Positions 1 to 64,000 of a stretch of 64,000 nucleotides of DNA are shown one piece after another (positions within the stretch are counted from its first letter, which is position 1; every line of letters starts with the position of its first letter). The stretch lies in assembly GCF_004367585.1 (NCBI RefSeq), contig NZ_CP038015.1:629001-693000 (forward strand), written 5' to 3'. The translations under genes were made by a program, and so were the position numbers. The notes under the pieces were generated by a model that saw only the letters and a program-made list of their open reading frames with translations, made no database searches and had not been told where the DNA came from. This DNA comes from Paenisporosarcina antarctica (GTDB lineage Bacteria; Bacillota; Bacilli; Bacillales_A; Planococcaceae).

Positions 1-566
1 GTGAAGAGAATAATTTGTATCCTTTTGCTGGATACAAAAATATTTTAAACGTTATTTTTAATGAAGCTATGCAAAAACAGCAGTCAAAGGTTTTAGATAT
101 AGGGTTCGGAACAGGTATTTTAACTAGTAAACTTTATGAAAATGGTCATCAAATAGATGGCTTAGACTTTTCCAAGAAGATGATTGGCTTAGCACAAGAA
201 AAAATGCCAATGGCAAATTTAATGGAATGGGATATTTCAAATGGTTTACCGGACTATGTTAAAGAAAAAAAGTATGATTCTATCATAAGCACATATACAT
301 TACACCATTTGACTGATGAAGATAAAGTTATTTTAGTCAAGAGTTTACTACCTTTACTTGCTGATAATGGAAAAATTATAATTGGGGATATTGCTTTCCA
401 AACAAGAAAGAAACTTGAAATATGCAGAAATACTAGTATTCAGTATTGGGATAATGATGAATTTTATTTTGTATTTGAAGAGATAAACGCATCACTAAAA
501 AACATATGTACATGTGAATATCATTCTGAATCTCACTGTGGTGGTGTATTAATTATTTCAAAATGA
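1..566 (+). CDS. SAM-dependent methyltransferase, 5'-truncated by window edge
   Basis: The reading frame is open to the window edge (codons from base 3), so only the C-terminal ~188 residues are present. Class I methyltransferase features are visible: motif I VLDIGFGTG, then DGLDFSKKM at the end of strand 2, and TYTLHHL after strand 4, where YrrT-like enzymes have a similar 'HHL' stretch. The preceding YPFAGYKNIL also resembles the YrrT family. It should methylate a small molecule using S-adenosylmethionine; the substrate is unknown. A TTG at base 15 is unlikely to be the true start because family members carry an N-terminal segment before this point. Confidence 0.8.
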   Translation, partial: EENNLYPFAGYKNILNVIFNEAMQKQQSKVLDIGFGTGILTSKLYENGHQIDGLDFSKKMIGLAQEKMPMANLMEWDISNGLPDYVKEKKYDSIISTYTLHHLTDEDKVILVKSLLPLLADNGKIIIGDIAFQTRKKLEICRNTSIQYWDNDEFYFVFEEINASLKNICTCEYHSESHCGGVLIISK

Positions 567-662
567 TATGTATTTTAGTGGAAGAATTAGCTGCCTTTAC
601 AGGGTAGTTTTTTTATTAAATTAAAGATGTGCGTAAAAATTGATGTTGAGAGGAAGCTTAAA

Positions 663-1328
663 TTGAAGAAATATAAAATTATATTATTTGATCTAGATGG
701 GACTCTTTCAGACCCTAAAGTTGGAATAACTAAATCTGTACAATATGCTCTGCGAAAAATGGATATTGTTGAACCAGATCTAAACAAACTAGAATCCTTT
801 ATTGGTCCACCTTTGCAAGATTCATTTGCTGAATATTATCATTTCAATCAAGCAAATATTAAAATAGTTATCGACTATTATAGGGAAAGATTCATAGAAA
901 AAGGGATGTTTGAAAATGAGCTATATGTAAATATTCCTCGTCTATTAGAAAGTTTAAAGCAACAGCAAACAATCTTAGTTGTAGCTACTTCCAAGCCTAC
1001 TGTGTTTGCGGAACAAATTTTAAACTATTTTAAGATTGACCAATATTTTGAACTAGTTGTAGGTAGTAATTTAGACGGAACTCGAACATCAAAAACAGAA
1101 ATCATTCAATACATACTCGATTGTTATAAAGAGTATAAGAAAGAGGATTTTATTATGGTTGGCGATCGTAAACACGATCTTATAGGTGCAAATAATACTG
1201 GTATCGACTCTATTGGAGTAACTTATGGCTTTGGTTCATTGGAGGAGTTGAGTAAAGAAAACCCAACTCATATTGCGAACAGCGTTGAAGAATTAGCGAA
1301 ACTTTTAAAACGGATAATTCTCAAATAA
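663..1328 (+). CDS. HAD superfamily hydrolase, phosphoglycolate-phosphatase-like
   Basis: A 221-residue protein with HAD motif I (FDLDGTLSD, Asp nucleophile D10 and general acid D12), a four-helix cap region, motif II/III region around VVATSKPT, and motif IV GDRKHDLIGA. This is the Gph/PGP-type subclass I layout. It probably dephosphorylates a small phosphorylated metabolite in the cytoplasm; the substrate is not predictable. I prefer the TTG at 663 over the ATG at 627: a GAGAGGA ribosome binding site sits about 9 bases before the TTG, and the family starts just before the DxD motif. Confidence 0.85.
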   Translation: MKKYKIILFDLDGTLSDPKVGITKSVQYALRKMDIVEPDLNKLESFIGPPLQDSFAEYYHFNQANIKIVIDYYRERFIEKGMFENELYVNIPRLLESLKQQQTILVVATSKPTVFAEQILNYFKIDQYFELVVGSNLDGTRTSKTEIIQYILDCYKEYKKEDFIMVGDRKHDLIGANNTGIDSIGVTYGFGSLEELSKENPTHIANSVEELAKLLKRIILK

Positions 1329-1409
1329 TTAAATAGGAAATATAGTAGATTTGCTTAATCCAGCGACTAAAAAGATTGATTAAATTAATCAAGAAAGTGG
1401 GCGTCACAT

Positions 1410-2675
1410 TTGTTTAGAAAAGCAAAAAACATATTTTTAATAGGGATGCTAATGTTTTTTTTCACAGCGTGCTCACCGTTAACGAGCACGAAACAAGATT
1501 ATTTCAAAGATAAAGCCTTGGAATCTATTGTTCTTCAAGAGATTGAGAGTGAAGATGGAAATTTAGAGGAAGATGATTTTGCATCTATTAAAACATTGGA
1601 TGCTAGTGGTTCTGGAATCAGTGATATTAACGGAATAGAATCATTAACTTCTCTTAATTACTTAGATGTGTCCGGTAACGATATTGTCGATTTAACACCT
1701 TTACTGACGTTGGAAAAATTATCAGAAGTCCATCTAGGTGACGTATATTTCACAGGTGATATGGATGCACCTGTGTGGAGTGTACCGGAAAAACTTGAGG
1801 AAAAAGGGGTAGAAGTTAATGTTCGCGAGCGACTATCGTTTGATGAACATGATGGACCTTCAGAAGGTGTTTTTTATCGAATTCAAAAAGATAATCAAAC
1901 CGTTTATTTACTCGGATCTATTCATATAGGAGATCAAAGCTTGTATCCGCTTCACAATCAGATTGAAGCGGCATTTGAGGAAGCCGATTATTTAGCTGTT
2001 GAAATTGATATTGCGGATGTTAATGAAATAGAAGTCTCAAAGACCATGATGGAGAAGGGGATGTATACAGATGGCACAGTCCTTTCTAGCGTGGTCAGTG
2101 AAAAGGTTTTTAATGAAGCAGCTGGACATTTGTCTAGTTTAGGCTTGAACGAAGTGATGCTCGATCAATTTCAACCATGGTTTGTATCGATGATTCTCTC
2201 TGAAGTCGCTTTAGAAAAAACAAACTTAACTGGAAAAGATGGGATTGACCTTCATTTCCTGAATCGCGCAAAAGAAAAGAATATACCCATTATTAGCCTA
2301 GAATCTGTCGAAAGTCAGATTGCATCTATTAGCTCTGCCCCTAAAGAGGAGCAAATCGCCAGTTTAGAAGATATGCTTGACACATTCGATATTTATGAAG
2401 AGGAACTAACGCAATTAATTCGTCTTTGGCGTTCTGGCAACATCGAAGTATTTTCTCAATTACGACAGATTAATCAAGGTTCTGAACAGTTAGCGATGGA
2501 CGAAAGAGACTTACTAATGACGGGTCAAATAGAAGAGTTTTTAAATGCAGACGAAAGAGAAACATATTTTATTGTTGTAGGTTCACTTCACTTAGCTGGA
2601 AAAAATAGTATTGTCGACTTACTTGAAAATCGAGGTTATACAGTTGAACCTCATGCTGAATTCCGAACAAACTGA
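1410..2675 (+). CDS. lipoprotein with leucine-rich repeats fused to a TraB/GumN domain
   Basis: 421 residues from a TTG start with AAGAAAGTGGG upstream. Residues 1-21 form a lipoprotein signal ending in lipobox FTAC (Cys21), so it should be anchored on the outer face of the membrane. Residues about 42-115 are internalin-like leucine-rich repeats (SIKTLDASG, LNYLDVSGNDI). Residues about 150-415 are a TraB/PrgY/GumN domain, with the family's two GxxH motifs: GSIHIG near the domain start and GSLHLAG near the end. Some TraB-family members are metal-dependent proteases, but activity here is inference. The LRR plus TraB combination suggests the repeats recruit a protein partner. Confidence 0.8.
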   Translation: MFRKAKNIFLIGMLMFFFTACSPLTSTKQDYFKDKALESIVLQEIESEDGNLEEDDFASIKTLDASGSGISDINGIESLTSLNYLDVSGNDIVDLTPLLTLEKLSEVHLGDVYFTGDMDAPVWSVPEKLEEKGVEVNVRERLSFDEHDGPSEGVFYRIQKDNQTVYLLGSIHIGDQSLYPLHNQIEAAFEEADYLAVEIDIADVNEIEVSKTMMEKGMYTDGTVLSSVVSEKVFNEAAGHLSSLGLNEVMLDQFQPWFVSMILSEVALEKTNLTGKDGIDLHFLNRAKEKNIPIISLESVESQIASISSAPKEEQIASLEDMLDTFDIYEEELTQLIRLWRSGNIEVFSQLRQINQGSEQLAMDERDLLMTGQIEEFLNADERETYFIVVGSLHLAGKNSIVDLLENRGYTVEPHAEFRTN

Positions 2676-2791
2676 AGGGCAACAGATGAACCAGATTAAT
2701 ATATTTGCAATATTTATATTAAGGCTAGTTCAAAAGGAAATTCTGAAGACGACCTAAAAATAGAAACTAGCTTAGAGCGGATGTGTGTAAA

Positions 2792-3286
2792 ATGATATCA
2801 TTTTTGCTTTTTTATATTATAGGAATACCCATCTCTATACTTTTACATGAAGTTGGTCATGCATTGGGCATCATTCTTTTTACAAAAGAGAAGGCGTATG
2901 TATATGTTGGTTCTAACAATGAGGAGGAGAATAAGGAAAACTTTCGAATAGGAAAAATACACTTCCATATCAATTGGGCATATTTTGGCTTTTGTGTTGT
3001 GAAAAATAGGGACACCTTCACAAATTTTCAACATATTATGTTTTTAGCAGGCGGACCAATTGCATCTCTTTTGCTATTTATTGCTGCGTATTTCACATCC
3101 GCTGAGTTAACACATTATGGAAGCAAGAATTTTATAAACGGAATTACTTTCATAAATCTCTATCTTTTTATCGGTACGATTATTCCCATTATCTATCCCA
3201 ACTGGTTGAGACCATATGCAGGACTTCCATCGGATGGTTATCAAATCCTAACGGTATTAAAGGCAAGAAACAAAACTGAGTTCTAA
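2792..3286 (+). CDS. small M50-like membrane zinc metallopeptidase
   Basis: About 164 residues, strongly hydrophobic, with several predicted membrane segments. The first helix carries HEVGH (H19, E20, H23), the HExxH zinc motif embedded in a membrane segment as in site-2-type M50 proteases. The C-terminal SDG stretch (GLPSDGYQIL) occupies the position of the M50 third-ligand motif (usually NPDG). It lacks a PDZ domain. The substrate is unknown. The ATG at 2792 is preferred over GTG 2783 on spacing from AGAGCGG, but the ribosome binding site is weak. It stands alone between unrelated genes. Confidence 0.65.
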   Translation: MISFLLFYIIGIPISILLHEVGHALGIILFTKEKAYVYVGSNNEEENKENFRIGKIHFHINWAYFGFCVVKNRDTFTNFQHIMFLAGGPIASLLLFIAAYFTSAELTHYGSKNFINGITFINLYLFIGTIIPIIYPNWLRPYAGLPSDGYQILTVLKARNKTEF

Positions 3287-3340
3287 AAGTTTTGGGAGAT
3301 TGTCGTTCTATTGCTTGTCCCTAAAAAGCTCGATAACAAC

Positions 3341-3397
3341 AAACCGCAAATGTGGCCACTTTTATAAAGCTCATAAAAGTGGCCACATTTACGGTTT
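3341..3397. repeat. 25-bp-arm inverted repeat
   Basis: Arms 3341-3365 and 3373-3397 are complementary at 24 of 25 positions around a 7-base loop, with core GTGGCCAC in each arm. About 8 bases after the right arm a T-rich stretch (TGTTTTTTTC) follows, so it could act as a plus-strand terminator for the M50-like gene ending at 3286. The stem is much longer than usual for that role. Confidence 0.7.
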
Positions 3398-3540
3398 GTA
3401 AGTTCCTGTTTTTTTCTTAACGATCCAACGACAGCAAAGTTCAAAAAGATTAAGTGCAAATGCAATTAAGGAAAGCCCAAGCAAACTTTGCTCTTTTGAG
3501 CCCGAATTTTTCCTTTTGGATTCCAACTGTAAATACCCCA

Positions 3541-3603
3541 TAAGTGTCTAAGCGATAGCTAGGTCGGAAACCTGCACCAACCTATCACTCGCTAAGACAC
3601 TTA
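3541..3603. repeat. 63-bp imperfect palindrome
   Basis: The two halves (TAAGTGTCTAAGCGATAG... and its complement) pair over about 27 bases with roughly six mismatches. There is no T-run, so it is not a simple terminator. It looks like a mobile-element end or a structured repeat; no second copy was noticed in the window. Confidence 0.6.
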
Positions 3604-4132
3604 AAAAATCATCAATAGACTTTCGCGACATATCCTTACTTCACTTAAAATAGGTAGGTGATTAGATGAAAAAAATATCAGTTATATTCGTATATTATTC
3701 AGCTCATTTTTATTGTTTCTTCTGCTGATAATTCGTTTTTGACTTTTGGAATTTTGTGCAAGTGGTGGAAGTCAACCGCACCTGTTAAGTTAAATGATAA
3801 TTGCAGACGGTCAAGAATCGAACTAATGTGATTTGCGTATATACATATATCTTGAAAGTCTATTTCTATAATTTTTTATCTGTAATTTTCCTCTAAAGTT
3901 GCAACTTCTTCTGTACCTAATCTTAGTAAGGGCATCGTGAATCGTGTCCTTCTTTATCATTTCGTTCTGTATCCGAGAAATTATTTTAGTGACTGTAGAA
4001 GCCAAAATGAAAGAGTATTAATGGAACATTTAACAATAACTACGTCTACTTAAACTTGACAGTATAGTTGTCCAACATATTTTTGATGTTTACTCGTCAA
4101 TGAATTTAAAACTAAAAATGCGAACGTATGTG

Positions 4133-4141
4133 TGGTATGAT
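4133..4141 (+). promoter_or_regulatory. extended -10 promoter of the type I toxin
   Basis: TGGTATGAT is an extended -10 (TGn plus TATGAT). No good -35 box is present at 17 bases. Transcription would begin near 4148, giving a leader of about 60 bases in which CACTCC (4181-4186) can pair with GGGGTG (4196-4201) and hide the ribosome binding site. Confidence 0.45.
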
Positions 4142-4208
4142 GTAAGAATAATAGAATAGGTTACTTAAGGGTGGTTGAATCACTCCCGTCCGAAAGGGGT
4201 GTGGTGCC

Positions 4209-4292
4209 ATGTCAGTATTCGAAGCATTGATGTTTGCGGTAACTTTTACGACATTGATTGTATTGATCCTTTCATTTAACCATAAAAAATAA
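4209..4292 (+). CDS. holin-like type I toxin peptide
   Basis: 27 residues beginning MSVFEALMFAVTF and ending FNHKK: a single hydrophobic helix with a short basic tail, the pattern of the Bacillus putative holin-like toxin family (TxpA/BsrG/YonT-type small membrane toxins). A strong AAAGGGG ribosome binding site lies 9 bases before the ATG. The following sequence (bidirectional hairpin, then CCCCTTGAAGGGA, then a U-tailed hairpin) also follows the layout of these loci. Such peptides act on the cell membrane and are silenced by an antisense RNA. Expression or toxicity here is not demonstrated. Confidence 0.8.
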   Translation: MSVFEALMFAVTFTTLIVLILSFNHKK

Positions 4293-4322
4293 CCCATCCT
4301 TGAGTTCGAGCTCAGATGGGTT
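4291..4322 (-). terminator. terminator of the antitoxin RNA
   Basis: AACCCATC ... GATGGGTT stem with inner TTGAG/CTCA pairing. The T-run lies on the minus strand (opposite 4283-4289). On the plus strand the tail is poor, so toxin transcripts should read through to the next hairpin. Confidence 0.65.
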
Positions 4323-4370
4323 ATTACTCTCATTTAGACAATCCCCTTGAAGGGAGCCTGCTATTATGTT

Positions 4371-4407
4371 GATCGTTTGGTGTTTTGACCACCAAACGGT
4401 CTTTTTT
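4371..4407 (+). terminator. terminator of the toxin mRNA
   Basis: A 12-bp stem, GATCGTTTGGTG with CACCAAACGGTC (one G-T pair), a 7-base loop and a following CTTTTTT run. Confidence 0.8.
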
Positions 4408-4431
4408 AATATGTACTCATTATCTAATTAT

Positions 4432-4460
4432 ATTATACCAAAGGTGAAAAGGTGTATCAA
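4432..4460 (-). promoter_or_regulatory. promoter of the antitoxin RNA
   Basis: On the minus strand TTGATA (4455-4460) is followed after exactly 17 bases by TATAAT (4432-4437), a near-consensus sigma-A promoter reading toward the toxin gene. Confidence 0.7.
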
Positions 4461-4710
4461 CTATAGGTAGATAAGAGTGAGCTAGTTTACACTTTTCTAA
4501 CTAGCGTTGCTAGAAGTAGACTAAATTTCCTGTTTTTTGATTCCAGAGTTAAATACAAAGAATTAACAGTCCGCTTAAATGGAACCAACTTACCAGACTG
4601 AGATACGGGAGACTTGTTTAATTTTGAAATAGTTAAATTCATATTTTATTACAAGAAATTATTCATGGTAGTATAGGAGGATATAACACTATGCATCTAG
4701 GGGAGATCTT
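4461..4710. other. intergenic region before the Nudix gene
   Basis: About 250 bases with no open frame of note and no clear hairpin. It holds the leader of the Nudix gene, whose ribosome binding site AGGGGAG precedes the ATG at 4711. Confidence 0.4.
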
Positions 4711-5325
4711 ATGTTTTTAAAAAAGATTAAAAATGGGTTAAATCAAAATCAGCCTCTTTTTATAGGCGAAGAAACTGCGATGCGTTCCGCGGTTCTAATT
4801 CCGCTTGTTCAAGTAAATAATGAGTGGCATATCCTTTTTGAAGTTCGTTCACTGACAATGAGACATCAACCAGGGGATATTAGTTTTCCAGGTGGAAAAA
4901 TAGATCCAACAGATGCAACACCGTTGGATGCAGCCATCCGTGAAACCCATGAAGAGATAGGTATTGATCCATCAGCCATCCTTGTTTTGGGACAAATGAG
5001 CGCATTTATTCCCACCCCATCATTTGTTATCTACCCATTTATAGCGACCATTGATAATCATCATACTTATCACCTCAACAAAGCAGAAGTGGAAAAAGTA
5101 TTCACGGTACCGGTCCAGTGGCTGTTAAATCATCAGCCTTATAAGCATATGGTCCCCGTTCAAGCACAGCCATCACACGATTTTCCTTACGATAAAATTG
5201 CAAATGGTGATCAGTATCAATGGAAATCACATGCAATGGAGGAATGGTTTTATGAGTATAAGCAGTATACGATCTGGGGATTAACTGCTCGGATTTTAAA
5301 ACATTTTATTGATACGATCAAATAA
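4711..5325 (+). CDS. Nudix hydrolase, CoA pyrophosphatase type
   Basis: 204 residues. The CoA-pyrophosphatase signature upstream of the Nudix box is clear: FEVRSLTMRHQPGDISFPGG fits the UPF0035 pattern (R-S-x3-R-x3-G-x3-F-P-G-G). The Nudix box itself is GGKIDPTDATPLDAAIRET followed by HEEIGI, with the metal-binding REXXEE core intact as RETHEE. The family hydrolyses CoA and its derivatives to 3',5'-ADP and 4'-phosphopantetheine. It is a single-gene unit; nothing local hints at regulation. Confidence 0.88.
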   Translation: MFLKKIKNGLNQNQPLFIGEETAMRSAVLIPLVQVNNEWHILFEVRSLTMRHQPGDISFPGGKIDPTDATPLDAAIRETHEEIGIDPSAILVLGQMSAFIPTPSFVIYPFIATIDNHHTYHLNKAEVEKVFTVPVQWLLNHQPYKHMVPVQAQPSHDFPYDKIANGDQYQWKSHAMEEWFYEYKQYTIWGLTARILKHFIDTIK

Positions 5326-5660
5326 GGCATAAATCATCCGTCAAGAAACAAAATTTCAAAAATCATGAACGCTTGATTAAAGGGTTATCTTACAAGCTTG
5401 GCTATTTAGCGCATATTTAACAAATGGTTAATTGGATTAAAGTGGATTTTATAAAAAACTATTCAGTGTATAAACTACAATTGCATAAATAATAATGAAA
5501 TCCATCAACCAATGCGTTGATGGATATTTTTGTGTATAAGTAGTCATGAATCTTTAAAATTATATAAATTCTACGGAATCATTGTATGAAAAAATTTTGT
5601 GGGATTGATGCCTATTCATCTTAAATAATCCAAAATAACTACTTGCATAAAACTTATAAA
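5326..5660. other. intergenic region before the MMPL genes
   Basis: About 335 bases. Apart from the terminator at 5500-5531 and the promoter just before the operator, I see no gene or conserved structure. Confidence 0.4.
5500..5531 (+). terminator. intrinsic terminator
   Basis: TCCATCAAC/GTTGATGGA stem with a 6-base loop and a TATTTTTG tail, 175 bases after the Nudix gene. Confidence 0.75.
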
Positions 5661-5671
5661 TGAATTAATGT
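5643..5671 (+). promoter_or_regulatory. probable sigma-A promoter of the MMPL-tetR operon
   Basis: TTGCAT, 17 bases, TAATGT. The -10 lies inside the long palindrome 5661-5702, so a bound regulator would block it. Confidence 0.45.
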
Positions 5672-5702
5672 ATGTAAGTACACACTAACATATATTAATT
5701 CA
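5661..5702. promoter_or_regulatory. palindromic operator, probably for the TetR regulator
   Basis: Two 19-base arms (5661-5679 and 5684-5702) separated by ACAC match in inverted orientation at 17 of 19 positions. The palindrome begins TGAATTAAT and ends ATTAATTCA. It overlaps the likely promoter and ends 20 bases before the MMPL start codon. TetR-family proteins commonly bind such palindromes, and a tetR gene is the last gene of this operon, so autoregulation is likely (inference). Confidence 0.65.
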
Positions 5703-5722
5703 ATGAAAAGGAGCTAATAATT

Positions 5723-7090
5723 ATGTTCATCCTTAAACAATTGTCCCGGTTATTAAAGAATAAACCATTAAAAACGATCCTCTTCACTGTTTTACTTATC
5801 GTGGTTTTAGCAGTAGGAGCACGAAATGTAGAAATGGCAACCGGCAATGATACTTTAGTCAGCAGTGAATCTGATGTATACCAAGACAATCTTTCCTTAG
5901 AAAAAGAGTTTGGTGGTGAATCGATCATCCTCATGTACGAGAGTGAAGATCAAAAATCCTTACTTACCATAGATAATCTCAAGCATATGGAGGGGGTGGA
6001 AAAACAACTTGGAATAAATGAAAACATTTACAGCATCATGAGCCCTGTGATGCTCCTAAATCAGATGGCCGAAAAACAGTCTGTAAAGTATCAGGAAGGT
6101 TTATCAGAGGTCATCAATGGTCTTGATGAAATGAGTGGAAAGTTAAATAATATTGGAGATAACCTCATCATAAAAACAGAATCGGGTAATGAGTCGCAGC
6201 AAAAAGGCACAGAGGCCTCATATGAAGAGCAAATCAAACAATTCGGAATAGCCATTGATAGAACGGCATCTTCTATGCCAACTGATAACCCTCAAGTAAA
6301 AGAACAAATCATCCAATTGAAGGGATACAGTCAAATGTTGATCCAACTTTCTGAACAATTGAAACAAATTGAATCCAAACCCCCAGCACTTCAAACGACA
6401 GACGATATGACGTCAGGGCAAGGAAAACAAATACAACAGCAAGTTGAATTAAAGGAACTGGGTTCAGGATTAAAGGAAATGGGAAGTCAGTTGGAATCGA
6501 TCAGTGAGAATATGAACAATATGCAAAAATATTCTGATACCCTTTCCCCCGGACTACCTGAAACGCAAAAAACCCTTGATTATATGATTTACGATGACGA
6601 AGGGCAACTAAAAGATATGTTCAATGAGTTGGTTATGGATGACAGATACATGATGATGTCAATTAAATTCAAAGGAGAAGTAAGTGATGTCGACAAAAGT
6701 GAGGTAGTAGAATCGATTAACTCTTATCTTAATCAGCATTCATTAACAACGACAGAAACGTTTGTATCTGGAAAGCCGGTACTGGACGGGGAAATTGAAT
6801 CTTCCATGAAGGATAGTATGAAAAAAATGATGATGCTTGCTCTCATCTCAATGATTATTGTATTAATGATTACGTTTAAAACTAGATGGCGCATTTTACC
6901 TTTAGGGATAGTACTGATAGCAATAATTGGAACAATTGGAATTATGGGCTGGGTTAGCATTCCGATTACCATGGTGTCGATGGCAGTATTTCCAATTCTA
7001 ATCGGGTTAGGAATTGACTATGCCATCCAATTTCAAAGTCGATATACCGAAGAAATGGAAGAAGGTGAGGATCATTATGAAGCAAAATAA
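5723..7090 (+). CDS. MMPL/RND-family exporter, N-terminal half (split gene)
   Basis: 455 residues: membrane helix near residues 15-35, a large extracytoplasmic loop with Gln/Glu-rich coiled-coil-like sequence (about 85-270), then helices 2-4, ending GLGIDYAIQFQSRY just before a stop. YdfJ-type MMPL proteins continue without a break through a second half of equal size, which here lies in the next, overlapping frame. The GxxxDY motif of RND helix 4 is present (GLGIDYAIQF). These proteins export lipids or drugs using proton flow. The stop results from a shift at an imperfect 25-bp duplication (7080 on), so either the gene is broken or the halves are made separately. Confidence 0.8.
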   Translation: MFILKQLSRLLKNKPLKTILFTVLLIVVLAVGARNVEMATGNDTLVSSESDVYQDNLSLEKEFGGESIILMYESEDQKSLLTIDNLKHMEGVEKQLGINENIYSIMSPVMLLNQMAEKQSVKYQEGLSEVINGLDEMSGKLNNIGDNLIIKTESGNESQQKGTEASYEEQIKQFGIAIDRTASSMPTDNPQVKEQIIQLKGYSQMLIQLSEQLKQIESKPPALQTTDDMTSGQGKQIQQQVELKELGSGLKEMGSQLESISENMNNMQKYSDTLSPGLPETQKTLDYMIYDDEGQLKDMFNELVMDDRYMMMSIKFKGEVSDVDKSEVVESINSYLNQHSLTTTETFVSGKPVLDGEIESSMKDSMKKMMMLALISMIIVLMITFKTRWRILPLGIVLIAIIGTIGIMGWVSIPITMVSMAVFPILIGLGIDYAIQFQSRYTEEMEEGEDHYEAK

Positions 7091-8495
7091 AAAGTTTAAT
7101 AGTCAAGCACATAAAAGTTTATATCGTACCGTTACAAAAATGGTACCAGCAGTCTTGACGGCTTTAATAGCAACTTCACTAGGTTTTATTTCTCTATACA
7201 CTTCACCTGTCCCTATGATTCAAGACTTCGGAAAAATGTTAACTATTGGGATGATTATTAGTTTCATTGTCGGTGTTTTCATATTGATACCTCTTCTTTT
7301 TACAAGGGATTCCTTTTTCTTTAATAAAGCTGCCAAGAATCGCTCGAAAAAGACAGATAAATCTTCCCGAATTGAAAATTTTCTTGATGGAATTACGAAA
7401 AGGGTGGTTGCTCTCAGATGGTGGATAATTCTCATTGCCCTCATTACAGCTGGTTTTGGGATATGGGTCGATTTAGACGCTAAGGCAGAGACTGATGTCG
7501 AGACATTTATGCCGCAGGATACCCAAGTCCTGAAAGATATTCATAAATTAAGAGATATTGTTGGCACAACCGATCAAGTTTCCATCGTGTTTGAGGGGAA
7601 GGATATTTTGTCCTCAAGTTCTCTTAACTGGGTAGATGCAACAACAAATGAGATTGAAAAAGAGTTTTCACAAGTGGTGGTTAAGTCAAATTCAATTACA
7701 GAAGTGTTCAAAAAATTGAATGATGGAGAAATCCCAACAGGCTCAGAGTTAAAAGGATTAATGAATGATATTCCAGATCAACAACAGAAGCTACTTATTA
7801 ACGAGTCTGGCACGAAAGGCGTAATCACTGTCGGAATCAAACATCTGAAAGCCGAGCCGTTGAAAAACTTTATTGATGATTTGAATCAGTACCTTATCGA
7901 TAACCAGCCAGATAATATGGAAACTATGGTAACAGGGAAATCTGTGTTAGATGTCGAAATGGTTTCTGGATTGACAACTGGACGATACAAAATGACCTTG
8001 CTAGGTATGGCACTTGTATTTTTAGGTTTACTTGCAGTTTATCGACACCCGATTAAGGCTTTGATTCCTTTGTTACCGATTACTTTAATCATTGGTTGGT
8101 CAGGAGCTGTGATGTATTTAGCTGAAATAAGCTATACCCCACTGACAGCGACTTTAGGTGCATTGATCATCGGAATCGGTACGGAGTTCACTATTTTAAT
8201 CATGGAAAGATTTTATGAAGAACGTGAAAATGGGAGTTCAAGTATTGATGCCATCAGAATAGCAAACCAAAAAACTGGGAAATCGATTTTCGCATCTGCC
8301 ATTACAACTATTGGCGGCTTCAGTGCTTTGCTTGTATCAGATTTTGTCATCTTGAGTAATTTTGGTATGATGACCCTAATCAATATTTCACTAGCTTTAT
8401 TCAGTACAATTGTCGTAATGCCTGCTGTCTTGATTATTTTAGATCGTTTTGTAAAAACAAAACCTAGAATAGAAAAGGATACACTAGTAAATTAG
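7077..8495 (+). CDS. MMPL/RND-family exporter, C-terminal half (split gene)
   Basis: 472 residues from the ATG at 7077, overlapping the first half by 14 bases, with AAGGTGAGG about 5 bases upstream. The sequence resumes at HKSLYRTVTKMVPAVLTA, exactly where the first half stops in intact homologues, then gives helices 5-6, helix 7, the second loop (about 110-250) and helices 8-12. The good ribosome binding site and overlap make coupled translation of two subunits possible. However, the break falls between helices 4 and 5 rather than between the natural RND repeats, which favours a frameshift. Confidence 0.78.
   Translation: MKQNKKFNSQAHKSLYRTVTKMVPAVLTALIATSLGFISLYTSPVPMIQDFGKMLTIGMIISFIVGVFILIPLLFTRDSFFFNKAAKNRSKKTDKSSRIENFLDGITKRVVALRWWIILIALITAGFGIWVDLDAKAETDVETFMPQDTQVLKDIHKLRDIVGTTDQVSIVFEGKDILSSSSLNWVDATTNEIEKEFSQVVVKSNSITEVFKKLNDGEIPTGSELKGLMNDIPDQQQKLLINESGTKGVITVGIKHLKAEPLKNFIDDLNQYLIDNQPDNMETMVTGKSVLDVEMVSGLTTGRYKMTLLGMALVFLGLLAVYRHPIKALIPLLPITLIIGWSGAVMYLAEISYTPLTATLGALIIGIGTEFTILIMERFYEERENGSSSIDAIRIANQKTGKSIFASAITTIGGFSALLVSDFVILSNFGMMTLINISLALFSTIVVMPAVLIILDRFVKTKPRIEKDTLVN
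7080..7123 (+). repeat. imperfect 25-bp tandem duplication at the MMPL frameshift
   Basis: AAGCAAAATAAAAAGTTT (from 7080) recurs as AAGCACATAAAAGTTT (from 7105), 25 bases later. Removing one copy joins the two frames directly and gives a continuous GEDHYEAHKSLYRTVTKM, as expected for an intact exporter. The extra 25 bases are not a multiple of three and so cause the frameshift. Confidence 0.6.
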
Positions 8496-8499
8496 GGGG

Positions 8500-9069
8500 A
8501 TGAAGTCAATTAAAGATAAAACTGAACAAATTTTGCAAGCAGCAGTAAAGATTTTCATCAATAAAGGGCTTCAGGCAACCACACAGGAAATTTCCAAAGA
8601 AGCAGACGTTGCAGAAGTTACTTTGTTTCGGAAGTTTTCTACTAAGCAAAATTTATTTAAAACGGTTATTAAAAATGTACTTGAAAAACAATTTAATTCC
8701 AAAGTGATGCAACTAGCTGACCAAGGGGATACAGAAGAATTTCTTAAAGGAACGATTGATAATCGCTTGAAGACACTTTCTAAAAATGCACCTTTAGTTA
8801 AGATGCTTATCTCGGAAAGTTTGAAAGGCAATTTGAGTTCCGATATTGATTTCCCTGTGATTATTCATGCACAGTTAAAAAAAGCATTAGATTACCATTT
8901 TACTCAAAAAAATCAGAAGGTCGACACTGAATTATGTGCCAGACAGCTAGTTGGAATTTTTCTGAGTCATATTATCATTCCTAACGAGAGTCCTTATTAC
9001 AAGTTAAATGATGAAGATAAAGAAGCATTAGTAAATAAGTATGTAAAATCATTGATTACATTATTATAA
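8500..9069 (+). CDS. TetR-family transcriptional regulator
   Basis: 189 residues. The N-terminal helix-turn-helix is typical: ILQAAVKIFINKGLQATT, then ISKEADVAEVTLFRKFSTKQNLF. The C-terminal ligand domain is not closely recognisable. It directly follows the exporter halves (4-base gap) and probably represses the operon through the 5661-5702 palindrome. The AGGGGG ribosome binding site abuts the ATG at 8500, leaving almost no spacing, so translation may depend on coupling to the upstream gene. Confidence 0.88.
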   Translation: MKSIKDKTEQILQAAVKIFINKGLQATTQEISKEADVAEVTLFRKFSTKQNLFKTVIKNVLEKQFNSKVMQLADQGDTEEFLKGTIDNRLKTLSKNAPLVKMLISESLKGNLSSDIDFPVIIHAQLKKALDYHFTQKNQKVDTELCARQLVGIFLSHIIIPNESPYYKLNDEDKEALVNKYVKSLITLL

Positions 9070-9101
9070 AAGAATATGTTAAAGTTATTGGTTTATTTAA
9101 G

Positions 9102-9137
9102 TGAGCTTGGAAATGTATCTCCAAGCTCATTTTTTTT
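9102..9137 (+). terminator. intrinsic terminator of the exporter operon
   Basis: TGAGCTTGG/CCAAGCTCA stem followed by eight T. Confidence 0.9.
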
Positions 9138-9303
9138 GACTGTTTTGTTTTACTAAAGTACCTGTTAGTAAAACATTAATTGAAACGATAAAGTAAACCA
9201 TACATCCACAAGTACAAAATCCAAGATAGATATACAAGATATGAGCATGCGTTAGTTCTATAAGAAAATTAACTAAGTAAATCTATTAAGTTTTTTTATG
9301 TTG

Positions 9304-9837
9304 CTATTCCCTTATTTCAAACCACCCGAATGCAACATCTGCCTCAACAATTTCATTATCTGGTGAAACTAAAAAAATAATAAATGATTCGCCGGATGAA
9401 AAAATGAATTTTCCATCTTCATCACTCGTCAAAGTACTTTTTGGTGATACAATTCGCTTAAATGAATTTACCCCTTTCTTTGGAAATCCTTCAACAAGTT
9501 CTGCAAAAGCGATGTTTACTTCAGGCTTTGGAAGTGGAGAAAGAGTTGTGTTTGCAGATGTCACCTTATCCGAAATCATTGATTTTCCAGGAGGTTTTGG
9601 ATTAAACCAAATTTCAGCAATAAAAGGTTGATTAGATTGGTTGGTAATGGTAAATGCATTTACAAATAAATTTACATCTGAATTAGAGGGGTTAATTAAG
9701 CCTCCCCAAGCATTTTTTCCTTTTCCGAAACGAATCGTTTCAGTTTGTCCAACAAAATATCTCCCCTGTAAAGATTGATATAATGGGTTAGGTATGTTGA
9801 CAGCTTTAATAAATCGCTCATTATTAAACATGGGCAT
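9304..9837 (-). CDS. conserved hypothetical protein, possibly DUF6143
   Basis: 177 residues, no signal peptide or membrane helix. Features include LYQSLQGRYFVGQT, AWGGLINPSNSDVNLFVNAF and FGWFEIRE. It resembles a Bacillus family of beta-rich proteins that I associate with DUF6143, from memory and with moderate confidence. Function unknown. Reading from 9837 on the minus strand; AAGGAG lies 13 bases upstream of the ATG. It stands alone. Confidence 0.65.
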   Translation of the reverse strand: MPMFNNERFIKAVNIPNPLYQSLQGRYFVGQTETIRFGKGKNAWGGLINPSNSDVNLFVNAFTITNQSNQPFIAEIWFNPKPPGKSMISDKVTSANTTLSPLPKPEVNIAFAELVEGFPKKGVNSFKRIVSPKSTLTSDEDGKFIFSSGESFIIFLVSPDNEIVEADVAFGWFEIRE

Positions 9838-9966
9838 ACGAACAATTCACTCCTTTCTAAAGTCTATGTAAATTGAAAGGAAATGTTTCGACAAATATAA
9901 TTAATAATAAAAGAATTTAATCATATTCTACTTGATAAAAGGTCTTCTTGTTTCTTACTTTTACAT

Positions 9967-9995
9967 TTTACGCTTTCACTCTATTATGCTAGTAT
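9967..9995 (+). promoter_or_regulatory. candidate promoter of the thiamine operon
   Basis: TTTACG, 17 bases, TAGTAT, ending 17 bases before the first riboswitch. Each box matches consensus at 4 of 6 positions. An overlapping alternative -10 is TATTAT at 9982. Confidence 0.35.
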
Positions 9996-10012
9996 GAAAT
10001 TAATTAAAATAG

Positions 10013-10092
10013 TTGCAGGGGAACGCATTTGCGTTGAGAAGGTTAAAACCTGACCCTTTGAACCTGTTCGTTAAGACGAACGTAGGGAGCAG
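10013..10092 (+). promoter_or_regulatory. TPP riboswitch, first copy
   Basis: THI-box elements are in order: TTGC stem strand, GGGG, TTGAGA (variant of CTGAGA), a short variable stem, ACCC, GAACCTG, GTAGGGA and the closing GCAG strand. It binds thiamine pyrophosphate and should shut the operon when the vitamin is plentiful. It has its own terminator at 10129. Confidence 0.88.
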
Positions 10093-10128
10093 AGTACATA
10101 GCGTTTCGACGTATTTCTTTTGTGCTGA

Positions 10129-10154
10129 AGCTCTCCATTTTGGAGGGCTTTTTT
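10129..10154 (+). terminator. terminator of the first riboswitch
   Basis: AGCTCTCC/GGAGGGCT stem (one G-T pair), 5-base loop and TTTTTT tail. Confidence 0.85.
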
Positions 10155-10176
10155 GTTTGCTAATTCAATATTTTAA

Positions 10177-10253
10177 TTGCGGGGGGACTATTTAGTTGAG
10201 AAGGTAAAACCTGACCCTTGGAACCTGACAGTTAACACTGACGTAGGGAGCAA
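10177..10253 (+). promoter_or_regulatory. TPP riboswitch, second copy
   Basis: A second THI box: TTGC/GCAA closing stem, GGGGGG, TTGAGA, ACCC, GGAACCTG and GTAGGGA. It lies 84 bases after the first and is followed by another terminator, so each transcript must pass two TPP-controlled gates. Confidence 0.88.
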
Positions 10254-10265
10254 TGTTTCATTTAC

Positions 10266-10300
10266 AACGCTCTTGTGCCACGTGCAAAGGAGCGTTTTTT
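10266..10300 (+). terminator. terminator of the second riboswitch
   Basis: AACGCTC/GAGCGTT stem enclosing a 17-base loop, followed by a T-run. It ends 35 bases before the tenA start. Confidence 0.85.
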
Positions 10301-10334
10301 GCACTTGCGTCCATCCGAAAAAGGAGGACTTATG

Positions 10335-11015
10335 ATGACATTTTGTGAAGAAGTACGAAAAGAAACCGATCTTTATTGGCAAGCAAGTTTTAATCATCCA
10401 TTTGTAAAAGGACTTGTAGATGGGACACTGCCGCTTGATAAGTTTAAGTTTTACATCATGCAAGACGCTTATTATTTAAAGCATTACACGAAGGTGCTAG
10501 CAATTGCAGCAACAAAGGCTGAAACGAACGAAGATATTGCTTACTTTTTAGAAACGGCTCGTCATATCAATGAGGCTGAGCTTGAGTTACACAGAACTGT
10601 ATATAAAGAATTAGGAATCACAAAAAAAGAGGAAGTTAACTTTGAACCGGCTCCAGCGGCTTATAACTACGTATCACATATGTACAATGTCGCTAATAAC
10701 GGAGATGTAGCAGAGGCGTTTGCTGCCATGTTCCCTTGTCCATGGTTATATCAAGAAATTGGGGAGAAGTATAAAGATGCAAAACCAGGCGTTAAGCTAT
10801 ATGAAGAATGGATTGCGATGTATAGTTCACCGGATTATAAAGAAAAAATCGAGTTGCAAAAGACGATGATGAATCGTTACGCAGAAGCAAATCCAGGTAA
10901 ACAAACTGTGTTCAAAGCTCATTTTGAACGAAGTTGCTACTACGAGTGGAAATTTTGGGAAATGCCTTGGACAAATGAAAACTGGCAAGATGAGGTGAAG
11001 AACTATGCCTATTAA
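10335..11015 (+). CDS. tenA: aminopyrimidine aminohydrolase TenA (thiaminase II)
   Basis: 226 residues. TenA salvages degraded thiamine by hydrolysing the aminopyrimidine (formyl-aminopyrimidine derived) so that HMP can re-enter the pathway. With the ATG at 10335, the catalytic cysteine is C135 (FPCPWLYQEIGE) and the substrate-binding aspartate is D44 (YIMQD), the same numbering as in B. subtilis TenA; the conserved glutamate is E204 (CYYEW). AAGGAGG lies 7 bases before this ATG; an in-frame ATG 3 bases earlier is less well spaced. First gene of the TPP-riboswitch operon, overlapping thiM by 11 bases. Confidence 0.95.
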   Translation: MTFCEEVRKETDLYWQASFNHPFVKGLVDGTLPLDKFKFYIMQDAYYLKHYTKVLAIAATKAETNEDIAYFLETARHINEAELELHRTVYKELGITKKEEVNFEPAPAAYNYVSHMYNVANNGDVAEAFAAMFPCPWLYQEIGEKYKDAKPGVKLYEEWIAMYSSPDYKEKIELQKTMMNRYAEANPGKQTVFKAHFERSCYYEWKFWEMPWTNENWQDEVKNYAY

Positions 11016-11757
11016 ACAAATTCGCAAAAAAAAGCCTCTGATACATTGCATGACGAACTATGTCGTGGCTAACTTTACAGCGAATGGGTTACTTGCAATT
11101 GGTGCGTCACCTGTCATGGCTGATGAAGTTACAGAAGTAGAAGAAATGGTCGCGATTGCAAATGCTCTTTTAATTAATATTGGCACGATCAATATAAGAA
11201 CGAAAGAAGCAATGTTACTAGCAGGGAAAAAAGCGAATAAGCTTGGAACACCTGTCGTATTAGATCCAGTAGGAGTTGGGGCGACGAAGTTTCGACAACA
11301 AGTAATAAATGAACTATTAGAAAGTGTTCGGTTCGATTTACTGCGTTGTAATGTGGGTGAACTTGCTGTTATTGCAGGTGTTTCATGGGAGGTAAAAGGC
11401 GTGGACAGTGGAGAAGGTGAGATGGACATTGCAAAAGTTGCCGCTCATGTATCCAAAAAATGGAATTGTTTAGTGGTGGTCACAGGAGCTACTGATTATG
11501 TTACTGATGGTGATAATGGATTTTGGGTACCTGGTGGTCACATTCAGATGACCGAGGTAACAGGAACAGGCTGTTTACTAAGTGCAATTTGTGCAGCAGT
11601 CTTAACTTTAGAAGGAGAACCTCTTTTAAACTTACGTGATGTACTACAAGTTTATAAAAAGGTGTCAGAACAAGCGGTTCTATCTCCACTTCTTGGCTCA
11701 TTCCAAATAGAAGTCTTAAATTCTTTACATCGATTATCTAGAGGTGAAGATAATTGA
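11005..11757 (+). CDS. thiM: hydroxyethylthiazole kinase ThiM
   Basis: 250 residues; phosphorylates 5-(2-hydroxyethyl)-4-methylthiazole to the phosphate used by ThiE. Characteristic stretches are HCMTNYVVANFTANGLLA near the N terminus, VVLDPVGVGAT in the middle and the ribokinase-fold anion-hole motif VTGTGCLLSA near residue 190, with the catalytic cysteine of GTGC. Start and stop overlap both neighbours, consistent with tight translational coupling. Confidence 0.95.
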   Translation: MPIKQIRKKKPLIHCMTNYVVANFTANGLLAIGASPVMADEVTEVEEMVAIANALLINIGTINIRTKEAMLLAGKKANKLGTPVVLDPVGVGATKFRQQVINELLESVRFDLLRCNVGELAVIAGVSWEVKGVDSGEGEMDIAKVAAHVSKKWNCLVVVTGATDYVTDGDNGFWVPGGHIQMTEVTGTGCLLSAICAAVLTLEGEPLLNLRDVLQVYKKVSEQAVLSPLLGSFQIEVLNSLHRLSRGEDN

Positions 11758-12578
11758 ATATTGTAATGACCATAGCTGGCTCAGATAGTAGTGGAGGTGC
11801 TGGGATACAGGCTGATTTAAAGACATTTCAAGAGCTGAGCGTGTTCGGTACGTCAGTGATTACTGCGTTAACAGCTCAAAATACTCTAGGTGTTGATGGG
11901 GTCTTTCCTTCAACTGCAGATTTCGTGAAGCAACAAATCGAAGTTGTCTTTCACGATTTACCTGTTAAGGCAGTCAAGACCGGTATGCTTTTTTCAGCCC
12001 AAATTATTGAGGAAGTAGTTAATAGCTTGCGCGAAAAAGACGTTCTGCTTGTCGTTGACCCTGTGATGATTGCCAAAGGAGGAGCAAGCTTGTTACAAGA
12101 TAAGGCAGTGGAAGCACTAACGACCAAGCTTTTACCCCTTGCAACGGTATTAACTCCAAATATTCCAGAAGCTGAAGTGATTAGTGGTATTAAGATTAAG
12201 TCTGAAATGGATTTGCAAAAAGCGGCTGAAAAAATATTAGCAATGGGTGTAAAGTGCGTGGTTATGAAGGGTGGCCACTTAGATGAACAAGGAACTGCAA
12301 CAGATACAGTATTTTTTGCAGACGGTTCAACGTTTAAAATGGCATCTGCCCGTATAGAAACGAAACATACGCATGGAACAGGCTGTACTTACTCTGCAGC
12401 ACTTACTGCATTTGTAGGACAAGGTTGGTCTTTAAAAGAGGCAATCATTGAAGCTAAAAAGTTTGTCCAGCTTGCCATTGAAACCCCACTAAACATTGGT
12501 CATGGACACGGACCGACAAATCATTTTGCCTATAAACTAGCAAAAGGTGTTTGTGAGGTGAACATCATTGAATCGTAA
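11754..12578 (+). CDS. thiD: hydroxymethylpyrimidine (phosphate) kinase ThiD
   Basis: 274 residues from a TTG that overlaps the thiM stop by 4 bases; GAGGTGAAG is the ribosome binding site. It phosphorylates HMP and HMP-P to HMP-PP. GSDSSGGAGIQADLKTF near the N terminus, VVDPVMIAKGG in the middle and THGTGCTYSAA near residue 205 (GTGC anion hole with catalytic cysteine) identify the family. Confidence 0.95.
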   Translation: MNIVMTIAGSDSSGGAGIQADLKTFQELSVFGTSVITALTAQNTLGVDGVFPSTADFVKQQIEVVFHDLPVKAVKTGMLFSAQIIEEVVNSLREKDVLLVVDPVMIAKGGASLLQDKAVEALTTKLLPLATVLTPNIPEAEVISGIKIKSEMDLQKAAEKILAMGVKCVVMKGGHLDEQGTATDTVFFADGSTFKMASARIETKHTHGTGCTYSAALTAFVGQGWSLKEAIIEAKKFVQLAIETPLNIGHGHGPTNHFAYKLAKGVCEVNIIES

Positions 12579-13194
12579 TGATCTAGCATGCTATTTCATC
12601 ATGGGAACACAGAACTGCATAGAAGAGCCATTACATGTGTTGGAAGATGCACTAAAAGCAGGTATAACTATTTTCCAACTTCGTGAAAAAGGCGAAGGGG
12701 CATTAACAGGAAAAGTACTTGAACAATTTGCTCGTAAATGCCAAGAGTTATGTAAATCATACAACGTTCCATTTATTGTGAATGATGATGTAGAACTCGC
12801 CCTGAAGATCCAAGCAGATGGCGTTCATGTAGGACAAGAGGATGTATCACTTACGGACATCCGCGAAAATTTTATAGGGAGAATCGTGGGCGTTTCAGTG
12901 CATACTGTCGAAGAATTGGATCAGGCTGTAAAAGGTCGAGCAGACTATGTGGGAATTGGAGCAATTTATGAAACACAGTCGAAATCTGATGCCAAAGCTC
13001 CTGCTGGTCTTGCGTTTTTGCAACACGCGAGAAGCTTGTATCGAGATTTTCCACTTGTCGCAATTGGTGGTATTACAACAAAAAATGCTCACGAAACACT
13101 TAAAGCTGGTGCTGATGGGGTAGCTATCATTTCGGAGATTTGCCAAAGTCAGGACCGATATGAAACAGTAAGAGCATGTAAAGTTCATATATAG
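12568..13194 (+). CDS. thiE: thiamine phosphate synthase ThiE
   Basis: 208 residues from a TTG that overlaps thiD by 11 bases. It joins HMP-PP and thiazole phosphate to make thiamine phosphate. The TIM-barrel family markers are FQLREKGEG, FIVNDDVELALKIQADGVHVGQ (pyrophosphate/Mg site around NDD), IGAIYETQSK and AIGGITTKNA. Together the four genes form a salvage operon; no de novo thiC or thiG is visible in the window. Confidence 0.95.
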   Translation: MNRNDLACYFIMGTQNCIEEPLHVLEDALKAGITIFQLREKGEGALTGKVLEQFARKCQELCKSYNVPFIVNDDVELALKIQADGVHVGQEDVSLTDIRENFIGRIVGVSVHTVEELDQAVKGRADYVGIGAIYETQSKSDAKAPAGLAFLQHARSLYRDFPLVAIGGITTKNAHETLKAGADGVAIISEICQSQDRYETVRACKVHI

Positions 13195-13259
13195 TCGAAA
13201 GATTGGCAAGGGTATTGAGTTCTAATTGGTGAATTATCAACTTTATAGTTTTAAAATAA

Positions 13260-13296
13260 AAATAGCTTATCCATTAAAGGGATAAGCTATTTTTAT
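13260..13296. terminator. bidirectional terminator between convergent genes
   Basis: AATAGCTTATCC pairs with GGATAAGCTATT, flanked by A- and T-runs. It serves thiE on the plus strand and the ydhK-like gene on the minus strand. Confidence 0.9.
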
Positions 13297-13307
13297 TATG
13301 TCGTCCT

Positions 13308-13892
13308 TTATTTAGTTGATAGTTCACTTTCAGTTACCCATTTATGATTGGTCACTTCTTCTCCGCTAGTAGTCGAAGTGTAATTAATCATATATACCGT
13401 CGTTTGTTCTGCTGAATCAATTTCAGCCTTTGCACCATCCATCCCTTCCATATGATCAGCATTAAGGATAACTTTGGTTCCAGCTTTCAATGGTTCATCA
13501 CCGGAATCTTCAAGTTCTTCATGGACAACCCATTTGTGATTGGTGACTTTTTCTCCACCTGTTGTCGGGGTATACGATACAGCATAGGCTGCAGTATCAA
13601 CGGCAAGAACAATTGTAGCTTCGGCACCCGTCATACCCTCCATGTGATCTGCTTCGATAATCGCTTGGCTTCCCACTTCAAAAGTTGGGTTTTCTTCCTC
13701 TTTCAGATCTTCAGGAACTTTACCAGATCCAGAGTGATTCATATCCATATTTTCTTCGGAACCAGATTCCATATCTGTGTTTTCATGATTCATATTATCC
13801 ATCTCATCTTTTTCAGCAGTTGAATCTGAGCAAGCACTCAGTGCAAGTACTAGAGTTGGAACAAGTAATAATTTTCTATACGTATTTTTCAT
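13308..13892 (-). CDS. YdhK-type lipoprotein with two DUF1541 domains
   Basis: About 194 residues. A lipoprotein signal ends in LSAC (Cys21), followed by an acidic Met/Asn/His-rich linker (DNMNHENTDM, MDMNHSG) and two copies of a 55-60-residue DUF1541 repeat, each with ADHMEGM and VTNHKWV. It should be anchored outside the membrane. The His/Met-rich linker hints at copper or other metal binding, which is inference. A TTG one codon earlier (13895) is an alternative start. Confidence 0.85.
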   Translation of the reverse strand: MKNTYRKLLLVPTLVLALSACSDSTAEKDEMDNMNHENTDMESGSEENMDMNHSGSGKVPEDLKEEENPTFEVGSQAIIEADHMEGMTGAEATIVLAVDTAAYAVSYTPTTGGEKVTNHKWVVHEELEDSGDEPLKAGTKVILNADHMEGMDGAKAEIDSAEQTTVYMINYTSTTSGEEVTNHKWVTESELSTK

Positions 13893-13988
13893 CAATAAGT
13901 CACTCCTTCAGTTAATGAGAAAAGTATACCTATAAATTATGCAAAATCTATGCAGAGCAACATTCTCAGTTTTGAATTGGAATTGGTT

Positions 13989-14026
13989 AAACAAGTGGCC
14001 TTGTTTTATCATCGCCACTTGTTTTT
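13989..14026. terminator. orphan terminator-like hairpin
   Basis: AACAAGTGGC/GCCACTTGTTTTT lies between divergent genes, with no upstream plus-strand gene to serve. It could end a short unannotated RNA or an antisense transcript. Confidence 0.6.
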
Positions 14027-14253
14027 GTCTAATCATCTGATCTCAACCTCTAACGAAATATTCAAGTATATTTTCATTATAATGAATTGCCGAAATATTT
14101 GTAAATATTTAACATGTATTGATATGAAAAAATTGGAAATAAAGACTTTATTAAATAGGGTAAGGGGTATATAATTTAGAAGATAGAAAAAAGACATAAT
14201 AATCAATCTGTTGTTGTTGTGAATGAATTAGCATGAGAGGGGAAGTGCAAAAT

Positions 14254-15237
14254 ATGAGTAGAGGTTTATCTTTGACAATGGGCTTTTTATTTATTTTATT
14301 ACTCATTTTTATTGGTGCTTTAGGTAATAAGTTAGGAGATGAAAAAGAGAGAGCAGATAATAACTCAACTAAAAATGTGCAGCAAACTGTTTCTGGTGAA
14401 TTAACCTCAGAAGTTACTTTTAATCCTCCTTCACTTGAGAATGTTCCTGATGGACCACAGGGTGAAGCAATTTTAAGAGGATTTGAGTTGGTGGACGATA
14501 CATCAAACCAGTTACGAGGTGATACTGCATCGGCAGAAGATGGTCAACAGCGTGTGAACGAATTATCATGTACTAGCTGTCATGCTGGGGCTGGGTTAGA
14601 ACAAGACTCTTCTCCTTTAGTGGGAGTAGCTGCGAAATACCCGAATTATATTTCACGTAATGACAAAATTGTGACGATAGAAGAACGCATTAATGGGTGT
14701 ATGGTAAGAAGTATGAATGGTGAAGCTTTTGCTGAAGATGACGAAGATTTGGATGCAATGGTGGCTTATTTCAAATACATTTCAGAAGGAATTCCCGTTG
14801 GAGCTGAGCTTCCATGGCTAGGACAGAATGATATGAAAGAAGTGCCAATTCCAGATATAACTGCTGGGGAAACGATGTTCCAACAATCGTGTATTGCTTG
14901 CCATGCTCAGGATGGTGCAGGTATTGGAGCTAATACTGGGCCAGCTTTATGGGGCGAAGGTTCATTTAATGACGGTGCAGGTATAGCTCGATTCTCAAGA
15001 ATGGCAGGATATATTCAAAACAATATGCCTAAAGGTCAGGAGAAATCCTTGACAGACCAGGAAGCAAGTAATCTTGCTGCCTTCGTTCTCTCTCAAGATC
15101 GACCTGAATGGGGATATCATGCTGGAGATTGGCCAGGTGGTGGCGCACCAAAAGATTCGATGACGAAAGAACTGCGTCAACAAATTAAAGATGGCACGAT
15201 TAACTGGGAAGAAGTTCTTGGTCATAATACTAAATAA
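14254..15237 (+). CDS. membrane-anchored dihaem cytochrome c, TsdA-like
   Basis: 327 residues: one N-terminal membrane anchor (about 9-24), then two haem-c domains. The first has C106-T-S-C109-H110, the second C213-I-A-C216-H217. The pattern of ELSCTSCH, KYPNYISRND, EERINGCMVRSMNG and NMPKGQEKSLTDQEASNLAAF matches the TsdA family (thiosulfate dehydrogenase/tetrathionate reductase). C149 sits where TsdA has its unusual cysteine haem ligand. It would face the outside and pass electrons from thiosulfate or a similar donor; direction and partner are unknown. The ATG at 14254 has GAGAGGGGAAG upstream; the ATG at 14233 overlaps that site. Confidence 0.78.
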   Translation: MSRGLSLTMGFLFILLLIFIGALGNKLGDEKERADNNSTKNVQQTVSGELTSEVTFNPPSLENVPDGPQGEAILRGFELVDDTSNQLRGDTASAEDGQQRVNELSCTSCHAGAGLEQDSSPLVGVAAKYPNYISRNDKIVTIEERINGCMVRSMNGEAFAEDDEDLDAMVAYFKYISEGIPVGAELPWLGQNDMKEVPIPDITAGETMFQQSCIACHAQDGAGIGANTGPALWGEGSFNDGAGIARFSRMAGYIQNNMPKGQEKSLTDQEASNLAAFVLSQDRPEWGYHAGDWPGGGAPKDSMTKELRQQIKDGTINWEEVLGHNTK

Positions 15238-15250
15238 TCAAATATGAAGT

Positions 15251-15290
15251 AAGGAATCCAGTAGCCAATAAGCCTCTGGATTCCTTTGTT
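15251..15290 (+). terminator. intrinsic terminator after the cytochrome gene
   Basis: AAGGAATCCAG/CTGGATTCCTT stem, 14-base loop and a short T-rich tail. Confidence 0.75.
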
Positions 15291-15401
15291 GTATAAAAGT
15301 GAAAGTAGGTTTAAATAAATTTAGTTGCTCTACGTCCATCTTTTAAAAAATCCAGAAGGCATCATTCATGCCCCAATGTTGAAAGTGATTACCTATAAAT
15401 A

Positions 15402-15444
15402 AAGAACCCCCACATTAATTGTAACAATTAATGTGGGGGTTCTT
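15402..15444. repeat. perfect 19-bp inverted repeat
   Basis: Arms 15402-15420 and 15426-15444 are perfectly complementary around the loop GTAAC, with CCCCCAC in the left arm. There is no T-run after it. It may be a back-up terminator or an insertion-element remnant. Confidence 0.65.
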
Positions 15445-15529
15445 ATGCATAAATACATTAAAAACGTCATGGTCATGATCAAGCTTACACAGGGTGTAAA
15501 ATATAGTAATATATCCTCGATTCAATTAG

Positions 15530-15558
15530 TTGATTTATTAGATCCAGTGGTATATATT
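15530..15558 (+). promoter_or_regulatory. promoter of the MarR operon
   Basis: TTGATT, 17 bases, TATATT. The start of transcription would fall inside the operator that follows. Confidence 0.6.
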
Positions 15559-15589
15559 AATTGACGGGTCAATGGTTGACCTATCAATT
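15559..15589. promoter_or_regulatory. palindromic operator of the MarR regulator
   Basis: AATTGAcgGGTCAA and TTGACCtaTCAATT form 14-base arms with two mismatches around TGG. The site lies immediately downstream of the promoter -10 and 21 bases before the marR start, as expected for autorepression. Confidence 0.65.
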
Positions 15590-15610
15590 ACCTGAGAGGA
15601 AGTCAATATT

Positions 15611-16051
15611 TTGTCTAACTCATGTCCTAAAGAAGAAAAAATTGTCTATCGATTATATGAGATAAGTAAACAAATGAGTCCTAAGTTTGAGCGCTGTACA
15701 GGCATTAGTCAGTCACGGTTAGATCTTTTGAACAAGTTGTTTGAAAAGGAAGAAATTAGTCAGACAGCATTACAAAAAGAAGTGAACATAGATCATGCTG
15801 CTGTAACTAGACATTTAAAGCAGCTAGAAGAAAAGGGGATGGTTTCGAGACGCAAAAATCCCGCTGATAATCGATTTACGTTTGTTCGTCTTACAGATGA
15901 AGGGCGTGAAAGAATCGCTTCTTATCAGGATGAGAAACAACGATTCATTTCTAAAGTATTAGCAGGCTTTGCGGAAGAGGAACGTTCAATCCTATTGGAA
16001 ATGCTAATTCGTATACAGGACAATGTTAAGAATATTGATCCGAACGACTAG
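15611..16051 (+). CDS. MarR-family regulator, candidate thiol/electrophile sensor
   Basis: 146 residues from a TTG with GAGGAAG upstream. The winged helix is typical: EISQTALQKEVNIDHAAVTRHLKQLEEKGMVSR and then the wing NPADNRFTFVRLT. Only two cysteines are present, C5 and C29 (FERCTGIS), both near the N terminus, which would allow redox or quinone sensing (inference). It heads an operon of redox enzymes and probably represses it. Confidence 0.88.
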   Translation: MSNSCPKEEKIVYRLYEISKQMSPKFERCTGISQSRLDLLNKLFEKEEISQTALQKEVNIDHAAVTRHLKQLEEKGMVSRRKNPADNRFTFVRLTDEGRERIASYQDEKQRFISKVLAGFAEEERSILLEMLIRIQDNVKNIDPND

Positions 16052-16116
16052 ATAATTACTTAATAAATGCTACATGTAATCAACTAAATGAAAGTAGTTA
16101 TAAAGGAGAATGACAA

Positions 16117-16752
16117 ATGAACCAAACACTAATAAATGACTTTAATGAAATCGTGACAGGACGCCGATCTATTCGGAATTATGACCCAACCGTAAAAATT
16201 AGTCGACTAGAAATGACTGAAATTTTAACAAAAGCCACTCTTGCTCCTTCTTCTGTAAATCTACAACCATGGCGTTTTGTTGTCATTGACAGCCCACAAG
16301 GAAAAGCGACTTTAGCTCCCTTAGCAAAATTCAATCAAACTCAAGTAGAAACGTCTGCTGCAGTAATTGCTGTATTTGCAGATATGAAAAGCCTAGACTA
16401 TGTAGATGAAATTTATGGACAAGCAGTGGCTGAAGGGCATATGTCAGCTGAAGTAAGAGATATGCAGCTACCAGCAATTAAAGGATTAATTAGCACTATG
16501 ACACCAGAACAACTAAAGGATATGAATTTAATCGATTCTGGTTTAGTTTCTATGCAGTTGATGCTAGCAGCACGAGCTTACGGCTATGACACGAATCCAA
16601 TCGGAGGCTATGAAAAAGACAAAATAGCAGAAGCTTTTGACATGGATAAAGAGCGATACTATCCGGTTATGCTTATTTCAATGGGGAAAGCGAAAGATAT
16701 GGGATACCAATCTGTCCGTCTGCCAATTGAGTCCATTACTGAGTGGAAGTAA
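16117..16752 (+). CDS. nitroreductase-family protein
   Basis: 211 residues with the FMN-dependent nitroreductase fold: GRRSIRNYDP (FMN phosphate contact), TLAPSSVNLQPWRFVV, and IGGYEKDKIAEAF near the C terminus. The family reduces nitroaromatics, quinones or flavins using NAD(P)H. AAAGGAG lies 8 bases before the ATG. Second gene of the MarR operon. Confidence 0.88.
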   Translation: MNQTLINDFNEIVTGRRSIRNYDPTVKISRLEMTEILTKATLAPSSVNLQPWRFVVIDSPQGKATLAPLAKFNQTQVETSAAVIAVFADMKSLDYVDEIYGQAVAEGHMSAEVRDMQLPAIKGLISTMTPEQLKDMNLIDSGLVSMQLMLAARAYGYDTNPIGGYEKDKIAEAFDMDKERYYPVMLISMGKAKDMGYQSVRLPIESITEWK

Positions 16753-16795
16753 AGTGAACTAAACCAACAACCTATAGAAAAGAGGATCATATACG

Positions 16796-17086
16796 ATGAT
16801 AATTATTCACGCTAAATTTCAATTACAAGCAGACCAAGAACAAGCCTTTTTAGAAGAAATTCGCCAACTAATTACAGGTTCTAGAGCAGAAAGTGCTAAC
16901 TTTTCTTATGATTTAATGAAAGATACGGAAAATGAATATGTCTATACGATGGTTGAAGTATGGGCAGATTTAGCAGGTGTCGAGAGCCATAATAAAAGTG
17001 ATCATTACATTTCCTTTGTCGGTAAGGCTCCACAATATTTAGCACGTCCTTTAGATGTGAAAGTTTATGAAAGTAAAGAAATATAG
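16796..17086 (+). CDS. antibiotic biosynthesis monooxygenase (ABM) domain protein
   Basis: 96 residues with the dimeric ferredoxin-like ABM fold: IIIHAKFQLQADQEQAFLEEI at the N terminus and YVYTMVEVWADLAGVESH in the middle. Relatives such as YgiN act on quinols or other aromatic compounds without a cofactor. Its place between a nitroreductase and a quinone oxidoreductase suggests handling of quinones. Confidence 0.82.
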   Translation: MIIIHAKFQLQADQEQAFLEEIRQLITGSRAESANFSYDLMKDTENEYVYTMVEVWADLAGVESHNKSDHYISFVGKAPQYLARPLDVKVYESKEI

Positions 17087-17126
17087 AATTTAAAAACTTA
17101 CTAAAAATTCACTGGAGGTTATATAT

Positions 17127-18065
17127 ATGAAAGCCATTGTTATAGATCAATACGGTGATAAAGAAATGCTCCAAGAAAGAGAAATTGCACAACCGATTAT
17201 TCAAGATGATCAAGTGCTTCTTGAAATTCATTCTACATCGATTAATCCGATTGATTGGAAACTGCGTGCAGGTTATTTGAAGGAGATGCTTCCTTTTGAA
17301 TTTCCAATTATTCTTGGTTGGGATGCAGCAGGAATCATTGTCGAAAAGGGGAAGAATGTTTCTAATTTTGAAGTAGGTGACCGAGTATTCGCTAGGCCCG
17401 CAACTACAAGACAAGGTACCTATGCTGAATATGTTGCGGTAGAGGAAAACTTACTAGCTCATATGCCAGCTTCTATGAGTTTTGATGAGGCGGCAGCCAT
17501 CCCATTAGCAGGTCTAACAGCGTGGCAGTGTTTAGTGGATTTTAGTGGAATTAAAAAAGATGATAAAGTCTTGATTCATGCAGGAGCAGGTGGTGTTGGA
17601 AACTTTGCTATTCAAATTGCCAAATCATTCGGTGCTTACGTGGTAACGACAGCTAGTGGCAAAAATGAAGAGTTTGTAAAGTCGTTAGGTGCAGCTAGAG
17701 TCATTGATTATAATAAAGAAGATTTTAGTGAGATTCTTCATGACTTTGATATCGTTTTAGATTCAATGGGTGGAGAGATTCAAACAAAAAGCTACAAAGT
17801 ATTAAGACCACACGGCAAACTAGTTTCCATAGCGCAACCGCCTACAGAAGAAGAGGCGAAAAAACATCAAGTGGACGCTGGATTTGTTTGGCTGGAACCA
17901 AAAGGTGAACAGTTACAGCACTTAGCTGACATGTACGAATCAGGCAAACTAAAAGCGGTGATTGGTGAAACTTTTGACTTTAATGAAAAAGGTCTTAAAG
18001 AAGCACATGCATTAAGTGAGACACATCATGCACGTGGTAAAATTGTCATTCGAATTAAAAAATAA
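17127..18065 (+). CDS. NAD(P)H-dependent quinone oxidoreductase, zinc-independent MDR
   Basis: 312 residues. GroES-like N-terminal domain (SINPIDWKLRAGYL, GWDAAGIIVEKG), then a Rossmann domain with HAGAGGVGNFAIQIAKSFGA. The structural and catalytic zinc cysteines of alcohol dehydrogenases are absent, as in QOR-type enzymes. It likely reduces quinones or enones with NADPH. Ribosome binding site TGGAGG. Last gene of the MarR operon. Confidence 0.88.
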   Translation: MKAIVIDQYGDKEMLQEREIAQPIIQDDQVLLEIHSTSINPIDWKLRAGYLKEMLPFEFPIILGWDAAGIIVEKGKNVSNFEVGDRVFARPATTRQGTYAEYVAVEENLLAHMPASMSFDEAAAIPLAGLTAWQCLVDFSGIKKDDKVLIHAGAGGVGNFAIQIAKSFGAYVVTTASGKNEEFVKSLGAARVIDYNKEDFSEILHDFDIVLDSMGGEIQTKSYKVLRPHGKLVSIAQPPTEEEAKKHQVDAGFVWLEPKGEQLQHLADMYESGKLKAVIGETFDFNEKGLKEAHALSETHHARGKIVIRIKK

Positions 18066-18206
18066 GTTTGAGAAAAAACAATCAAATTATTCCTGACAAT
18101 TAGAGGTAAAAAGTAATTTAGTAACTAATCTGTCGCTGGATTCCTATTAAAATTCCCCATCCTAGGATCCCCCTATATTATTCACTATAATTGTATAAAT
18201 AAAAAT

Positions 18207-18249
18207 GACACCTTTAATCTGCTATCAGTATGATTGAAGGTGTCTTTTG
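18207..18249 (+). terminator. intrinsic terminator of the MarR operon
   Basis: GACACCTTTAATC/GATTGAAGGTGTC, 13-bp stem with one G-T pair, followed by TTTTG. Confidence 0.8.
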
Positions 18250-18387
18250 TATGAATTGTTGAGATATTGTATAGGAGTTGTTGCATCTATTTAAGGTTAG
18301 AATTTTGATTATTATTTTATACGGATTCGTTAGTACGTTTAAAAATACTAGTTTAAACTTAATTTGATATCTTCAATTATTCCATTT

Positions 18388-18460
18388 CATAAACCTTCAA
18401 TGATATTTTATTGAGCATATCAACAATATCAGCTGAATCATTTGGTTTTGGTTTGAAAAT
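18388..18460 (-). pseudogene. decayed fragment of a tlp-like spore protein gene
   Basis: Read on the minus strand, FQTKTKPNDSADIVD resembles the N terminus of the intact Tlp at 33431-33652 (IKPIPNDSADNAER). A further stretch around 18388-18402 matches that gene's 'AAACCTTCAAT' region. The middle of the gene is missing and no ribosome binding site remains. Confidence 0.5.
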
Positions 18461-18818
18461 AAATATTTAATTTCATTCTTCATATATTAAAAAACCTTCA
18501 AAAGAGGTGTTCTCAAGTTCATGTAATAAGTGCTATTTTTCACATATTAGTGTAGTTCTAACGACTAAATACTTCGGCCTACGAATGAAACAATTTTGTG
18601 GGTCGAAATATATATCTATTCCTATACCTTTTGATATATCTATTTTTAACTGGATTATAAATCCATATTACAAAAGAACTGAATATTTAAATAATATATA
18701 CTCCTGCAATTTTCTTTGCTATGCTGTCTGGGAATCAATGACAAAAACTAGTAAAAGGGGGGGTTAAGAAGGACTAAGATAATTTAAGGGTAAATAAAAA
18801 TCAAAAGGAGCGGATGAT

Positions 18819-20015
18819 GTGAAGAAGAAATGGGTTAGTACATTAGGTATTTTAGGTTTATGTACTTGTTTGACATTACCGGTATATGCAGCTGAAATGG
18901 TTAGCAAGCCTGAAACACATCACCATGAGAATGCCATTTCTGGATTCGTCAACTACAGTGAATTACAGAAAACCCTCCGTCAAATTGAAGAGAAGAGCAA
19001 AGGACTTGTTCAAGTGGAAGTGGCTGGAAAGTCACACAATGGCTTGGATATTTACACAGCAACGGTCGGCACTGGAGATAAAGTTATTCTTGTTCAAAGT
19101 GAAATTCATGGGAATGAAAAAACAGGTACGGTAGCACTCCTGAATTTATTGCAAAATCTTTCAACTAACTCGAAACAAGCACAAGAAATACGTGAGGAAT
19201 TGACACTTGTCTTTATGCCGATGATGAATCCAGATGCCTCTGAGGCTGATAAGCGCAGAAACAGTATGACATGGGATGAAGTCCTAGACAAATTTCCACA
19301 ACTGACTGGTGCGACACCATCATGGAACTATTTGGACCGAGGTATCAGCCAAAGTTATAACTATGGGGAAAATCCTGGTTTTGACGTAAATCGTGACTTC
19401 AATCCGAATCTAAATTATGTTCCTGAAGCACAAGACTTTCCTGGTGCTTCTAATAAGCCAGGTTGGTTCATTACACCAGAATCACAGACTGCTCGTGATG
19501 TATACAAATCACTAAAAGATGAGTACGGAAATGTAGATGTCTTCGTAGATCTTCATCACCAAGGTATGTATTACGTGGAAGGTACAGCTGACAAAGTAAC
19601 ACTTTCTTTATCCGCACAGTTTGTTCCGGATCCAAATACGTCGGAAGGTGCTAAATACGCAGAATATGCGGAAAACTATAGGTATGATTATTCAAGACAA
19701 TTAAATGTTGCCGCTTACAATGAACTACAATCTTACGGCAACTCTAAATTCACAAATATCTCTCTTTATTCCCAAGGACTTGACCTTCCAGGAACCGCGC
19801 TTGGTAGTTATGCATTAAATGGAAGCGGAACCGTTCTTTTCGAAGTAAGAGGACAGACTCAAATGATGGGGCATAAAGAAAAAGGGCAACTTGTAAAATC
19901 AGTAGAACGAGGCCTTACTGGAATTATCGAAGCGGTAGCTGATGGTTCAATTGAAACATTGAATCCTGAAGATTACGATAATATTCCGCTTACATCAAAT
20001 AAACCATCCAACTAA
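18819..20015 (+). CDS. secreted M14-family zinc carboxypeptidase (first of two)
   Basis: 398 residues from GTG 18819 (AAGGAG 9 bases upstream). Signal peptide residues 1-24, cut near VYA-A. Zinc ligands H97 and E100 (SEIHGNEKTG) and a later His in VDLHHQG near residue 247; the catalytic Glu is in LFEVRGQ near residue 348. It would remove C-terminal residues from peptides outside the cell. 51 bases separate it from a paralogue on the same strand. Confidence 0.88.
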   Translation: MKKKWVSTLGILGLCTCLTLPVYAAEMVSKPETHHHENAISGFVNYSELQKTLRQIEEKSKGLVQVEVAGKSHNGLDIYTATVGTGDKVILVQSEIHGNEKTGTVALLNLLQNLSTNSKQAQEIREELTLVFMPMMNPDASEADKRRNSMTWDEVLDKFPQLTGATPSWNYLDRGISQSYNYGENPGFDVNRDFNPNLNYVPEAQDFPGASNKPGWFITPESQTARDVYKSLKDEYGNVDVFVDLHHQGMYYVEGTADKVTLSLSAQFVPDPNTSEGAKYAEYAENYRYDYSRQLNVAAYNELQSYGNSKFTNISLYSQGLDLPGTALGSYALNGSGTVLFEVRGQTQMMGHKEKGQLVKSVERGLTGIIEAVADGSIETLNPEDYDNIPLTSNKPSN

Positions 20016-20066
20016 ACTATCAATATTTTGATAATTCAATATGATGAAAACCAAGGAGGAAATTAA

Positions 20067-21107
20067 ATGAAGAAAACCGTACTTACTTTATCCATTGCTG
20101 GAGCGATGATGCTCAGCGTATCGCCCTTCGGTTCTCCCGTTGCGAACGCGGTAGGAAATGGTCCTACTTATGGAGGGAATGAAACGATTAACACTTCGAT
20201 ACTCCATACTTATGATGAAATGGCGGACTACCTAAAGAAACAGGATGTCAAACAACAGGATATGAAACTTGAAGTAATTGGCCAAAGTATCAAGGGAAGG
20301 GATTTATATCTGGCGAAGTATATAAAAAACCCTAAAAATCCAACGATTTTGTTTTTAACCCAGCAGCATGGAAATGAACAGCTTACAACTGAAGGTGCTC
20401 TTGAATTTATTAAGCATCTAGGTACAGACAAGATGAAAGGTGTTACAGACGGGGTTAATATCTTAATCGTTCCTATGCTGAATGCAGATGGCGCTATGGG
20501 TGATGTGGACTTCTCTCTTGATGATTATATCGCAAAGGGAGATAGGAATTTAACTCGCTATAATGCAGCGGAAGTAGACTTGAACCGTGATCATATAACT
20601 AAAATCCAACCAGAAACAAAAGCACTGCATAATAATGTTATGAAGAAATATAATATTGATTACATGATTGATCTTCATCATCAAGGAGCAATGAGTGAAA
20701 GGGACGGTAAGCTTGTTTCTGGGTCTATCCTTTATCCTACAACTCCAAATGCTGATCCGGAAGTTGTACAAAAATCCAAACAACTCGGTGCAGTTGTGTT
20801 TGATGCCATCGATGAAAAAGGTTGGGGCCACCTTGGCAAATACAACGGAGGATCTGCTGAAACAATCAGCAGAAACGGTATTGCCGTAGAATACGGTATT
20901 TCAACACTCTTATTCGAAATGCGAGGAATGTCCGATCATGAATACGAATCATATGTGTTAGGGCAAAAGAGCAATGGCTATTTGATAAAACAAACCGTTA
21001 CAACTCTTGATGCAACGGTTCGTGCAATTGCAGACCGTTCAATTGAATCGAAAGATACATCATTTTGGGATTCACTTTCTTACCAAACAACACGTCCTTC
21101 AGAATGA
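20067..21107 (+). CDS. secreted M14-family zinc carboxypeptidase (second of two)
   Basis: 346 residues with signal peptide 1-28 (cut near ANA). Zinc ligands H101 and E104 (QQHGNEQLTTE) and His of IDLHHQGA; catalytic Glu in LLFEMRGM. It is a diverged paralogue of the upstream gene, so the pair arose by tandem duplication or serves different substrates. Strong AAGGAGG ribosome binding site. Confidence 0.88.
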   Translation: MKKTVLTLSIAGAMMLSVSPFGSPVANAVGNGPTYGGNETINTSILHTYDEMADYLKKQDVKQQDMKLEVIGQSIKGRDLYLAKYIKNPKNPTILFLTQQHGNEQLTTEGALEFIKHLGTDKMKGVTDGVNILIVPMLNADGAMGDVDFSLDDYIAKGDRNLTRYNAAEVDLNRDHITKIQPETKALHNNVMKKYNIDYMIDLHHQGAMSERDGKLVSGSILYPTTPNADPEVVQKSKQLGAVVFDAIDEKGWGHLGKYNGGSAETISRNGIAVEYGISTLLFEMRGMSDHEYESYVLGQKSNGYLIKQTVTTLDATVRAIADRSIESKDTSFWDSLSYQTTRPSE

Positions 21108-21111
21108 TTTA

Positions 21112-21152
21112 AAAAACGCCTCTGGTAGAAATATACCGAGAGGCGTTTTTTT
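21112..21152 (+). terminator. intrinsic terminator of the carboxypeptidase pair
   Basis: ACGCCTC and GGTA pair with TACC and GAGGCGT, followed by seven T. Confidence 0.9.
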
Positions 21153-21283
21153 GTATTGTGTGGATGTTTATTGATTGTCATTTATTCTTAATAAATTTTT
21201 CTTTGATAACAACTTAATAAAAAATAGAAATACTAAAAATAATGCTAATTTGAGTAATAAATCTGAGGTATTTAATTACATGT

Positions 21284-21583
21284 TCAACCAGGAAAGGACT
21301 CTAAAAACTCATCATGGCTTATAGAATAATATTTTTGGTAATTTTTTATTGCATGGATTCTTTTCACTATACGTGGATCTTCCATCATATATATTTTCAT
21401 TTGATGAATTTCTTCTTCATTTTCTAAATAATGAGCTTCGATTTTTTCCTCAGCGTAGTCAAATAAAGTAACTATCTCTTTTTTATTGGTAGTAACAGGA
21501 ATAAACACAAAGTATTCGTATTCACCTCTGATTCCTAAATATTCACCAGAATCATCCTTGAAATATTTAAATAATAACATCAT
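21284..21583 (-). CDS. hypothetical protein
   Basis: 99 residues (or 98 from the second ATG, which is better spaced from AAGGAG). No signal peptide, membrane helix or known motif; charged and Tyr-rich (GIRGEYEYFVFIPV, ENEEEIHQMKIYMM). Not recognised. It stands alone, convergent with the carboxypeptidase operon. The good ribosome binding site is the main support. Confidence 0.6.
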   Translation of the reverse strand: MMLLFKYFKDDSGEYLGIRGEYEYFVFIPVTTNKKEIVTLFDYAEEKIEAHYLENEEEIHQMKIYMMEDPRIVKRIHAIKNYQKYYSISHDEFLESFPG

Positions 21584-21684
21584 GCAGCTCCTTAAATTTT
21601 TCTCCTTATTATTGTCAAAATAAATATTATTTATTCAATTGTTATTGGGAATTTGAAATCGCTATGTTTGTAAATTCGGGTATC

Positions 21685-21893
21685 GTGAGGAAGTTATTGG
21701 AGGCATATAATTGAATTCTCAAAAGGGATGGAAAGATAGTGGTTTAAAGTATTATCTGTAGATGCATCAACTGCTCGTCGGCAATTTTAAAAACGCTTTG
21801 GTATGACTTTTGTTGAGTATGCTTGAACAAGAAGGATGAATAGCCACGAATATATTGGAGCTGGACGGGATGTCATGATGCGCAACTTGTTGC
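21685..21893 (+). pseudogene. remnant of an Ada/AraC-type DNA repair activator
   Basis: Reads VRKLLEAYN, then after a frameshift near 21727 WFKVLSVDASTARRQF, stop, KRFGMTFVEYA, stop, TRRM. This matches the AraC-type helix-turn-helix region of Ada family alkylation-response proteins (VDASTARRQFKKRFGMTFVEYARARRMG), from memory. At least two stops and a frameshift make it non-functional; flanking parts of the gene are missing. Confidence 0.7.
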
Positions 21894-21977
21894 TACTCAT
21901 AAATATTATTTCAAAGAAACGATTCTTTATTACTAAAGCAAATTTGTCTAGTAAAAGCAAGAAAAGTAAGTCTAGTA

Positions 21978-21993
21978 ATGGAAGCGTTTTCAA
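21978..21993 (+). promoter_or_regulatory. cre site (CcpA operator) upstream of the transporter/lyase operon
   Basis: ATGGAAGCGTTTTCAA fits the cre consensus WTGNNARCGNWWWCAW at every position. It lies about 60 bases upstream of a TATAAT (22054-22059) and 100 bases before the first gene. It suggests carbon catabolite control by CcpA, as expected for a nutrient-degradation operon. Confidence 0.7.
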
Positions 21994-22094
21994 GAAAGCA
22001 AGAAAATGCTTTAATTCGAATTTAAATCTAGTGTGGCAAAAAAGCAAATAAAATATAATTTAAATAATCTAAATATTAAAAAGGAGGTGTGGAT

Positions 22095-22712
22095 TTGAGT
22101 TATCTTATTTCAAACTTTGATAAAGTCTTTAAGTTGTTCATCGAGCATCTGTATCTTGTATCACTTTCATTATCTGTAGCTCTCATCATCGCTACAGTGT
22201 TGGGGATTACAATATCTAGATATAAAAGGCTCTATACACCGGTAATTGGGGTATTAGGGGTAATTTATACAATTCCTAGTATTGCGTTGTTTGCCTTAAT
22301 GATTCCATTAATAGGGTTAGGTTTTAAGTCAGCGTTTATTGCACTAGTTGCTTATTCACAAATGATACTTGTACGTAATATTGTTGCAGCAATTAGAGGG
22401 ATTGAACCATCTATTATTGAGGCTGCAAAAGGTATGGGAATGGGTAAGTGGAGAATTTTATTCAAAATTGAAATACCTCTTGCCCTCCCCGTAGTTATTG
22501 CAGGTATAAGAATAGCAACGGTTTCAATTATTGGTATTGCTACAATTGCAGCTTATATTAACGCAGGTGGATTGGGAGAATTGATCTTTGAAGGTATTTA
22601 TCAAGATCATTCGCAAAAAATTATTGCAGGAACGATTGCAGTCGCATTTTTAGCAGTTTCTGCAGATATCGGATTTAGATTACTTGAAAAAAAATTAAAC
22701 ATGCAAGGTTAA
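22095..22712 (+). CDS. quaternary-amine ABC transporter permease, OpuCB/HutW-like
   Basis: 205 residues with five to six membrane helices and the permease EAA loop (IEAAKGMGMGKWRILFKIEIP), which contacts the ATPase. It belongs to the OpuC/ProW group of betaine-type importers. Start is the TTG at 22095, 7 bases after AAGGAGG; the GTG at 22089 is too close to that site. First gene of a probable operon with a second permease, a binding protein, an ATPase, the HutH-like and HutU-like enzymes and a regulator. Confidence 0.85.
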   Translation: MSYLISNFDKVFKLFIEHLYLVSLSLSVALIIATVLGITISRYKRLYTPVIGVLGVIYTIPSIALFALMIPLIGLGFKSAFIALVAYSQMILVRNIVAAIRGIEPSIIEAAKGMGMGKWRILFKIEIPLALPVVIAGIRIATVSIIGIATIAAYINAGGLGELIFEGIYQDHSQKIIAGTIAVAFLAVSADIGFRLLEKKLNMQG

Positions 22713-22731
22713 TAGAAAGAGGGTGAATGAT

Positions 22732-23370
22732 GTGATCGTGAGTCAAGCTTACACCTATATCTTAAATAATATGGAAATTTTTTTAGGGGCAGTTAAAGTT
22801 CATCTTATTTTGAGTTCTGTGGCAGTTGCTATTGGTATTAGTATCTGTGTACCACTTGGGATTTTCCTAGCTAAAACAGAAAAGGCATCTCTAATTATTA
22901 TGAATGTCGTTAATATTGGTAGAATCATCCCAAGTTTAGCGGTGTTAGCGTTACTTATGCCTTTCGTTGGAATTGGTTTTTATCCATCATTAATTGCTTT
23001 AACATTACTGGTTTGTCCACCTATTTTGATAAATACCGTTATTGCGGTTAAGGAAGTAGATAAAAATATAGTAGAGGCAGCTTATGGAATGGGGATGGAT
23101 AAAGCAAGAGTTATTCGCAAAGTGGAACTCCCTTTAGCACTTCCTGTTATTATTACGGGCATAAAAACAGCTTCTGTGGAAGTTATTGCAAGTGCTACAC
23201 TAGCCGCCTTTATAGGAGGTGGTGGATTAGGCGTCTTTATTATTAATGGGATTGCAGGAGCAAATGCATCCATGCTACTAGTAGGAGCAATTCCTGTAGC
23301 CTTACTTGCACTTTCAGCAGAATTTATTTTGGGTGGTATTGAAAAACTTACAACACCGCCAACTACTTAA
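22732..23370 (+). CDS. quaternary-amine ABC transporter permease, OpuCD/HutW-like
   Basis: 212 residues, same fold as the first permease, with EAA loop VEAAYGMGMDKARVIRKVELP. Paired permeases are the rule in OpuB/OpuC systems. The GTG at 22732 has AGAGGG 8 bases upstream and is preferred over GTG 22723. 19 bases after the first permease. Confidence 0.85.
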   Translation: MIVSQAYTYILNNMEIFLGAVKVHLILSSVAVAIGISICVPLGIFLAKTEKASLIIMNVVNIGRIIPSLAVLALLMPFVGIGFYPSLIALTLLVCPPILINTVIAVKEVDKNIVEAAYGMGMDKARVIRKVELPLALPVIITGIKTASVEVIASATLAAFIGGGGLGVFIINGIAGANASMLLVGAIPVALLALSAEFILGGIEKLTTPPTT

Positions 23371-23398
23371 TTGTTTATAAAAAAGGAGGATTTAGAAA

Positions 23399-24322
23399 AT
23401 GAAAAGTCGGAAAATTCTTAGTTTATTTAGTTTCATTTTGATTATTTCTATTTTTGTTACTGGTTGTGGAGGGGCAGATTCTAGTTCGAAAACTAGTGAG
23501 GATGGAAAGCCAACTATAAGTGTAGGATCAAAAAACTTTACTGAACAATTTATTTTAGGTGAAATTTATTCTCAGGCTTTAGAAGCAGAAGGTTATCCAG
23601 TAGAACGAAAACTAAATCTTGGTGGTACTCTAGTGGCATTTGAAGCTTTAAAAAGTGGGGACATTGACCTTTATCCGGAATACACAGGTACTGCTTTAAT
23701 GGATATTTTAGATGGCGAACCATCAGGAGACGGAGATGCGGTCTATCAAGAAGTGAAAGATGGGTTGGCAAAAGATAATATTGAGGTTTTAGATAAAACG
23801 AATTTTAACAACACTTATGTGGTTGTTGCAACGAAAGAGATAGCTGAGAAGCACAATCTAAAAACATTGTCTGATTTAGCTGTGAAGGCACCAGAGCTAA
23901 ACTTTGCACTCATCCCAGAATTTTCAGAACGGGCAGATGGATTACCTGGTTTACAAAAAACATATGGTGGATTTGAATTTAAAAATACACAATTGTTTGA
24001 GATTGGTTTAAAATATCGGGCACTTACATCAGGTGAAGTGGATGTTACAATCGGATTCGGTACAGATGGGCAAATTGCTGGGTTTGATTTAGTGGCATTA
24101 GAAGATGATAAAAACTTTTGGCCTCCATATCATGCAGTACCTTTAGTGCGTAAAAGTATTGTAGAAGAAAATCCTGAAATTGCGGAAATTCTTAATAAAA
24201 TTAATGGATTATTAGATGATAAGAAAATGGCTTCATTAAACTGGAAAGCTGATGGGGAAGACAAAGAAGAACCATCGGATATTGCAAAGGAATTCCTTGA
24301 GGAAAATGGCTTTTTTGAGTAA
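23399..24322 (+). CDS. quaternary-amine substrate-binding lipoprotein, OpuCC-like
   Basis: 307 residues; lipobox VTGC (Cys23), then a periplasmic-type binding fold of the OpuAC/ProX family: ISVGSKNFTEQFILGEIYSQ, LYPEYTGTALMDIL and YRALTSGEVDVTIGFGTDGQI. It should capture a betaine-like compound outside the membrane. In this context the likely ligand is a trimethylated histidine derivative such as ergothioneine or hercynine (inference; EgtU is a related ergothioneine binder). Confidence 0.85.
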   Translation: MKSRKILSLFSFILIISIFVTGCGGADSSSKTSEDGKPTISVGSKNFTEQFILGEIYSQALEAEGYPVERKLNLGGTLVAFEALKSGDIDLYPEYTGTALMDILDGEPSGDGDAVYQEVKDGLAKDNIEVLDKTNFNNTYVVVATKEIAEKHNLKTLSDLAVKAPELNFALIPEFSERADGLPGLQKTYGGFEFKNTQLFEIGLKYRALTSGEVDVTIGFGTDGQIAGFDLVALEDDKNFWPPYHAVPLVRKSIVEENPEIAEILNKINGLLDDKKMASLNWKADGEDKEEPSDIAKEFLEENGFFE

Positions 24323-24359
24323 CGTGTAAGGCACTTTTTTTAAAGATATTTAAATATAT

Positions 24360-24388
24360 AAAGGGGGATCAATTTGATTCCCTTTTTG
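24360..24388 (+). terminator. intra-operon terminator/attenuator
   Basis: AAGGGGGATCAA pairs with TTGATTCCCTT, followed by TTTTTG, between the binding-protein and ATPase genes. Partial termination here would give more binding protein than ATPase and enzymes, a common arrangement in ABC operons. Confidence 0.65.
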
Positions 24389-24405
24389 TTCAAAGGAGGA
24401 TAATG

Positions 24406-25395
24406 ATGAGTAAGATTGTATTTAAAGATGTCATGAAAATTTATCCAGGTAATGAAAAGAATGCGGTAAATAATGTGAACCTTGAGGTTAATTCAGGTGA
24501 ATTTATTGTCTTTTTAGGAACTTCTGGTTGTGGAAAAACAACGCTACTTAAAATGACCAACCGTCTTTATGCGCAAACAAAAGGGCAAATTATTATAGAT
24601 GATACAGACACAAGAGAACTACCAGTTAATGAGCTTAGAAGAAAAATAGGATATGTTATTCAACAAAGTGGATTATTCCCACATATGACAGTTGAAAAAA
24701 ATATTGCAGTTGTTCCAGATATGTTAGGATGGGATAAAAAAAAGATTGCTCAACGAATAGAAGAATTACTAGAACTAGTTCACCTAGATCCAAAGGTATA
24801 TCGTTCTAGATATCCTCGTCAACTTTCTGGTGGTGAACAACAAAGAATTGGACTTGCACGTGCATTAGCTGCTGATCCACCGATTATGCTAATGGATGAA
24901 CCCTTTGGTGCCATTGATGCGATTACAAGAACAAAGCTACAAGATGAATTGATTCATATTCAAAAAAAGTTGCATAAGACCATCCTGTTTGTTACCCATG
25001 ATGTAGATGAAGCGTTAAGGCTTGCAGATAAGATTGTCATTATGAAAGACGGAGATATCGTTCAATTTGATACACCTTTAAATATTATTGCCAAGCCTAA
25101 AAATGATTTTGTGCGTGATTTAATTGGTGGAGATGATATTATCCGTCAAATTAGTCTAATTAATATTAGTGATGCAATGCAAAAAGTGACAGAGACAATA
25201 ACAGTCGACTCCACCCTAACAATCTCTGATACAAGTGATCTTAAATCTGCATTAGCGGCGATGCTAAAGTCAAGAACTGAGCAATTGTATGTAGTTGATG
25301 AAAGAACCCAGGTCATTGGCATAATCAACTTTGCTCAAATTCAAGCACTTTTAAGTCCTAATAAAAAAGAAAAACATGCTCTAGAGGTACATTAA
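24406..25395 (+). CDS. quaternary-amine ABC transporter ATPase with CBS domain, OpuCA-like
   Basis: 329 residues. Walker A GTSGCGKTT (38-46), Q-loop region VIQQSGLFPHMTV, signature LSGGEQQRIGLARALA, Walker B IMLMDEPFGA, then THDVDEALRLADKI. The C terminus carries a CBS-like segment (KSRTEQLYVVDERTQVIGII), as in OpuCA/ProV-type ATPases that are sensitive to ionic strength or ligand. The ATG at 24406 is better spaced from AAGGAGG than the ATG 3 bases before. One base separates its stop from the lyase gene. Confidence 0.88.
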   Translation: MSKIVFKDVMKIYPGNEKNAVNNVNLEVNSGEFIVFLGTSGCGKTTLLKMTNRLYAQTKGQIIIDDTDTRELPVNELRRKIGYVIQQSGLFPHMTVEKNIAVVPDMLGWDKKKIAQRIEELLELVHLDPKVYRSRYPRQLSGGEQQRIGLARALAADPPIMLMDEPFGAIDAITRTKLQDELIHIQKKLHKTILFVTHDVDEALRLADKIVIMKDGDIVQFDTPLNIIAKPKNDFVRDLIGGDDIIRQISLINISDAMQKVTETITVDSTLTISDTSDLKSALAAMLKSRTEQLYVVDERTQVIGIINFAQIQALLSPNKKEKHALEVH

Positions 25396-25396
25396 G

Positions 25397-26938
25397 ATGA
25401 CAGTAATGAAGAGTATGTTTAAAGAAATTCTAATAGACGGTAGTAGAAAAGAAATTGAAGATGTAGTAGCGGTTGCAAGAAACAGAGTGGAAGTAGAGTT
25501 AAGTAAAGAAACAAAAGTAAGAATTCATAAATGTAGATTATTAGTAGAAAAATTTGTGGTTGAAAAGCGCGTTGTATACGGAATAACGACTGGACTTGGT
25601 GAACTTTGCAAAGTAAATGTTCCTGCAGATAAGTTATCAGAGCTGTCTAAAAAAATTATTATGAGCCATGCGTGCGGCATGGGAGATCCGATTCCTCAAG
25701 ACCAAGTTCGAGCAATCATGTTTTCGGCTATTTTAAACTTTAGCCATGGACATTCAGGGGTACGAGTTGAAACAGTTGAAACGCTTGTGAAGATGCTCAA
25801 TTTAGGAGTGACACCGCATGTCCCTTCACAAGGTTCAGTCGGATATCTAACTCATATGGCTCATATCTCGCTTGTTCTAATTGGATTAGGACAAGCGTAC
25901 TATGATGGTCAACTTATTTTAGGAAAAGAAGCAATGGGAAAAGCGGGAATCCAGACAATTACTTTAGAGGCTAAAGAGGGACTCTCATTAGTCAATGGCA
26001 CTGTATGCATGACTGGAATAAGCTCTTTAGTTATTTATGATGCATTGCAACTAGCAAAGTGGTCAGACATATCAGGGGCGATGAGTTTTGAAGCTCTTAA
26101 GGGAACGAGATATGCATTTGATAAACGAGTTAATGAGCTACGTCCTTATAAAGGACAATGTCAAGTTGCTAATAACCTACTGCGATTAATAGAAGGTAGT
26201 GACATAGCAGAATTATACAAAGACTATCGAGTTCAAGATGCCCTAAGTCTTAGAGCGATGCCACAGGTTCATGGTGCTAGTCGCGATAAGATTGACCATG
26301 CGATAGAAATCATTTCAATCGAATTAAATTCAGCAACAGACAACCCACTGATTTTTGAAACAGCAGAAGGCGGAATCTCGCTTTCATCTTGTAATGCACA
26401 TGGCGAACCAATTGCACAAACAATGGACATGTTAGCAATTGCGGTCTCAGAGCTAGGGAGCATTTCTGAACGAAGAATTGATCGCTTAGTTAATCCACAT
26501 GTGAGTGAATTACCTGCCTTTTTAGTGAAAAATCCAGGGTTAAATACAGGATTTATGATACCACAATATGTTGCAGCTTCTTTAGTAGCTGAAAATAAAG
26601 TGTTATCTCATCCTATTTCTGTGGACTCCATACCAATGTCTGCTTATCAAGAGGATCATGTAAGTATGGGAACGCCTGCGGCACTCAAAGCAAACCAAGT
26701 TATACGAAATGTTCAAAAAGTAATATCAATTGAATTATTAACTTCTGCTCAAGCGTTTGAATTCCATCATCCTTTACAATTTGGTGTTGGAAGTTCACTA
26801 ATCTATAAGTTAATTAGAGAGCAAATTCCAGCATGGGATGAAGATCGTGTCTTTTATCCAGACTTAGAAAAAATGAAACAAATTGTGGAAGGCAATAGTT
26901 GGATTAACTTAATAGAAAAAGAGATAGGAACATTATAG
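25397..26938 (+). CDS. MIO-less histidine ammonia-lyase homologue, probable ergothionase
   Basis: 513 residues, full length for the HutH/PAL family. Conserved family residues are present: Y61 (VYGITTG), H91 (SHACGMGDP), N200 (LVNGT), R286 (LSLRAMPQV) and E419 (YQEDHVSMG). But where HutH has GSVGASGDLAPLSH, this protein reads GSVGYLTHMAH (146-156): exactly the Ala-Ser-Gly that cyclises to the MIO electrophile is missing. The active-site Tyr of QDPYS is Leu283. Ordinary histidine cannot be deaminated by the usual MIO route. MIO-independent members of this fold include ergothionase, which eliminates trimethylamine from ergothioneine to give thiourocanate. Gene context (betaine-type importer, urocanase homologues) fits this. 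Hercynine is an alternative substrate. Confidence 0.8.
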   Translation: MTVMKSMFKEILIDGSRKEIEDVVAVARNRVEVELSKETKVRIHKCRLLVEKFVVEKRVVYGITTGLGELCKVNVPADKLSELSKKIIMSHACGMGDPIPQDQVRAIMFSAILNFSHGHSGVRVETVETLVKMLNLGVTPHVPSQGSVGYLTHMAHISLVLIGLGQAYYDGQLILGKEAMGKAGIQTITLEAKEGLSLVNGTVCMTGISSLVIYDALQLAKWSDISGAMSFEALKGTRYAFDKRVNELRPYKGQCQVANNLLRLIEGSDIAELYKDYRVQDALSLRAMPQVHGASRDKIDHAIEIISIELNSATDNPLIFETAEGGISLSSCNAHGEPIAQTMDMLAIAVSELGSISERRIDRLVNPHVSELPAFLVKNPGLNTGFMIPQYVAASLVAENKVLSHPISVDSIPMSAYQEDHVSMGTPAALKANQVIRNVQKVISIELLTSAQAFEFHHPLQFGVGSSLIYKLIREQIPAWDEDRVFYPDLEKMKQIVEGNSWINLIEKEIGTL

Positions 26939-26963
26939 TGTTATGAATGGAGAGGATAATCAT

Positions 26964-28604
26964 ATGGAGCCTTTAGTTCATCATCAATATTTTTCCGAAG
27001 GTTTACAATGTAATGATTGGCAAGTAGAAGGAATTCTTAGAATGTTTTTAAATACAATCGATTCGGACGTAGCAGAGGATCCAGATAACTTAGTTGTTTA
27101 TGGAACTGGTAAGGCTGCTAGAAACCAGGAATCCGTAAGGGGGATTATATCGACGTTAAAAAAGCTGAAAAGTGATGAAACTCTTCTCATTCAGTCAGGG
27201 AAACCTGTTGCAGTATTTAAAAGCTTTGAGCATTCACCAAGAGTTATTGCTGTCAACTCAGTCCTTGTTCCAGCATTTGCAAACTGGGATGAATTTCGTC
27301 AATTAGAAAAAAGCGGGCTAACGATGTATGGGCAATCAACTGCTAGTTCTTGGTCTTATATAGGTTCACAAGGGGTCCTTCAAGGAACATATGAAACATT
27401 TAATGTTTTGGCTAAAGACCACTTTAGTGGAACGTTAAAAGGGAAATGGATTTTAACTAGTGGACTTGGAGGAATGGGAAGTGCTCAACCGACTGCAATA
27501 AAGATGAATGATGGCGTCTCTCTAATCGTAGAGATAGATTTTAATAAAATTGAAAGAAGTGTAAAGTATAATATTTGTGATGTTTCTACTGATAGTTTAG
27601 ACGAAGCGCTAAATTATGTGAAAGTAGCCATTGAGAATAATATTACACTGAGCGTGGCATTACTTGGTAATGCAGCTGAAGTTTATCAGGAGCTTGTTCA
27701 TCGGAATGTTATTCCTGATATCGTAACAGATCAAACGTCAGCACATAATCTTCTAGATGGATACATTCCAGCTGATTATACACTTGAGCACGCTAAACGG
27801 ATTAGGGAACAAGTACCTGAAATGTACTTGAGGGATGCCAAGGAAACCATAATTCGTCATGTAACATCAATGGTAGAATTTAAAAAAAGAGGTTCAGTTG
27901 TATTTGATTATGGAAATAGCATTCGTCAGCAAGCGAATTCTGCAGGTTATGAAGAGGCACTTTCATTTCCGAGTTTTATCCCAGCTTACATTCGAAACCT
28001 TCAATGTGAAGGCTATAGTCCATTTAGGTGGGTAGCTTTATCGGGAGATCCGAGTGATATTTATAAAATTGATGATATTGTCAAAAATCATTTTTCAGAT
28101 AATGAAAAAATAAAGAAATGGATTGAATATGCACAAGCTAATATTCGTTTTCAAGGTCTTCCAGCGAGAACATGCTGGATGAAAGCGGAGGATCGTATTT
28201 GGATTGCCGAAAAAGTAAATGAATTAGTTGCAGAAGGAATCATACTGGCTCCTATTGTGTTTACTCGCGATCACATGGATGCAGGCTCTATGGCTTCACC
28301 TATGCGTGAAACGGAAGATATGAAAGATGGAAGTGACGTTATCGGAGATTGGCCAATCTTGAATGCTTTACTAAATACAGCTAATGGAGCTACGTTTGTC
28401 AGTTTTCATCATGGCGGAGGAGTTGGAATTGGTTACTCGTTACATGCGGGTATGAGCCTAGTAGTAGATGGTAGTCGTATGGTTCATGAGAAAATTCCGA
28501 GAATTTTTACAGGGGACGTAGGTATAGGTATTATTCGATATGCTGATGCTGGTTATGATATAGCTATTCAAAAAGCAAAGGAATTGAAGCTTGGCTTGAA
28601 GTAG
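26964..28604 (+). CDS. divergent urocanase-family hydratase, probable thiourocanate hydratase
   Basis: 546 residues, urocanase length. NAD-binding and family motifs are kept: [53 protein letters not shown] (the position of the catalytic cysteine of urocanase) and FHHGGGVGIGYSLHAG. It differs from the canonical copy at 30368 at many otherwise fixed sites (GQSTASSW for [16 protein letters not shown] for [16 protein letters not shown] for ICWLGYGE). Being next to the MIO-less lyase, it may hydrate thiourocanate. Start ATG 26964 has GGAGAGGA upstream; ATG 26943 lacks a site. Confidence 0.75.
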   Translation: MEPLVHHQYFSEGLQCNDWQVEGILRMFLNTIDSDVAEDPDNLVVYGTGKAARNQESVRGIISTLKKLKSDETLLIQSGKPVAVFKSFEHSPRVIAVNSVLVPAFANWDEFRQLEKSGLTMYGQSTASSWSYIGSQGVLQGTYETFNVLAKDHFSGTLKGKWILTSGLGGMGSAQPTAIKMNDGVSLIVEIDFNKIERSVKYNICDVSTDSLDEALNYVKVAIENNITLSVALLGNAAEVYQELVHRNVIPDIVTDQTSAHNLLDGYIPADYTLEHAKRIREQVPEMYLRDAKETIIRHVTSMVEFKKRGSVVFDYGNSIRQQANSAGYEEALSFPSFIPAYIRNLQCEGYSPFRWVALSGDPSDIYKIDDIVKNHFSDNEKIKKWIEYAQANIRFQGLPARTCWMKAEDRIWIAEKVNELVAEGIILAPIVFTRDHMDAGSMASPMRETEDMKDGSDVIGDWPILNALLNTANGATFVSFHHGGGVGIGYSLHAGMSLVVDGSRMVHEKIPRIFTGDVGIGIIRYADAGYDIAIQKAKELKLGLK

Positions 28605-28621
28605 TCGTAAGGGGTGATAAG

Positions 28622-30199
28622 TTGAATATTTTAGTTGCTGAAAGAAGTGATTTCCATAGGAATGGAATAAAATGGATGTTGGCTAGCTCTGGTTGTGAGA
28701 TTGAGCAGTATACAGAAGTTCAATCGACATCAGAGTTCTTTTCTTCAATTGAAACTTACCAGTACCATTTAGTAATCATCGAAATTGAAATGCTAATAGA
28801 CGATGAGTGGAAACACTTCAAAAAACTTACAAATCATACTACTGTAGTTGCTATTTCTGACAAAAAAGATTTTGACTTGGCGGTTAAATGTCTCGAAAGT
28901 GGGATATATCGTATTTTTATAAAACCATTAGCCATAAAGACTATTATGGATGTGATTCTAAAAGTAAGTTCTGATAGTAAAAGGAGTGCTAATGAGGGAA
29001 GTGACAGTGATCTTAAACTGGATTTGTCACTGGTAAAAAAACAATGGGTTAATAATCTTATCTATGGTCATGTTACACATGTGAAAGAAGTATGGGATCA
29101 AGCAAACTTGTTAGGTTGTCGAATATTACCTAGTGTCGTAATAGTTTGTAAGATTAGTTATCTACGTGAAATGACAAAAAATAAAAGTGACCACTGGAAG
29201 AAACAATTAATGACAACCATCTACAATAAAGTAGAAGAGTTCTGTGCTCAATATTCATTGATTACAATAAAGAATTACGATAAATTTGTTGTTTTATATT
29301 CTCCTAAAAAAGGTGAACAAAAGCAAGAAACTTTAAGGAATGTAAAAAAAATAAGTTATGAACTTTTTGATTGGATGAACAAAGAAACAGGCTGTACCCT
29401 GTACATTGCATGTGGAAATGAATATAAAGATCCTATGCACTTATATCATTCTTATAATGAAGCAAAAAGGTTAATAGATTTAGAATATTATTTTTCTCAG
29501 GGAAAGGTCATTCACTATGCTGATCATCCGCAATTATTTAATGATAATATTATTGATGAGATAGAGCTTCTACCCTTAGGGGATGAACTTACAAAAGAAA
29601 ACCTTCCATTTATTTTCTCTCAACTTGAAAACAATCTAAAGGTCATGAAAGAAACAGGTGTTTCACCTTTATACTATAAAATTACCTTGTTATATATCCT
29701 TTCTCAAATATCGAATCTATTCATAAAAAATGAGAAAGATCATTTCAAATTCTTTTTAAAACAAAGTGAAAGTGTTATCAATAGTGAGACAATCGAAGAA
29801 GTATTACCTAAAATAAAGCAATTCTTAATTGAACTTGCAGATGTCGATGCTAACTCATTTCAACATATTGTTATTGAAAAAGCTTTAGATTATATACATG
29901 AAAATTATGTGCGCGGTATTACACTTGAAGAAATAGCTGAATTTGTTAAAAGAAGTCCGTATTATTTTAGTCATCTTTTTAAAAAGGTTATGAATATGAC
30001 TTTTGTTGAGTATTTAACGAATCTAAGAATAAAGAGAGCAAAAGAGCTATTAATGGAAGGTGATTATACAATATCTGAAATAGCATCATTAATTGGTTAC
30101 CAGGACCCTAATTATTTTAGCAGAGTATTTAAAGCTATTAGTGGGGAATCTCCTAAACAATGGAAAACAAAAAAATACTTAGAACAGACAAAAAATTAA
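28622..30199 (+). CDS. AraC-type regulator with degenerate response-regulator receiver
   Basis: 525 residues from TTG (AAGGGG upstream). Residues 1-115 are a receiver-like domain, but the phospho-acceptor position reads IIE54IEM instead of a D, and the upstream acidic pair is E7-R8; Lys in FIKPL is kept. The middle (about 130-400) is unassigned. The C terminus has two AraC helix-turn-helices (ITLEEIAEFVKRSPYYFSHLF, TISEIASLIGYQDPNYFSRVF). The layout is YesN-like but with no kinase gene nearby, so control by phosphate is doubtful; a ligand such as the pathway substrate is more likely. It probably activates the operon. Confidence 0.85.
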   Translation: MNILVAERSDFHRNGIKWMLASSGCEIEQYTEVQSTSEFFSSIETYQYHLVIIEIEMLIDDEWKHFKKLTNHTTVVAISDKKDFDLAVKCLESGIYRIFIKPLAIKTIMDVILKVSSDSKRSANEGSDSDLKLDLSLVKKQWVNNLIYGHVTHVKEVWDQANLLGCRILPSVVIVCKISYLREMTKNKSDHWKKQLMTTIYNKVEEFCAQYSLITIKNYDKFVVLYSPKKGEQKQETLRNVKKISYELFDWMNKETGCTLYIACGNEYKDPMHLYHSYNEAKRLIDLEYYFSQGKVIHYADHPQLFNDNIIDEIELLPLGDELTKENLPFIFSQLENNLKVMKETGVSPLYYKITLLYILSQISNLFIKNEKDHFKFFLKQSESVINSETIEEVLPKIKQFLIELADVDANSFQHIVIEKALDYIHENYVRGITLEEIAEFVKRSPYYFSHLFKKVMNMTFVEYLTNLRIKRAKELLMEGDYTISEIASLIGYQDPNYFSRVFKAISGESPKQWKTKKYLEQTKN

Positions 30200-30217
30200 C
30201 ATTTATTTGTTAAACAA

Positions 30218-30246
30218 ACCTAGTAATCAAAAATAAATTACTAGGT
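30218..30246 (+). terminator. hairpin between regulator and hutU
   Basis: ACCTAGTAAT/ATTACTAGGT, a perfect 10-bp stem with a 9-base loop. The tail (GTAAAACCTTTC) is not T-rich, so termination may be weak. Confidence 0.5.
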
Positions 30247-30367
30247 GTAAAACCTTTCTTAATTCGCAATTGCTAATATACTCCTTTTTTAAAAGAAGCA
30301 CTTAAATTTAATTATCTGAATTTTCAGGATTAATACTACTAAAAAAATTATTTATAAGGAGAACACA

Positions 30368-32032
30368 ATGACAAAAATAGTAGGTAGAGAAATTAAAGCA
30401 CCACACGGAACAAAATTACAAACAAAAGGATGGGTACAAGAAGCAGTACTTCGGATGCTTATGAATAACTTAGATCCTGAGGTTGCAGAGTACCCTGATA
30501 AACTAGTTGTTTACGGTGGGATTGGTAAAGCGGCTAGAAATTGGGAGTCATATGACAAAATTATTGAGTCATTAAAAAACTTAGAAGATGATGAAACACT
30601 CCTAATTCAATCCGGAAAACCAGTTGCTGTATTCCGTACCCATAAGGATTCACCAAGAGTGCTATTAGCGAACTCAAATATTGTCCCAGCATGGGCGAAT
30701 TGGGATGTATTTCATGAATTAGATAAAAAAGGGTTGATTATGTATGGTCAGATGACAGCGGGGAGCTGGATTTATATTGGAAGTCAAGGAATTGTTCAAG
30801 GAACATATGAGACTTTTGCGGAATGTGCTAGACAACATTTTGGAGGAAGTCTTAAAGGAACAATTACTGTTACAGCGGGGTTAGGTGGTATGGGTGGTGC
30901 ACAACCACTAGCTGTAACAATGAATGACGGAGTGGTGATTGGAATCGATGTAGATCGTTCAAGAATCGAAAAACGGATTGAGACTAGATACTGTGATGTC
31001 CTAATAGATTCATTGGATGAAGCGATAAAGTTAGCTGAAGAAGCGAAAGATGAAGGTCGCCCTCTTTCCATTGGACTTTTAGGGAATGCAGCTGAAATTT
31101 TACCTGAAATGATTGGTAGAAACTTTATTCCAGAAATTATTACTGATCAAACCTCTGCCCATGATCCACTAAATGGTTATCTACCTATAGGTCTTAGTCT
31201 TGCAAAAGGGGACGAGCTCCGTCAATCGAATCCGAAAGAATATGTTCGTCGTGCAAAAGAAGGAATGGCTATACATGTGAAAGCGATTTTAACGATGCAG
31301 GAAAAAGGGTCTATTGCATTTGATTATGGTAATAATATTCGCCAAGTAGCTTTTGATGAAGGAGTAACGGATGCATTTAATTTCCCAGGGTTCGTACCAG
31401 CGTATATTAGACCACAATTTTGCGAGGGGAAAGGACCTTTTAGATGGGTTGCTTTATCAGGAGATCCTGAAGATATTAGAAAAACAGACGAAGTGATTTT
31501 AAGAGAGTTTTCATACAATGAAAACTTATGTAAATGGATTAAAATGGCGCAAGAACGAATTGCTTTCCAAGGACTTCCTGCACGTATTTGTTGGTTAGGT
31601 TATGGGGAAAGAGCACGCTTTGGAAAAATTATTAATGACATGGTTGCTTCTGGTGAATTATCAGCTCCTATTGTTATAGGGCGTGACCATTTAGATGCAG
31701 GCTCTGTTGCATCACCGAACCGAGAAACGGAAGCAATGAAAGATGGCAGTGATGCAATTGCTGATTGGCCAATTTTAAACGCATTAGTAAATACGGCTGC
31801 AGGAGCTAGTTGGGTTTCTCTTCACCATGGTGGTGGAGTAGGAATGGGTTACTCTATTCATGCAGGAATGGTTGTTGTAGCTGATGGTACAGAAGAGGCA
31901 GGGAAGCGTATTGAGAGAGTGTTAACGACAGATCCTGGAATGGGAGTAGTTCGACACGCTGATGCCGGTTATGAATTAGCAATTGATACCGTAGAGAAAA
32001 AAGGAATTCATATGCCAATGCTAAACGAATAA
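30368..32032 (+). CDS. hutU: urocanate hydratase (canonical copy)
   Basis: 554 residues closely following classical Hut[90 protein letters not shown] (catalytic Cys) and [17 protein letters not shown]. It adds water to urocanate to form imidazolone propionate using NAD+ as an electrophile. AAGGAG precedes the ATG. No hutI, hutG or MIO-type hutH is in the window, so urocanate would have to come from elsewhere (hercynine, imported urocanate or an unlinked HutH). Confidence 0.92.
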
Positions 32033-32103
32033 TTCTATAGGTAGATTATGTGACTTTATATAAGCCAAGATCGGTATCTAAAAAATCTGTTGAAATAGGA
32101 AAA

Positions 32104-32157
32104 GAAGGGGGAGTCCCAAAAGTCAATTTAATGACTTTTATGCCAGGCCCTCTTTTC
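32104..32157 (+). mobile_element. solo end of the ISL3-like repeat
   Basis: GAAGGGGGAGTCCCAAAAGTC, T-rich spacer, GACTTTTatgccaggCCCTCTTTTCAT: clearly related to the left end of the element at 55328. No transposase remnant follows. It also can fold as a hairpin and may end hutU transcripts. Confidence 0.6.
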
Positions 32158-32401
32158 ATATTATGGGTCTGTTAAAAAACTCAGATGATTTCCTCAACAA
32201 CGTACTTTGATTTTTCGAACCTAAGCTGAGCGATGCAGAAACAAGCGGGCGGTGCGTAATCCTACTCAGGAAAACAGGAGGTTGGTCACGAAGACTTTAC
32301 CTCGTGAAGTGGCGTTCTTTAGCCTTCGTTCATTACAATCATTTAACTGTTTAAAAATAAAAATCAACAGTATTATACAACATAGCATTAAAAATAAATA
32401 A

Positions 32402-32465
32402 AAAAAATCGTCCTTTCTTGTAAATGAGAATACCCGCATCTACATTTAGAAAGAACGATTTTTTA
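32402..32465. terminator. bidirectional terminator
   Basis: AAATCGTCCTTTCT and CATTTA stem strands pair with their complements up to ACGATTTTTT; A- and T-runs flank both sides. It would end the minus-strand gene at 32606. Confidence 0.75.
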
Positions 32466-32605
32466 TTTGCAATCCAAAGATTTCTTATCAAAAAATTAAT
32501 TCATTGAACGAACAACTTCTCTGCTTAAAGAGGATTTGTAGGAACATGATAACCTAACCTGTTTTTGTTAAATTTAAATTACCTAGTAATTATGCTCGAA
32601 TTTCA

Positions 32606-33295
32606 CTACTGAATCAAATGATCATTGTATCCAGTTATAGTATCCATATGGCTCGCAATCATGGCAATAATTGTGCTTGCTTCTTCTTTTGTAAAGGTAA
32701 AAGTACTTTCATCTTCGTAAAGCTCCGCTTCATCTGTCCAGATTCGGTTGACCCTTCGGAGAACTCCATTACCGTTTGTGCTATCTAACCCAAATTGATA
32801 GGTTACTTCAACTTCATCCGCAATCTGGAATGCAGTGACTTCAGGTGTTTCCCAGTCAACTGTAATTTCTTCAAGGGTATCTTCCTCATCTAAAACTTCA
32901 CCGATGTAGAATTCTCCTTCTTCATCCTCTAAAAGGTAATCCTCTTTATGATCAATCTCATCAACAAAATACACTTCACTCTCATCATTCATAAAGGTAT
33001 GAAAGCTTTCATGAACAGCGTCAATTACATCTTCAATATCCGCAAGAATAATTCTTGCTGGCTGTTCAAAATCCAAATCAAAACTTTCTACATAAAACTC
33101 TTCGTTATGCGGATCAAAGAGGAGCGTGCAAAAGTAATCTCTATCGTCATCATCCTTCTCAATAAAAAATTCTATTCTTGGATGTTTTGCACTCTGATCG
33201 ATAGTCATATGACCGGTCTGGTCATATTTTTCACAAATCGATTTCAGATTATCTTGAAGCTCACCAGACACTCTGTTAAACCATTCCATGGACAT
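32606..33295 (-). CDS. acidic hypothetical protein
   Basis: 229 residues, strongly acidic (runs such as EKDDDDRDYF, LEDEEGEFYIGEVLDEED), no signal or membrane segments. AAAGGGG lies upstream of the ATG. I do not recognise the family. The minus-strand neighbour upstream is the spore protein gene tlp. Confidence 0.7.
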   Translation of the reverse strand: MSMEWFNRVSGELQDNLKSICEKYDQTGHMTIDQSAKHPRIEFFIEKDDDDRDYFCTLLFDPHNEEFYVESFDLDFEQPARIILADIEDVIDAVHESFHTFMNDESEVYFVDEIDHKEDYLLEDEEGEFYIGEVLDEEDTLEEITVDWETPEVTAFQIADEVEVTYQFGLDSTNGNGVLRRVNRIWTDEAELYEDESTFTFTKEEASTIIAMIASHMDTITGYNDHLIQ

Positions 33296-33430
33296 GCGCT
33301 TACCGCCCCTTTATATTTTATTTTTCTTTCCATCTTTTATCTTTTCCTAATTTTTGTGTTTATATCCATGCAATTATCTTTTACTAAATATACTCAACTT
33401 AAATTTCTAAGAAGATAATCATGTCTTTTT

Positions 33431-33652
33431 TTATAGATACCCGTTTATTCGTGATTTACCTTCTTCGAGTATTTCACTTCGTAAACCTTCAATACTCTCT
33501 TCACGTCGAGCATTTTTTTCTTTGATTGCAGCAAGTTCTTTACCATCTGCAAATTCCATGGCTGCTTCTGCTGCTTCCTTATTATTTATCGTTTTCTTAA
33601 GCCTTTCTGCATTATCAGCTGAATCATTCGGTATCGGTTTAATAGTAGACAT
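33431..33652 (-). CDS. tlp: small acid-soluble spore protein Tlp
   Basis: 73 residues from the inner ATG, which sits 9 bases after AAGGAGGG (the outer ATG at 33670 overlaps that site). The C-terminal region KNARREESIEGLRSEI is characteristic of Tlp, the thioredoxin-like-named SASP found in the spore core; the N-terminal PNDSADNAERL also fits. It should be made in the forespore late in sporulation. A decayed relative lies at 18388-18460. Confidence 0.82.
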   Translation of the reverse strand: MSTIKPIPNDSADNAERLKKTINNKEAAEAAMEFADGKELAAIKEKNARREESIEGLRSEILEEGKSRINGYL

Positions 33653-33892
33653 TAATATTCCCTCCTTCATTTTAATAAAAATCCTTCAATACTTAGTGTT
33701 CCCAAGTTTGTAAAAACTATTTGTATTACATTTAATCAAAGCACTAGCATTATATATCAATAAATTCATGTAATTAAGTGTATGAATTTGGAGTAAAGTG
33801 GATTTTTTAAGGTTTAATAAAAAGGGATTGAAAACAGATTAGTGGTTAAGATAAATGATGATTTGAAAATAAAAAAAGGAGTTGAAGATCAA

Positions 33893-34663
33893 TTGTTTAC
33901 AAAGGCATTATTGATTAAATTCATCATGATAACAGCTGTTTTATGGATTGTTTTAGGATGGTTTTACGGGATTTCCTTTACAAATATTTTAATTACAAGT
34001 GTCTTCTTAACAGGGTTTGCATATGTCTTGGACGTGTATATTTTACCTCGAATTGGCAATGTTTTTGCATTGATTTCTGATTTGGTAGTTGCATGGGCTG
34101 TAATTTGGATAGTGGGTTCAATTTTTTATCCACTCGCTAATTTAGGCACAATTTCATTAATAGCTGCTATTATCATCACAGTTGGTGAGATGTTTTTCCA
34201 TCCGTATATGGAACGAAAATTTGATGATGAACATGAGCCATCTCGAGAAGAAAACAAACGTCAATACAAAGGGAATTTACAAACTGAATTTGCAGAAGAT
34301 ATGGATATTAAAACAGCTGCACAAGCCAAAGAGAAAGACGTTAATATGATTAAGTCCGAAAAACGAAATGAAAATGATCCATCTCGAGAAAAACGTCAAT
34401 ACAAAGGGAATTTACAAACTGAATTTGCAGAAGATATGGATATTAAAACAGCTGCACAAGCCAAAGAGAAAGACGTTAATATGATTAAGTCCGAAAAACG
34501 AAATAAAAATGATCCATCTCGAGAAGAACGTCAATACAAAGGGAATTTACAAACTGAATTTGCAGAAGATATGGATATTAAAACAGCTGCACAAGCCAAA
34601 CAAAAAGACGTTAATATAATTAAGTCCAAAAAACGAAAAGTTAATCGTAGTCGCAGAAAATAA
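33893..34663 (+). CDS. DUF2512 (YndM-like) membrane protein with three 45-residue repeats
   Basis: 256 residues from TTG 33893 (AAGGAG 11 bases before; FTKALLIKFIM aligns with the YndM start); GTG 33842 is an alternative. Four membrane helices (about 5-115) form the DUF2512 domain. The basic cytoplasmic tail is three near-identical 45-residue repeats, each with RQYKGNLQTEFAEDMDIKTA and QAKEKDVNMIKS. Ordinary DUF2512 proteins have only one short TEFAEE-type tail, so the tail has been amplified. Function unknown. Confidence 0.8.
   Translation: MFTKALLIKFIMITAVLWIVLGWFYGISFTNILITSVFLTGFAYVLDVYILPRIGNVFALISDLVVAWAVIWIVGSIFYPLANLGTISLIAAIIITVGEMFFHPYMERKFDDEHEPSREENKRQYKGNLQTEFAEDMDIKTAAQAKEKDVNMIKSEKRNENDPSREKRQYKGNLQTEFAEDMDIKTAAQAKEKDVNMIKSEKRNKNDPSREERQYKGNLQTEFAEDMDIKTAAQAKQKDVNIIKSKKRKVNRSRRK
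34238..34642 (+). repeat. three tandem 135-bp coding repeats
   Basis: The period is exactly 135 bases (CGTCAATAC at 34259, 34394 and 34529). Copies are almost identical at the DNA level, implying recent amplification; the first copy carries two extra codons and the last has drifted at its 3' end. 135 is a multiple of three, so copy-number change keeps the frame. Confidence 0.9.
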
Positions 34664-34682
34664 TAGGAATGAATTGTGGAAA

Positions 34683-34713
34683 AACATCAATTTTATATTG
34701 GTGTTTTTTTTTT
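34683..34713 (+). terminator. intrinsic terminator
   Basis: AACATCAAT/ATTGGTGTT stem followed by ten T. Confidence 0.85.
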
Positions 34714-35309
34714 GAAATTAATATTATTTATCATTTATCATTGTTAATTAGACTTTACAATTGAGTAAACCAAAAAGATATATCCAAACAGTAGCATGAT
34801 TGGCCCGTGTCTATTCTATTTCATATCCCAGGGAGAAAATTAAGCTCCTAAAATTTCACTATTACAACGTGGATAACGATTTTTACAACGTCAACTTCTA
34901 AAATTACAACGTGAGAGCCATTAATTACAACTGAGCCATCGCTCGACACTAGTACCAACTCTTTTTGATGGTCCGAGACACGGAATAGTTTGGCAAAAAC
35001 CTACTTTCAGGTTAAAACTAGTAGAAATCGTCCGTCTTCTAAAAAAAAGCGATTAGCTTCCATCGACTCTTAGCGTAAATGTTTCACTAACCAGCATTCA
35101 TAATGTAAATACGATTAAAGATGCGTTCATAGTAGAATGAACGCATCTCCTTTGTATGTATGCTTATACTACAGATAGTATCCATTCTTTCGTCGACGAT
35201 ATCCTAAACTACCCAGAAAACTAAAGCGACTTAGTGTGAAAGCAAGTTCTACTTTCCCTTATTTTTTCTTACAGTGTAACAACGATAAGAAAAAGGGAGG
35301 GCGGCATAT
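34714..35309. other. gene-free region with short direct repeats
   Basis: About 600 bases with no gene. TTACAACGT recurs at 34862, 34883 and 34904, with spacing of exactly 21 bases, and a diverged copy TTACAACTG follows near 34925. Clustered short repeats of this kind occur at the ends of IS21-type elements, but no transposase is present. Confidence 0.5.
35119..35148. terminator. perfect 12-bp hairpin
   Basis: AGATGCGTTCAT/ATGAACGCATCT around a 6-base loop, followed by CCTTTG. Probably a remnant terminator with no gene left upstream. Confidence 0.5.
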
Positions 35310-36230
35310 ATGTTAATTGATGGCGTATTTTCAGGTGGAGGTTTGAAAGATTTTGCGTTAGTGGGGGCATATCAAGTTTTGGAAGAAAAGGGGTATTCCT
35401 TTCATCGTTTAGCTGGAACAAGTGCTGGGGCAATTCTTGCTTGTTTCATTGCAGCTGGGTATTCAGGTAAGGAAATAGAAGCAATGCTTGAAGGTCAAGA
35501 TTTTCAAGAGCTTCTTGATCCTCGTAAGACAATCATTCCTTTACCGATAATGAAATGGTTTCTTCTTTACTTCCGAATGGGCTTATACCAAGGCAAAGCA
35601 CTAGAGAACTGGTTCATGGAAAAGTTGGCAGTAAAAGGGGTCTATACTTTTGGCGATTTACCGGATGGAAAGTTAAAAATTATTGCTTCTGATTTAACAA
35701 ACGGAAAGATGATGGTTCTTCCTGATGATTTAGCCCAATATGGGATATCAGCAGAAACCTTTCCCCTTGCTCGTGCTTTACGTATGAGTTGTGGAATTCC
35801 ATTTTTCTTTGAACCCGTTAAATTGAAAGTGGGTTTTGGTGAGACTATTGTTGTAGATGGTGGAGTATTGAGTAACTTTCCAATGTGGTTATTTGACGAA
35901 CAAGATGGGCATAGACAACGACCCGTTTTGGGTTTAAAAATTAGTCGTGGCCATGAAGAATCTCATGGGCATAAAATTGACAATGCTCTAAACTTATTCG
36001 AAGCACTTTTTTCTACGATGAAAAACGCACATGACGAAAAATATATTTCTCGAAAACATGAAAAAAATATTATTTTTATTCCAGTTGATGATTATAATGC
36101 AACTCAGTTTGATCTTACGCAAGAAATGAAAGAAGCTTTGTTGGAAAAAGGACGAAGTTGCGCCGTGCAATTTTTAAAAAAATGGTCAACTCCTATCGAT
36201 ATTAAAAGCTATCAAACGTTATATCGTTAA
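35310..36230 (+). CDS. patatin-like phospholipase
   Basis: 306 residues with the patatin Ser-Asp dyad: oxyanion loop FSGGGLKDF (8-15), nucleophile elbow GTSAG (S38) and VDGGVLSNF (D183). No signal peptide or membrane helix. It should hydrolyse acyl esters of lipids; substrate unknown. A strong AAGGGAGGG site precedes the ATG. Single-gene unit. Confidence 0.88.
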   Translation: MLIDGVFSGGGLKDFALVGAYQVLEEKGYSFHRLAGTSAGAILACFIAAGYSGKEIEAMLEGQDFQELLDPRKTIIPLPIMKWFLLYFRMGLYQGKALENWFMEKLAVKGVYTFGDLPDGKLKIIASDLTNGKMMVLPDDLAQYGISAETFPLARALRMSCGIPFFFEPVKLKVGFGETIVVDGGVLSNFPMWLFDEQDGHRQRPVLGLKISRGHEESHGHKIDNALNLFEALFSTMKNAHDEKYISRKHEKNIIFIPVDDYNATQFDLTQEMKEALLEKGRSCAVQFLKKWSTPIDIKSYQTLYR

Positions 36231-36826
36231 AAGTGAGCACTATAAAAAAGGTGATTGTGGCACTTAAGAAGAATTCTTTAAAATGCTATGGGAGTTTTAT
36301 GTCTACAAAAAAACTGAACAATCACCTGAAATTTTGAATATAATTCTAATACAAAGCCAAATGAAAATTTGACAATGTTCTAAATTATTTATGCAACGCT
36401 ATGTTAAATAATTGATTAATCAACCATAATTTTAAACTTGAATGACTATTAAATTGACTGAAAACTATTTCCATTCCAACAGCTAATTTAGTTGTTGGAT
36501 TTTTGTTGTGAAATAATACTTGAATATCATTCGTCTGTAAAATTTCGAATGGATAAAAGGGACAAATAGAAATTATTATACAAAAATTTGTAGGAGAATA
36601 AGGAAATAATACTGTGGTATTGGAGTTAGTCTAAAAGTTATATTCAAATCTATAATAATAAGTAGTTCAATTAATAAATCATTAGATTATAATGATTTAA
36701 GCTGCTCATTTCATGGAATAGTTTGAATCATCCAGGATTGACAAGTTGGTGAAGTGTAAAGAGAAGTCAAATTCAACTCTCATAGCACTGAATATAGAAG
36801 TTTATTTATTAAAGGAGGAGAAATTA
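36231..36826. other. intergenic region
   Basis: About 600 bases. An inverted repeat (AGGTGATTGT near 36249 with ACAATCACCT near 36320) and the terminator-like hairpin at 36475 are visible; otherwise no gene is supported. Confidence 0.4.
36475..36505 (+). terminator. terminator-like hairpin
   Basis: TCCAACAGCTA/TAGTTGTTGGA with a short loop, followed by TTTTTG. Confidence 0.6.
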
Positions 36827-37816
36827 GTGGAACAAATAATTGAAATTGCTTACGCAAATTTACTATCACCGATGATATTATTTTTTCTCTTAGGAATAAT
36901 CGCAGTTCTTGTAAACTCTGATTTAAAGGTGCCAACAGCACTGTATACTGGGTATACGATGATTATTCTCTTTACTATTGGTATTAAGGGAGGAGTAGAA
37001 CTAAGAAATGTTTCTTTTGGAGAAATGATCCCAACCATCATTGCTGCAGTTTTCTTAAGTATAATAATGCTATTCATTTCTCTTTTAATTTTATATAAAG
37101 TATTTAAATATTCCTTTGTTGATTCTATTGCTATAGCAGCCCATTATGGCTCGGTTAGTGCTGTAACATTTATTGCTGGACTAGCCTTTCTTGATAAATT
37201 CGGGGTAGAATACGAGTCTTACATGTCTGCTGTTCTTGTTATTATGGAGGGACCGGCAATCATTTTGGCTATTATCATTTATAAACTACATGTTAGTAAG
37301 CAAGGTGAGAAGAATACAAATCCTGATGCCAGTATTAAGCATGTCATAAAAGAAGCATTTTTCGGAAAAAGTATCTTCCTATTATTAGGTGGGATTTTTA
37401 TTGGCTTAGTTGCTCATAAGGATGGTTTAGTTAAAATACAACCGTTATTTGGGGATTTATTTTATGGGATACTTTGTGTTTTCCTATTACATATGGGAAT
37501 GGTTGCCACTATAAGTATGAATAAAATGAAAAATATTAAATTAGTGTCCTTTTTATTTGCCTTTATTTTACCTCTTATTGGAGGAGGTATAGGTGTTCTA
37601 ACAGGCAGCATTATTGGCTTGTCTGTGGGTGGGTCAACGATTTTAGCAGTTTTAACAGGAAGTGCTTCTTATATAGCTGCGCCTGCAGCTATTGAACAAG
37701 CCATACCAAAAGCGAATTCAGGGTTATCTTTAGGTTCGGCCTTAGGATTAACCCTTCCATTTAATTTAATTCTTGGAATTCCATTATACTTTTGGCTTGC
37801 TACACTACTCGGCTAA
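36827..37816 (+). CDS. SbtA-like sodium-dependent bicarbonate transport permease
   Basis: 329 residues from GTG 36827, 6 bases after AAAGGAGGAG. About ten membrane helices in two halves; KVPTALYTGYTM, IAAHYGSVSAVTF and VLTGSASYIAAPAAI are typical of the SbtA/DUF897 family. The family is best known as cyanobacterial sodium/bicarbonate symporters; in heterotrophs the substrate is untested. Single-gene unit. Confidence 0.85.
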   Translation: MEQIIEIAYANLLSPMILFFLLGIIAVLVNSDLKVPTALYTGYTMIILFTIGIKGGVELRNVSFGEMIPTIIAAVFLSIIMLFISLLILYKVFKYSFVDSIAIAAHYGSVSAVTFIAGLAFLDKFGVEYESYMSAVLVIMEGPAIILAIIIYKLHVSKQGEKNTNPDASIKHVIKEAFFGKSIFLLLGGIFIGLVAHKDGLVKIQPLFGDLFYGILCVFLLHMGMVATISMNKMKNIKLVSFLFAFILPLIGGGIGVLTGSIIGLSVGGSTILAVLTGSASYIAAPAAIEQAIPKANSGLSLGSALGLTLPFNLILGIPLYFWLATLLG

Positions 37817-37856
37817 ACCTTCACAATAAAAAAAGAGAAGTTAATATATGTACCGT

Positions 37857-37895
37857 TCAGGCCCAGACACAAATTAATATTGTGCCTGAGCCTGA
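37857..37895. terminator. hairpin between convergent genes
   Basis: TCAGGCcCAG and CACAA pair with TTGTG, CTG and GCCTGA. Lacks a strong T-run but lies between two convergent genes. Confidence 0.5.
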
Positions 37896-37906
37896 AATTC
37901 TCTAGA

Positions 37907-38104
37907 TTAGTATGTTTTTTCTACTTCACTCTTTTTCCGATGATTTGAAGTCATTGGTTCATGTGTTGGATTCAAATTACCTAGCTCAGCTAACTCTAAA
38001 GATATTTCTTCTTTCGTATTAGCGGACTTTATTTGCTGGTTATTTGGTATTTGAGGTAAAGAACCAGCATTTTTACTAGCTCCTTTTTTATTATCTTTTC
38101 CCAT
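37907..38104 (-). CDS. small YfhD-like protein
   Basis: 65 residues, hydrophilic. The N-terminal MGKDNKKGAS and SLPQIPNNQQIKS followed by an ISLELAELGNL stretch resembles the YfhD family (SLPQ.PK / ELAD). GAGGAG lies before the ATG. YfhD function is unknown; family members are short, basic and often found in spore formers. Confidence 0.6.
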   Translation of the reverse strand: MGKDNKKGASKNAGSLPQIPNNQQIKSANTKEEISLELAELGNLNPTHEPMTSNHRKKSEVEKTY

Positions 38105-38315
38105 AGAAAAACTCCTCTCAACTATTTTTTATTCCTCTTTAAGATGGTTCAAAATGAAGTAATAATGTACGTGATTTTTAAAAATGAGATTTTGAAAAAT
38201 TTAAGTTCTCACAATAATAGGTAACCCTTCAATTTACTAAACTAATCAATGATAGAATGCATTGCTCGTATGCTAAAATAAACCATATATAAACGATAAT
38301 GAAAGGGTGACTAGA

Positions 38316-39365
38316 ATGAAAAAATACGATCCAGTAAAGTTAACTTCCCTTTCTTCAAAAGGCGGCTGTGGGTGTAAAATAGGCCCAGCAGATTTAGAGC
38401 AAGTTTTGCGTACGTTACCACCTGCTATTTTTGACCCGAATTTACTTGTTGGGATTGATACGAGTGACGATGCGGGCGTGTATCGGATAAATGACACAAC
38501 AGCAATCGTTCAAACGGTTGACTTTTTCACTCCAATTGTTGATGATCCATATGATTTCGGACAAATTGCAGCTACGAATGCTATAAGTGATGTATACGCA
38601 ATGGGTGGAACGCCGATAACTGCACTTAACATCGTTGCATTTCCAATTTCAACTTTAGATAAAGGAATTTTAGCTGACATCTTACGAGGAGCTGGCGACA
38701 AATTAAGAGAAGCAGGAGTCACCCTGGTTGGAGGTCATTCGATTGATGACAAGGAACCGAAATTCGGTCTTGCTGTAACAGGTGTGGTACATCCAGACAA
38801 AATTAGGACGAATGCCGGTGCAAAGCCTGGTGATCAACTGATTTTAACAAAACCGATTGGTGTTGGAATATGTACGACTTCGCTTAAAAACAATTTGTTG
38901 TCTGAGGAAGAAATTACACAGGTCACCAAAGTTATGACCACACTTAATAAGACTGCTGCCGAAGTAATGGCGACTTATAATGTTCATGCCGCAACTGATG
39001 TCACCGGCTTCGGGTTACTTGGACATGCATCTGAGATGGCTAAAGGGAGTGGAGTGGGTCTAGGCATCTATTATGATCAAGTACCAATTTTACCTCGCGT
39101 GAAAGAGCTTGCTGAAGCTGGATCAGTGCCTGGTGGAACGAAAAACAACTTCTTACATTTAGCAGATGTTGTTACCTACCCTGAATCAATGGATCAAATT
39201 GACCGTTGGATTTTATGTGATGCTGTCACATCTGGTGGACTGTTAATTTCAGTTGCGAGTGATGAAGCAGAGCTATTCGTTAAGGAACTACAAGAAAAAG
39301 GTGTCGATGCTCGAATTATAGGTGAGGTTATTGAAGAGAATATAGGATGCATTATTGTAAAATAG
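38316..39365 (+). CDS. selD: selenide, water dikinase SelD
   Basis: 349 residues. SelD makes selenophosphate from selenide and ATP. Glycine-rich GGCGCKIG carries C18 and K21, matching E. coli C17 and K20; further family features are DTSDDAGVYR, VDFFTPIVDDPYDFG and TDVTGFGLLGHASEM. The ATG at 38316 follows GAAAGGGTG; the GTG at 38307 overlaps it. Immediately upstream of mnmH. Confidence 0.94.
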   Translation: MKKYDPVKLTSLSSKGGCGCKIGPADLEQVLRTLPPAIFDPNLLVGIDTSDDAGVYRINDTTAIVQTVDFFTPIVDDPYDFGQIAATNAISDVYAMGGTPITALNIVAFPISTLDKGILADILRGAGDKLREAGVTLVGGHSIDDKEPKFGLAVTGVVHPDKIRTNAGAKPGDQLILTKPIGVGICTTSLKNNLLSEEEITQVTKVMTTLNKTAAEVMATYNVHAATDVTGFGLLGHASEMAKGSGVGLGIYYDQVPILPRVKELAEAGSVPGGTKNNFLHLADVVTYPESMDQIDRWILCDAVTSGGLLISVASDEAELFVKELQEKGVDARIIGEVIEENIGCIIVK

Positions 39366-39397
39366 TGTGTTTAATCTTAGTTTAGAAGGTGAAAACG

Positions 39398-40450
39398 TTG
39401 TATCGTGATATTACATTACCTGATTTATTTACATCACAAAAAAAAGAAGCAAACACATTAATCGATGTTCGCTCCCCTAAGGAATTTAAAGAAGCAACAA
39501 TCCCTGGGAGTATTAATATACCTGTCTTTAATAATGAAGAGCGTGCAGAGATTGGAACGATATACAAACAAGTAGGTACGGAAGAGGCAAAAGAAAGAGG
39601 ACTAGCTATTTTTTCTCAGAAGTTGCCCGCATTTATTGCCGCATTTAAACAAATCGAAACGCCAATCACAGTTTTTTGTTGGCGCGGGGGTATGCGCAGC
39701 AAAACAGCAGCAACTGTGCTCGATTTGATGGGAATCAACGCAAAACGATTAACTGGTGGAGTCCGTACATATCGACAATGGGTAGTAAATGAATTAGAAA
39801 AGCAAGAATTCATGCCGAAACTATTCGTCTTAAATGGCTATACCGGGTCGGGTAAAACGGCTATTTTAAAGCTATTATCTCAGAAGGGCTATCCAATCAT
39901 CGACCTTGAGGGAATGGCAGGACATAGAGGGTCTATCTTTGGACAAATTGGTCTTGAGCCGAGCAATCAAAAAAAATTCGATTCTCTTCTTCTTCATGAA
40001 ATAGTCCGTTATCAAGATAGACCTTATGTAGTCATAGAAGGGGAAAGTAAACGGATTGGGAAAGTCTGTTTACCTGATTTTCTAAATGAAAAAAAAGAAA
40101 AAGGGCAGCAGTTGTTTATCAATCTTCCTATTGAAGTAAGGGTCCAAAACATTTTAGAAGAGTATCAGCCGTGGGAATTCCCACAGCTATTTAAAGAGTC
40201 ATTCCAGTTGATTAAGAAACATATTCATACACCAATTGCAAAACAAATTGAGGCGGATTTGGAAAGTAGTGATTTTGCATCTGCAACCAAGCTTTTACTT
40301 GAATATTATTATGATCCGAAATATGAACATTCAAGTAATCAATATCTAGAGCACCAAAAAATTATAATCAAAGCTATGGATGTTGAAGACGCGTTTCAAA
40401 AGGTGCAAGAAGAAATTTCATTAAACCATTCAGAAATTAACTATAATTGA
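39398..40450 (+). CDS. mnmH: tRNA 2-selenouridine synthase MnmH (SelU)
   Basis: 350 residues from TTG 39398 (AGAAGGTG upstream). Rhodanese domain with catalytic C94 (FCWRGGMRS), then a P-loop GYTGSGKT (147-154). It replaces sulfur by selenium at the wobble uridine of some tRNAs using selenophosphate. With selD alone next to it and no selA, selB or selC in the window, selenium may be used here only for tRNA modification. Confidence 0.93.
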   Translation: MYRDITLPDLFTSQKKEANTLIDVRSPKEFKEATIPGSINIPVFNNEERAEIGTIYKQVGTEEAKERGLAIFSQKLPAFIAAFKQIETPITVFCWRGGMRSKTAATVLDLMGINAKRLTGGVRTYRQWVVNELEKQEFMPKLFVLNGYTGSGKTAILKLLSQKGYPIIDLEGMAGHRGSIFGQIGLEPSNQKKFDSLLLHEIVRYQDRPYVVIEGESKRIGKVCLPDFLNEKKEKGQQLFINLPIEVRVQNILEEYQPWEFPQLFKESFQLIKKHIHTPIAKQIEADLESSDFASATKLLLEYYYDPKYEHSSNQYLEHQKIIIKAMDVEDAFQKVQEEISLNHSEINYN

Positions 40451-40463
40451 ATTGATAAATAAT

Positions 40464-40498
40464 AAATCCAGTAGCTACTATAGTTACTGGATTTTTTG
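40464..40498 (+). terminator. intrinsic terminator of selD-mnmH
   Basis: AATCCAGTA/TACTGGATT-type stem followed by TTTTTTG. Confidence 0.8.
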
Positions 40499-40621
40499 TG
40501 CTCCCACAAAAAATGAAGTTATACTAGCTGATTTTAAATATTATAATCTTTGTAAATAAAAGTATAATGCCGTTTTATTTGTGCATAATGAGTACTAAAG
40601 TTTATTCATGAAGGGAAAGCT

Positions 40622-41416
40622 ATGCAACCTTACAAAAGTGTTCACAAAACCAGGCGATATCAAGCTTTAGTCAGTCAATTCGGTACCACTCAAATCCATT
40701 TAAGAAACCCATTAATCATTGCTTGGTGGTCTGCAGCTTTTCCAGGATTCGGTCATCTACTCCTTTCAAAATATCTTAGAGGTCTGACATTATTTATATG
40801 GGAAATTGTCATTAATGTTAACGCTCATATAAACTTGGCAATAATCTATTCGTTTACTGGTCAATTTGAGTTGGCAAAAGAAGTATTGGAACCTCGATGG
40901 ATGCTCTTATATATTCCAATATATTTTTATGGCATATGGGATAGTTACCGAACTGCAGTAGATTTAAACAAAGTTACTTTACTTGCCGAACGTGAAAATG
41001 CCCCTTTTCCAAACTTTTCAATAACAGCACTGGAAATTAATTACCTCGATATGCGAACGCCTTGGATTGCAGTAATGTGGTCATTTTTTATGCCAGGAGC
41101 TGGACAACTATATATTCATAGAATTATTACAGCCTTTTTTATTTTAGTTTGGGTGATTATTATCACTTATTTTTCACATATTCTTGACTCAGTATATTTC
41201 CTTGTTTTAGGAGATTTCGATCAAGCGAAATCAGTTCTAATAGGGCAGTGGTTCTTATTTATACCATCCATTTATTTATTTGCTATATATGATGCCTATG
41301 TCAATACCGTAGAAAATAATAAATTATTTGAACTTGAACAGAAAAATTTTTTTGCAAATAGATACCAAAACTCCAGTTTTGATTTACCGTTAAATCTTGT
41401 GAAAAAAGAGGAGTGA
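40622..41416 (+). CDS. membrane protein with an internal duplication
   Basis: 264 residues. The two halves repeat the same plan: WWSAAFPGFGHLLLSKYLRG plus helices (about 35-115), then MWSFFMPGAGQLYIHRIITA plus helices (about 150-230). The PGxGxLY/L motif resembles TM2-type domains. Each half ends with a D-x-Y-x-T-x-x-x-N-K motif (DSYRTAVDLNK, DAYVNTVENNK). Function unknown. The next gene begins at its stop codon, so the two are probably co-expressed. Confidence 0.72.
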   Translation: MQPYKSVHKTRRYQALVSQFGTTQIHLRNPLIIAWWSAAFPGFGHLLLSKYLRGLTLFIWEIVINVNAHINLAIIYSFTGQFELAKEVLEPRWMLLYIPIYFYGIWDSYRTAVDLNKVTLLAERENAPFPNFSITALEINYLDMRTPWIAVMWSFFMPGAGQLYIHRIITAFFILVWVIIITYFSHILDSVYFLVLGDFDQAKSVLIGQWFLFIPSIYLFAIYDAYVNTVENNKLFELEQKNFFANRYQNSSFDLPLNLVKKEE

Positions 41417-41421
41417 TAGAG

Positions 41422-41895
41422 ATGTATGTAATGTCTACCTTTGAACATTCGATATATGTAGAATTAGCATTATCTGCTTTAGAAATGAAAAGTATTTCAA
41501 AGGAAAACATATTAGCTGTTCCTTTGAATAATCGTAAAGAAGATAGAAAACTTTTTGATACGATTCATTATTCAGACGGACTTAGTTTATTTGACCTTGC
41601 TGTTTCTCTTGCAACTGCTTTTGCAGTGGTTGGCTCAAGTGTTGGGTTTAGACTCGAATGGGGGCCCATCATTTGGGGGATTCTATATGCAATTATAGGA
41701 TTTATTATTGGGTTATTAATTAATTTACTGAAAGTAAAAAAGAAAAAAAAGAACAGACTAAAAAAAGGGAAAACTTCCGAACTTATCATTATCGTTCACT
41801 GCCTTAGCGATCAGGTTCAAATGGTGGAGCAAATTATGTGGGATAATCTGGCACTTGGTGTTGCTAAGATGGACAATTCATTCACACAAGAATAA
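41422..41895 (+). CDS. small membrane protein, hypothetical
   Basis: 157 residues from ATG 41422 (AGAGGAG 8 bases upstream). A central hydrophobic hairpin (about 60-105, with VVGSSVGFRLEWGPIIWG) separates two soluble arms; a lysine run (KVKKKKKNRLKKGK) follows. N-terminal FEHSIYVELALSALEMKSIS has the look of a regulatory or small-molecule-binding arm found in other Bacillus proteins of unknown role. Confidence 0.65.
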   Translation: MYVMSTFEHSIYVELALSALEMKSISKENILAVPLNNRKEDRKLFDTIHYSDGLSLFDLAVSLATAFAVVGSSVGFRLEWGPIIWGILYAIIGFIIGLLINLLKVKKKKKNRLKKGKTSELIIIVHCLSDQVQMVEQIMWDNLALGVAKMDNSFTQE

Positions 41896-41984
41896 TTCGA
41901 TTTTTATAACTAATGAACTAGCTTATATAAATATATTGTGATTTTAGAGTATTAATCGTAATGAACTTGTTTGGAGGAGTTGAA

Positions 41985-42554
41985 ATGAGCGTTCAAAATA
42001 AGACAGAATATGTACAAGATATTATTGAACTACAAAATAAACTATTTGAAATTAATTATACCTTTTGGATTGAACATGTACTCTTCTCTTTCAACTGGTG
42101 GTTTCTCATCATAATAACGATTTTGCCATGGGGTATATGGTGGAGATTCGTCGATAAAAAAAGAATAATAGAAATCTCACTTATGGGAACGCTTGTTATG
42201 ATTACATCTGTCTTCTTAGATGTGGTGGGAACCTCATTTCTTCTTTGGGGATATGCATATAAGGATATACAAATGATTCCGCTACTTAGTGCCGTTGATA
42301 TAACGATCCTTCCAATTGTTTATATGTTTGTATACCAAATTTTTTCAAAATGGAAATCCTACCTCTTTTCTCTAATTGTAGCGGCTACAGGAGCTGCTTT
42401 TATCGTAGAGCAACTATTTGAACGGATGGATATCTATCAATTATATAGCTGGAAACACATTTACTCGTTCTTCATTTACATTGCAATTGGTATCGTTTTC
42501 AAATGGCTTATCCAAAAAATGAAAGAACGTCAAGCTCAGGAATCGGTAGAATAA
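41985..42554 (+). CDS. CBO0543-like integral membrane protein
   Basis: 189 residues from ATG 41985 (GGAGGAG upstream). Five to six helices; NWWFLIIITILPWGIWW and FLLWGYAYKDIQMIPLLSAVDI match the CBO0543 family pattern of Firmicutes. Role unknown. Separate from the upstream pair by about 90 bases. Confidence 0.7.
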   Translation: MSVQNKTEYVQDIIELQNKLFEINYTFWIEHVLFSFNWWFLIIITILPWGIWWRFVDKKRIIEISLMGTLVMITSVFLDVVGTSFLLWGYAYKDIQMIPLLSAVDITILPIVYMFVYQIFSKWKSYLFSLIVAATGAAFIVEQLFERMDIYQLYSWKHIYSFFIYIAIGIVFKWLIQKMKERQAQESVE

Positions 42555-42621
42555 AAAAACCGAGATTGATTATTCCTGTGACGGATATGATTGAAGTCAT
42601 GTAGTTCTCCATAATAAAAAA

Positions 42622-42655
42622 CCCAAATTATCTTAATGATATTTGGGCATTTTCT
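42622..42655 (+). terminator. intrinsic terminator
   Basis: CCCAAATtATC/GATATTTGGG stem followed by CATTTTC. Confidence 0.7.
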
Positions 42656-42867
42656 TTGGAGAAATATGGCTTATAGGAAATTGCATTTTGATATTTACCA
42701 GGTGAAAATGGATACAAATAGACTTAAATATACAAAAAAATACTCATCTTGTAGAATAGATAGTGAAGACTAATCAATTCGCTATATTATGAAAAGAATC
42801 AAAAATATGAAATTCTACTTTTTTATCGTTTTGCATCAGTTGTTTTACTTTAGGAGGTACTAAAATT

Positions 42868-43512
42868 TTGAGTAAAAAAATAGGTAAAGAATTTTCAAAA
42901 GGTGAAGAAATAGCCAATTCAGTAACTCATGGCATAGGAATATTATTAAGCATAGCAGCACTTGTATTACTTATTGTATTTGCAGCTATGAAAGGTGACG
43001 CTTGGGACATTGTCACATTCACTATTTATGGTTTTACCATGACTTTTTTATATACATCTTCAACATTATTGCATAGTTTTCCAAATGGTAAAACGAAAGA
43101 TTTCTTCGAGTTTTTGGATCACTCTGCCATTTATTTTTATATTGCGGGTAGCTATACGCCCATTTTATTATTAGTAATTCAAGGTGCTTTAGGTTGGACT
43201 CTATTTGGGATTGTATGGTTTTTAGCTATCGCAGGGACTGTATTTAAAGCATTCTTTGTAAAAAGATTTATCGTTTTATCCACTATTTTATATGTTGAAA
43301 TGGGTTGGATCATAATATTTGCTTGGAATCCTCTTATTGAAAATTTATCAAAAGAAGCAATAATTCTATTGGTTTCAAGTGGATTATTATATACGTTAGG
43401 TTCCGTATTTTATATGTGGCGAGGTTTTAAATACCATCACGCAGTGTGGCATTTGTTTGTCATGGGTGGAAGTGTTGCTTTCTTTTTCTTTGTGTTAATT
43501 TATTTAATTTGA
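42868..43512 (+). CDS. haemolysin III (PAQR) family protein
   Basis: 214 residues from TTG 42868, with TAGGAGG 9-12 bases before. Seven helices with family motifs EIANSVTHGIG, SSTLLHSF, LDHSAIYFYIAGSYTP and HHAVWHLFV; the conserved His and Asp residues form the metal site of PAQR proteins. Role in the cell unclear. Confidence 0.88.
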   Translation: MSKKIGKEFSKGEEIANSVTHGIGILLSIAALVLLIVFAAMKGDAWDIVTFTIYGFTMTFLYTSSTLLHSFPNGKTKDFFEFLDHSAIYFYIAGSYTPILLLVIQGALGWTLFGIVWFLAIAGTVFKAFFVKRFIVLSTILYVEMGWIIIFAWNPLIENLSKEAIILLVSSGLLYTLGSVFYMWRGFKYHHAVWHLFVMGGSVAFFFFVLIYLI

Positions 43513-43988
43513 CCAATAAAACCTTGCTTTATGAAAAATTTTTTGTATAAATAATCATTTGTTAGGCAAAACTAGATTAAAAGAGATAAAACATGAAAAA
43601 TATCATTTTAAATACACTTTTACTTATCGTTCTATTCGCCTTAACTGGTAGTAATGATTAGATGTACAATAATTGATTCGTTTACCACTAAAAAGAATTA
43701 TGGTATTTTTTCTTTATACGAGACTAAATTTTTGAAGAAGAAAAAGAAGAAAAACTTTTAGCGGTTGGTCTTTTCAATAATTTCATCTGGGTCAATGCCC
43801 CTGAAAACTCACCTGAAAAATGGGTGAGTTTTTTCGTTTAGAACTATTAAATTAATAAAAGTTTTTCCATGGAATTTCATCTACAAAAATACTACTATCA
43901 CCATTCGAAATAAATTCTGAATATTTCCCTACTATGATGCTATATTTAACTTGTAAAAGTATTCAGAAAAAGAATGGAGTCAAAAACC
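43513..43988. other. intergenic region with a truncated signal-peptide ORF
   Basis: About 475 bases. At 43593-43661 a 22-codon frame (MKNIILNTLLLIVLFALTG then SND) looks like the start of a lost secreted protein. Further on, a stretch near 43730-43840 is open but has no start. A terminator lies at 43804. Confidence 0.45.
43804..43836 (+). terminator. intrinsic terminator
   Basis: AAAACTCACC/GGGTGAGTTTT stem and T-run. Confidence 0.8.
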
Positions 43989-45086
43989 ATGAGCGAAAAG
44001 AATCTTTTGTTCGAAGCATTTAAACAAACCAAGTATCAGGTAGCTGGTCATGGGAAAAGAGAGGTTCATATACTAAAAGAGGCATTGCAAGAATTTGATG
44101 GCCAGCAAGAAAGTGATATATATGGTAAGGGGAAAGTTATCGAAGAATTTCAAGTGAAAATGGCAGCTTATTTAGGCAAAGAAACGGCGGTATTTTTCCC
44201 AAGTGGAACGATGGCGCAGCAAATTGCTTTAAGAATATGGTGTGATAAAAAAGTTCTGAGAAAAGTTGCGTATCATCCATTATGCCATTTAGAGATTCAT
44301 GAGGAAGATGGATTAAAGGAATTGCATCAAATTGAGCCTGTTCTACTTGCTAATAAAAATCGATTGATTGAATTAGACGATGTGTTGAGTATGGAAGACG
44401 AAGTAGCTTGCGTATTGCTTGAATTGCCTCAACGTGAAATTGGCGGTCAATTACCAGACTACGAAACGATAGAAAATATTTCCAAATATTGCCGTAATAA
44501 AGGAATTATGTTGCATCTGGATGGCGCTAGATTATTTGAAATCCTTCCATATTATAAAAAGTCTGCAGTTGAGGTTTGTAGTCTTTTTGATAGTGTATAT
44601 GTTTCTTTATACAAAGGAATTGGTGGGATTGCGGGAGCAATTCTTGCGGGTGATACAGATTTTACTGAGAAGTCAAAAGTATGGAAAAGACGTCATGGTG
44701 GGGATTTAATCAGTCTGTATCCGTATATAATTAGTGCTGATTATTATTTTGATCAAAGATTAGAAAAAATGGAGCAATATTATGTAGAAGCGAAAGAGCT
44801 CGCTCAAATGTTTAACTCCTGCCATGCAGTGTCCACTATGCCACTCGAGCCCGTTTCAAATATGTTTCACGTCCATTTTCATGCATCAAAAGAGCAATTA
44901 GAGGCTGTTTTATTAGAAATATATGAGGCAACAGATGTTGGTTTAACTAGCTATTTAAGAGCTACAAGTGAGGTAGCTTGTAATTACGAAGTAAGTATTG
45001 GCGATCTGTATGCTGCTTTACCTAAAGAAAAAGTGAAACAGGTATTTCTAATGCTTGATCAGAGAATGAGAGAACTGAATAATTAA
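43989..45086 (+). CDS. threonine aldolase/beta-eliminating lyase family PLP enzyme
   Basis: 365 residues, fold type I. The PLP-binding lysine is in VSLYKGIGG; the Asp contacting the pyridine nitrogen is in LHLDGARLFE; TAVFFPSGTMAQQIAL forms the phosphate region. It resembles low-specificity threonine aldolases (LtaE) but diverges toward the C terminus, so the substrate is uncertain. The ATG at 43989 follows GGAG by 9 bases and is preferred to ATG 43974. Confidence 0.82.
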   Translation: MSEKNLLFEAFKQTKYQVAGHGKREVHILKEALQEFDGQQESDIYGKGKVIEEFQVKMAAYLGKETAVFFPSGTMAQQIALRIWCDKKVLRKVAYHPLCHLEIHEEDGLKELHQIEPVLLANKNRLIELDDVLSMEDEVACVLLELPQREIGGQLPDYETIENISKYCRNKGIMLHLDGARLFEILPYYKKSAVEVCSLFDSVYVSLYKGIGGIAGAILAGDTDFTEKSKVWKRRHGGDLISLYPYIISADYYFDQRLEKMEQYYVEAKELAQMFNSCHAVSTMPLEPVSNMFHVHFHASKEQLEAVLLEIYEATDVGLTSYLRATSEVACNYEVSIGDLYAALPKEKVKQVFLMLDQRMRELNN

Positions 45087-45170
45087 ATTCAAGTTCCTGA
45101 GATGAAATTATTCATGAATGGGTACCAACAAGTGTTGTGAATAAGAAAATAATATGTAATAACATACAAA

Positions 45171-45226
45171 AACCTAAATAGACCTTCCACGAGTTAAAAG
45201 CTTGTGGGAGGTCTATTTAGGTTTTT
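45171..45226 (+). terminator. intrinsic terminator
   Basis: AACCTAAATAGACC stem pairs with GGTCTATTTAGGTT with an inner CCAC/GTGG extension, then TTTTT. Confidence 0.88.
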
Positions 45227-45309
45227 AAATGATAGGCGGGATTTTCAGTTAAATTTCATTTTAGCTTGCTACATTGTATGTAATAAAAGATTTTTGGGAG
45301 GTATTCATG

Positions 45310-45624
45310 ATGAACAAAAAAACAACGGGTAAGTGGATTTCAGGAATTGCAGCAACGGTGACTGTAGCGTCCTTTATTGGATTTGTACAAATGAATCAAA
45401 TAGAGGCAGATAGCAATACATTGACTGAAGTGCGAGGTCACGGCGATTTACAATCAGATAACATTCCTCAATATTATGATGATGAAAGCCATGAAGAAGA
45501 TGAAAGATATGAGGATGACGACGATGATGATGAAGAGTATGAAGATGATGAAGAGCATGGAAGTAGAGGAGGGGAAGAATATCAAGGTATGCAGGTTTCT
45601 GAACGAAGAACGAGTAGATCATGA
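45310..45624 (+). CDS. small secreted, highly acidic protein
   Basis: 104 residues with a membrane anchor or signal peptide (ISGIAATVTVASFIGFV, about 10-27), then a tail dominated by Asp and Glu, including an uninterrupted seven-Asp-rich block (DDDDDDEEYEDDEE). Such tails bind cations. No ApbE acceptor motif (S/T-G-A-T/S type) is present. First gene of a five-gene unit; its TGA overlaps the apbE ATG. Confidence 0.7.
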   Translation: MNKKTTGKWISGIAATVTVASFIGFVQMNQIEADSNTLTEVRGHGDLQSDNIPQYYDDESHEEDERYEDDDDDDEEYEDDEEHGSRGGEEYQGMQVSERRTSRS

Positions 45625-46553
45625 TTAAGCGAGTTGAATTTTCTTGTATGGGGTCGTATTTCCACATTGAAGCGGAAAACCCATCAGAACTAGAGCAGTG
45701 GTTTGCCAAAGTGGAGAAAACGTATTCGCGATTTATAAAAGAAAGTGAACTTTCAAGGTTCAATCAAATGCCAATCTCGGATAACTGGATTCCAGTATCA
45801 CAAGAATTTTATTTTGTCATGGCCGAAGTAACTCGTTTTTATCAGATGACCGACTTTTTATTTAATCCCTTTCTAGGAGGTCAATTGAGAGCGCTTGGAT
45901 ATGATCGACCGTTTTCTGAAATGCAGAGACAAGTACAGAAAACCATGTGTCCACTATATCAAGAAAACGGTATTTTGCTTCATAAAGAACAGCCGATGAT
46001 AAAAAAAGTAAAAGAAGTGGAAGTCGATCTTGGCGGGTATATCAAAAGTTGGAGTGTCGACAAAGCTTTTCATATGGCTAAAGGGGAAGACGTGTTTATT
46101 AACGGGGGAGGAGATATGCGTTTTTCATTTATCCAACCTCAAGTAATTGGTGTAATGAACCCGTTTGACAGCGATACCGATATTGCACAACTAAACGTAC
46201 AAAAAGGATCGATTGCGACTTCAAATGTCTTGCATCGCCGCTGGCAGACAAAAGATGGAGAGTATCATCATGTCTTGAATGGACAGACAGGTGAAAATCC
46301 AACATCCAATGTCGTTCAAGTGACGGTTCTCGCTTCAACGACACGACAAGCTGAAGTGTATGCGAAAGTTTTATGTATGATGGACTTAGATCAAGTCGAA
46401 ATATGGATTGCGGAAAAACAACTGTCCATTGCAGCTATTATTATAATGGATAATAAATCGATTTGGGTGACTGGTAATATTAATGAATATTGTGAAGGAG
46501 TGACAACCGCATGGTCATCACAACGTGGGAATGGACCAGAGTTTCAGGCTTAA
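45621..46553 (+). CDS. ApbE-family FAD:protein FMN transferase
   Basis: 310 residues with VDLGGYIKSWSVDKA, INGGGDM and HHVLNGQTGENPTSN, the family's FAD- and metal-binding motifs. It attaches FMN covalently to Thr/Ser of exported redox proteins. Unusually for Gram-positives, no lipoprotein signal or leader is visible, so it may act inside the cell or be retained by a partner. It overlaps both neighbours, pointing to one operon with the membrane reductase and two-component genes. No obvious flavinylation target is in the window. Confidence 0.85.
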   Translation: MIKRVEFSCMGSYFHIEAENPSELEQWFAKVEKTYSRFIKESELSRFNQMPISDNWIPVSQEFYFVMAEVTRFYQMTDFLFNPFLGGQLRALGYDRPFSEMQRQVQKTMCPLYQENGILLHKEQPMIKKVKEVEVDLGGYIKSWSVDKAFHMAKGEDVFINGGGDMRFSFIQPQVIGVMNPFDSDTDIAQLNVQKGSIATSNVLHRRWQTKDGEYHHVLNGQTGENPTSNVVQVTVLASTTRQAEVYAKVLCMMDLDQVEIWIAEKQLSIAAIIIMDNKSIWVTGNINEYCEGVTTAWSSQRGNGPEFQA

Positions 46554-47065
46554 CTTCTTTTTTTCTGATTTTTATATCTGTATTTGCAGGGCTTTTACAC
46601 AGTGCTCCAATCTCTCCTCGTAAATGGAAAGTTTCTTTGTTTTTCTTTCATCAATTTACGGGTTGGCTCGGTTTTTTAATCATCATTTTTCATGGTGCTA
46701 TGTTGCTTTTTGATAGTTATGTTAGTTATCAATGGTACGAAGTACTTGTTCCTTTTATGTCCGATGAACATCGGTTGTTAAATGGAATTGGAACAATTGC
46801 ATTTTATGGAATCTTTCTAATTTTACTTTCATCCGATATGATGAAGAAAGTAGGACGTTCCCTTTGGAAAAAAATTCACTTATTTTCACTCCCAGCTTAT
46901 CTTCTAGCACTTGTTCACGGGGTATTGGTTGGCACGGACAGTGATACAGGAACAATGATGACTATATATGCAGGAACTTCTTTCCTCCTTTTGGCAGCAT
47001 TAATGATGAAGAGAGTGAGCGTAGCTTTTCAAAAGAAGGAACGGTCCATGGCAAAGGAAGGTTGA
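46511..47065 (+). CDS. ferric-reductase-like transmembrane protein
   Basis: 184 residues with five to six helices. Conserved histidines sit in helices (FFHQFTGWLGF, IIFHGAMLLF, KIHLFSLPAYLLALVHG), fitting haem b ligands of the ferric reductase/MsrQ domain. It lacks the cytoplasmic NAD(P)H-flavin domain, so electrons must come from quinones or a partner. Overlaps apbE by 43 bases; AAGGAGTG precedes its ATG. Confidence 0.78.
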   Translation: MVITTWEWTRVSGLTSFFLIFISVFAGLLHSAPISPRKWKVSLFFFHQFTGWLGFLIIIFHGAMLLFDSYVSYQWYEVLVPFMSDEHRLLNGIGTIAFYGIFLILLSSDMMKKVGRSLWKKIHLFSLPAYLLALVHGVLVGTDSDTGTMMTIYAGTSFLLLAALMMKRVSVAFQKKERSMAKEG

Positions 47066-47071
47066 TTGTAA

Positions 47072-47740
47072 ATGAATATTTTATTGGCAGAAGATGATCT
47101 GAAGTTAGGTCGTCTTCTTGCGCATAGTCTTAAAAAAGAATTTCATCAAGTGGACTGGGTAACAGATGGACAGGCGGCGTACGATTATTCGTCTTCTAAT
47201 TTATATGATGTGATTATTCTCGATTGGATGATGCCTGAAATGACTGGTCAAGAAGTGTGTTCAATGCTTCGGAAAGAAAATTGTCCGTCATCTATTTTAA
47301 TGTTAACGGCTCGTGATAGTGTCGATGATCGGGTAATGGGACTGGATTCAGGAGCAGACGACTATGTGGTGAAACCTTTTGAATTTGATGAGTTATTTGC
47401 ACGTATCCGGGCTTTAGCAAGACGTTCGATCAAACCGCTACTAGAAGAGACCATTGAAGTTGGACCTCTGCTACTAATTAAATCGGCCCATACACTGCAA
47501 GTAAATAATCAGCCGATTAGTCTTACTCATAAAGAATACTTACTTATGGAATCTTTAATGACTAACGCGGGACATGTACTTACAAGAGCGCAATTGATTA
47601 ATAAAATTTGGGGTATTGACGCGGAAGTGTTTGATAATAATCTCGACGTATTAGTAAAATTGACACGAAAAAAAATGAGAGAAGCACATGTAGAACAAAT
47701 GATTAAAAGTGTTCGCAATGTGGGCTATCAAATCGGATGA
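47072..47740 (+). CDS. OmpR-family response regulator
   Basis: 222 residues. Receiver with acidic pair D8-D9 region (AEDD), phospho-acceptor D51 (ILDWMMPEM), T/K switch residues (LTARD, VVKPF) and a C-terminal winged helix (SLTHKEYLLMESLM, VLVKLTRKKM). Partner is the kinase that overlaps its stop codon. Confidence 0.93.
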   Translation: MNILLAEDDLKLGRLLAHSLKKEFHQVDWVTDGQAAYDYSSSNLYDVIILDWMMPEMTGQEVCSMLRKENCPSSILMLTARDSVDDRVMGLDSGADDYVVKPFEFDELFARIRALARRSIKPLLEETIEVGPLLLIKSAHTLQVNNQPISLTHKEYLLMESLMTNAGHVLTRAQLINKIWGIDAEVFDNNLDVLVKLTRKKMREAHVEQMIKSVRNVGYQIG

Positions 47741-49020
47741 ACAGCATGGTTAGGAAGACAAAACGAAGATTGATGTGGAGTTTTGCAATTTTAACAATGG
47801 TGTTCTTACTATTATTTGTAGTTATCGCCTATGTGACAGTGTCCAGGTCTATCTTAAGTGACCAGGAAGACATAGTAACTGCTAAGATTTCAGATAAGTA
47901 CATCGAACGTTTTGTCCATGAGGCAAATGAGCAGAGGGGAAACGAGAAAAATAATGATGGAGATGGAGATGGAGATGGAGATGGAGATGGAGATGGAGAT
48001 GGAGATGAAGTTGTAGATGGTGATTTAATTGCCATCGTTTCATATAAAGGAGAAGTTGTTCAGGGACAAGGTGAAGAACTAGAGAAATTAATAGAAGAGT
48101 GGATTCCGAAATCACTGGAGATTAGAGAATTGGATGAAGATGATCGTGATTATTTGATCGCGGCTAGACCACTTGAAAATATCGGATATGTTTATAGTGG
48201 GACTGAAATTACCCAACAAAAAGAAGTGTTGAATCGACTGTTTGTAGTACTTCTATTATTGACCGCACTATTTACATTTGTAGCCATGACGCTTTCCTTT
48301 ATTATGACTGGGAAAGCAATTCGCCCAATTATGAATTCCGTTGAGCGCCAACGTGATTTTGTTAATGATGCGTCTCATGAACTTCGAACTCCTCTCAGTA
48401 TTCTCTCTGCTGGACTTGTCATATTGGAGGAGGAAGATGGTGAGAAACTGTCTGATTTTTCAAAGCAAACGGTCGATGATATGTCTGATGAAGTGAGGAG
48501 AATGACTTCACTAGTGAATAATTTGTTGCTACTTGCCCGATCCGATTCTGGCAAGTTAGTGCTGGAGAAGAAAGAGTTCGATTTGTCTGCACTTCTCTTT
48601 CGCTCAATTCGTTCATTCTCCAAAGTTGTAGAAGATAATGAGTTATCACTGACAAGCGATATACAGGAAAATGTGCACTTCACGGGAGACCAAGAACGGC
48701 TTAAGCAGCTTCTATATTTATTTTTAGATAATGCCATAAAATATAACAGAAAAAATGGAAACATCCGTGTTCAATTAAACACAACAGAGATATATAATCG
48801 TATTTCAGTAATAGATACTGGAATTGGAATTGCACCAGAGCATCAGATAAAAATATTTAATCGCTTTTATCGAGTAGATGAAACGCGTTCACGAGCTATG
48901 GGCAGTAACGGCATCGGTCTTTCCATTGCACGTTTTATTGTACAAGCACATGGAGGGTTCATTGAAGTAGACAGTACAGTCGGTAAAGGGACTTGTTTTA
49001 CGATACTTTTGCCCAAATAA
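47737..49020 (+). CDS. sensor histidine kinase with an Asp-Gly repeat in the sensor loop
   Basis: 427 residues. Two membrane helices (about 14-35 and 170-190) flank an extracytoplasmic loop that contains eight DG pairs plus D (residues 74-90). HisKA domain with H214 (VNDASHELRTPLSIL), then HATPase with N box LDNAIKYN, G1 VIDTGIGI and G2 GSNGIGLSI. DGDGDG sequences often bind Ca2+ or similar ions, so metal sensing is a reasonable guess. Coupled to the response regulator (ATGA overlap). Confidence 0.92.
   Translation: MNSMVRKTKRRLMWSFAILTMVFLLLFVVIAYVTVSRSILSDQEDIVTAKISDKYIERFVHEANEQRGNEKNNDGDGDGDGDGDGDGDGDEVVDGDLIAIVSYKGEVVQGQGEELEKLIEEWIPKSLEIRELDEDDRDYLIAARPLENIGYVYSGTEITQQKEVLNRLFVVLLLLTALFTFVAMTLSFIMTGKAIRPIMNSVERQRDFVNDASHELRTPLSILSAGLVILEEEDGEKLSDFSKQTVDDMSDEVRRMTSLVNNLLLLARSDSGKLVLEKKEFDLSALLFRSIRSFSKVVEDNELSLTSDIQENVHFTGDQERLKQLLYLFLDNAIKYNRKNGNIRVQLNTTEIYNRISVIDTGIGIAPEHQIKIFNRFYRVDETRSRAMGSNGIGLSIARFIVQAHGGFIEVDSTVGKGTCFTILLPK
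47956..48006 (+). repeat. hexanucleotide microsatellite (GATGGA)8
   Basis: Eight uninterrupted GATGGA units plus GAT. The six-base unit keeps the reading frame whatever its copy number, so slippage would change only the length of the Asp-Gly loop of the kinase. Confidence 0.9.
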
Positions 49021-49117
49021 TAGTGTGCACTCACGAGAAATCATTTGTTAAACAAAACAAGAAAGTGTAGTGTGGCGTCGCTGAAAGAATTGAATTAGTT
49101 AATACTGAATAAATAAA

Positions 49118-49163
49118 AAGACACCACCATGCGGCAGTTAGCCGGATTGAAGGTGTCTTTTGT
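49118..49163 (+). terminator. intrinsic terminator of the redox operon
   Basis: AAAGACACC/GGTGTCTTT stem with a loop that can itself pair, followed by TTGTTT. Confidence 0.75.
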
Positions 49164-49461
49164 TTGGATTACGAGAATCTGGATAGACATAATACAACAA
49201 TTAACAATCAAAGAGAAGAATATTTAAAAATCAGAGACCTTATTTATTGGAAATATATATATTATAAATTTCTCTCAAGTTATAAAACATGTTATCGATT
49301 CACCTATCCACGTAAGGGTTTCATGTAGCGGGAACGAATTCTCCATACTTAAATCCTCATTACTTATCATTATTGGTTATTCCTCGCCACATATCAAATT
49401 TATATATGAGATCCCATTCGCCGTGGTGAGTAATATTTGAGTTCAATTGAAAGTAACTCTG

Positions 49462-49488
49462 CGACCTTTTTTTTCAACGGTCGTTTTT
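49462..49488 (+). terminator. short terminator-like hairpin
   Basis: CGACC/GGTCG stem followed by TTTTTG. Confidence 0.5.
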
Positions 49489-49775
49489 GTGTGTGAGAAA
49501 GTCTACGGTTCCTATATTTTACTATATTCCCATCGAGTTAGATTTAAGCACTTAATTAAAATTTAAAAGTTAATAAATACTTTAGATTTTTTGGATTAGT
49601 TGAAATTATTTTTGATAACCGATACGAAATGAATGTATCTAAAGTGTTTTCTACTTTTCCATATGTATGAAATCGGAGATTAAATTAAGAACAACTAAGA
49701 TAACTAAAACTATTCGGTATTTTAAGTCATCTTCGCTCATATCATGTATTAATCAAGCCCTGAATGGAGGGAACT

Positions 49776-51671
49776 ATGGATATTTTAAATAAGGTGAAGA
49801 GTTACCGTGAAGAAGAAAACAAACTTAAGTGGGAAGGCACATTTTCCGAATACTTAGCCATTGTGAAGGAAAGACCAAGCGTTGCCCAAACGGCTCATTC
49901 ACGCGTTTATAATATGATAAAGAGTTCTGGTTTAACGGAAAGAAACGGTCAGAAATTGTACCATTTTTTCGGGGAAGAAATATTTGGGCTTGAGCTGGCG
50001 CTTGAACGACTTGTAGAAGAATACTTTCATCCAGCAGCAAAAAGACTTGATGTTCGAAAACGTATTTTACTCTTAATGGGGCCAGTTAGTGGTGGGAAAT
50101 CGACCATTGTAACACTACTAAAACGTGGTTTTGAGAAATATTCCAAGACAGATGAAGGCGCAGTTTATTCAATTAAAGGTTGTCCTATGCACGAAGATCC
50201 ACTCCACCTTATTCCGCATGAGTTGCGTACCGATTTTTTTGATGAGTATGGGATTCATATTGAGGGAAGTTTGTCACCGTTAAACGTAATGCGGCTTGAG
50301 AAGGAATATCATGGGCATCTTGAAGATGTAATGGTTGAGCGTATTTTCTTCTCCGAAGACAAACGAGTTGGAATTGGAACGTATACTCCATCTGACCCGA
50401 AATCACAAGATATTGCTGATTTAACGGGGAGTATTGATTTTTCAACGATTGCAGAATTTGGTTCTGAATCTGATCCTCGTGCCTATCGTTTTGATGGTGA
50501 ATTAAATAAAGCAAACCGTGGAATGATGGAATTTCAAGAAATGTTAAAATTAGATGAAAAATTCCTTTGGTTGTTGTTATCTTTGACACAGGAAGGTAAT
50601 TTTAAAGCAGGTAGATTTGCATTAATTAGTGCTGATGAGCTGATTGTAGCCCATACGAACGAAACAGAATATCTTTCATTTATATCAAATAAGAAAAATG
50701 AGGCACTTCATTCAAGAATTATTGTAATGCCGATTCCGTACAATTTAAAAGTTAGTCAGGAAGAACGGATTTATGAAAAAATGATTAAGGATAGTGATAT
50801 GACGCATGTACATATTGCTCCCCAGGCACTTCGAGCTGCTGCAATTTTTTCGATTTTGACAAGACTGGAAGTTCCTAAAAAACAAGGTATTGATATTGTG
50901 AAAAAAATGCGACTTTATGATGGGGAAAATGTGGAAGGATTTAACCAAATTGATGTCGAGGAACTTCAGAAGGAGTTTCCAAATGAAGGGATGAATGGAA
51001 TTGATCCGCGTTATGTGATCAACAGAATTTCATCAGCAATCATTCGTAAGGAAGTTCCATCCATTAATGCACTGGATGTTTTACGTTCACTAAAAGAAGG
51101 GCTAGACCAACATGCCTCTATTTCAACGGAAGACCGGGATAAATATATGAATTATATTGGCATAGCTAGAAGAGAATATGATGAAATTGCCAAGAAAGAA
51201 ATTCAAAAAGCCTTTGTCTATTCCTATGAAGAGTCAGCAATAACATTAATGGATAATTACCTTGATAATGTAGAAGCATTTTGTAATAAAAATAAAATTA
51301 GAGATGTGTTAACGGGTGAAGAAATGAATCCCGACGAAAAACTAATGCGCTCCATTGAAGAACAAATTGGCATTTCAGAAAATGCTAAAAAAGCATTTAG
51401 AGAGGAAATACTCATTCGCCTTTCTGCCTATGCTAGAAAAGGAAAACGTTTTGAATATAACTCTCATGAGCGTTTACGTGAAGCCATTCAAAAGAAACTT
51501 TTTGCGGATTTAAAAGATGTTGTCAAAATTACCACTTCATCCAAAACACCAGATGAATCACATCTCAAAAAGATTAACGAAGTAGTCGCTAGATTAATTG
51601 ATGAACATGGTTATAATTCTATTTCAGCCAATGAATTATTACGTTACGTTGGTAGCTTGCTCAATCGCTAA
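49776..51671 (+). CDS. prkA: PrkA AAA-type serine kinase/protease
   Basis: 631 residues from ATG 49776 (TGGAGGGA upstream), the size of B. subtilis PrkA. Walker A GPVSGGKST (102-110) in an AAA-like N-terminal domain, then the PrkA C-terminal domain. PrkA is induced early in sporulation and has been described as a serine kinase and as an ATP-dependent protease. It lies in the conserved order prkA-yhbH-spoVR, equivalent to yeaG-yeaH-ycgB of enteric bacteria. Confidence 0.95.
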   Translation: MDILNKVKSYREEENKLKWEGTFSEYLAIVKERPSVAQTAHSRVYNMIKSSGLTERNGQKLYHFFGEEIFGLELALERLVEEYFHPAAKRLDVRKRILLLMGPVSGGKSTIVTLLKRGFEKYSKTDEGAVYSIKGCPMHEDPLHLIPHELRTDFFDEYGIHIEGSLSPLNVMRLEKEYHGHLEDVMVERIFFSEDKRVGIGTYTPSDPKSQDIADLTGSIDFSTIAEFGSESDPRAYRFDGELNKANRGMMEFQEMLKLDEKFLWLLLSLTQEGNFKAGRFALISADELIVAHTNETEYLSFISNKKNEALHSRIIVMPIPYNLKVSQEERIYEKMIKDSDMTHVHIAPQALRAAAIFSILTRLEVPKKQGIDIVKKMRLYDGENVEGFNQIDVEELQKEFPNEGMNGIDPRYVINRISSAIIRKEVPSINALDVLRSLKEGLDQHASISTEDRDKYMNYIGIARREYDEIAKKEIQKAFVYSYEESAITLMDNYLDNVEAFCNKNKIRDVLTGEEMNPDEKLMRSIEEQIGISENAKKAFREEILIRLSAYARKGKRFEYNSHERLREAIQKKLFADLKDVVKITTSSKTPDESHLKKINEVVARLIDEHGYNSISANELLRYVGSLLNR

Positions 51672-51690
51672 TGTATTAATATGGATGAAA

Positions 51691-51727
51691 ACAAGACTGA
51701 TTACTTTTCATTAGTCTTGTTTTTTTT
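51691..51727 (+). terminator. intrinsic terminator after prkA
   Basis: ACAAGACT/AGTCTTGT stem and eight T, separating prkA from yhbH. Confidence 0.85.
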
Positions 51728-51811
51728 ATTAATTAATGGCAATAACTTGTTCGCTGAAGCATATTATAAGGGAATCAAAAACTTTCTAATAATAGATGGG
51801 TGTGGGTATAA

Positions 51812-52975
51812 ATGAACGAAAAACCTAATGATCGTTTTGTCATCTCACAGGAAAATTGGACTCTCCATCGAAAAGGACACCAAGATCAGATCCGACATAT
51901 GGACAAAGTAAAAGAAGCGATTAAGAATAACTTACCCGATTTAATTAGTGAAGAGAGTATTATTATGTCAAATGGACGAGATGTTATTAAAATTCCAATT
52001 CGTTCGTTAGACGAGTACAAAATTCGATACAATTCCGATAAGTCAAAACACGTTGGCCAAGGGGATGGCGATAGTAAAATTGGTGATGTTGTTGCTGGTG
52101 ACTCTGGGGATGGAAAAAAAGGTTCAGGGAAAGGGAAAGAAGCTGGGGACCAAGCAGGGCAAGACTTTTATGAGGCAGAGGTCACAATATCCGAGTTAGA
52201 AGATGTTCTTTTCAAAGAAATGGAGTTACCGAACTTGAAACGAAAAGAACAAGCTGACACAACAACCGAAAAAATTGAATTTAATGATATTCGTAGAAAA
52301 GGACTTATGGGTAACATTGATAAAAAGCGCACGATATTAACGGCTATCAAAAGAAACTCTATAAATGGAAAGGCTGAAATTACGCCAATCCATAATGATG
52401 ACTTACGTTTTAAAACATGGAATGATGTATTGAAACCTGAATCCAAAGCAGTTGTTCTTGCAATGATGGATACGAGTGCGTCCATGGGTAACTTTGAAAA
52501 ATATATGGCTAGAAGCTTCTTTTTCTGGATGACTAAGTTTTTACGTTCCAAATATGAAACGGTCGAAATTGAATTTATAGCTCATCATACAGAAGCTAAA
52601 GTGGTTTCAGAAGAAGATTTTTTTTCAAAGGGAGAAAGTGGTGGAACAATTTGTTCATCCGCTTATGAAAAAGCACTAGAGCTTGTTGAACAAAAATACA
52701 ATCCTGCGCTGTTCAATATTTACCCATTTCACTTTTCAGATGGAGAAAACATGTCGCGGGATAATGAAAAGTGTGTGAAGCTTGTAAATGAACTGATGGA
52801 AGTTTCCAGCATGTTTGGATATGGAGAAGTGAATACGCATAGTCGATATTCAACATTAATGACCACATATAAGTCAATTTCTAACCCTAAGTTTCGTCAC
52901 TATGTATTGAAAGAAAAACACGATGTTTACAATTCATTAAAAAGCTTTTTTCAAAAAGATATGACTTCCGTTTGA
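51812..52975 (+). CDS. yhbH: sporulation protein YhbH (DUF444, von Willebrand A-like)
   Basis: 387 residues: basic N terminus, a Gly/Asp/Lys-rich linker (about 80-115), and a von Willebrand A-like domain with MIDAS motif DTSASMG (D220). Members of DUF444 work with PrkA-type ATPases, as VWA proteins do with MoxR ATPases. Needed for normal sporulation in B. subtilis. Confidence 0.92.
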
Positions 52976-53030
52976 ATGGGATAGTGCATGCACTTGGAAA
53001 CGAAAATAAATAGTCGAAGGGATTTAATTG

Positions 53031-54437
53031 ATGGAAACAAAACTTCATCGTGCAATTGCTGAGATCACTGAAATTGCCTCTGGATTTGGCCTTGATTATT
53101 ATCCGATGCATTATGAGATTTGTCCTGCTGATATTATTTATACATTCGGTGCTTACGGCATGCCAACACGTTTTACCCATTGGAGTTTTGGAAAGCAATT
53201 TCATAAAATGAAACTGCAATACGATTTGGGATTAAGTCAAATTTATGAGCTAGTCATTAATTCAAATCCTTGTTATGCGTTTTTGCTAGATACAAATAGT
53301 TTAACGCAAAATAAGCTCATTATTGCTCATGTACTTGCCCATTGTGACTTTTTTAAAAATAATGTTCGCTTTTCCAATACTAGACAAGATATGGTCGAGA
53401 GCATGACGGCAACCGCTGAGAGGATTGCTAATTATGAAATGCTTCATGGTAAAGTAGAGGTAGAACGTTTTTTAGACGCTGTATTAGCCATTCAAGAGCA
53501 TATTGATCCTTCCATTATCAGACCTAAACTACCAGACTATGTTTTGGATGAGGAAGAGGAAGAAGAAGAAGTTGTGCGTAAAACTGTTTATGATGATTTG
53601 TGGAATTTAGATCGATCAGTAGCTGATAAGAAAAAAACAATCGTTCAAAAAAGAAAAAAATTCCCACCTAAGCCCGAGAAAGATTTATTATTATTTATTG
53701 AGCAGTACAGTCGTGAACTGGAAGATTGGCAACGCGATATTTTAACCATGATGCGAGAAGAAATGCTTTATTTTTGGCCACAGTTAGAGACAAAAATTAT
53801 GAATGAAGGCTGGGCTAGCTATTGGCATCAACGTATCATAAGAGAAATGGACTTAACAACTGATGAGGCGATTGATTTTGCTTCATTAAACGCTGGGGTA
53901 GTTCAACCATCTAAAACATCTATTAATCCATACTATTTGGGATTGAAAATTTTTGAAGACATCGAAAAGAGATACGATAATCCAACCGCAGAAATGATCA
54001 AATTAGGAGTTAAGCCAAATTCAGGTAGAGAAAGAATGTTTGAAGTAAGAGAAATTGAATCAGACATTTCATTTATTCGGAACTACTTAACAAAAGAATT
54101 GGTTAAGAAGGAAGATCTGTACCTATTTGAAAAAAAGAGTGGAAAGTATGAAATTACGGATAAAGATTATGAAAATGTAAGAGACCAACTTGTCTCCATG
54201 AGGGTAAATGGTGGATTCCCATATATTGTAGTTGAAGAGGGAGACTACTCTCGCAACGGTGAACTGTATTTAAAGCACGGCTATGAAGGAACCGAACTAG
54301 ATCCTCACTACTTAGAAAATGTACTGCCATATATTTATCAACTGTGGGGACGTTCTGTTTATTTAGAAACGTATGTAGAGAATAAACCTATTCTTTATTC
54401 GTATGATGGAAAAAAAGTATTTCGTCGTTTATTATAA
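53031..54437 (+). CDS. spoVR: stage V sporulation protein R (SpoVR)
   Basis: 468 residues, same length as B. subtilis SpoVR. HxxH-type pairs and HCDFFKNN ([13 protein letters not shown]) and [13 protein letters not shown] are hallmark stretches. It is involved in spore cortex formation; biochemical activity is unknown. ATG 53031 follows AAGGGA; a TTG one codon earlier is possible. Confidence 0.93.
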
Positions 54438-54486
54438 CTATTTACAAAACAAAAACAGATAGACATGATTGTCAGGTAATAATACG

Positions 54487-54541
54487 AAAACATAGCGGAG
54501 ACCTAGAATCTAACCTAGATTCTAGGTCTCCGCTATGTTTT
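54487..54541. terminator. perfect 26-bp inverted repeat
   Basis: Arms 54487-54512 and 54516-54541 pair without a mismatch around a 3-base loop; the outer arms are AAAA and TTTT, so it can terminate in both directions. It is unusually long for a terminator and contains GGAGACCTAG. Confidence 0.75.
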
Positions 54542-54654
54542 AAAGTAGAACTAATACTCTTATCAAGTAGGATGAAAATGTAAAGTCAGGATTAAGGATA
54601 ATAGATATATAGTATGTTAAGATTTGTCTAATATGAAATGGGGACAAGGAAATA

Positions 54655-55299
54655 ATGACTACATTGCTAAAAGAAATTAACTCTTACAAAGAAGTATTTA
54701 AGAAAAAGGCTCCTGAAGAAAAACAGAAGTTAATGGCGCAAGCAACAAGAGAGTTAGCAGAGCTTGGTGATGCTCAGGGACTAAATATAGGAGACAAAGT
54801 ACCTGACTTTAAACTACCTGATGCAACGGGTAAAGTGGTGTCTATTACTGAAGAACTCGCTAAAGGACCAGTAATTTTGTCATTTTATCGTGGTGGATGG
54901 TGCCCCTATTGCAATCTTGAGTTGAAAGCCTATCAAAGTGAGTTAGATTCAATCAAGGACGCTGGTGCAATGTTAATCGCCATTAGTCCAGAGACACCAG
55001 ATGCATCATTGTCTACAATAGAAAAACACGATCTTAAATTCATTGTTCTAAGTGATGATCGTAATAAAGTCGCTGAACAATTTGATTTAGTATTCAAAAT
55101 GCCCGATTATCTTATTGAAATATATAAGAGCTCTGGATTAGACGTTGCCGGAAGAAATGGTAATGATGATTGGGAACTTCCGAAACCTGCAACATTTGTA
55201 ATCGATCAAACAGGTAAAATCGTATTTGCTGAAGTCGATTCTGATTACACAAACCGCGTAGAGCCATCTAAAGTAATTGACATTGTTAAAAACATGTAA
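54655..55299 (+). CDS. peroxiredoxin-like AhpC/TSA family protein
   Basis: 214 residues, thioredoxin fold with YRGGWCPYCN (C83 and C86), the signature of the peroxiredoxin-like RGxWCPxC group. An N-terminal helical extension of about 45 residues precedes the core. It should reduce peroxides in the cytoplasm with help from thioredoxin-type donors. AAGGAA precedes the ATG. Single gene. Confidence 0.87.
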   Translation: MTTLLKEINSYKEVFKKKAPEEKQKLMAQATRELAELGDAQGLNIGDKVPDFKLPDATGKVVSITEELAKGPVILSFYRGGWCPYCNLELKAYQSELDSIKDAGAMLIAISPETPDASLSTIEKHDLKFIVLSDDRNKVAEQFDLVFKMPDYLIEIYKSSGLDVAGRNGNDDWELPKPATFVIDQTGKIVFAEVDSDYTNRVEPSKVIDIVKNM

Positions 55300-55601
55300 T
55301 ATATCACACTCATAAGAAGTAATTGTAAAGAAGGGGCTGTCCCAAAAGTCATTTAATATGACTTTTAAGGGCAGCCCTCTTTTCATATCGTTTCCTGTGG
55401 GGTCTTCAGCTCGCGCTTTTCTCGCTGGAAATATATTGGACGAACTGTCATTCGTCCAATATATTTGCGATGAGTTCAACCGCAGGAGCACATGCTTTCT
55501 AGCCATCTTGCACTCCAAGCAACTAAGATTGCTCGTTAAAATTAGATAAGAATATATAAATTGCCTGATCCAGTGAAATATTTTACACTTTTAAATTAAA
55601 A

Positions 55602-55900
55602 TCAGCTGATAAACAAAGCGAACAAAATCAAAGTGACACGATTCAATACTTTGATTTTATTGTTAATCCCTTCAATTCTTCCGTTATTGTAAGTGTAAAT
55701 AAAACTGTTTTCTATGAACGGAAGATATTTTCTTAACGTTTTTAAGCTTGTTCTCATAACTTGAAATAAATTAAGGGTGAAGCAGATCTAGATAGTCAAT
55801 ATTTCTGACACCGCATCCTTCGCAATATGTGTAGAGTTGTATGTCAATTTTCCAAGGACTTTTTTACATGCTTTCCCTTTAAAAAGTGGTTTTGATCGAC
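55602..55900 (-). pseudogene. ISL3-family transposase remnant (copy 1)
   Basis: The minus strand reads FIYTYNNGRIEGINNKIKVL near 55602-55756, the C-terminal DDE region of ISL3 transposases, and KGKACKKVLGKLTYNSTH near 55810-55900, the N-terminal region. The centre of the gene is deleted and the parts are in different frames. Confidence 0.65.
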
Positions 55901-55967
55901 TTTTGTTCTACAAGGAATCACACTTGTTTTATATATCTATTTGAACTTATGTTTCCTATATTCTCTT

Positions 55968-56147
55968 AGCTGATTGGAGTGCAGAGCGGCGACTCCGGTG
56001 GGATTAGCGTGACAGGTGAGACCCCGCAGGAAACGAATTGTGCACAATTCGGTTGCGACGAGTAACCGCAGGAGCATTGATTGGTTTTCGCGACGAGGAG
56101 GCCCACCGCACGCCCCACGGAACGCGTCCGCTCGGAACGAAAATCAG
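55968..56147. repeat. GC-rich 180-bp repeat, copy 1
   Basis: Begins AGCTGATTGGAGTGCAGAGC and ends with a near-complementary GGAACGAAAATCAG, so the ends can pair. Internal segments (GTGAGACCCCGCAGG, CGACGAGGAGGC) form further stems. Much more GC-rich than the surroundings. It is nearly identical to 60135-60314. Related repeats are common in Bacillaceae intergenic regions, from memory. Confidence 0.8.
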
Positions 56148-56493
56148 TGTGTAACAAGCTTTTTTTATTTCACCAGCGTCATATATTGTACAACCTATAT
56201 TTTTAAAATTATATGGTTATCACTCTTGATTTTTAAACAGGTGAATGATTGTAGTGAAAGGCTTCGAAACATGAAAGAGCGTAGTAACGGAAATCGACAG
56301 CGTCATTAGACTTTTGGGACAGCCCCTTCTTTTTTTAAGATATATCGCTTATTCAATATCAGCTATGTCACTTATAGTCTGAAAATATTATAGTATTCTG
56401 TCTTTGTTGTAAAATATATAACTATTTATGGTAAAATAGGGTATCTACGTATTTATATCTCTACGGTACATCAAGAAGAATGGAGTGATTATA

Positions 56494-57687
56494 TTGGATA
56501 AGTATGAGGTTTTTAGATCGCCACAAGTGACGATATATGGGCGGGAAGCATTTAACCAAGTAGGAAAAGAAACGTCACTTAGAGGAAAGAAGGCTCTAAT
56601 TGTAAGCGATAAAATAATGGTAAGCCTTGGTTATGTAGAAACATGTATCGACTATCTGAGAAAGGAAAATATTCAGATTGAAACATACACGGGAGTAAAT
56701 TCTGAACCGACCGATCAATATGTTGAAGAAGCTCTGTCTTTATTTAAAGAAAAGAATTGCGATGTCATCATTTCACTCGGTGGGGGCAGCTGTATCGATA
56801 CAGCAAAAGCAATTGCTGTTTTAGCTACGAATGGCGGCTATATAGGTGATTATATGGGGGTGGCGAAATATGCTGGAAATTCTCCAGTACCTCATATCGC
56901 AATACCAACAACAGCTGGGACAGGTTCAGAAGTAACGGATGCCACTATTATAACAAATGTAAGCAATGATGAAAAAATGATGATTAAGCAACCAGCCTTT
57001 ATGCCCGCAGTGGCTATTGTCGACCCGTTGTTGTCGATGTCATCACCGAAAAAGGTGACGGCAGCTACTGGAATAGATGCACTAAGCCATGCTGTAGAAG
57101 CATATTTATCAAAAAAAGCACAACCTATGACAGATATTTTAGCATTATCAGCAATTAAATTAATTGTGTCGAACATAAAGACAGTATACAAAAATCCTGA
57201 CGATTTAGAAGCGAGAGAAGCGATGTCAATTGGTTCAATGTACGCAGGAATGGCATTTTCAAATGCATCCGTATGTCTTGTTCACGGGATGTCACGACCT
57301 ATAGGTGCCATGTTCCATGTTCCTCACGGTGAATCCAACGCCATGTTATTTCCAGCAGTTCTTGAGTTTAGTAAAGATAAATGTAAAGAAAGGCTCGCAA
57401 CTATTGGTAAATTATTTACTACACATGCAGATAAAATGGAAATTCATGAAGCTTCCAACTTTGCGGTAGAACAAATAAAAAATTTATGTATGCATCTAAA
57501 TATTCCTAATTTGAAGGACTGGGGTATTAAACAAGACGATTTTGAAAACGTTATTGAAAAAATGGCTACGGATGCATTAAAAAGTGGAAGTCCAAATAAT
57601 AACCCACGTATACCTAACCAACAGGAGATTGAAGAATTATATCGCATATGTTACGACTATCAATTTTCAGGGAGCACAGTTTCGTAA
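56494..57687 (+). CDS. iron-containing alcohol dehydrogenase
   Basis: 397 residues from TTG 56494 (GGAG 8 bases before; GTG 56485 overlaps that site). NAD(P) region SLGGGSCIDTAKAIA, TTAGTGSEVTDATI, and the metal-binding ALSHAVEAY and LVHGMSRPIGAMFHVPHGESN. It oxidises or reduces a small alcohol/semialdehyde pair. Next to an MmsA-type dehydrogenase, 58 bases away, it may feed malonate semialdehyde or a relative into it (inference). Confidence 0.9.
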   Translation: MDKYEVFRSPQVTIYGREAFNQVGKETSLRGKKALIVSDKIMVSLGYVETCIDYLRKENIQIETYTGVNSEPTDQYVEEALSLFKEKNCDVIISLGGGSCIDTAKAIAVLATNGGYIGDYMGVAKYAGNSPVPHIAIPTTAGTGSEVTDATIITNVSNDEKMMIKQPAFMPAVAIVDPLLSMSSPKKVTAATGIDALSHAVEAYLSKKAQPMTDILALSAIKLIVSNIKTVYKNPDDLEAREAMSIGSMYAGMAFSNASVCLVHGMSRPIGAMFHVPHGESNAMLFPAVLEFSKDKCKERLATIGKLFTTHADKMEIHEASNFAVEQIKNLCMHLNIPNLKDWGIKQDDFENVIEKMATDALKSGSPNNNPRIPNQQEIEELYRICYDYQFSGSTVS

Positions 57688-57745
57688 TTAAATATTTAAA
57701 GACATAAAGTGATTACTAATTGATTTTTTCTAAGGAGGAAATATA

Positions 57746-59197
57746 ATGACGCAAAATATATTAAAAAACTTTATTAACGGTAAATGGGTGGAAGCGAAAA
57801 CAGAAAAATATAATCAAGTTCCAAATCCTGCAACGGGTGAAATTTTAGCAGAAGTGCCTATTTCAACTGTAGATGATGTAAATGATGCAGTTATAGCGGC
57901 AAAAGAGGCATTCAAAACATGGAGTAAAACTCCGGTACCGAAAAGAGCACGTATCTTGTTCAAATACCAACAGTTACTAGTAGAAAATTGGGATGATCTT
58001 GCCAAACTTATCACAATTGAAAATGGAAAAAGCTTTACTGAAGCGCAGGGTGAAGTATTACGAGGCATAGAGTGTGTTGAGTTTTCTGCTGGTGCACCGA
58101 CACTTATGATGGGAAAACAATTACCCGATATTGCAACAAATATTGAATCTGGTATGTATCGTTATCCAATTGGAGTTGTTGGTGGAATTACACCGTTTAA
58201 TTTTCCAATGATGGTTCCTTGTTGGATGTTCCCGCTTGCGATTGCTTGCGGCAACTCGTTTATCCTTAAACCTTCAGAAAGAACACCAATTCTTGCAAAC
58301 CGTTTGGCTGAATTGTTACAAGAAGCTGGGCTCCCAGATGGTGTATTCAATATTGTTCACGGTGCACATGATGTTGTAAATAGCATGCTTGAGCATAAAG
58401 ATATACCGGCTATTTCATTTGTTGGATCTCAGCCAGTGGCAGAATATGTGTACAAAAAGGGTGCTAGTCACGGTAAGCGTGTTCAGGCTTTAGCAGGTGC
58501 AAAGAATCACTCTATTGTTATGCCTGATGCTGATTTGGATTCATCAGTAAAAGAAATTATTGGTGCAGCATACGGTTCAGCAGGTGAACGATGCATGTCT
58601 TGTTCCGTTGTTGTAGCAGTCGGAGAAGTTGCAGAAGCACTTATTGAAAAATTAATTCAGTCTGCTGATGCAATAGAAATTGGTAATGGAATGGATGAAG
58701 GAGTATTTCTTGGTCCAGTTATCCGCTCGGAACATAAGGCGAAAACAGCTAAATACATTGAGGTAGGACAAGATGAAGGAGCTGTTCTTTTAAGGGATGG
58801 CCGTGAAGATGCATGTATGACTGAAGCCGGATACTTTATAGGACCAACAATTTTTGACAATGTTACAACCGATATGAGAATTTGGAAAGAAGAAATTTTT
58901 GCCCCTGTTCTTTCAATTGTACGTGTTAAAACACTTGAAGAAGCGATAGAAGTTACAAATGAATCTGACTTTGGGAACGGCGCATGCCTATTTACGCAAA
59001 GTGGGCATAGCGTTCGATACTTCCGCGAAAACATTGAAGTTGGCATGCTAGGTGTGAATATAGGAGTTCCTGCTCCAATGGCATTTTTCCCATTCTCAGG
59101 ATGGAAAAACTCATTCTACGGCGACTTACATGCGAATGGATCAGACGGGGTAGAATTCTACACAAGAAGAAAAATGTTAACCGCTCGTTGGTCATAA
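57746..59197 (+). CDS. CoA-acylating (methyl)malonate-semialdehyde dehydrogenase, MmsA/IolA-like
   Basis: 483 residues of the aldehyde dehydrogenase fold: N152 (TPFNFPMM), [10 protein letters not shown], catalytic C283 (GSAGERCMS). [16 protein letters not shown]-type and [20 protein letters not shown] sequences place it with MmsA/IolA, which release CO2 and form acetyl- or propionyl-CoA. Strong AAGGAGG site. Forms a two-gene unit with the Fe-alcohol dehydrogenase, flanked on both sides by ISL3-like copies. Confidence 0.9.
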
Positions 59198-59297
59198 TAA
59201 GAGCAGTAAACTTTAAATGAAAAGTTGAGTTCACAAGTTCATTCAGTGAAAAAATATGATTGATATCAAATTAAGAGTCTAATAGATATATATATAG

Positions 59298-59332
59298 TTT
59301 AAAAATGGACCTTAAAGGTCCATTTTTAAACT
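59298..59332. terminator. terminator of the dehydrogenase pair
   Basis: GTTTAAAAATGGACCTT pairs perfectly with AAGGTCCATTTTTAAAC around a single A; U-tail included. Confidence 0.9.
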
Positions 59333-59789
59333 TTTCTTACCCTATATAGAAATCAATTGTGTAATTCGGAAAATATGGTTCTATGACAAATGACGTTGGT
59401 GAAGAATTTTAGTCGACTTTAATTGAATTATTTATTTGTCGCGGGACTGTCCAGAAAGTCAGTAAAACTGACTTTTACGGCAGTCTTTTCTAACGATTAG
59501 TCAAGTATCCCGTTGCTTTCCGTTCCAGATGGACGCTTTCCGCGGGCACGGCTTCAGCCTCCTCGTCGCGAAAACACGCTCCTGTGGGGTCTTCAGCTCG
59601 CGCTTTTCCCGCTGGAAAGATAGTGGACGAACTGTCATTCGTCCACTATCTTTGCGACGAGTAACCGCAGGAGCACATGTTTTCTCGCCATCTTGCACTC
59701 CAAGCAACTAAAATTGCACGTTAAAATTGGATAAGAATATATAAATTGCCTGATCCAGTGAAATGCTTAAAAGTAGGATTATGCTGCTT

Positions 59790-60060
59790 TTGAGCGTAAT
59801 TGTTTTTGTTCGCTTTGTTTATCAACTGGTTTTAATTTAAAGTGTAAAATAATGCGGTTTAAATTGTTTTGCAGCTTGGTTAATCAAGCGTTGAACAGTT
59901 GTATGTGAGACGGAACAATCTCTTGCTATAGAAGTTAAGGATTGTGCTTCAGCAGACTAAACCGTATAGTCAATGTTTCTGACACCGCACCCTTCGCAAT
60001 ATGTAGGATTGTCTGTCAATTTTCCAAGGACAAATTTACATACTTTCCCTTTAAAAGTGC
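59790..60060 (-). pseudogene. ISL3-family transposase remnant (copy 2)
   Basis: The minus strand reads GKVCKFVLGKLTDNPTY and CEGCGVRNIDYTV, then after a stop SLTSIARDCSVSHTTVQRLI and NQAAKQFKPHYFTL. These are N-terminal and helix-turn-helix pieces of an ISL3 transposase. It keeps a middle part lost from copy 1, so the two decayed independently. Confidence 0.7.
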
Positions 60061-60134
60061 CTTCTTTTATGAAGTTTTCTTCAAAAGTAATGTTGGGATC
60101 TATTTGAACTTACGTATATTTCCTATATCCTCTT

Positions 60135-60314
60135 AGCTGATTGGAGTGCAGAGCGGCGACTCCGGTGGGATTAGCGTGACAGGTGAGACCCCACAGGAAA
60201 CGAATTGTGCACAATTCGTTTGCGACGAGTAACCGCAGGAGCATTGTTTTGGTTTTCGCGACGAGGAGGCTCACCGCACGCCCCACGGAACGCGTCCGCT
60301 AGGAACGGAAATCA
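60135..60314. repeat. GC-rich 180-bp repeat, copy 2
   Basis: Same length, orientation and nearly the same sequence as 55968-56147, with a handful of substitutions (for example ATTCGTTTGCGACG versus ATTCGGTTGCGACG). Confidence 0.85.
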
Positions 60315-60359
60315 GCGTGTATCAGGCTTTTTTTAGTTTCATAGATATTTATAAAAAAA

Positions 60360-60427
60360 TGACATTAGTGAAATTCCATCCCTTTCTCCTGTTTTATCGA
60401 GAAGGGGATTTTATTTCACCAATGTCA
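60360..60427 (-). terminator. large hairpin terminating the arginine operon
   Basis: GACATT.GTGAAAT...CTTTCTC pairs with its complement over 28 positions with about five mismatches. On the minus strand it is followed by CATTTTTTT, so it should end argD transcripts. Confidence 0.65.
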
Positions 60428-60453
60428 TATATTGTACAACCCAAAATATGTAA

Positions 60454-61608
60454 TTACGAAGTAATTTTCATTTCGCTAAAAGTCTGTTCAATGATTTGAA
60501 TAGCTTGACTCAGTTCTTCTTTTGAAACTGTTAAGGGTGGTAGTAAACGAATTACGTGAGGACCAGCACCTAATGCTAACAATCCTTTATTACGCATTGC
60601 TTCAAGTAAGACCGCTTGATATTCCCCACATTCAATGCCAATCATAAAGCCTTTGCCTCTAACTTCTGTCACAAATGAATAACTCTTAACTAGTTCATTT
60701 AATTGGTGCTTAAAGTCTTCACTTTTTTCTACAACTTCTGTTAAGAATGACTCATTAAAAATAATGTTTAACGTTGCTTTTGCTGATGCAAGAGCAATTG
60801 GATTTCCACCAAAAGTTGAACCGTGAGTGCCTGGCCCGAATGATTCTATTAAATCTGATTTTCCAATCATTGCTCCTACTGGCAATCCGCTTCCTAAACC
60901 TTTTGCAACTGTAATAATATCAGGAGATAAATTAAAATGCTGATAGGCAAACGGTTTACCCGTACGTCCAATGCCAGTTTGTATTTCATCAATAATAAAT
61001 AATGCATTATAAGTTTCACATAAATGTTGAATCGTTGTTAAAAATGATTCTGTTCCAGGAACAACGCCGCCTTCACCTTGAATTACTTCAACCATAATGC
61101 CTGCAACTGTGTCATCCATCTCACTTTTTAAAGCTTCTTCGTCATTATAAGGAAGATAGACAAATTCGTTTACTAACGGTCCAAAACCATCATGAATTTT
61201 TGCTTGTCCTGTTGCTGTCATTGTTGCAAATGTTCGACCGTGAAAAGAATTTGTAAAGGTAATAATTTTGTGTTTTTTAGTGTGTTTACGTACTAATTTG
61301 ATAGCTGCTTCATTAGCTTCAGCACCGCTATTACAGAAAAAGACGGCATCTCCATTTGAATAATCCGTCAATTTTTTAGCTACTTCTTCTTGAATGGATA
61401 GATGAAACAAATTTGATACATGCCAAACCTTGTTTAACTGTTCTTCTATTGCTTTTTGCACTTCCGGATGACGGTGCCCCAAGTTACAAACAGCAATACC
61501 TGAAATGAAATCTAGATAGGTGTTACCCTTTTCGTCAATAACTTGTGTGCCTGTTGCTTCATTTACGTGTATATCAAATCGTTGATATGTTGGAAATAAT
61601 GAACTCAT
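60454..61608 (-). CDS. argD: acetylornithine aminotransferase ArgD
   Basis: 384 residues from the ATG at 61608 (GGTGGAG 9 bases before); the longer frame to 61635 overlaps argB and lacks a site. Class III PLP aminotransferase: [46 protein letters not shown] and PLP lysine in [16 protein letters not shown]. Converts N-acetylglutamate semialdehyde to N-acetylornithine. Last gene of argC-argJ-argB-argD. Confidence 0.95.
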
Positions 61609-61631
61609 CGTTATCTTCTCCACCTTTACGA

Positions 61632-62399
61632 TCATGTCTTAATTGCTGTACCAAGTAAATTTCCATCTTGATCTAAAAAACCATCAATACCACTAATAAT
61701 ATTCACTTCTTCTAACGTGTCTGACAGCGCATTTACTGCTGCTGTTACTTTTGGAATCATTCCACCGTAAATGGTTTTATCAACGATTAGCTGTTGAACT
61801 TCCCTTTTAGTAAGTTGAGGAATTAGCTGCCCGTCTTGTAAAACACCTCTAACATCTGTGACGAACATTAACTTCTCTGCGTGAACGGCTTGTGCGATTG
61901 CTCCTGCTGCTAAATCAGCATTCACATTAAAACCATTGCCATTTTTATCGGCCCCAATTGATGAAATGACAGGAATGTACTCACTCGTCATCAACAGCTC
62001 TAGTAGCTGAACATTTACGTTTACAACTTCCCCAACATATCCTAATGTGTCAAGATCAATTGCAACTGTTTCTAGTAACATCCCGTCACAGCCCGATAAA
62101 CCCACTGCATTTAAGTCATATTGTTGAAGAGTCGTTACTAGTTGTTTATTCACTTTTCCAGCTAGAACCATTGTTACTACTTCTAGTGCTTCTTTAGACG
62201 TTTTTCGTAGCCCATTGATGAATTCAGTTTCAATAAGTAGCTTTGTTAAAGTTTGTTGAATATCAGGTCCACCACCATGTACGATAATGACTTTATATCC
62301 ACTTTCTTTTAATTGTTTTACATTTTGAAAAAACTCACTAGTCAATTCATTAATAATACTTCCGCCACATTTTATAACAACAGTTTTCTCTATTTTCAT
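61632..62399 (-). CDS. argB: acetylglutamate kinase ArgB
   Basis: 255 residues. KCGGSIINE at the N terminus, [23 protein letters not shown] and [16 protein letters not shown] are standard amino-acid-kinase motifs. Phosphorylates N-acetylglutamate. The short length is of the B. subtilis type. 12 bases separate it from argJ. Confidence 0.95.
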
Positions 62400-62411
62400 G
62401 TCTCTATCTCC

Positions 62412-63647
62412 TTACGAACGGTAACTTGCATTAATTTTCACATAGTCATATGTTAAATCGCATCCCCAAGCTTTTCCGCTTTCTGTGCCTTGCTGCAAGT
62501 CAACATTTACAATCACAACATCTCGTTGTAAATAAGCTTTAGCTTGTTCTTCATTAAAAGATTGGGGTTGGCTATTTTGAAGCATTAAAATATCGCCAAT
62601 GGATACATTTACTGTTTCAGGATTAATCGTGACACCGCTATAACCAACTGAACAAATGATACGTCCCCAGTTCGCATCTGCTCCGTACATAGCCGTTTTC
62701 ACTAAGTTAGAGCCTACTATTTGTTTCGCAATAATATTTGCTGCTTCATGCGTAGTAGCCCCTGATACATTTACTTCTATTAACTTTGTTGCCCCTTCTC
62801 CGTCACGTGCAACTTGTTTAGCTAAGTCTTCACACGTTAAACGAAGTGCTTCATAAAATGATGCCCAATCTGAATGGTCAGGCGTTAAAGTGTTATTTTC
62901 GGCCATTCCGTTTGCTAACACAATAACCATGTCATTTGTAGATGTATCTCCATCAACTGTAATTTGATTAAAGCTTACATTAGTAATCGAGCAAAGTGCT
63001 TCTTGTAAAACATCAGATGAAATATTGGCATCAGTTGTGACAAAGCCGAGCATAGTTGCCATGTTTGGATGAATCATGCCTGAACCTTTTGCTGTTCCAC
63101 CGATTGTAACAATCTTTCCATCAATTGTTGTTTCATAACAAGCCGTTTTCATCACAATATCTGTCGTTAAAATAGCGGTTTGAAATGCTTCAGCATGTTG
63201 TAAACTTCTTGCAGGATTTAATAAATTAATCCCATTTATAATTTTCTCCATATCAAGTAATTCTCCAATTACGCCAGTAGAAGCTACTGCTACGTAATGG
63301 GGTGCTACATTTAATTTTTCTGCACATGTATTGCGCATGGTATAGGCATCTTTTAAACCTTGTTCTCCCGTACAAGCGTTAGCACAAGCACTGTTTACAA
63401 CAACTGCTTGTAGTTTATTTTCAACTGCAACACTTTCTTTAGTTACATATAATGGCGCTGCTTGAAATGAATTTAATGTATAAACAGCGGCACAATTTGC
63501 TGGAACTTCACTTACAATGACACCAAAATCTTTTTTCTCAAATCTTAATCCTGCATGAACACCATCAGTTGAAAATCCTAACGGTGTAACAATGGTCCCG
63601 TTTTTTATTTTCTTTATATCAGCTAAATTAAGTTCACTTGTGGTCAA
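62412..63647 (-). CDS. argJ: bifunctional ornithine acetyltransferase/N-acetylglutamate synthase ArgJ
   Basis: 411 residues from TTG 63647, with AGGAGG 7 bases upstream. Autocleavage motif MIHPNMATML with nucleophile T198, KGSGMIHP before it, and DGDTSTNDMV. It recycles the acetyl group from acetylornithine to glutamate and can also make acetylglutamate from acetyl-CoA in bifunctional members. Confidence 0.95.
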   Translation of the reverse strand: MTTSELNLADIKKIKNGTIVTPLGFSTDGVHAGLRFEKKDFGVIVSEVPANCAAVYTLNSFQAAPLYVTKESVAVENKLQAVVVNSACANACTGEQGLKDAYTMRNTCAEKLNVAPHYVAVASTGVIGELLDMEKIINGINLLNPARSLQHAEAFQTAILTTDIVMKTACYETTIDGKIVTIGGTAKGSGMIHPNMATMLGFVTTDANISSDVLQEALCSITNVSFNQITVDGDTSTNDMVIVLANGMAENNTLTPDHSDWASFYEALRLTCEDLAKQVARDGEGATKLIEVNVSGATTHEAANIIAKQIVGSNLVKTAMYGADANWGRIICSVGYSGVTINPETVNVSIGDILMLQNSQPQSFNEEQAKAYLQRDVVIVNVDLQQGTESGKAWGCDLTYDYVKINASYRS

Positions 63648-63677
63648 ATTGTTACCTCCTGTTTTGATAGTGATTGT

Positions 63678-64000
63678 TTATGGATAAATAGGTAGTACAT
63701 TAAGCCCCGTTTGTTGGTCATAGCCCATCATTATATTTCCGTTTTGAATCGCTTGACCTGCTGCCCCTTTTACGAGATTGTCAATTACTGCAACAATCGT
63801 TACTCTATTCGTACGCTCATCAACCGTTACGTTAATATCGCAATAGTTTGATCCGCTTACTTCTTTAGTTGATGGAAACTCTCCAAGTTTACGAACGCGA
63901 ACGAAGGGTGCATCTTCATAGCAATTTACATACAATTGATGAATTTCTTCAGCAGAAAACTCTTTATTTAATTGTACATACATCGTGCTCATAATTCCTC
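63678..64000 (-). CDS. argC: N-acetyl-gamma-glutamyl-phosphate reductase ArgC, C-terminal part
   Basis: The frame is open to the window end; about 107 C-terminal residues are present. [22 protein letters not shown] and [19 protein letters not shown] are standard ArgC C-terminal stretches. Start and any regulatory ARG box lie beyond the window. 30 bases before argJ, so argC-argJ-argB-argD form one operon. Confidence 0.93.

Follow-up and report, generated by a model that had tools for sequence, protein, structure and literature searches.

The window, by which we mean the whole 64,000-nucleotide stretch of Paenisporosarcina antarctica DNA that was analyzed, carries a run of forward-strand (+) genes between positions 22,095 and 32,032. 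These encode, in order, a permease, a second permease, a binding protein, an ATPase, a lyase, a diverged urocanase (UrocB), an AraC-type response regulator, and the urocanate hydratase HutU. The original prediction described a full-length HutH homolog preceded, 1 base apart, by an importer and followed by a diverged urocanase, and the ORFs lie where it placed them. Its account stopped at UrocB; the unit extends past this gene into the regulator gene and then a canonical hutU.

The first OpuC-type permease (22,095–22,712, +) is an ORF call with an alternative GTG start at 22,089; by eye, the TTG at 22,095 appears to match a ribosome site better. A second OpuC-type permease ORF (22,723–23,370, +) is followed by a substrate-binding protein of the OpuC/ProX/EgtUC kind, associated with quaternary amines (23,399–24,322, +), whose sequence relatives in the PDB are choline/nicotine sensor proteins, EgtUC, ProX, and OpuCC. 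The ATPase (24,403–25,395, +) belongs to the betaine/proline/choline family (TIGR01186, 339.9 bits; cut-off 326.6). A ProV-type ATPase above its cut-off, together with a binding protein of the matching kind, bears out the predicted OpuC-type quaternary-amine importer. The system resembles the ergothioneine importer EgtU in its binding protein (184 bits to EgtUC, 9o5f) but differs from it in that permease and binding protein are encoded by separate genes.

The lyase gene (25,397–26,938, +; 513 aa) begins 1 base after the ATPase gene and ends 4 bases before UrocB (26,943–28,604, +), the latter assigned by ORF call, profile scores, and conserved-site comparison. The regulator, a response-regulator/AraC-type transcription factor (28,622–30,199, +), has relatives that adjoin hutU at three other loci (L187–L189), and HutU itself (30,368–32,032, +) scores 994 bits on TIGR01228. 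A promoter and terminator scan of the operon gave no excess over shuffled sequence.

The operon lies within an 11.5-kb segment (21,124–32,632) that has no aligned counterpart in a congener (G076): the alignment ends at 21,123 and resumes at 32,633, and in the congener the flanking genes are neighbors about 180 bases apart. A short stretch at 21,283–21,494 matches another place in that genome ~3 kb away, so the junction has also been rearranged. The absence shows that the segment was gained or lost, of which gain in the genome of the window seems the likelier. At a strict threshold the lyase was not found in the eight other genomes of the genus, one of them 81% complete. In GC content the operon (35.9%) does not stand out from the window (35.8%) and thus gives no sign of foreign origin, and no direct or inverted repeats of at least 20 bases were found between 21,000 and 33,000. 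Elsewhere in the same genome, a third hutU lies together with hutI and hutG (near C1:120–124 kb), and one MIO-bearing HutH is encoded at C1:981 kb, close neither to any of the three hutU genes nor to the single hutI above cut-off. Histidine degradation therefore seems independent of the window operon.

Active site and fold of the HutH paralog

Residues 146–156 of the lyase (25,832–25,864, +) read GSVGYLTHMAH. In the alignment, HutH reads GSxGASGDLAPLSH where the lyase reads GSVG-YLTHMAH, so that Tyr150 stands in place of the missing MIO tripeptide; Ala-Ser-Gly-Asp is present at this site in 58 of 58 MIO-bearing HutH rows. Lacking Ala-Ser-Gly, the lyase cannot form the MIO, as had been proposed. 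All 80 rows of the GSxGYL family carry the Tyr and have three residues fewer than HutH, an invariance that for most rows is by design, the Tyr having belonged to the search pattern. Copies from Priestia, Sinorhizobium, and Burkholderia and two from the same family as the window organism, all found by similarity without the pattern, also have it. These finds, and the encoding of the family at all 118 listed loci of the pattern scan described below, rule out a chance origin of the deletion.

A further change, overlooked in the original prediction, affects the position of HutH Tyr280, which is Tyr in 58/58 MIO rows and, by alignment, Leu283 in the lyase (26,243–26,245, +). This position lay outside the search pattern. 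Across tree groups A and B, Leu occupies it in 75 of 78 rows (two genes are counted twice; 74 of 76 distinct), the exceptions being two His rows from one gene and one Tyr row. It is likewise Leu in both rows of group C, in all four rows of the ergothionase group (which include one assayed enzyme), and at 110 of the 113 loci readable by a simple motif among the 118 listed.

Tyr61, His91, Asn200, Arg286, and Glu419, named in the original prediction, are present and align with positions 53, 83, 195, 283, and 414 of Pseudomonas putida HAL; with Gln277, the lyase keeps the equivalents of HAL Tyr53, His83, Asn195, Gln277, Arg283, and Glu414. Asn195 is kept in 57/57 rows of group A, to which the lyase belongs, and is Ser (3/4) or Val (1/4) in the ergothionase group; its retention fits a plain imidazole substrate. 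Of the 21 group-B rows, 16 carry Ser at 195 and all carry Asp instead of His330, so the GSxGYL family may not share one substrate.

Despite the missing MIO, the NCBIfam HutH model TIGR01225 accepts the lyase (588.4 bits; cut-off 539.15). Its AlphaFold2 model (mean pLDDT 92.1, pTM 0.92) keeps the HutH fold and superposes on HAL (TM 0.92–0.94) and on ergothionase 6s7j (0.90/0.93) alike, so that fold cannot separate the two. PDB sequence matches rank a histidine ammonia-lyase (7tqr, 374 bits) and P. putida HAL (~361 bits) above ergothionase 6s7j (217 bits). The lyase thus shares with HutH the fold, the six active-site equivalents, and a hut neighborhood, and differs from it in lacking Ala-Ser-Gly and Tyr280 and in its coupling to quaternary-amine importers. 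Judged by these two active-site losses, it is not a histidase.

Phylogeny and gene neighborhoods of the GSxGYL family

A tree built with care from 36 rows gathers the 20 GSxGYL rows into a single clade (100/99); the three ergothionase-group rows, with the Treponema denticola enzyme as the one assayed ergothionase in the tree, make up a separate clade (100/100). The window lyase is sister to that of Paenibacillus eucommiae, within group A together with Priestia and Pseudomonas (100/97). A quick tree of 142 rows again recovered GSxGYL as one clade (support 95), whose 80 rows span several phyla. The position of this clade among the MIO-bearing HutHs is weaker (90/81), and a tree in which all MIO-less rows are constrained to one group loses 6.1 lnL and is not rejected (p-AU 0.168); the MIO may therefore have been lost once or twice.

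Ergothionase, an ergothioneine trimethylamine-lyase (T. denticola, 6s7j/6s7q), likewise has the aromatic-lyase fold, Leu at the Tyr280 position, and no MIO, the last also according to the available part of a report (PMC13405746). It differs from the window lyase in its separate branch, in its Ser at position 195 (Asn in the lyase), and in the type of deletion: one residue is missing from the T. denticola enzyme (SSIGEGDITTLSH) and three from the window lyase. The four ergothionase-group rows (the assayed enzyme and three relatives) all have one residue fewer at the MIO site. The tree places the lyase outside the ergothionase clade, one of two findings that the original prediction had jointly set against its own reading (the other being a binding protein that prefers glycine betaine or choline), and the alignment upheld the shared MIO loss and Leu280 but not a shared deletion. 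We rejected membership in the ergothionase group on tree branch, deletion type, and partner urocanase (see below).

A pattern scan for GSxGYL over genome contigs of 84,980 species gave at least 118 loci, and all 118 listed encode the family. Among 80 titles listed, many are Pseudomonas; Erwiniaceae, Burkholderiales, Bacillales, Clostridia, Streptomyces, and others also occur. A strict profile threshold, which may miss divergent members, was passed in 3 of 261 genomes of the order of the window organism and in 1 of 398 of a phylum sample, namely its own. Where annotation was seen, GSxGYL genes are named histidine ammonia-lyase although they lack the histidase cofactor.

Neighbors were labeled by top BLAST hit against a limited set of reference genes, drawn partly from the same loci, and the transporter counts cover GSxGYL loci alone, not ordinary HutH genes. 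With that qualification, 80 of the listed motif-A loci extend 700 bases or more upstream of the lyase, and in 79 of these the gene directly 5′ encodes a transporter. It is a quaternary-amine ABC ATPase at 62 loci (59 of HutV type, 3 of OpuC type), an amino-acid ABC ATPase at 13, a BCCT at 3, and a Dpp-type permease at 1, with none at the last. At 20 motif-B loci, the 5′ gene is a BCCT (8), an MFS transporter (4), another lyase (1), hutU (1), or none recognized (6). Individual arrangements vary. A Priestia plasmid reads regulator-hutU-hutI-agmatinase-family-MFS-MFS-lyase, with no other hutH listed in an incomplete gene table of that stretch; a Paenibacillus locus (L055), with a lyase 69% identical to ours, reads SBP-ATPase-lyase-hutU-hutI-hutG, with no UrocB in the available piece; and a Burkholderia locus (L195) reads amino-acid ABC-lyase-hutC.

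In Pseudomonas, the order assembled from two loci (L042 and L050) is hutU-permease-HutX-HutW-HutV-lyase-HutH-hutI. The accessible portion of one report (PMC8871633) describes a matching order in P. fluorescens SBW25, in which hutH1 is dispensable on histidine. The GSxGYL clade thus sits at the described hutH1 position, its link to SBW25 HutH1 being by gene order. As in the window, an ABC importer directly precedes the lyase; unlike the OpuC kind of the window, HutXWV has an OpuAC-type binding protein (one tested, L042), and no UrocB was seen at these loci.

Urocanases of the operon and the proposed substrate of the lyase

The original prediction had the adjoining urocanase hydrate thiourocanate, and the profile scores oppose this. 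On the NCBIfam thiourocanate-hydratase model (cut-off 930 bits), UrocB scores 627 and the window HutU 706; on the HutU model TIGR01228 (cut-off 375), they score 769.6 and 994. Six HutUs beside GSxGYL lyases behave similarly (887–1018 on HutU, 650–712.5 on thiourocanate hydratase). As a control, a urocanase near an ergothionase-type lyase of Burkholderia arboris (GSIGEADITILSH) scores 1050 bits on the thiourocanate-hydratase model and so passes it. Comparison of the window scores with this control indicates that, where an ergothionase pathway is seemingly present, it looks different, and we rejected UrocB as a thiourocanate hydratase.

UrocB departs from HutU at 13 sites that are invariant in 19 HutU rows and altered in all four UrocB rows. 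In a class sample, 3 of the 397 genomes besides that of the window have orthologs (~69–73%): G282, G342, and G481. Two of these, G342 and G481, the latter from the same family as the window organism, repeat the window order of importer, lyase, UrocB, regulator, and hutU, followed 3′ by hutI and hutG in G342 and by a hutG match in G481. In G282, UrocB-regulator-hutU-hutI-hutG stands behind another permease with no lyase adjoining, and the sole lyase-profile match is a MIO-bearing HutH elsewhere in the genome. Our guess is that UrocB is an active urocanase with altered specificity.

We propose, with a probability of roughly 60%, that the operon serves the import and catabolism of a histidine betaine, likeliest hercynine (N-alpha-trimethylhistidine), to urocanate and trimethylamine, feeding the Hut pathway. 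The OpuC-type ABC transporter would import the betaine, and the MIO-less HutH paralog, as a hercynine trimethylamine-lyase, would release trimethylamine by 1,2-elimination. Trimethylamine departs without electrophilic activation, so the MIO would be unnecessary. The urocanate would then enter the ordinary Hut pathway through HutU of the operon and HutI and HutG of the genome. Most likely, the lyase is thus ergothionase-like in mechanism and acts on a sulfur-free substrate; its substrate and product, the direction of transport, and the inducer of the operon are those we infer. Besides the kept fold, the altered active site, and the transporter genes beside the lyase, what favors hercynine is that relatives often stand with hutU, hutI, and hutG, which handle urocanate: a same-strand hutU, hutI, or hutG was found in 62 of 94 motif-A, 7 of 22 motif-B, and 1 of 2 other loci among those listed. 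Counted against it are the 32/94 motif-A and 15/22 motif-B loci with none of the three in the available piece, many pieces being cut. HutXWV is also described, in the part of PMC8871633 available, as a participant in histidine uptake, a further count against hercynine, as are the acceptance of the lyase by the HutH model, the group-B residues at 195 and 330, and the unrejected joint origin with ergothionase. The accessible part of a 2025 report (PMC12772324) gives the name hutG to P. aeruginosa PA5093 and describes a mutant impaired on histidine as well as on urocanate. To judge from the gene order at one locus (L083), PA5093 could be the MIO-less lyase, and if so, the phenotype would speak against a hercynine-only role.

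UrocB is not explained by the hercynine scheme. Its place 4 bases after the lyase and its altered conserved sites could mean a ring-modified substrate, and we counted this, too, against hercynine. The lyase might then act on, for example, a ring-methylated histidine betaine, with UrocB hydrating the modified urocanate and HutU serving another branch. UrocB directly follows the lyase in G342 and G481 as well, and its 13 departures from HutU fit such a role; yet the available piece around the 69% identical Paenibacillus lyase contains hutU-hutI-hutG but no UrocB, G282 has UrocB beside hutU-hutI-hutG with no lyase there, and the modified products would have no obvious fit to HutI and HutG. We consider this reading unlikely. 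Less probable still is ergothionase itself, which would release trimethylamine from ergothioneine and leave thiourocanate for UrocB to hydrate. The loss of MIO and the Tyr280-to-Leu change common to both enzymes, the kinship of the binding protein to EgtUC, and the common origin that the constraint test did not reject speak for it. Against it stand the two separate, supported branches, the identity to T. denticola ergothionase (29.5%, whereas P. putida HAL reaches 39.7% across 471 columns), the three missing residues versus one, the scores of both urocanases relative to the cut-off and the control, and the hutI and hutG that continue the loci of G342 and L055. Moreover, EgtUC binds hercynine only weakly, according to the part of PMC9732360 available, so importers can distinguish ergothioneine from hercynine. 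A catabolic operon and probable trimethylamine elimination, both part of the original prediction, are supported. Of the originally proposed substrates, "ergothioneine, or hercynine," tree, deletion type, and urocanase scores thus disfavor the first, and the hutU, hutI, and hutG neighbors favor the second.

The passed HutH model and the retained equivalents of HAL Tyr53, His83, Gln277, Arg283, and Glu414 would also fit a HutH that has decayed or taken on another role and no longer acts as a lyase, or else a histidase that works slowly without MIO. The loss of both MIO and Tyr280 weighs against this reading, as do the conservation of an 80-row clade over several phyla (support 95) and the tight transporter linkage, which together speak for a selected catalytic function; we regard it as very improbable.

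We also lean, a little less firmly than for the operon itself, toward the view that the GSxGYL clade, including Pseudomonas HutH1, gives hercynine its own way into the Hut pathway, a second entrance that is widespread and has no name. Hercynine would be imported by HutXWV/OpuC, BCCT, or MFS proteins and converted to urocanate and trimethylamine. We found no open-access paper joining hercynine, urocanate, and trimethylamine, nor, in the accessible parts of the open-access literature searched, a report of hercynine as a growth substrate; the subscription literature, which lay outside this search, may hold a prior report of a hercynine lyase. If correct, the proposal would set beside ergothionase an enzyme for the sulfur-free substrate, add one more route by which bacteria produce trimethylamine, explain why the Pseudomonas hut locus has an orphan second histidase, and supply a fate for a fungal and actinobacterial metabolite. 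HutH and HutH1 would then be a natural pair illustrating loss of the electrophile in an elimination fold when the leaving group improves.

At one motif-B locus, from Candidatus Adiutrix, the lyase and the MttB-family methyltransferase that follows it are 3 bases apart by ORF call. The frame of this MttB relative is uninterrupted by a stop, so the protein is presumably not a pyrrolysine trimethylamine methyltransferase; the ORF that follows reads as what we take to be a sodium-solute symporter.

Annotation of the MIO-less lyases

The NCBIfam model for HutH, TIGR01225, accepts the MIO-less lyase of the window (25397-26938) with a score above its cut-off; for the GSxGYL clade, to which this enzyme belongs, an annotation as histidine ammonia-lyase is therefore probably wrong. 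Further lyases that lack one residue at the MIO site were found on plasmids of Sinorhizobium, Polaromonas, Rhizobium and Ochrobactrum (loci L167/L199, L198, L040 and L168) and, where annotated, are called histidine or aromatic amino acid ammonia-lyases. They lie in neighbourhoods of other kinds, with the ornithine cyclodeaminase family among the neighbours, and in L199 a gene annotated as DMSP lyase lies nearby.

Paired lyases and a Burkholderia locus

In three loci from other genomes (L066, L072 and L120, from Blautia and Eubacterium assemblies and one Neobacillus), a second MIO-less lyase, whole or partial, lies close to the first, the two being either adjacent or placed on both sides of a BCCT transporter. 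An apparent ergothioneine locus of Burkholderia arboris (L197) combines an ergothionase-type lyase with a thiourocanate hydratase. A further ORF there encodes a domain resembling L-aspartate-glyoxylate aminotransferase, which scores below the cut-off of its model.

Flanks of the operon

Upstream of the operon, two neighbouring ORFs (18819-21107) encode what we take to be secreted zinc-carboxypeptidase-like proteins; the second has a 94% identical counterpart adjoining the operon-less site of the congener genome G076. The stretch at 21690-21900, 5′ of the operon, is non-coding, with stops within the reading; read through these, it presumably resembles a decayed Ada/AraC-type helix-turn-helix fragment. 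Downstream, in an ORF at 33842-34663, a unit of approximately 45 aa (QYKGNLQTEFAEDMDIKTAAQAKEKDVNMIKS...) occurs three times in tandem, in almost identical form.
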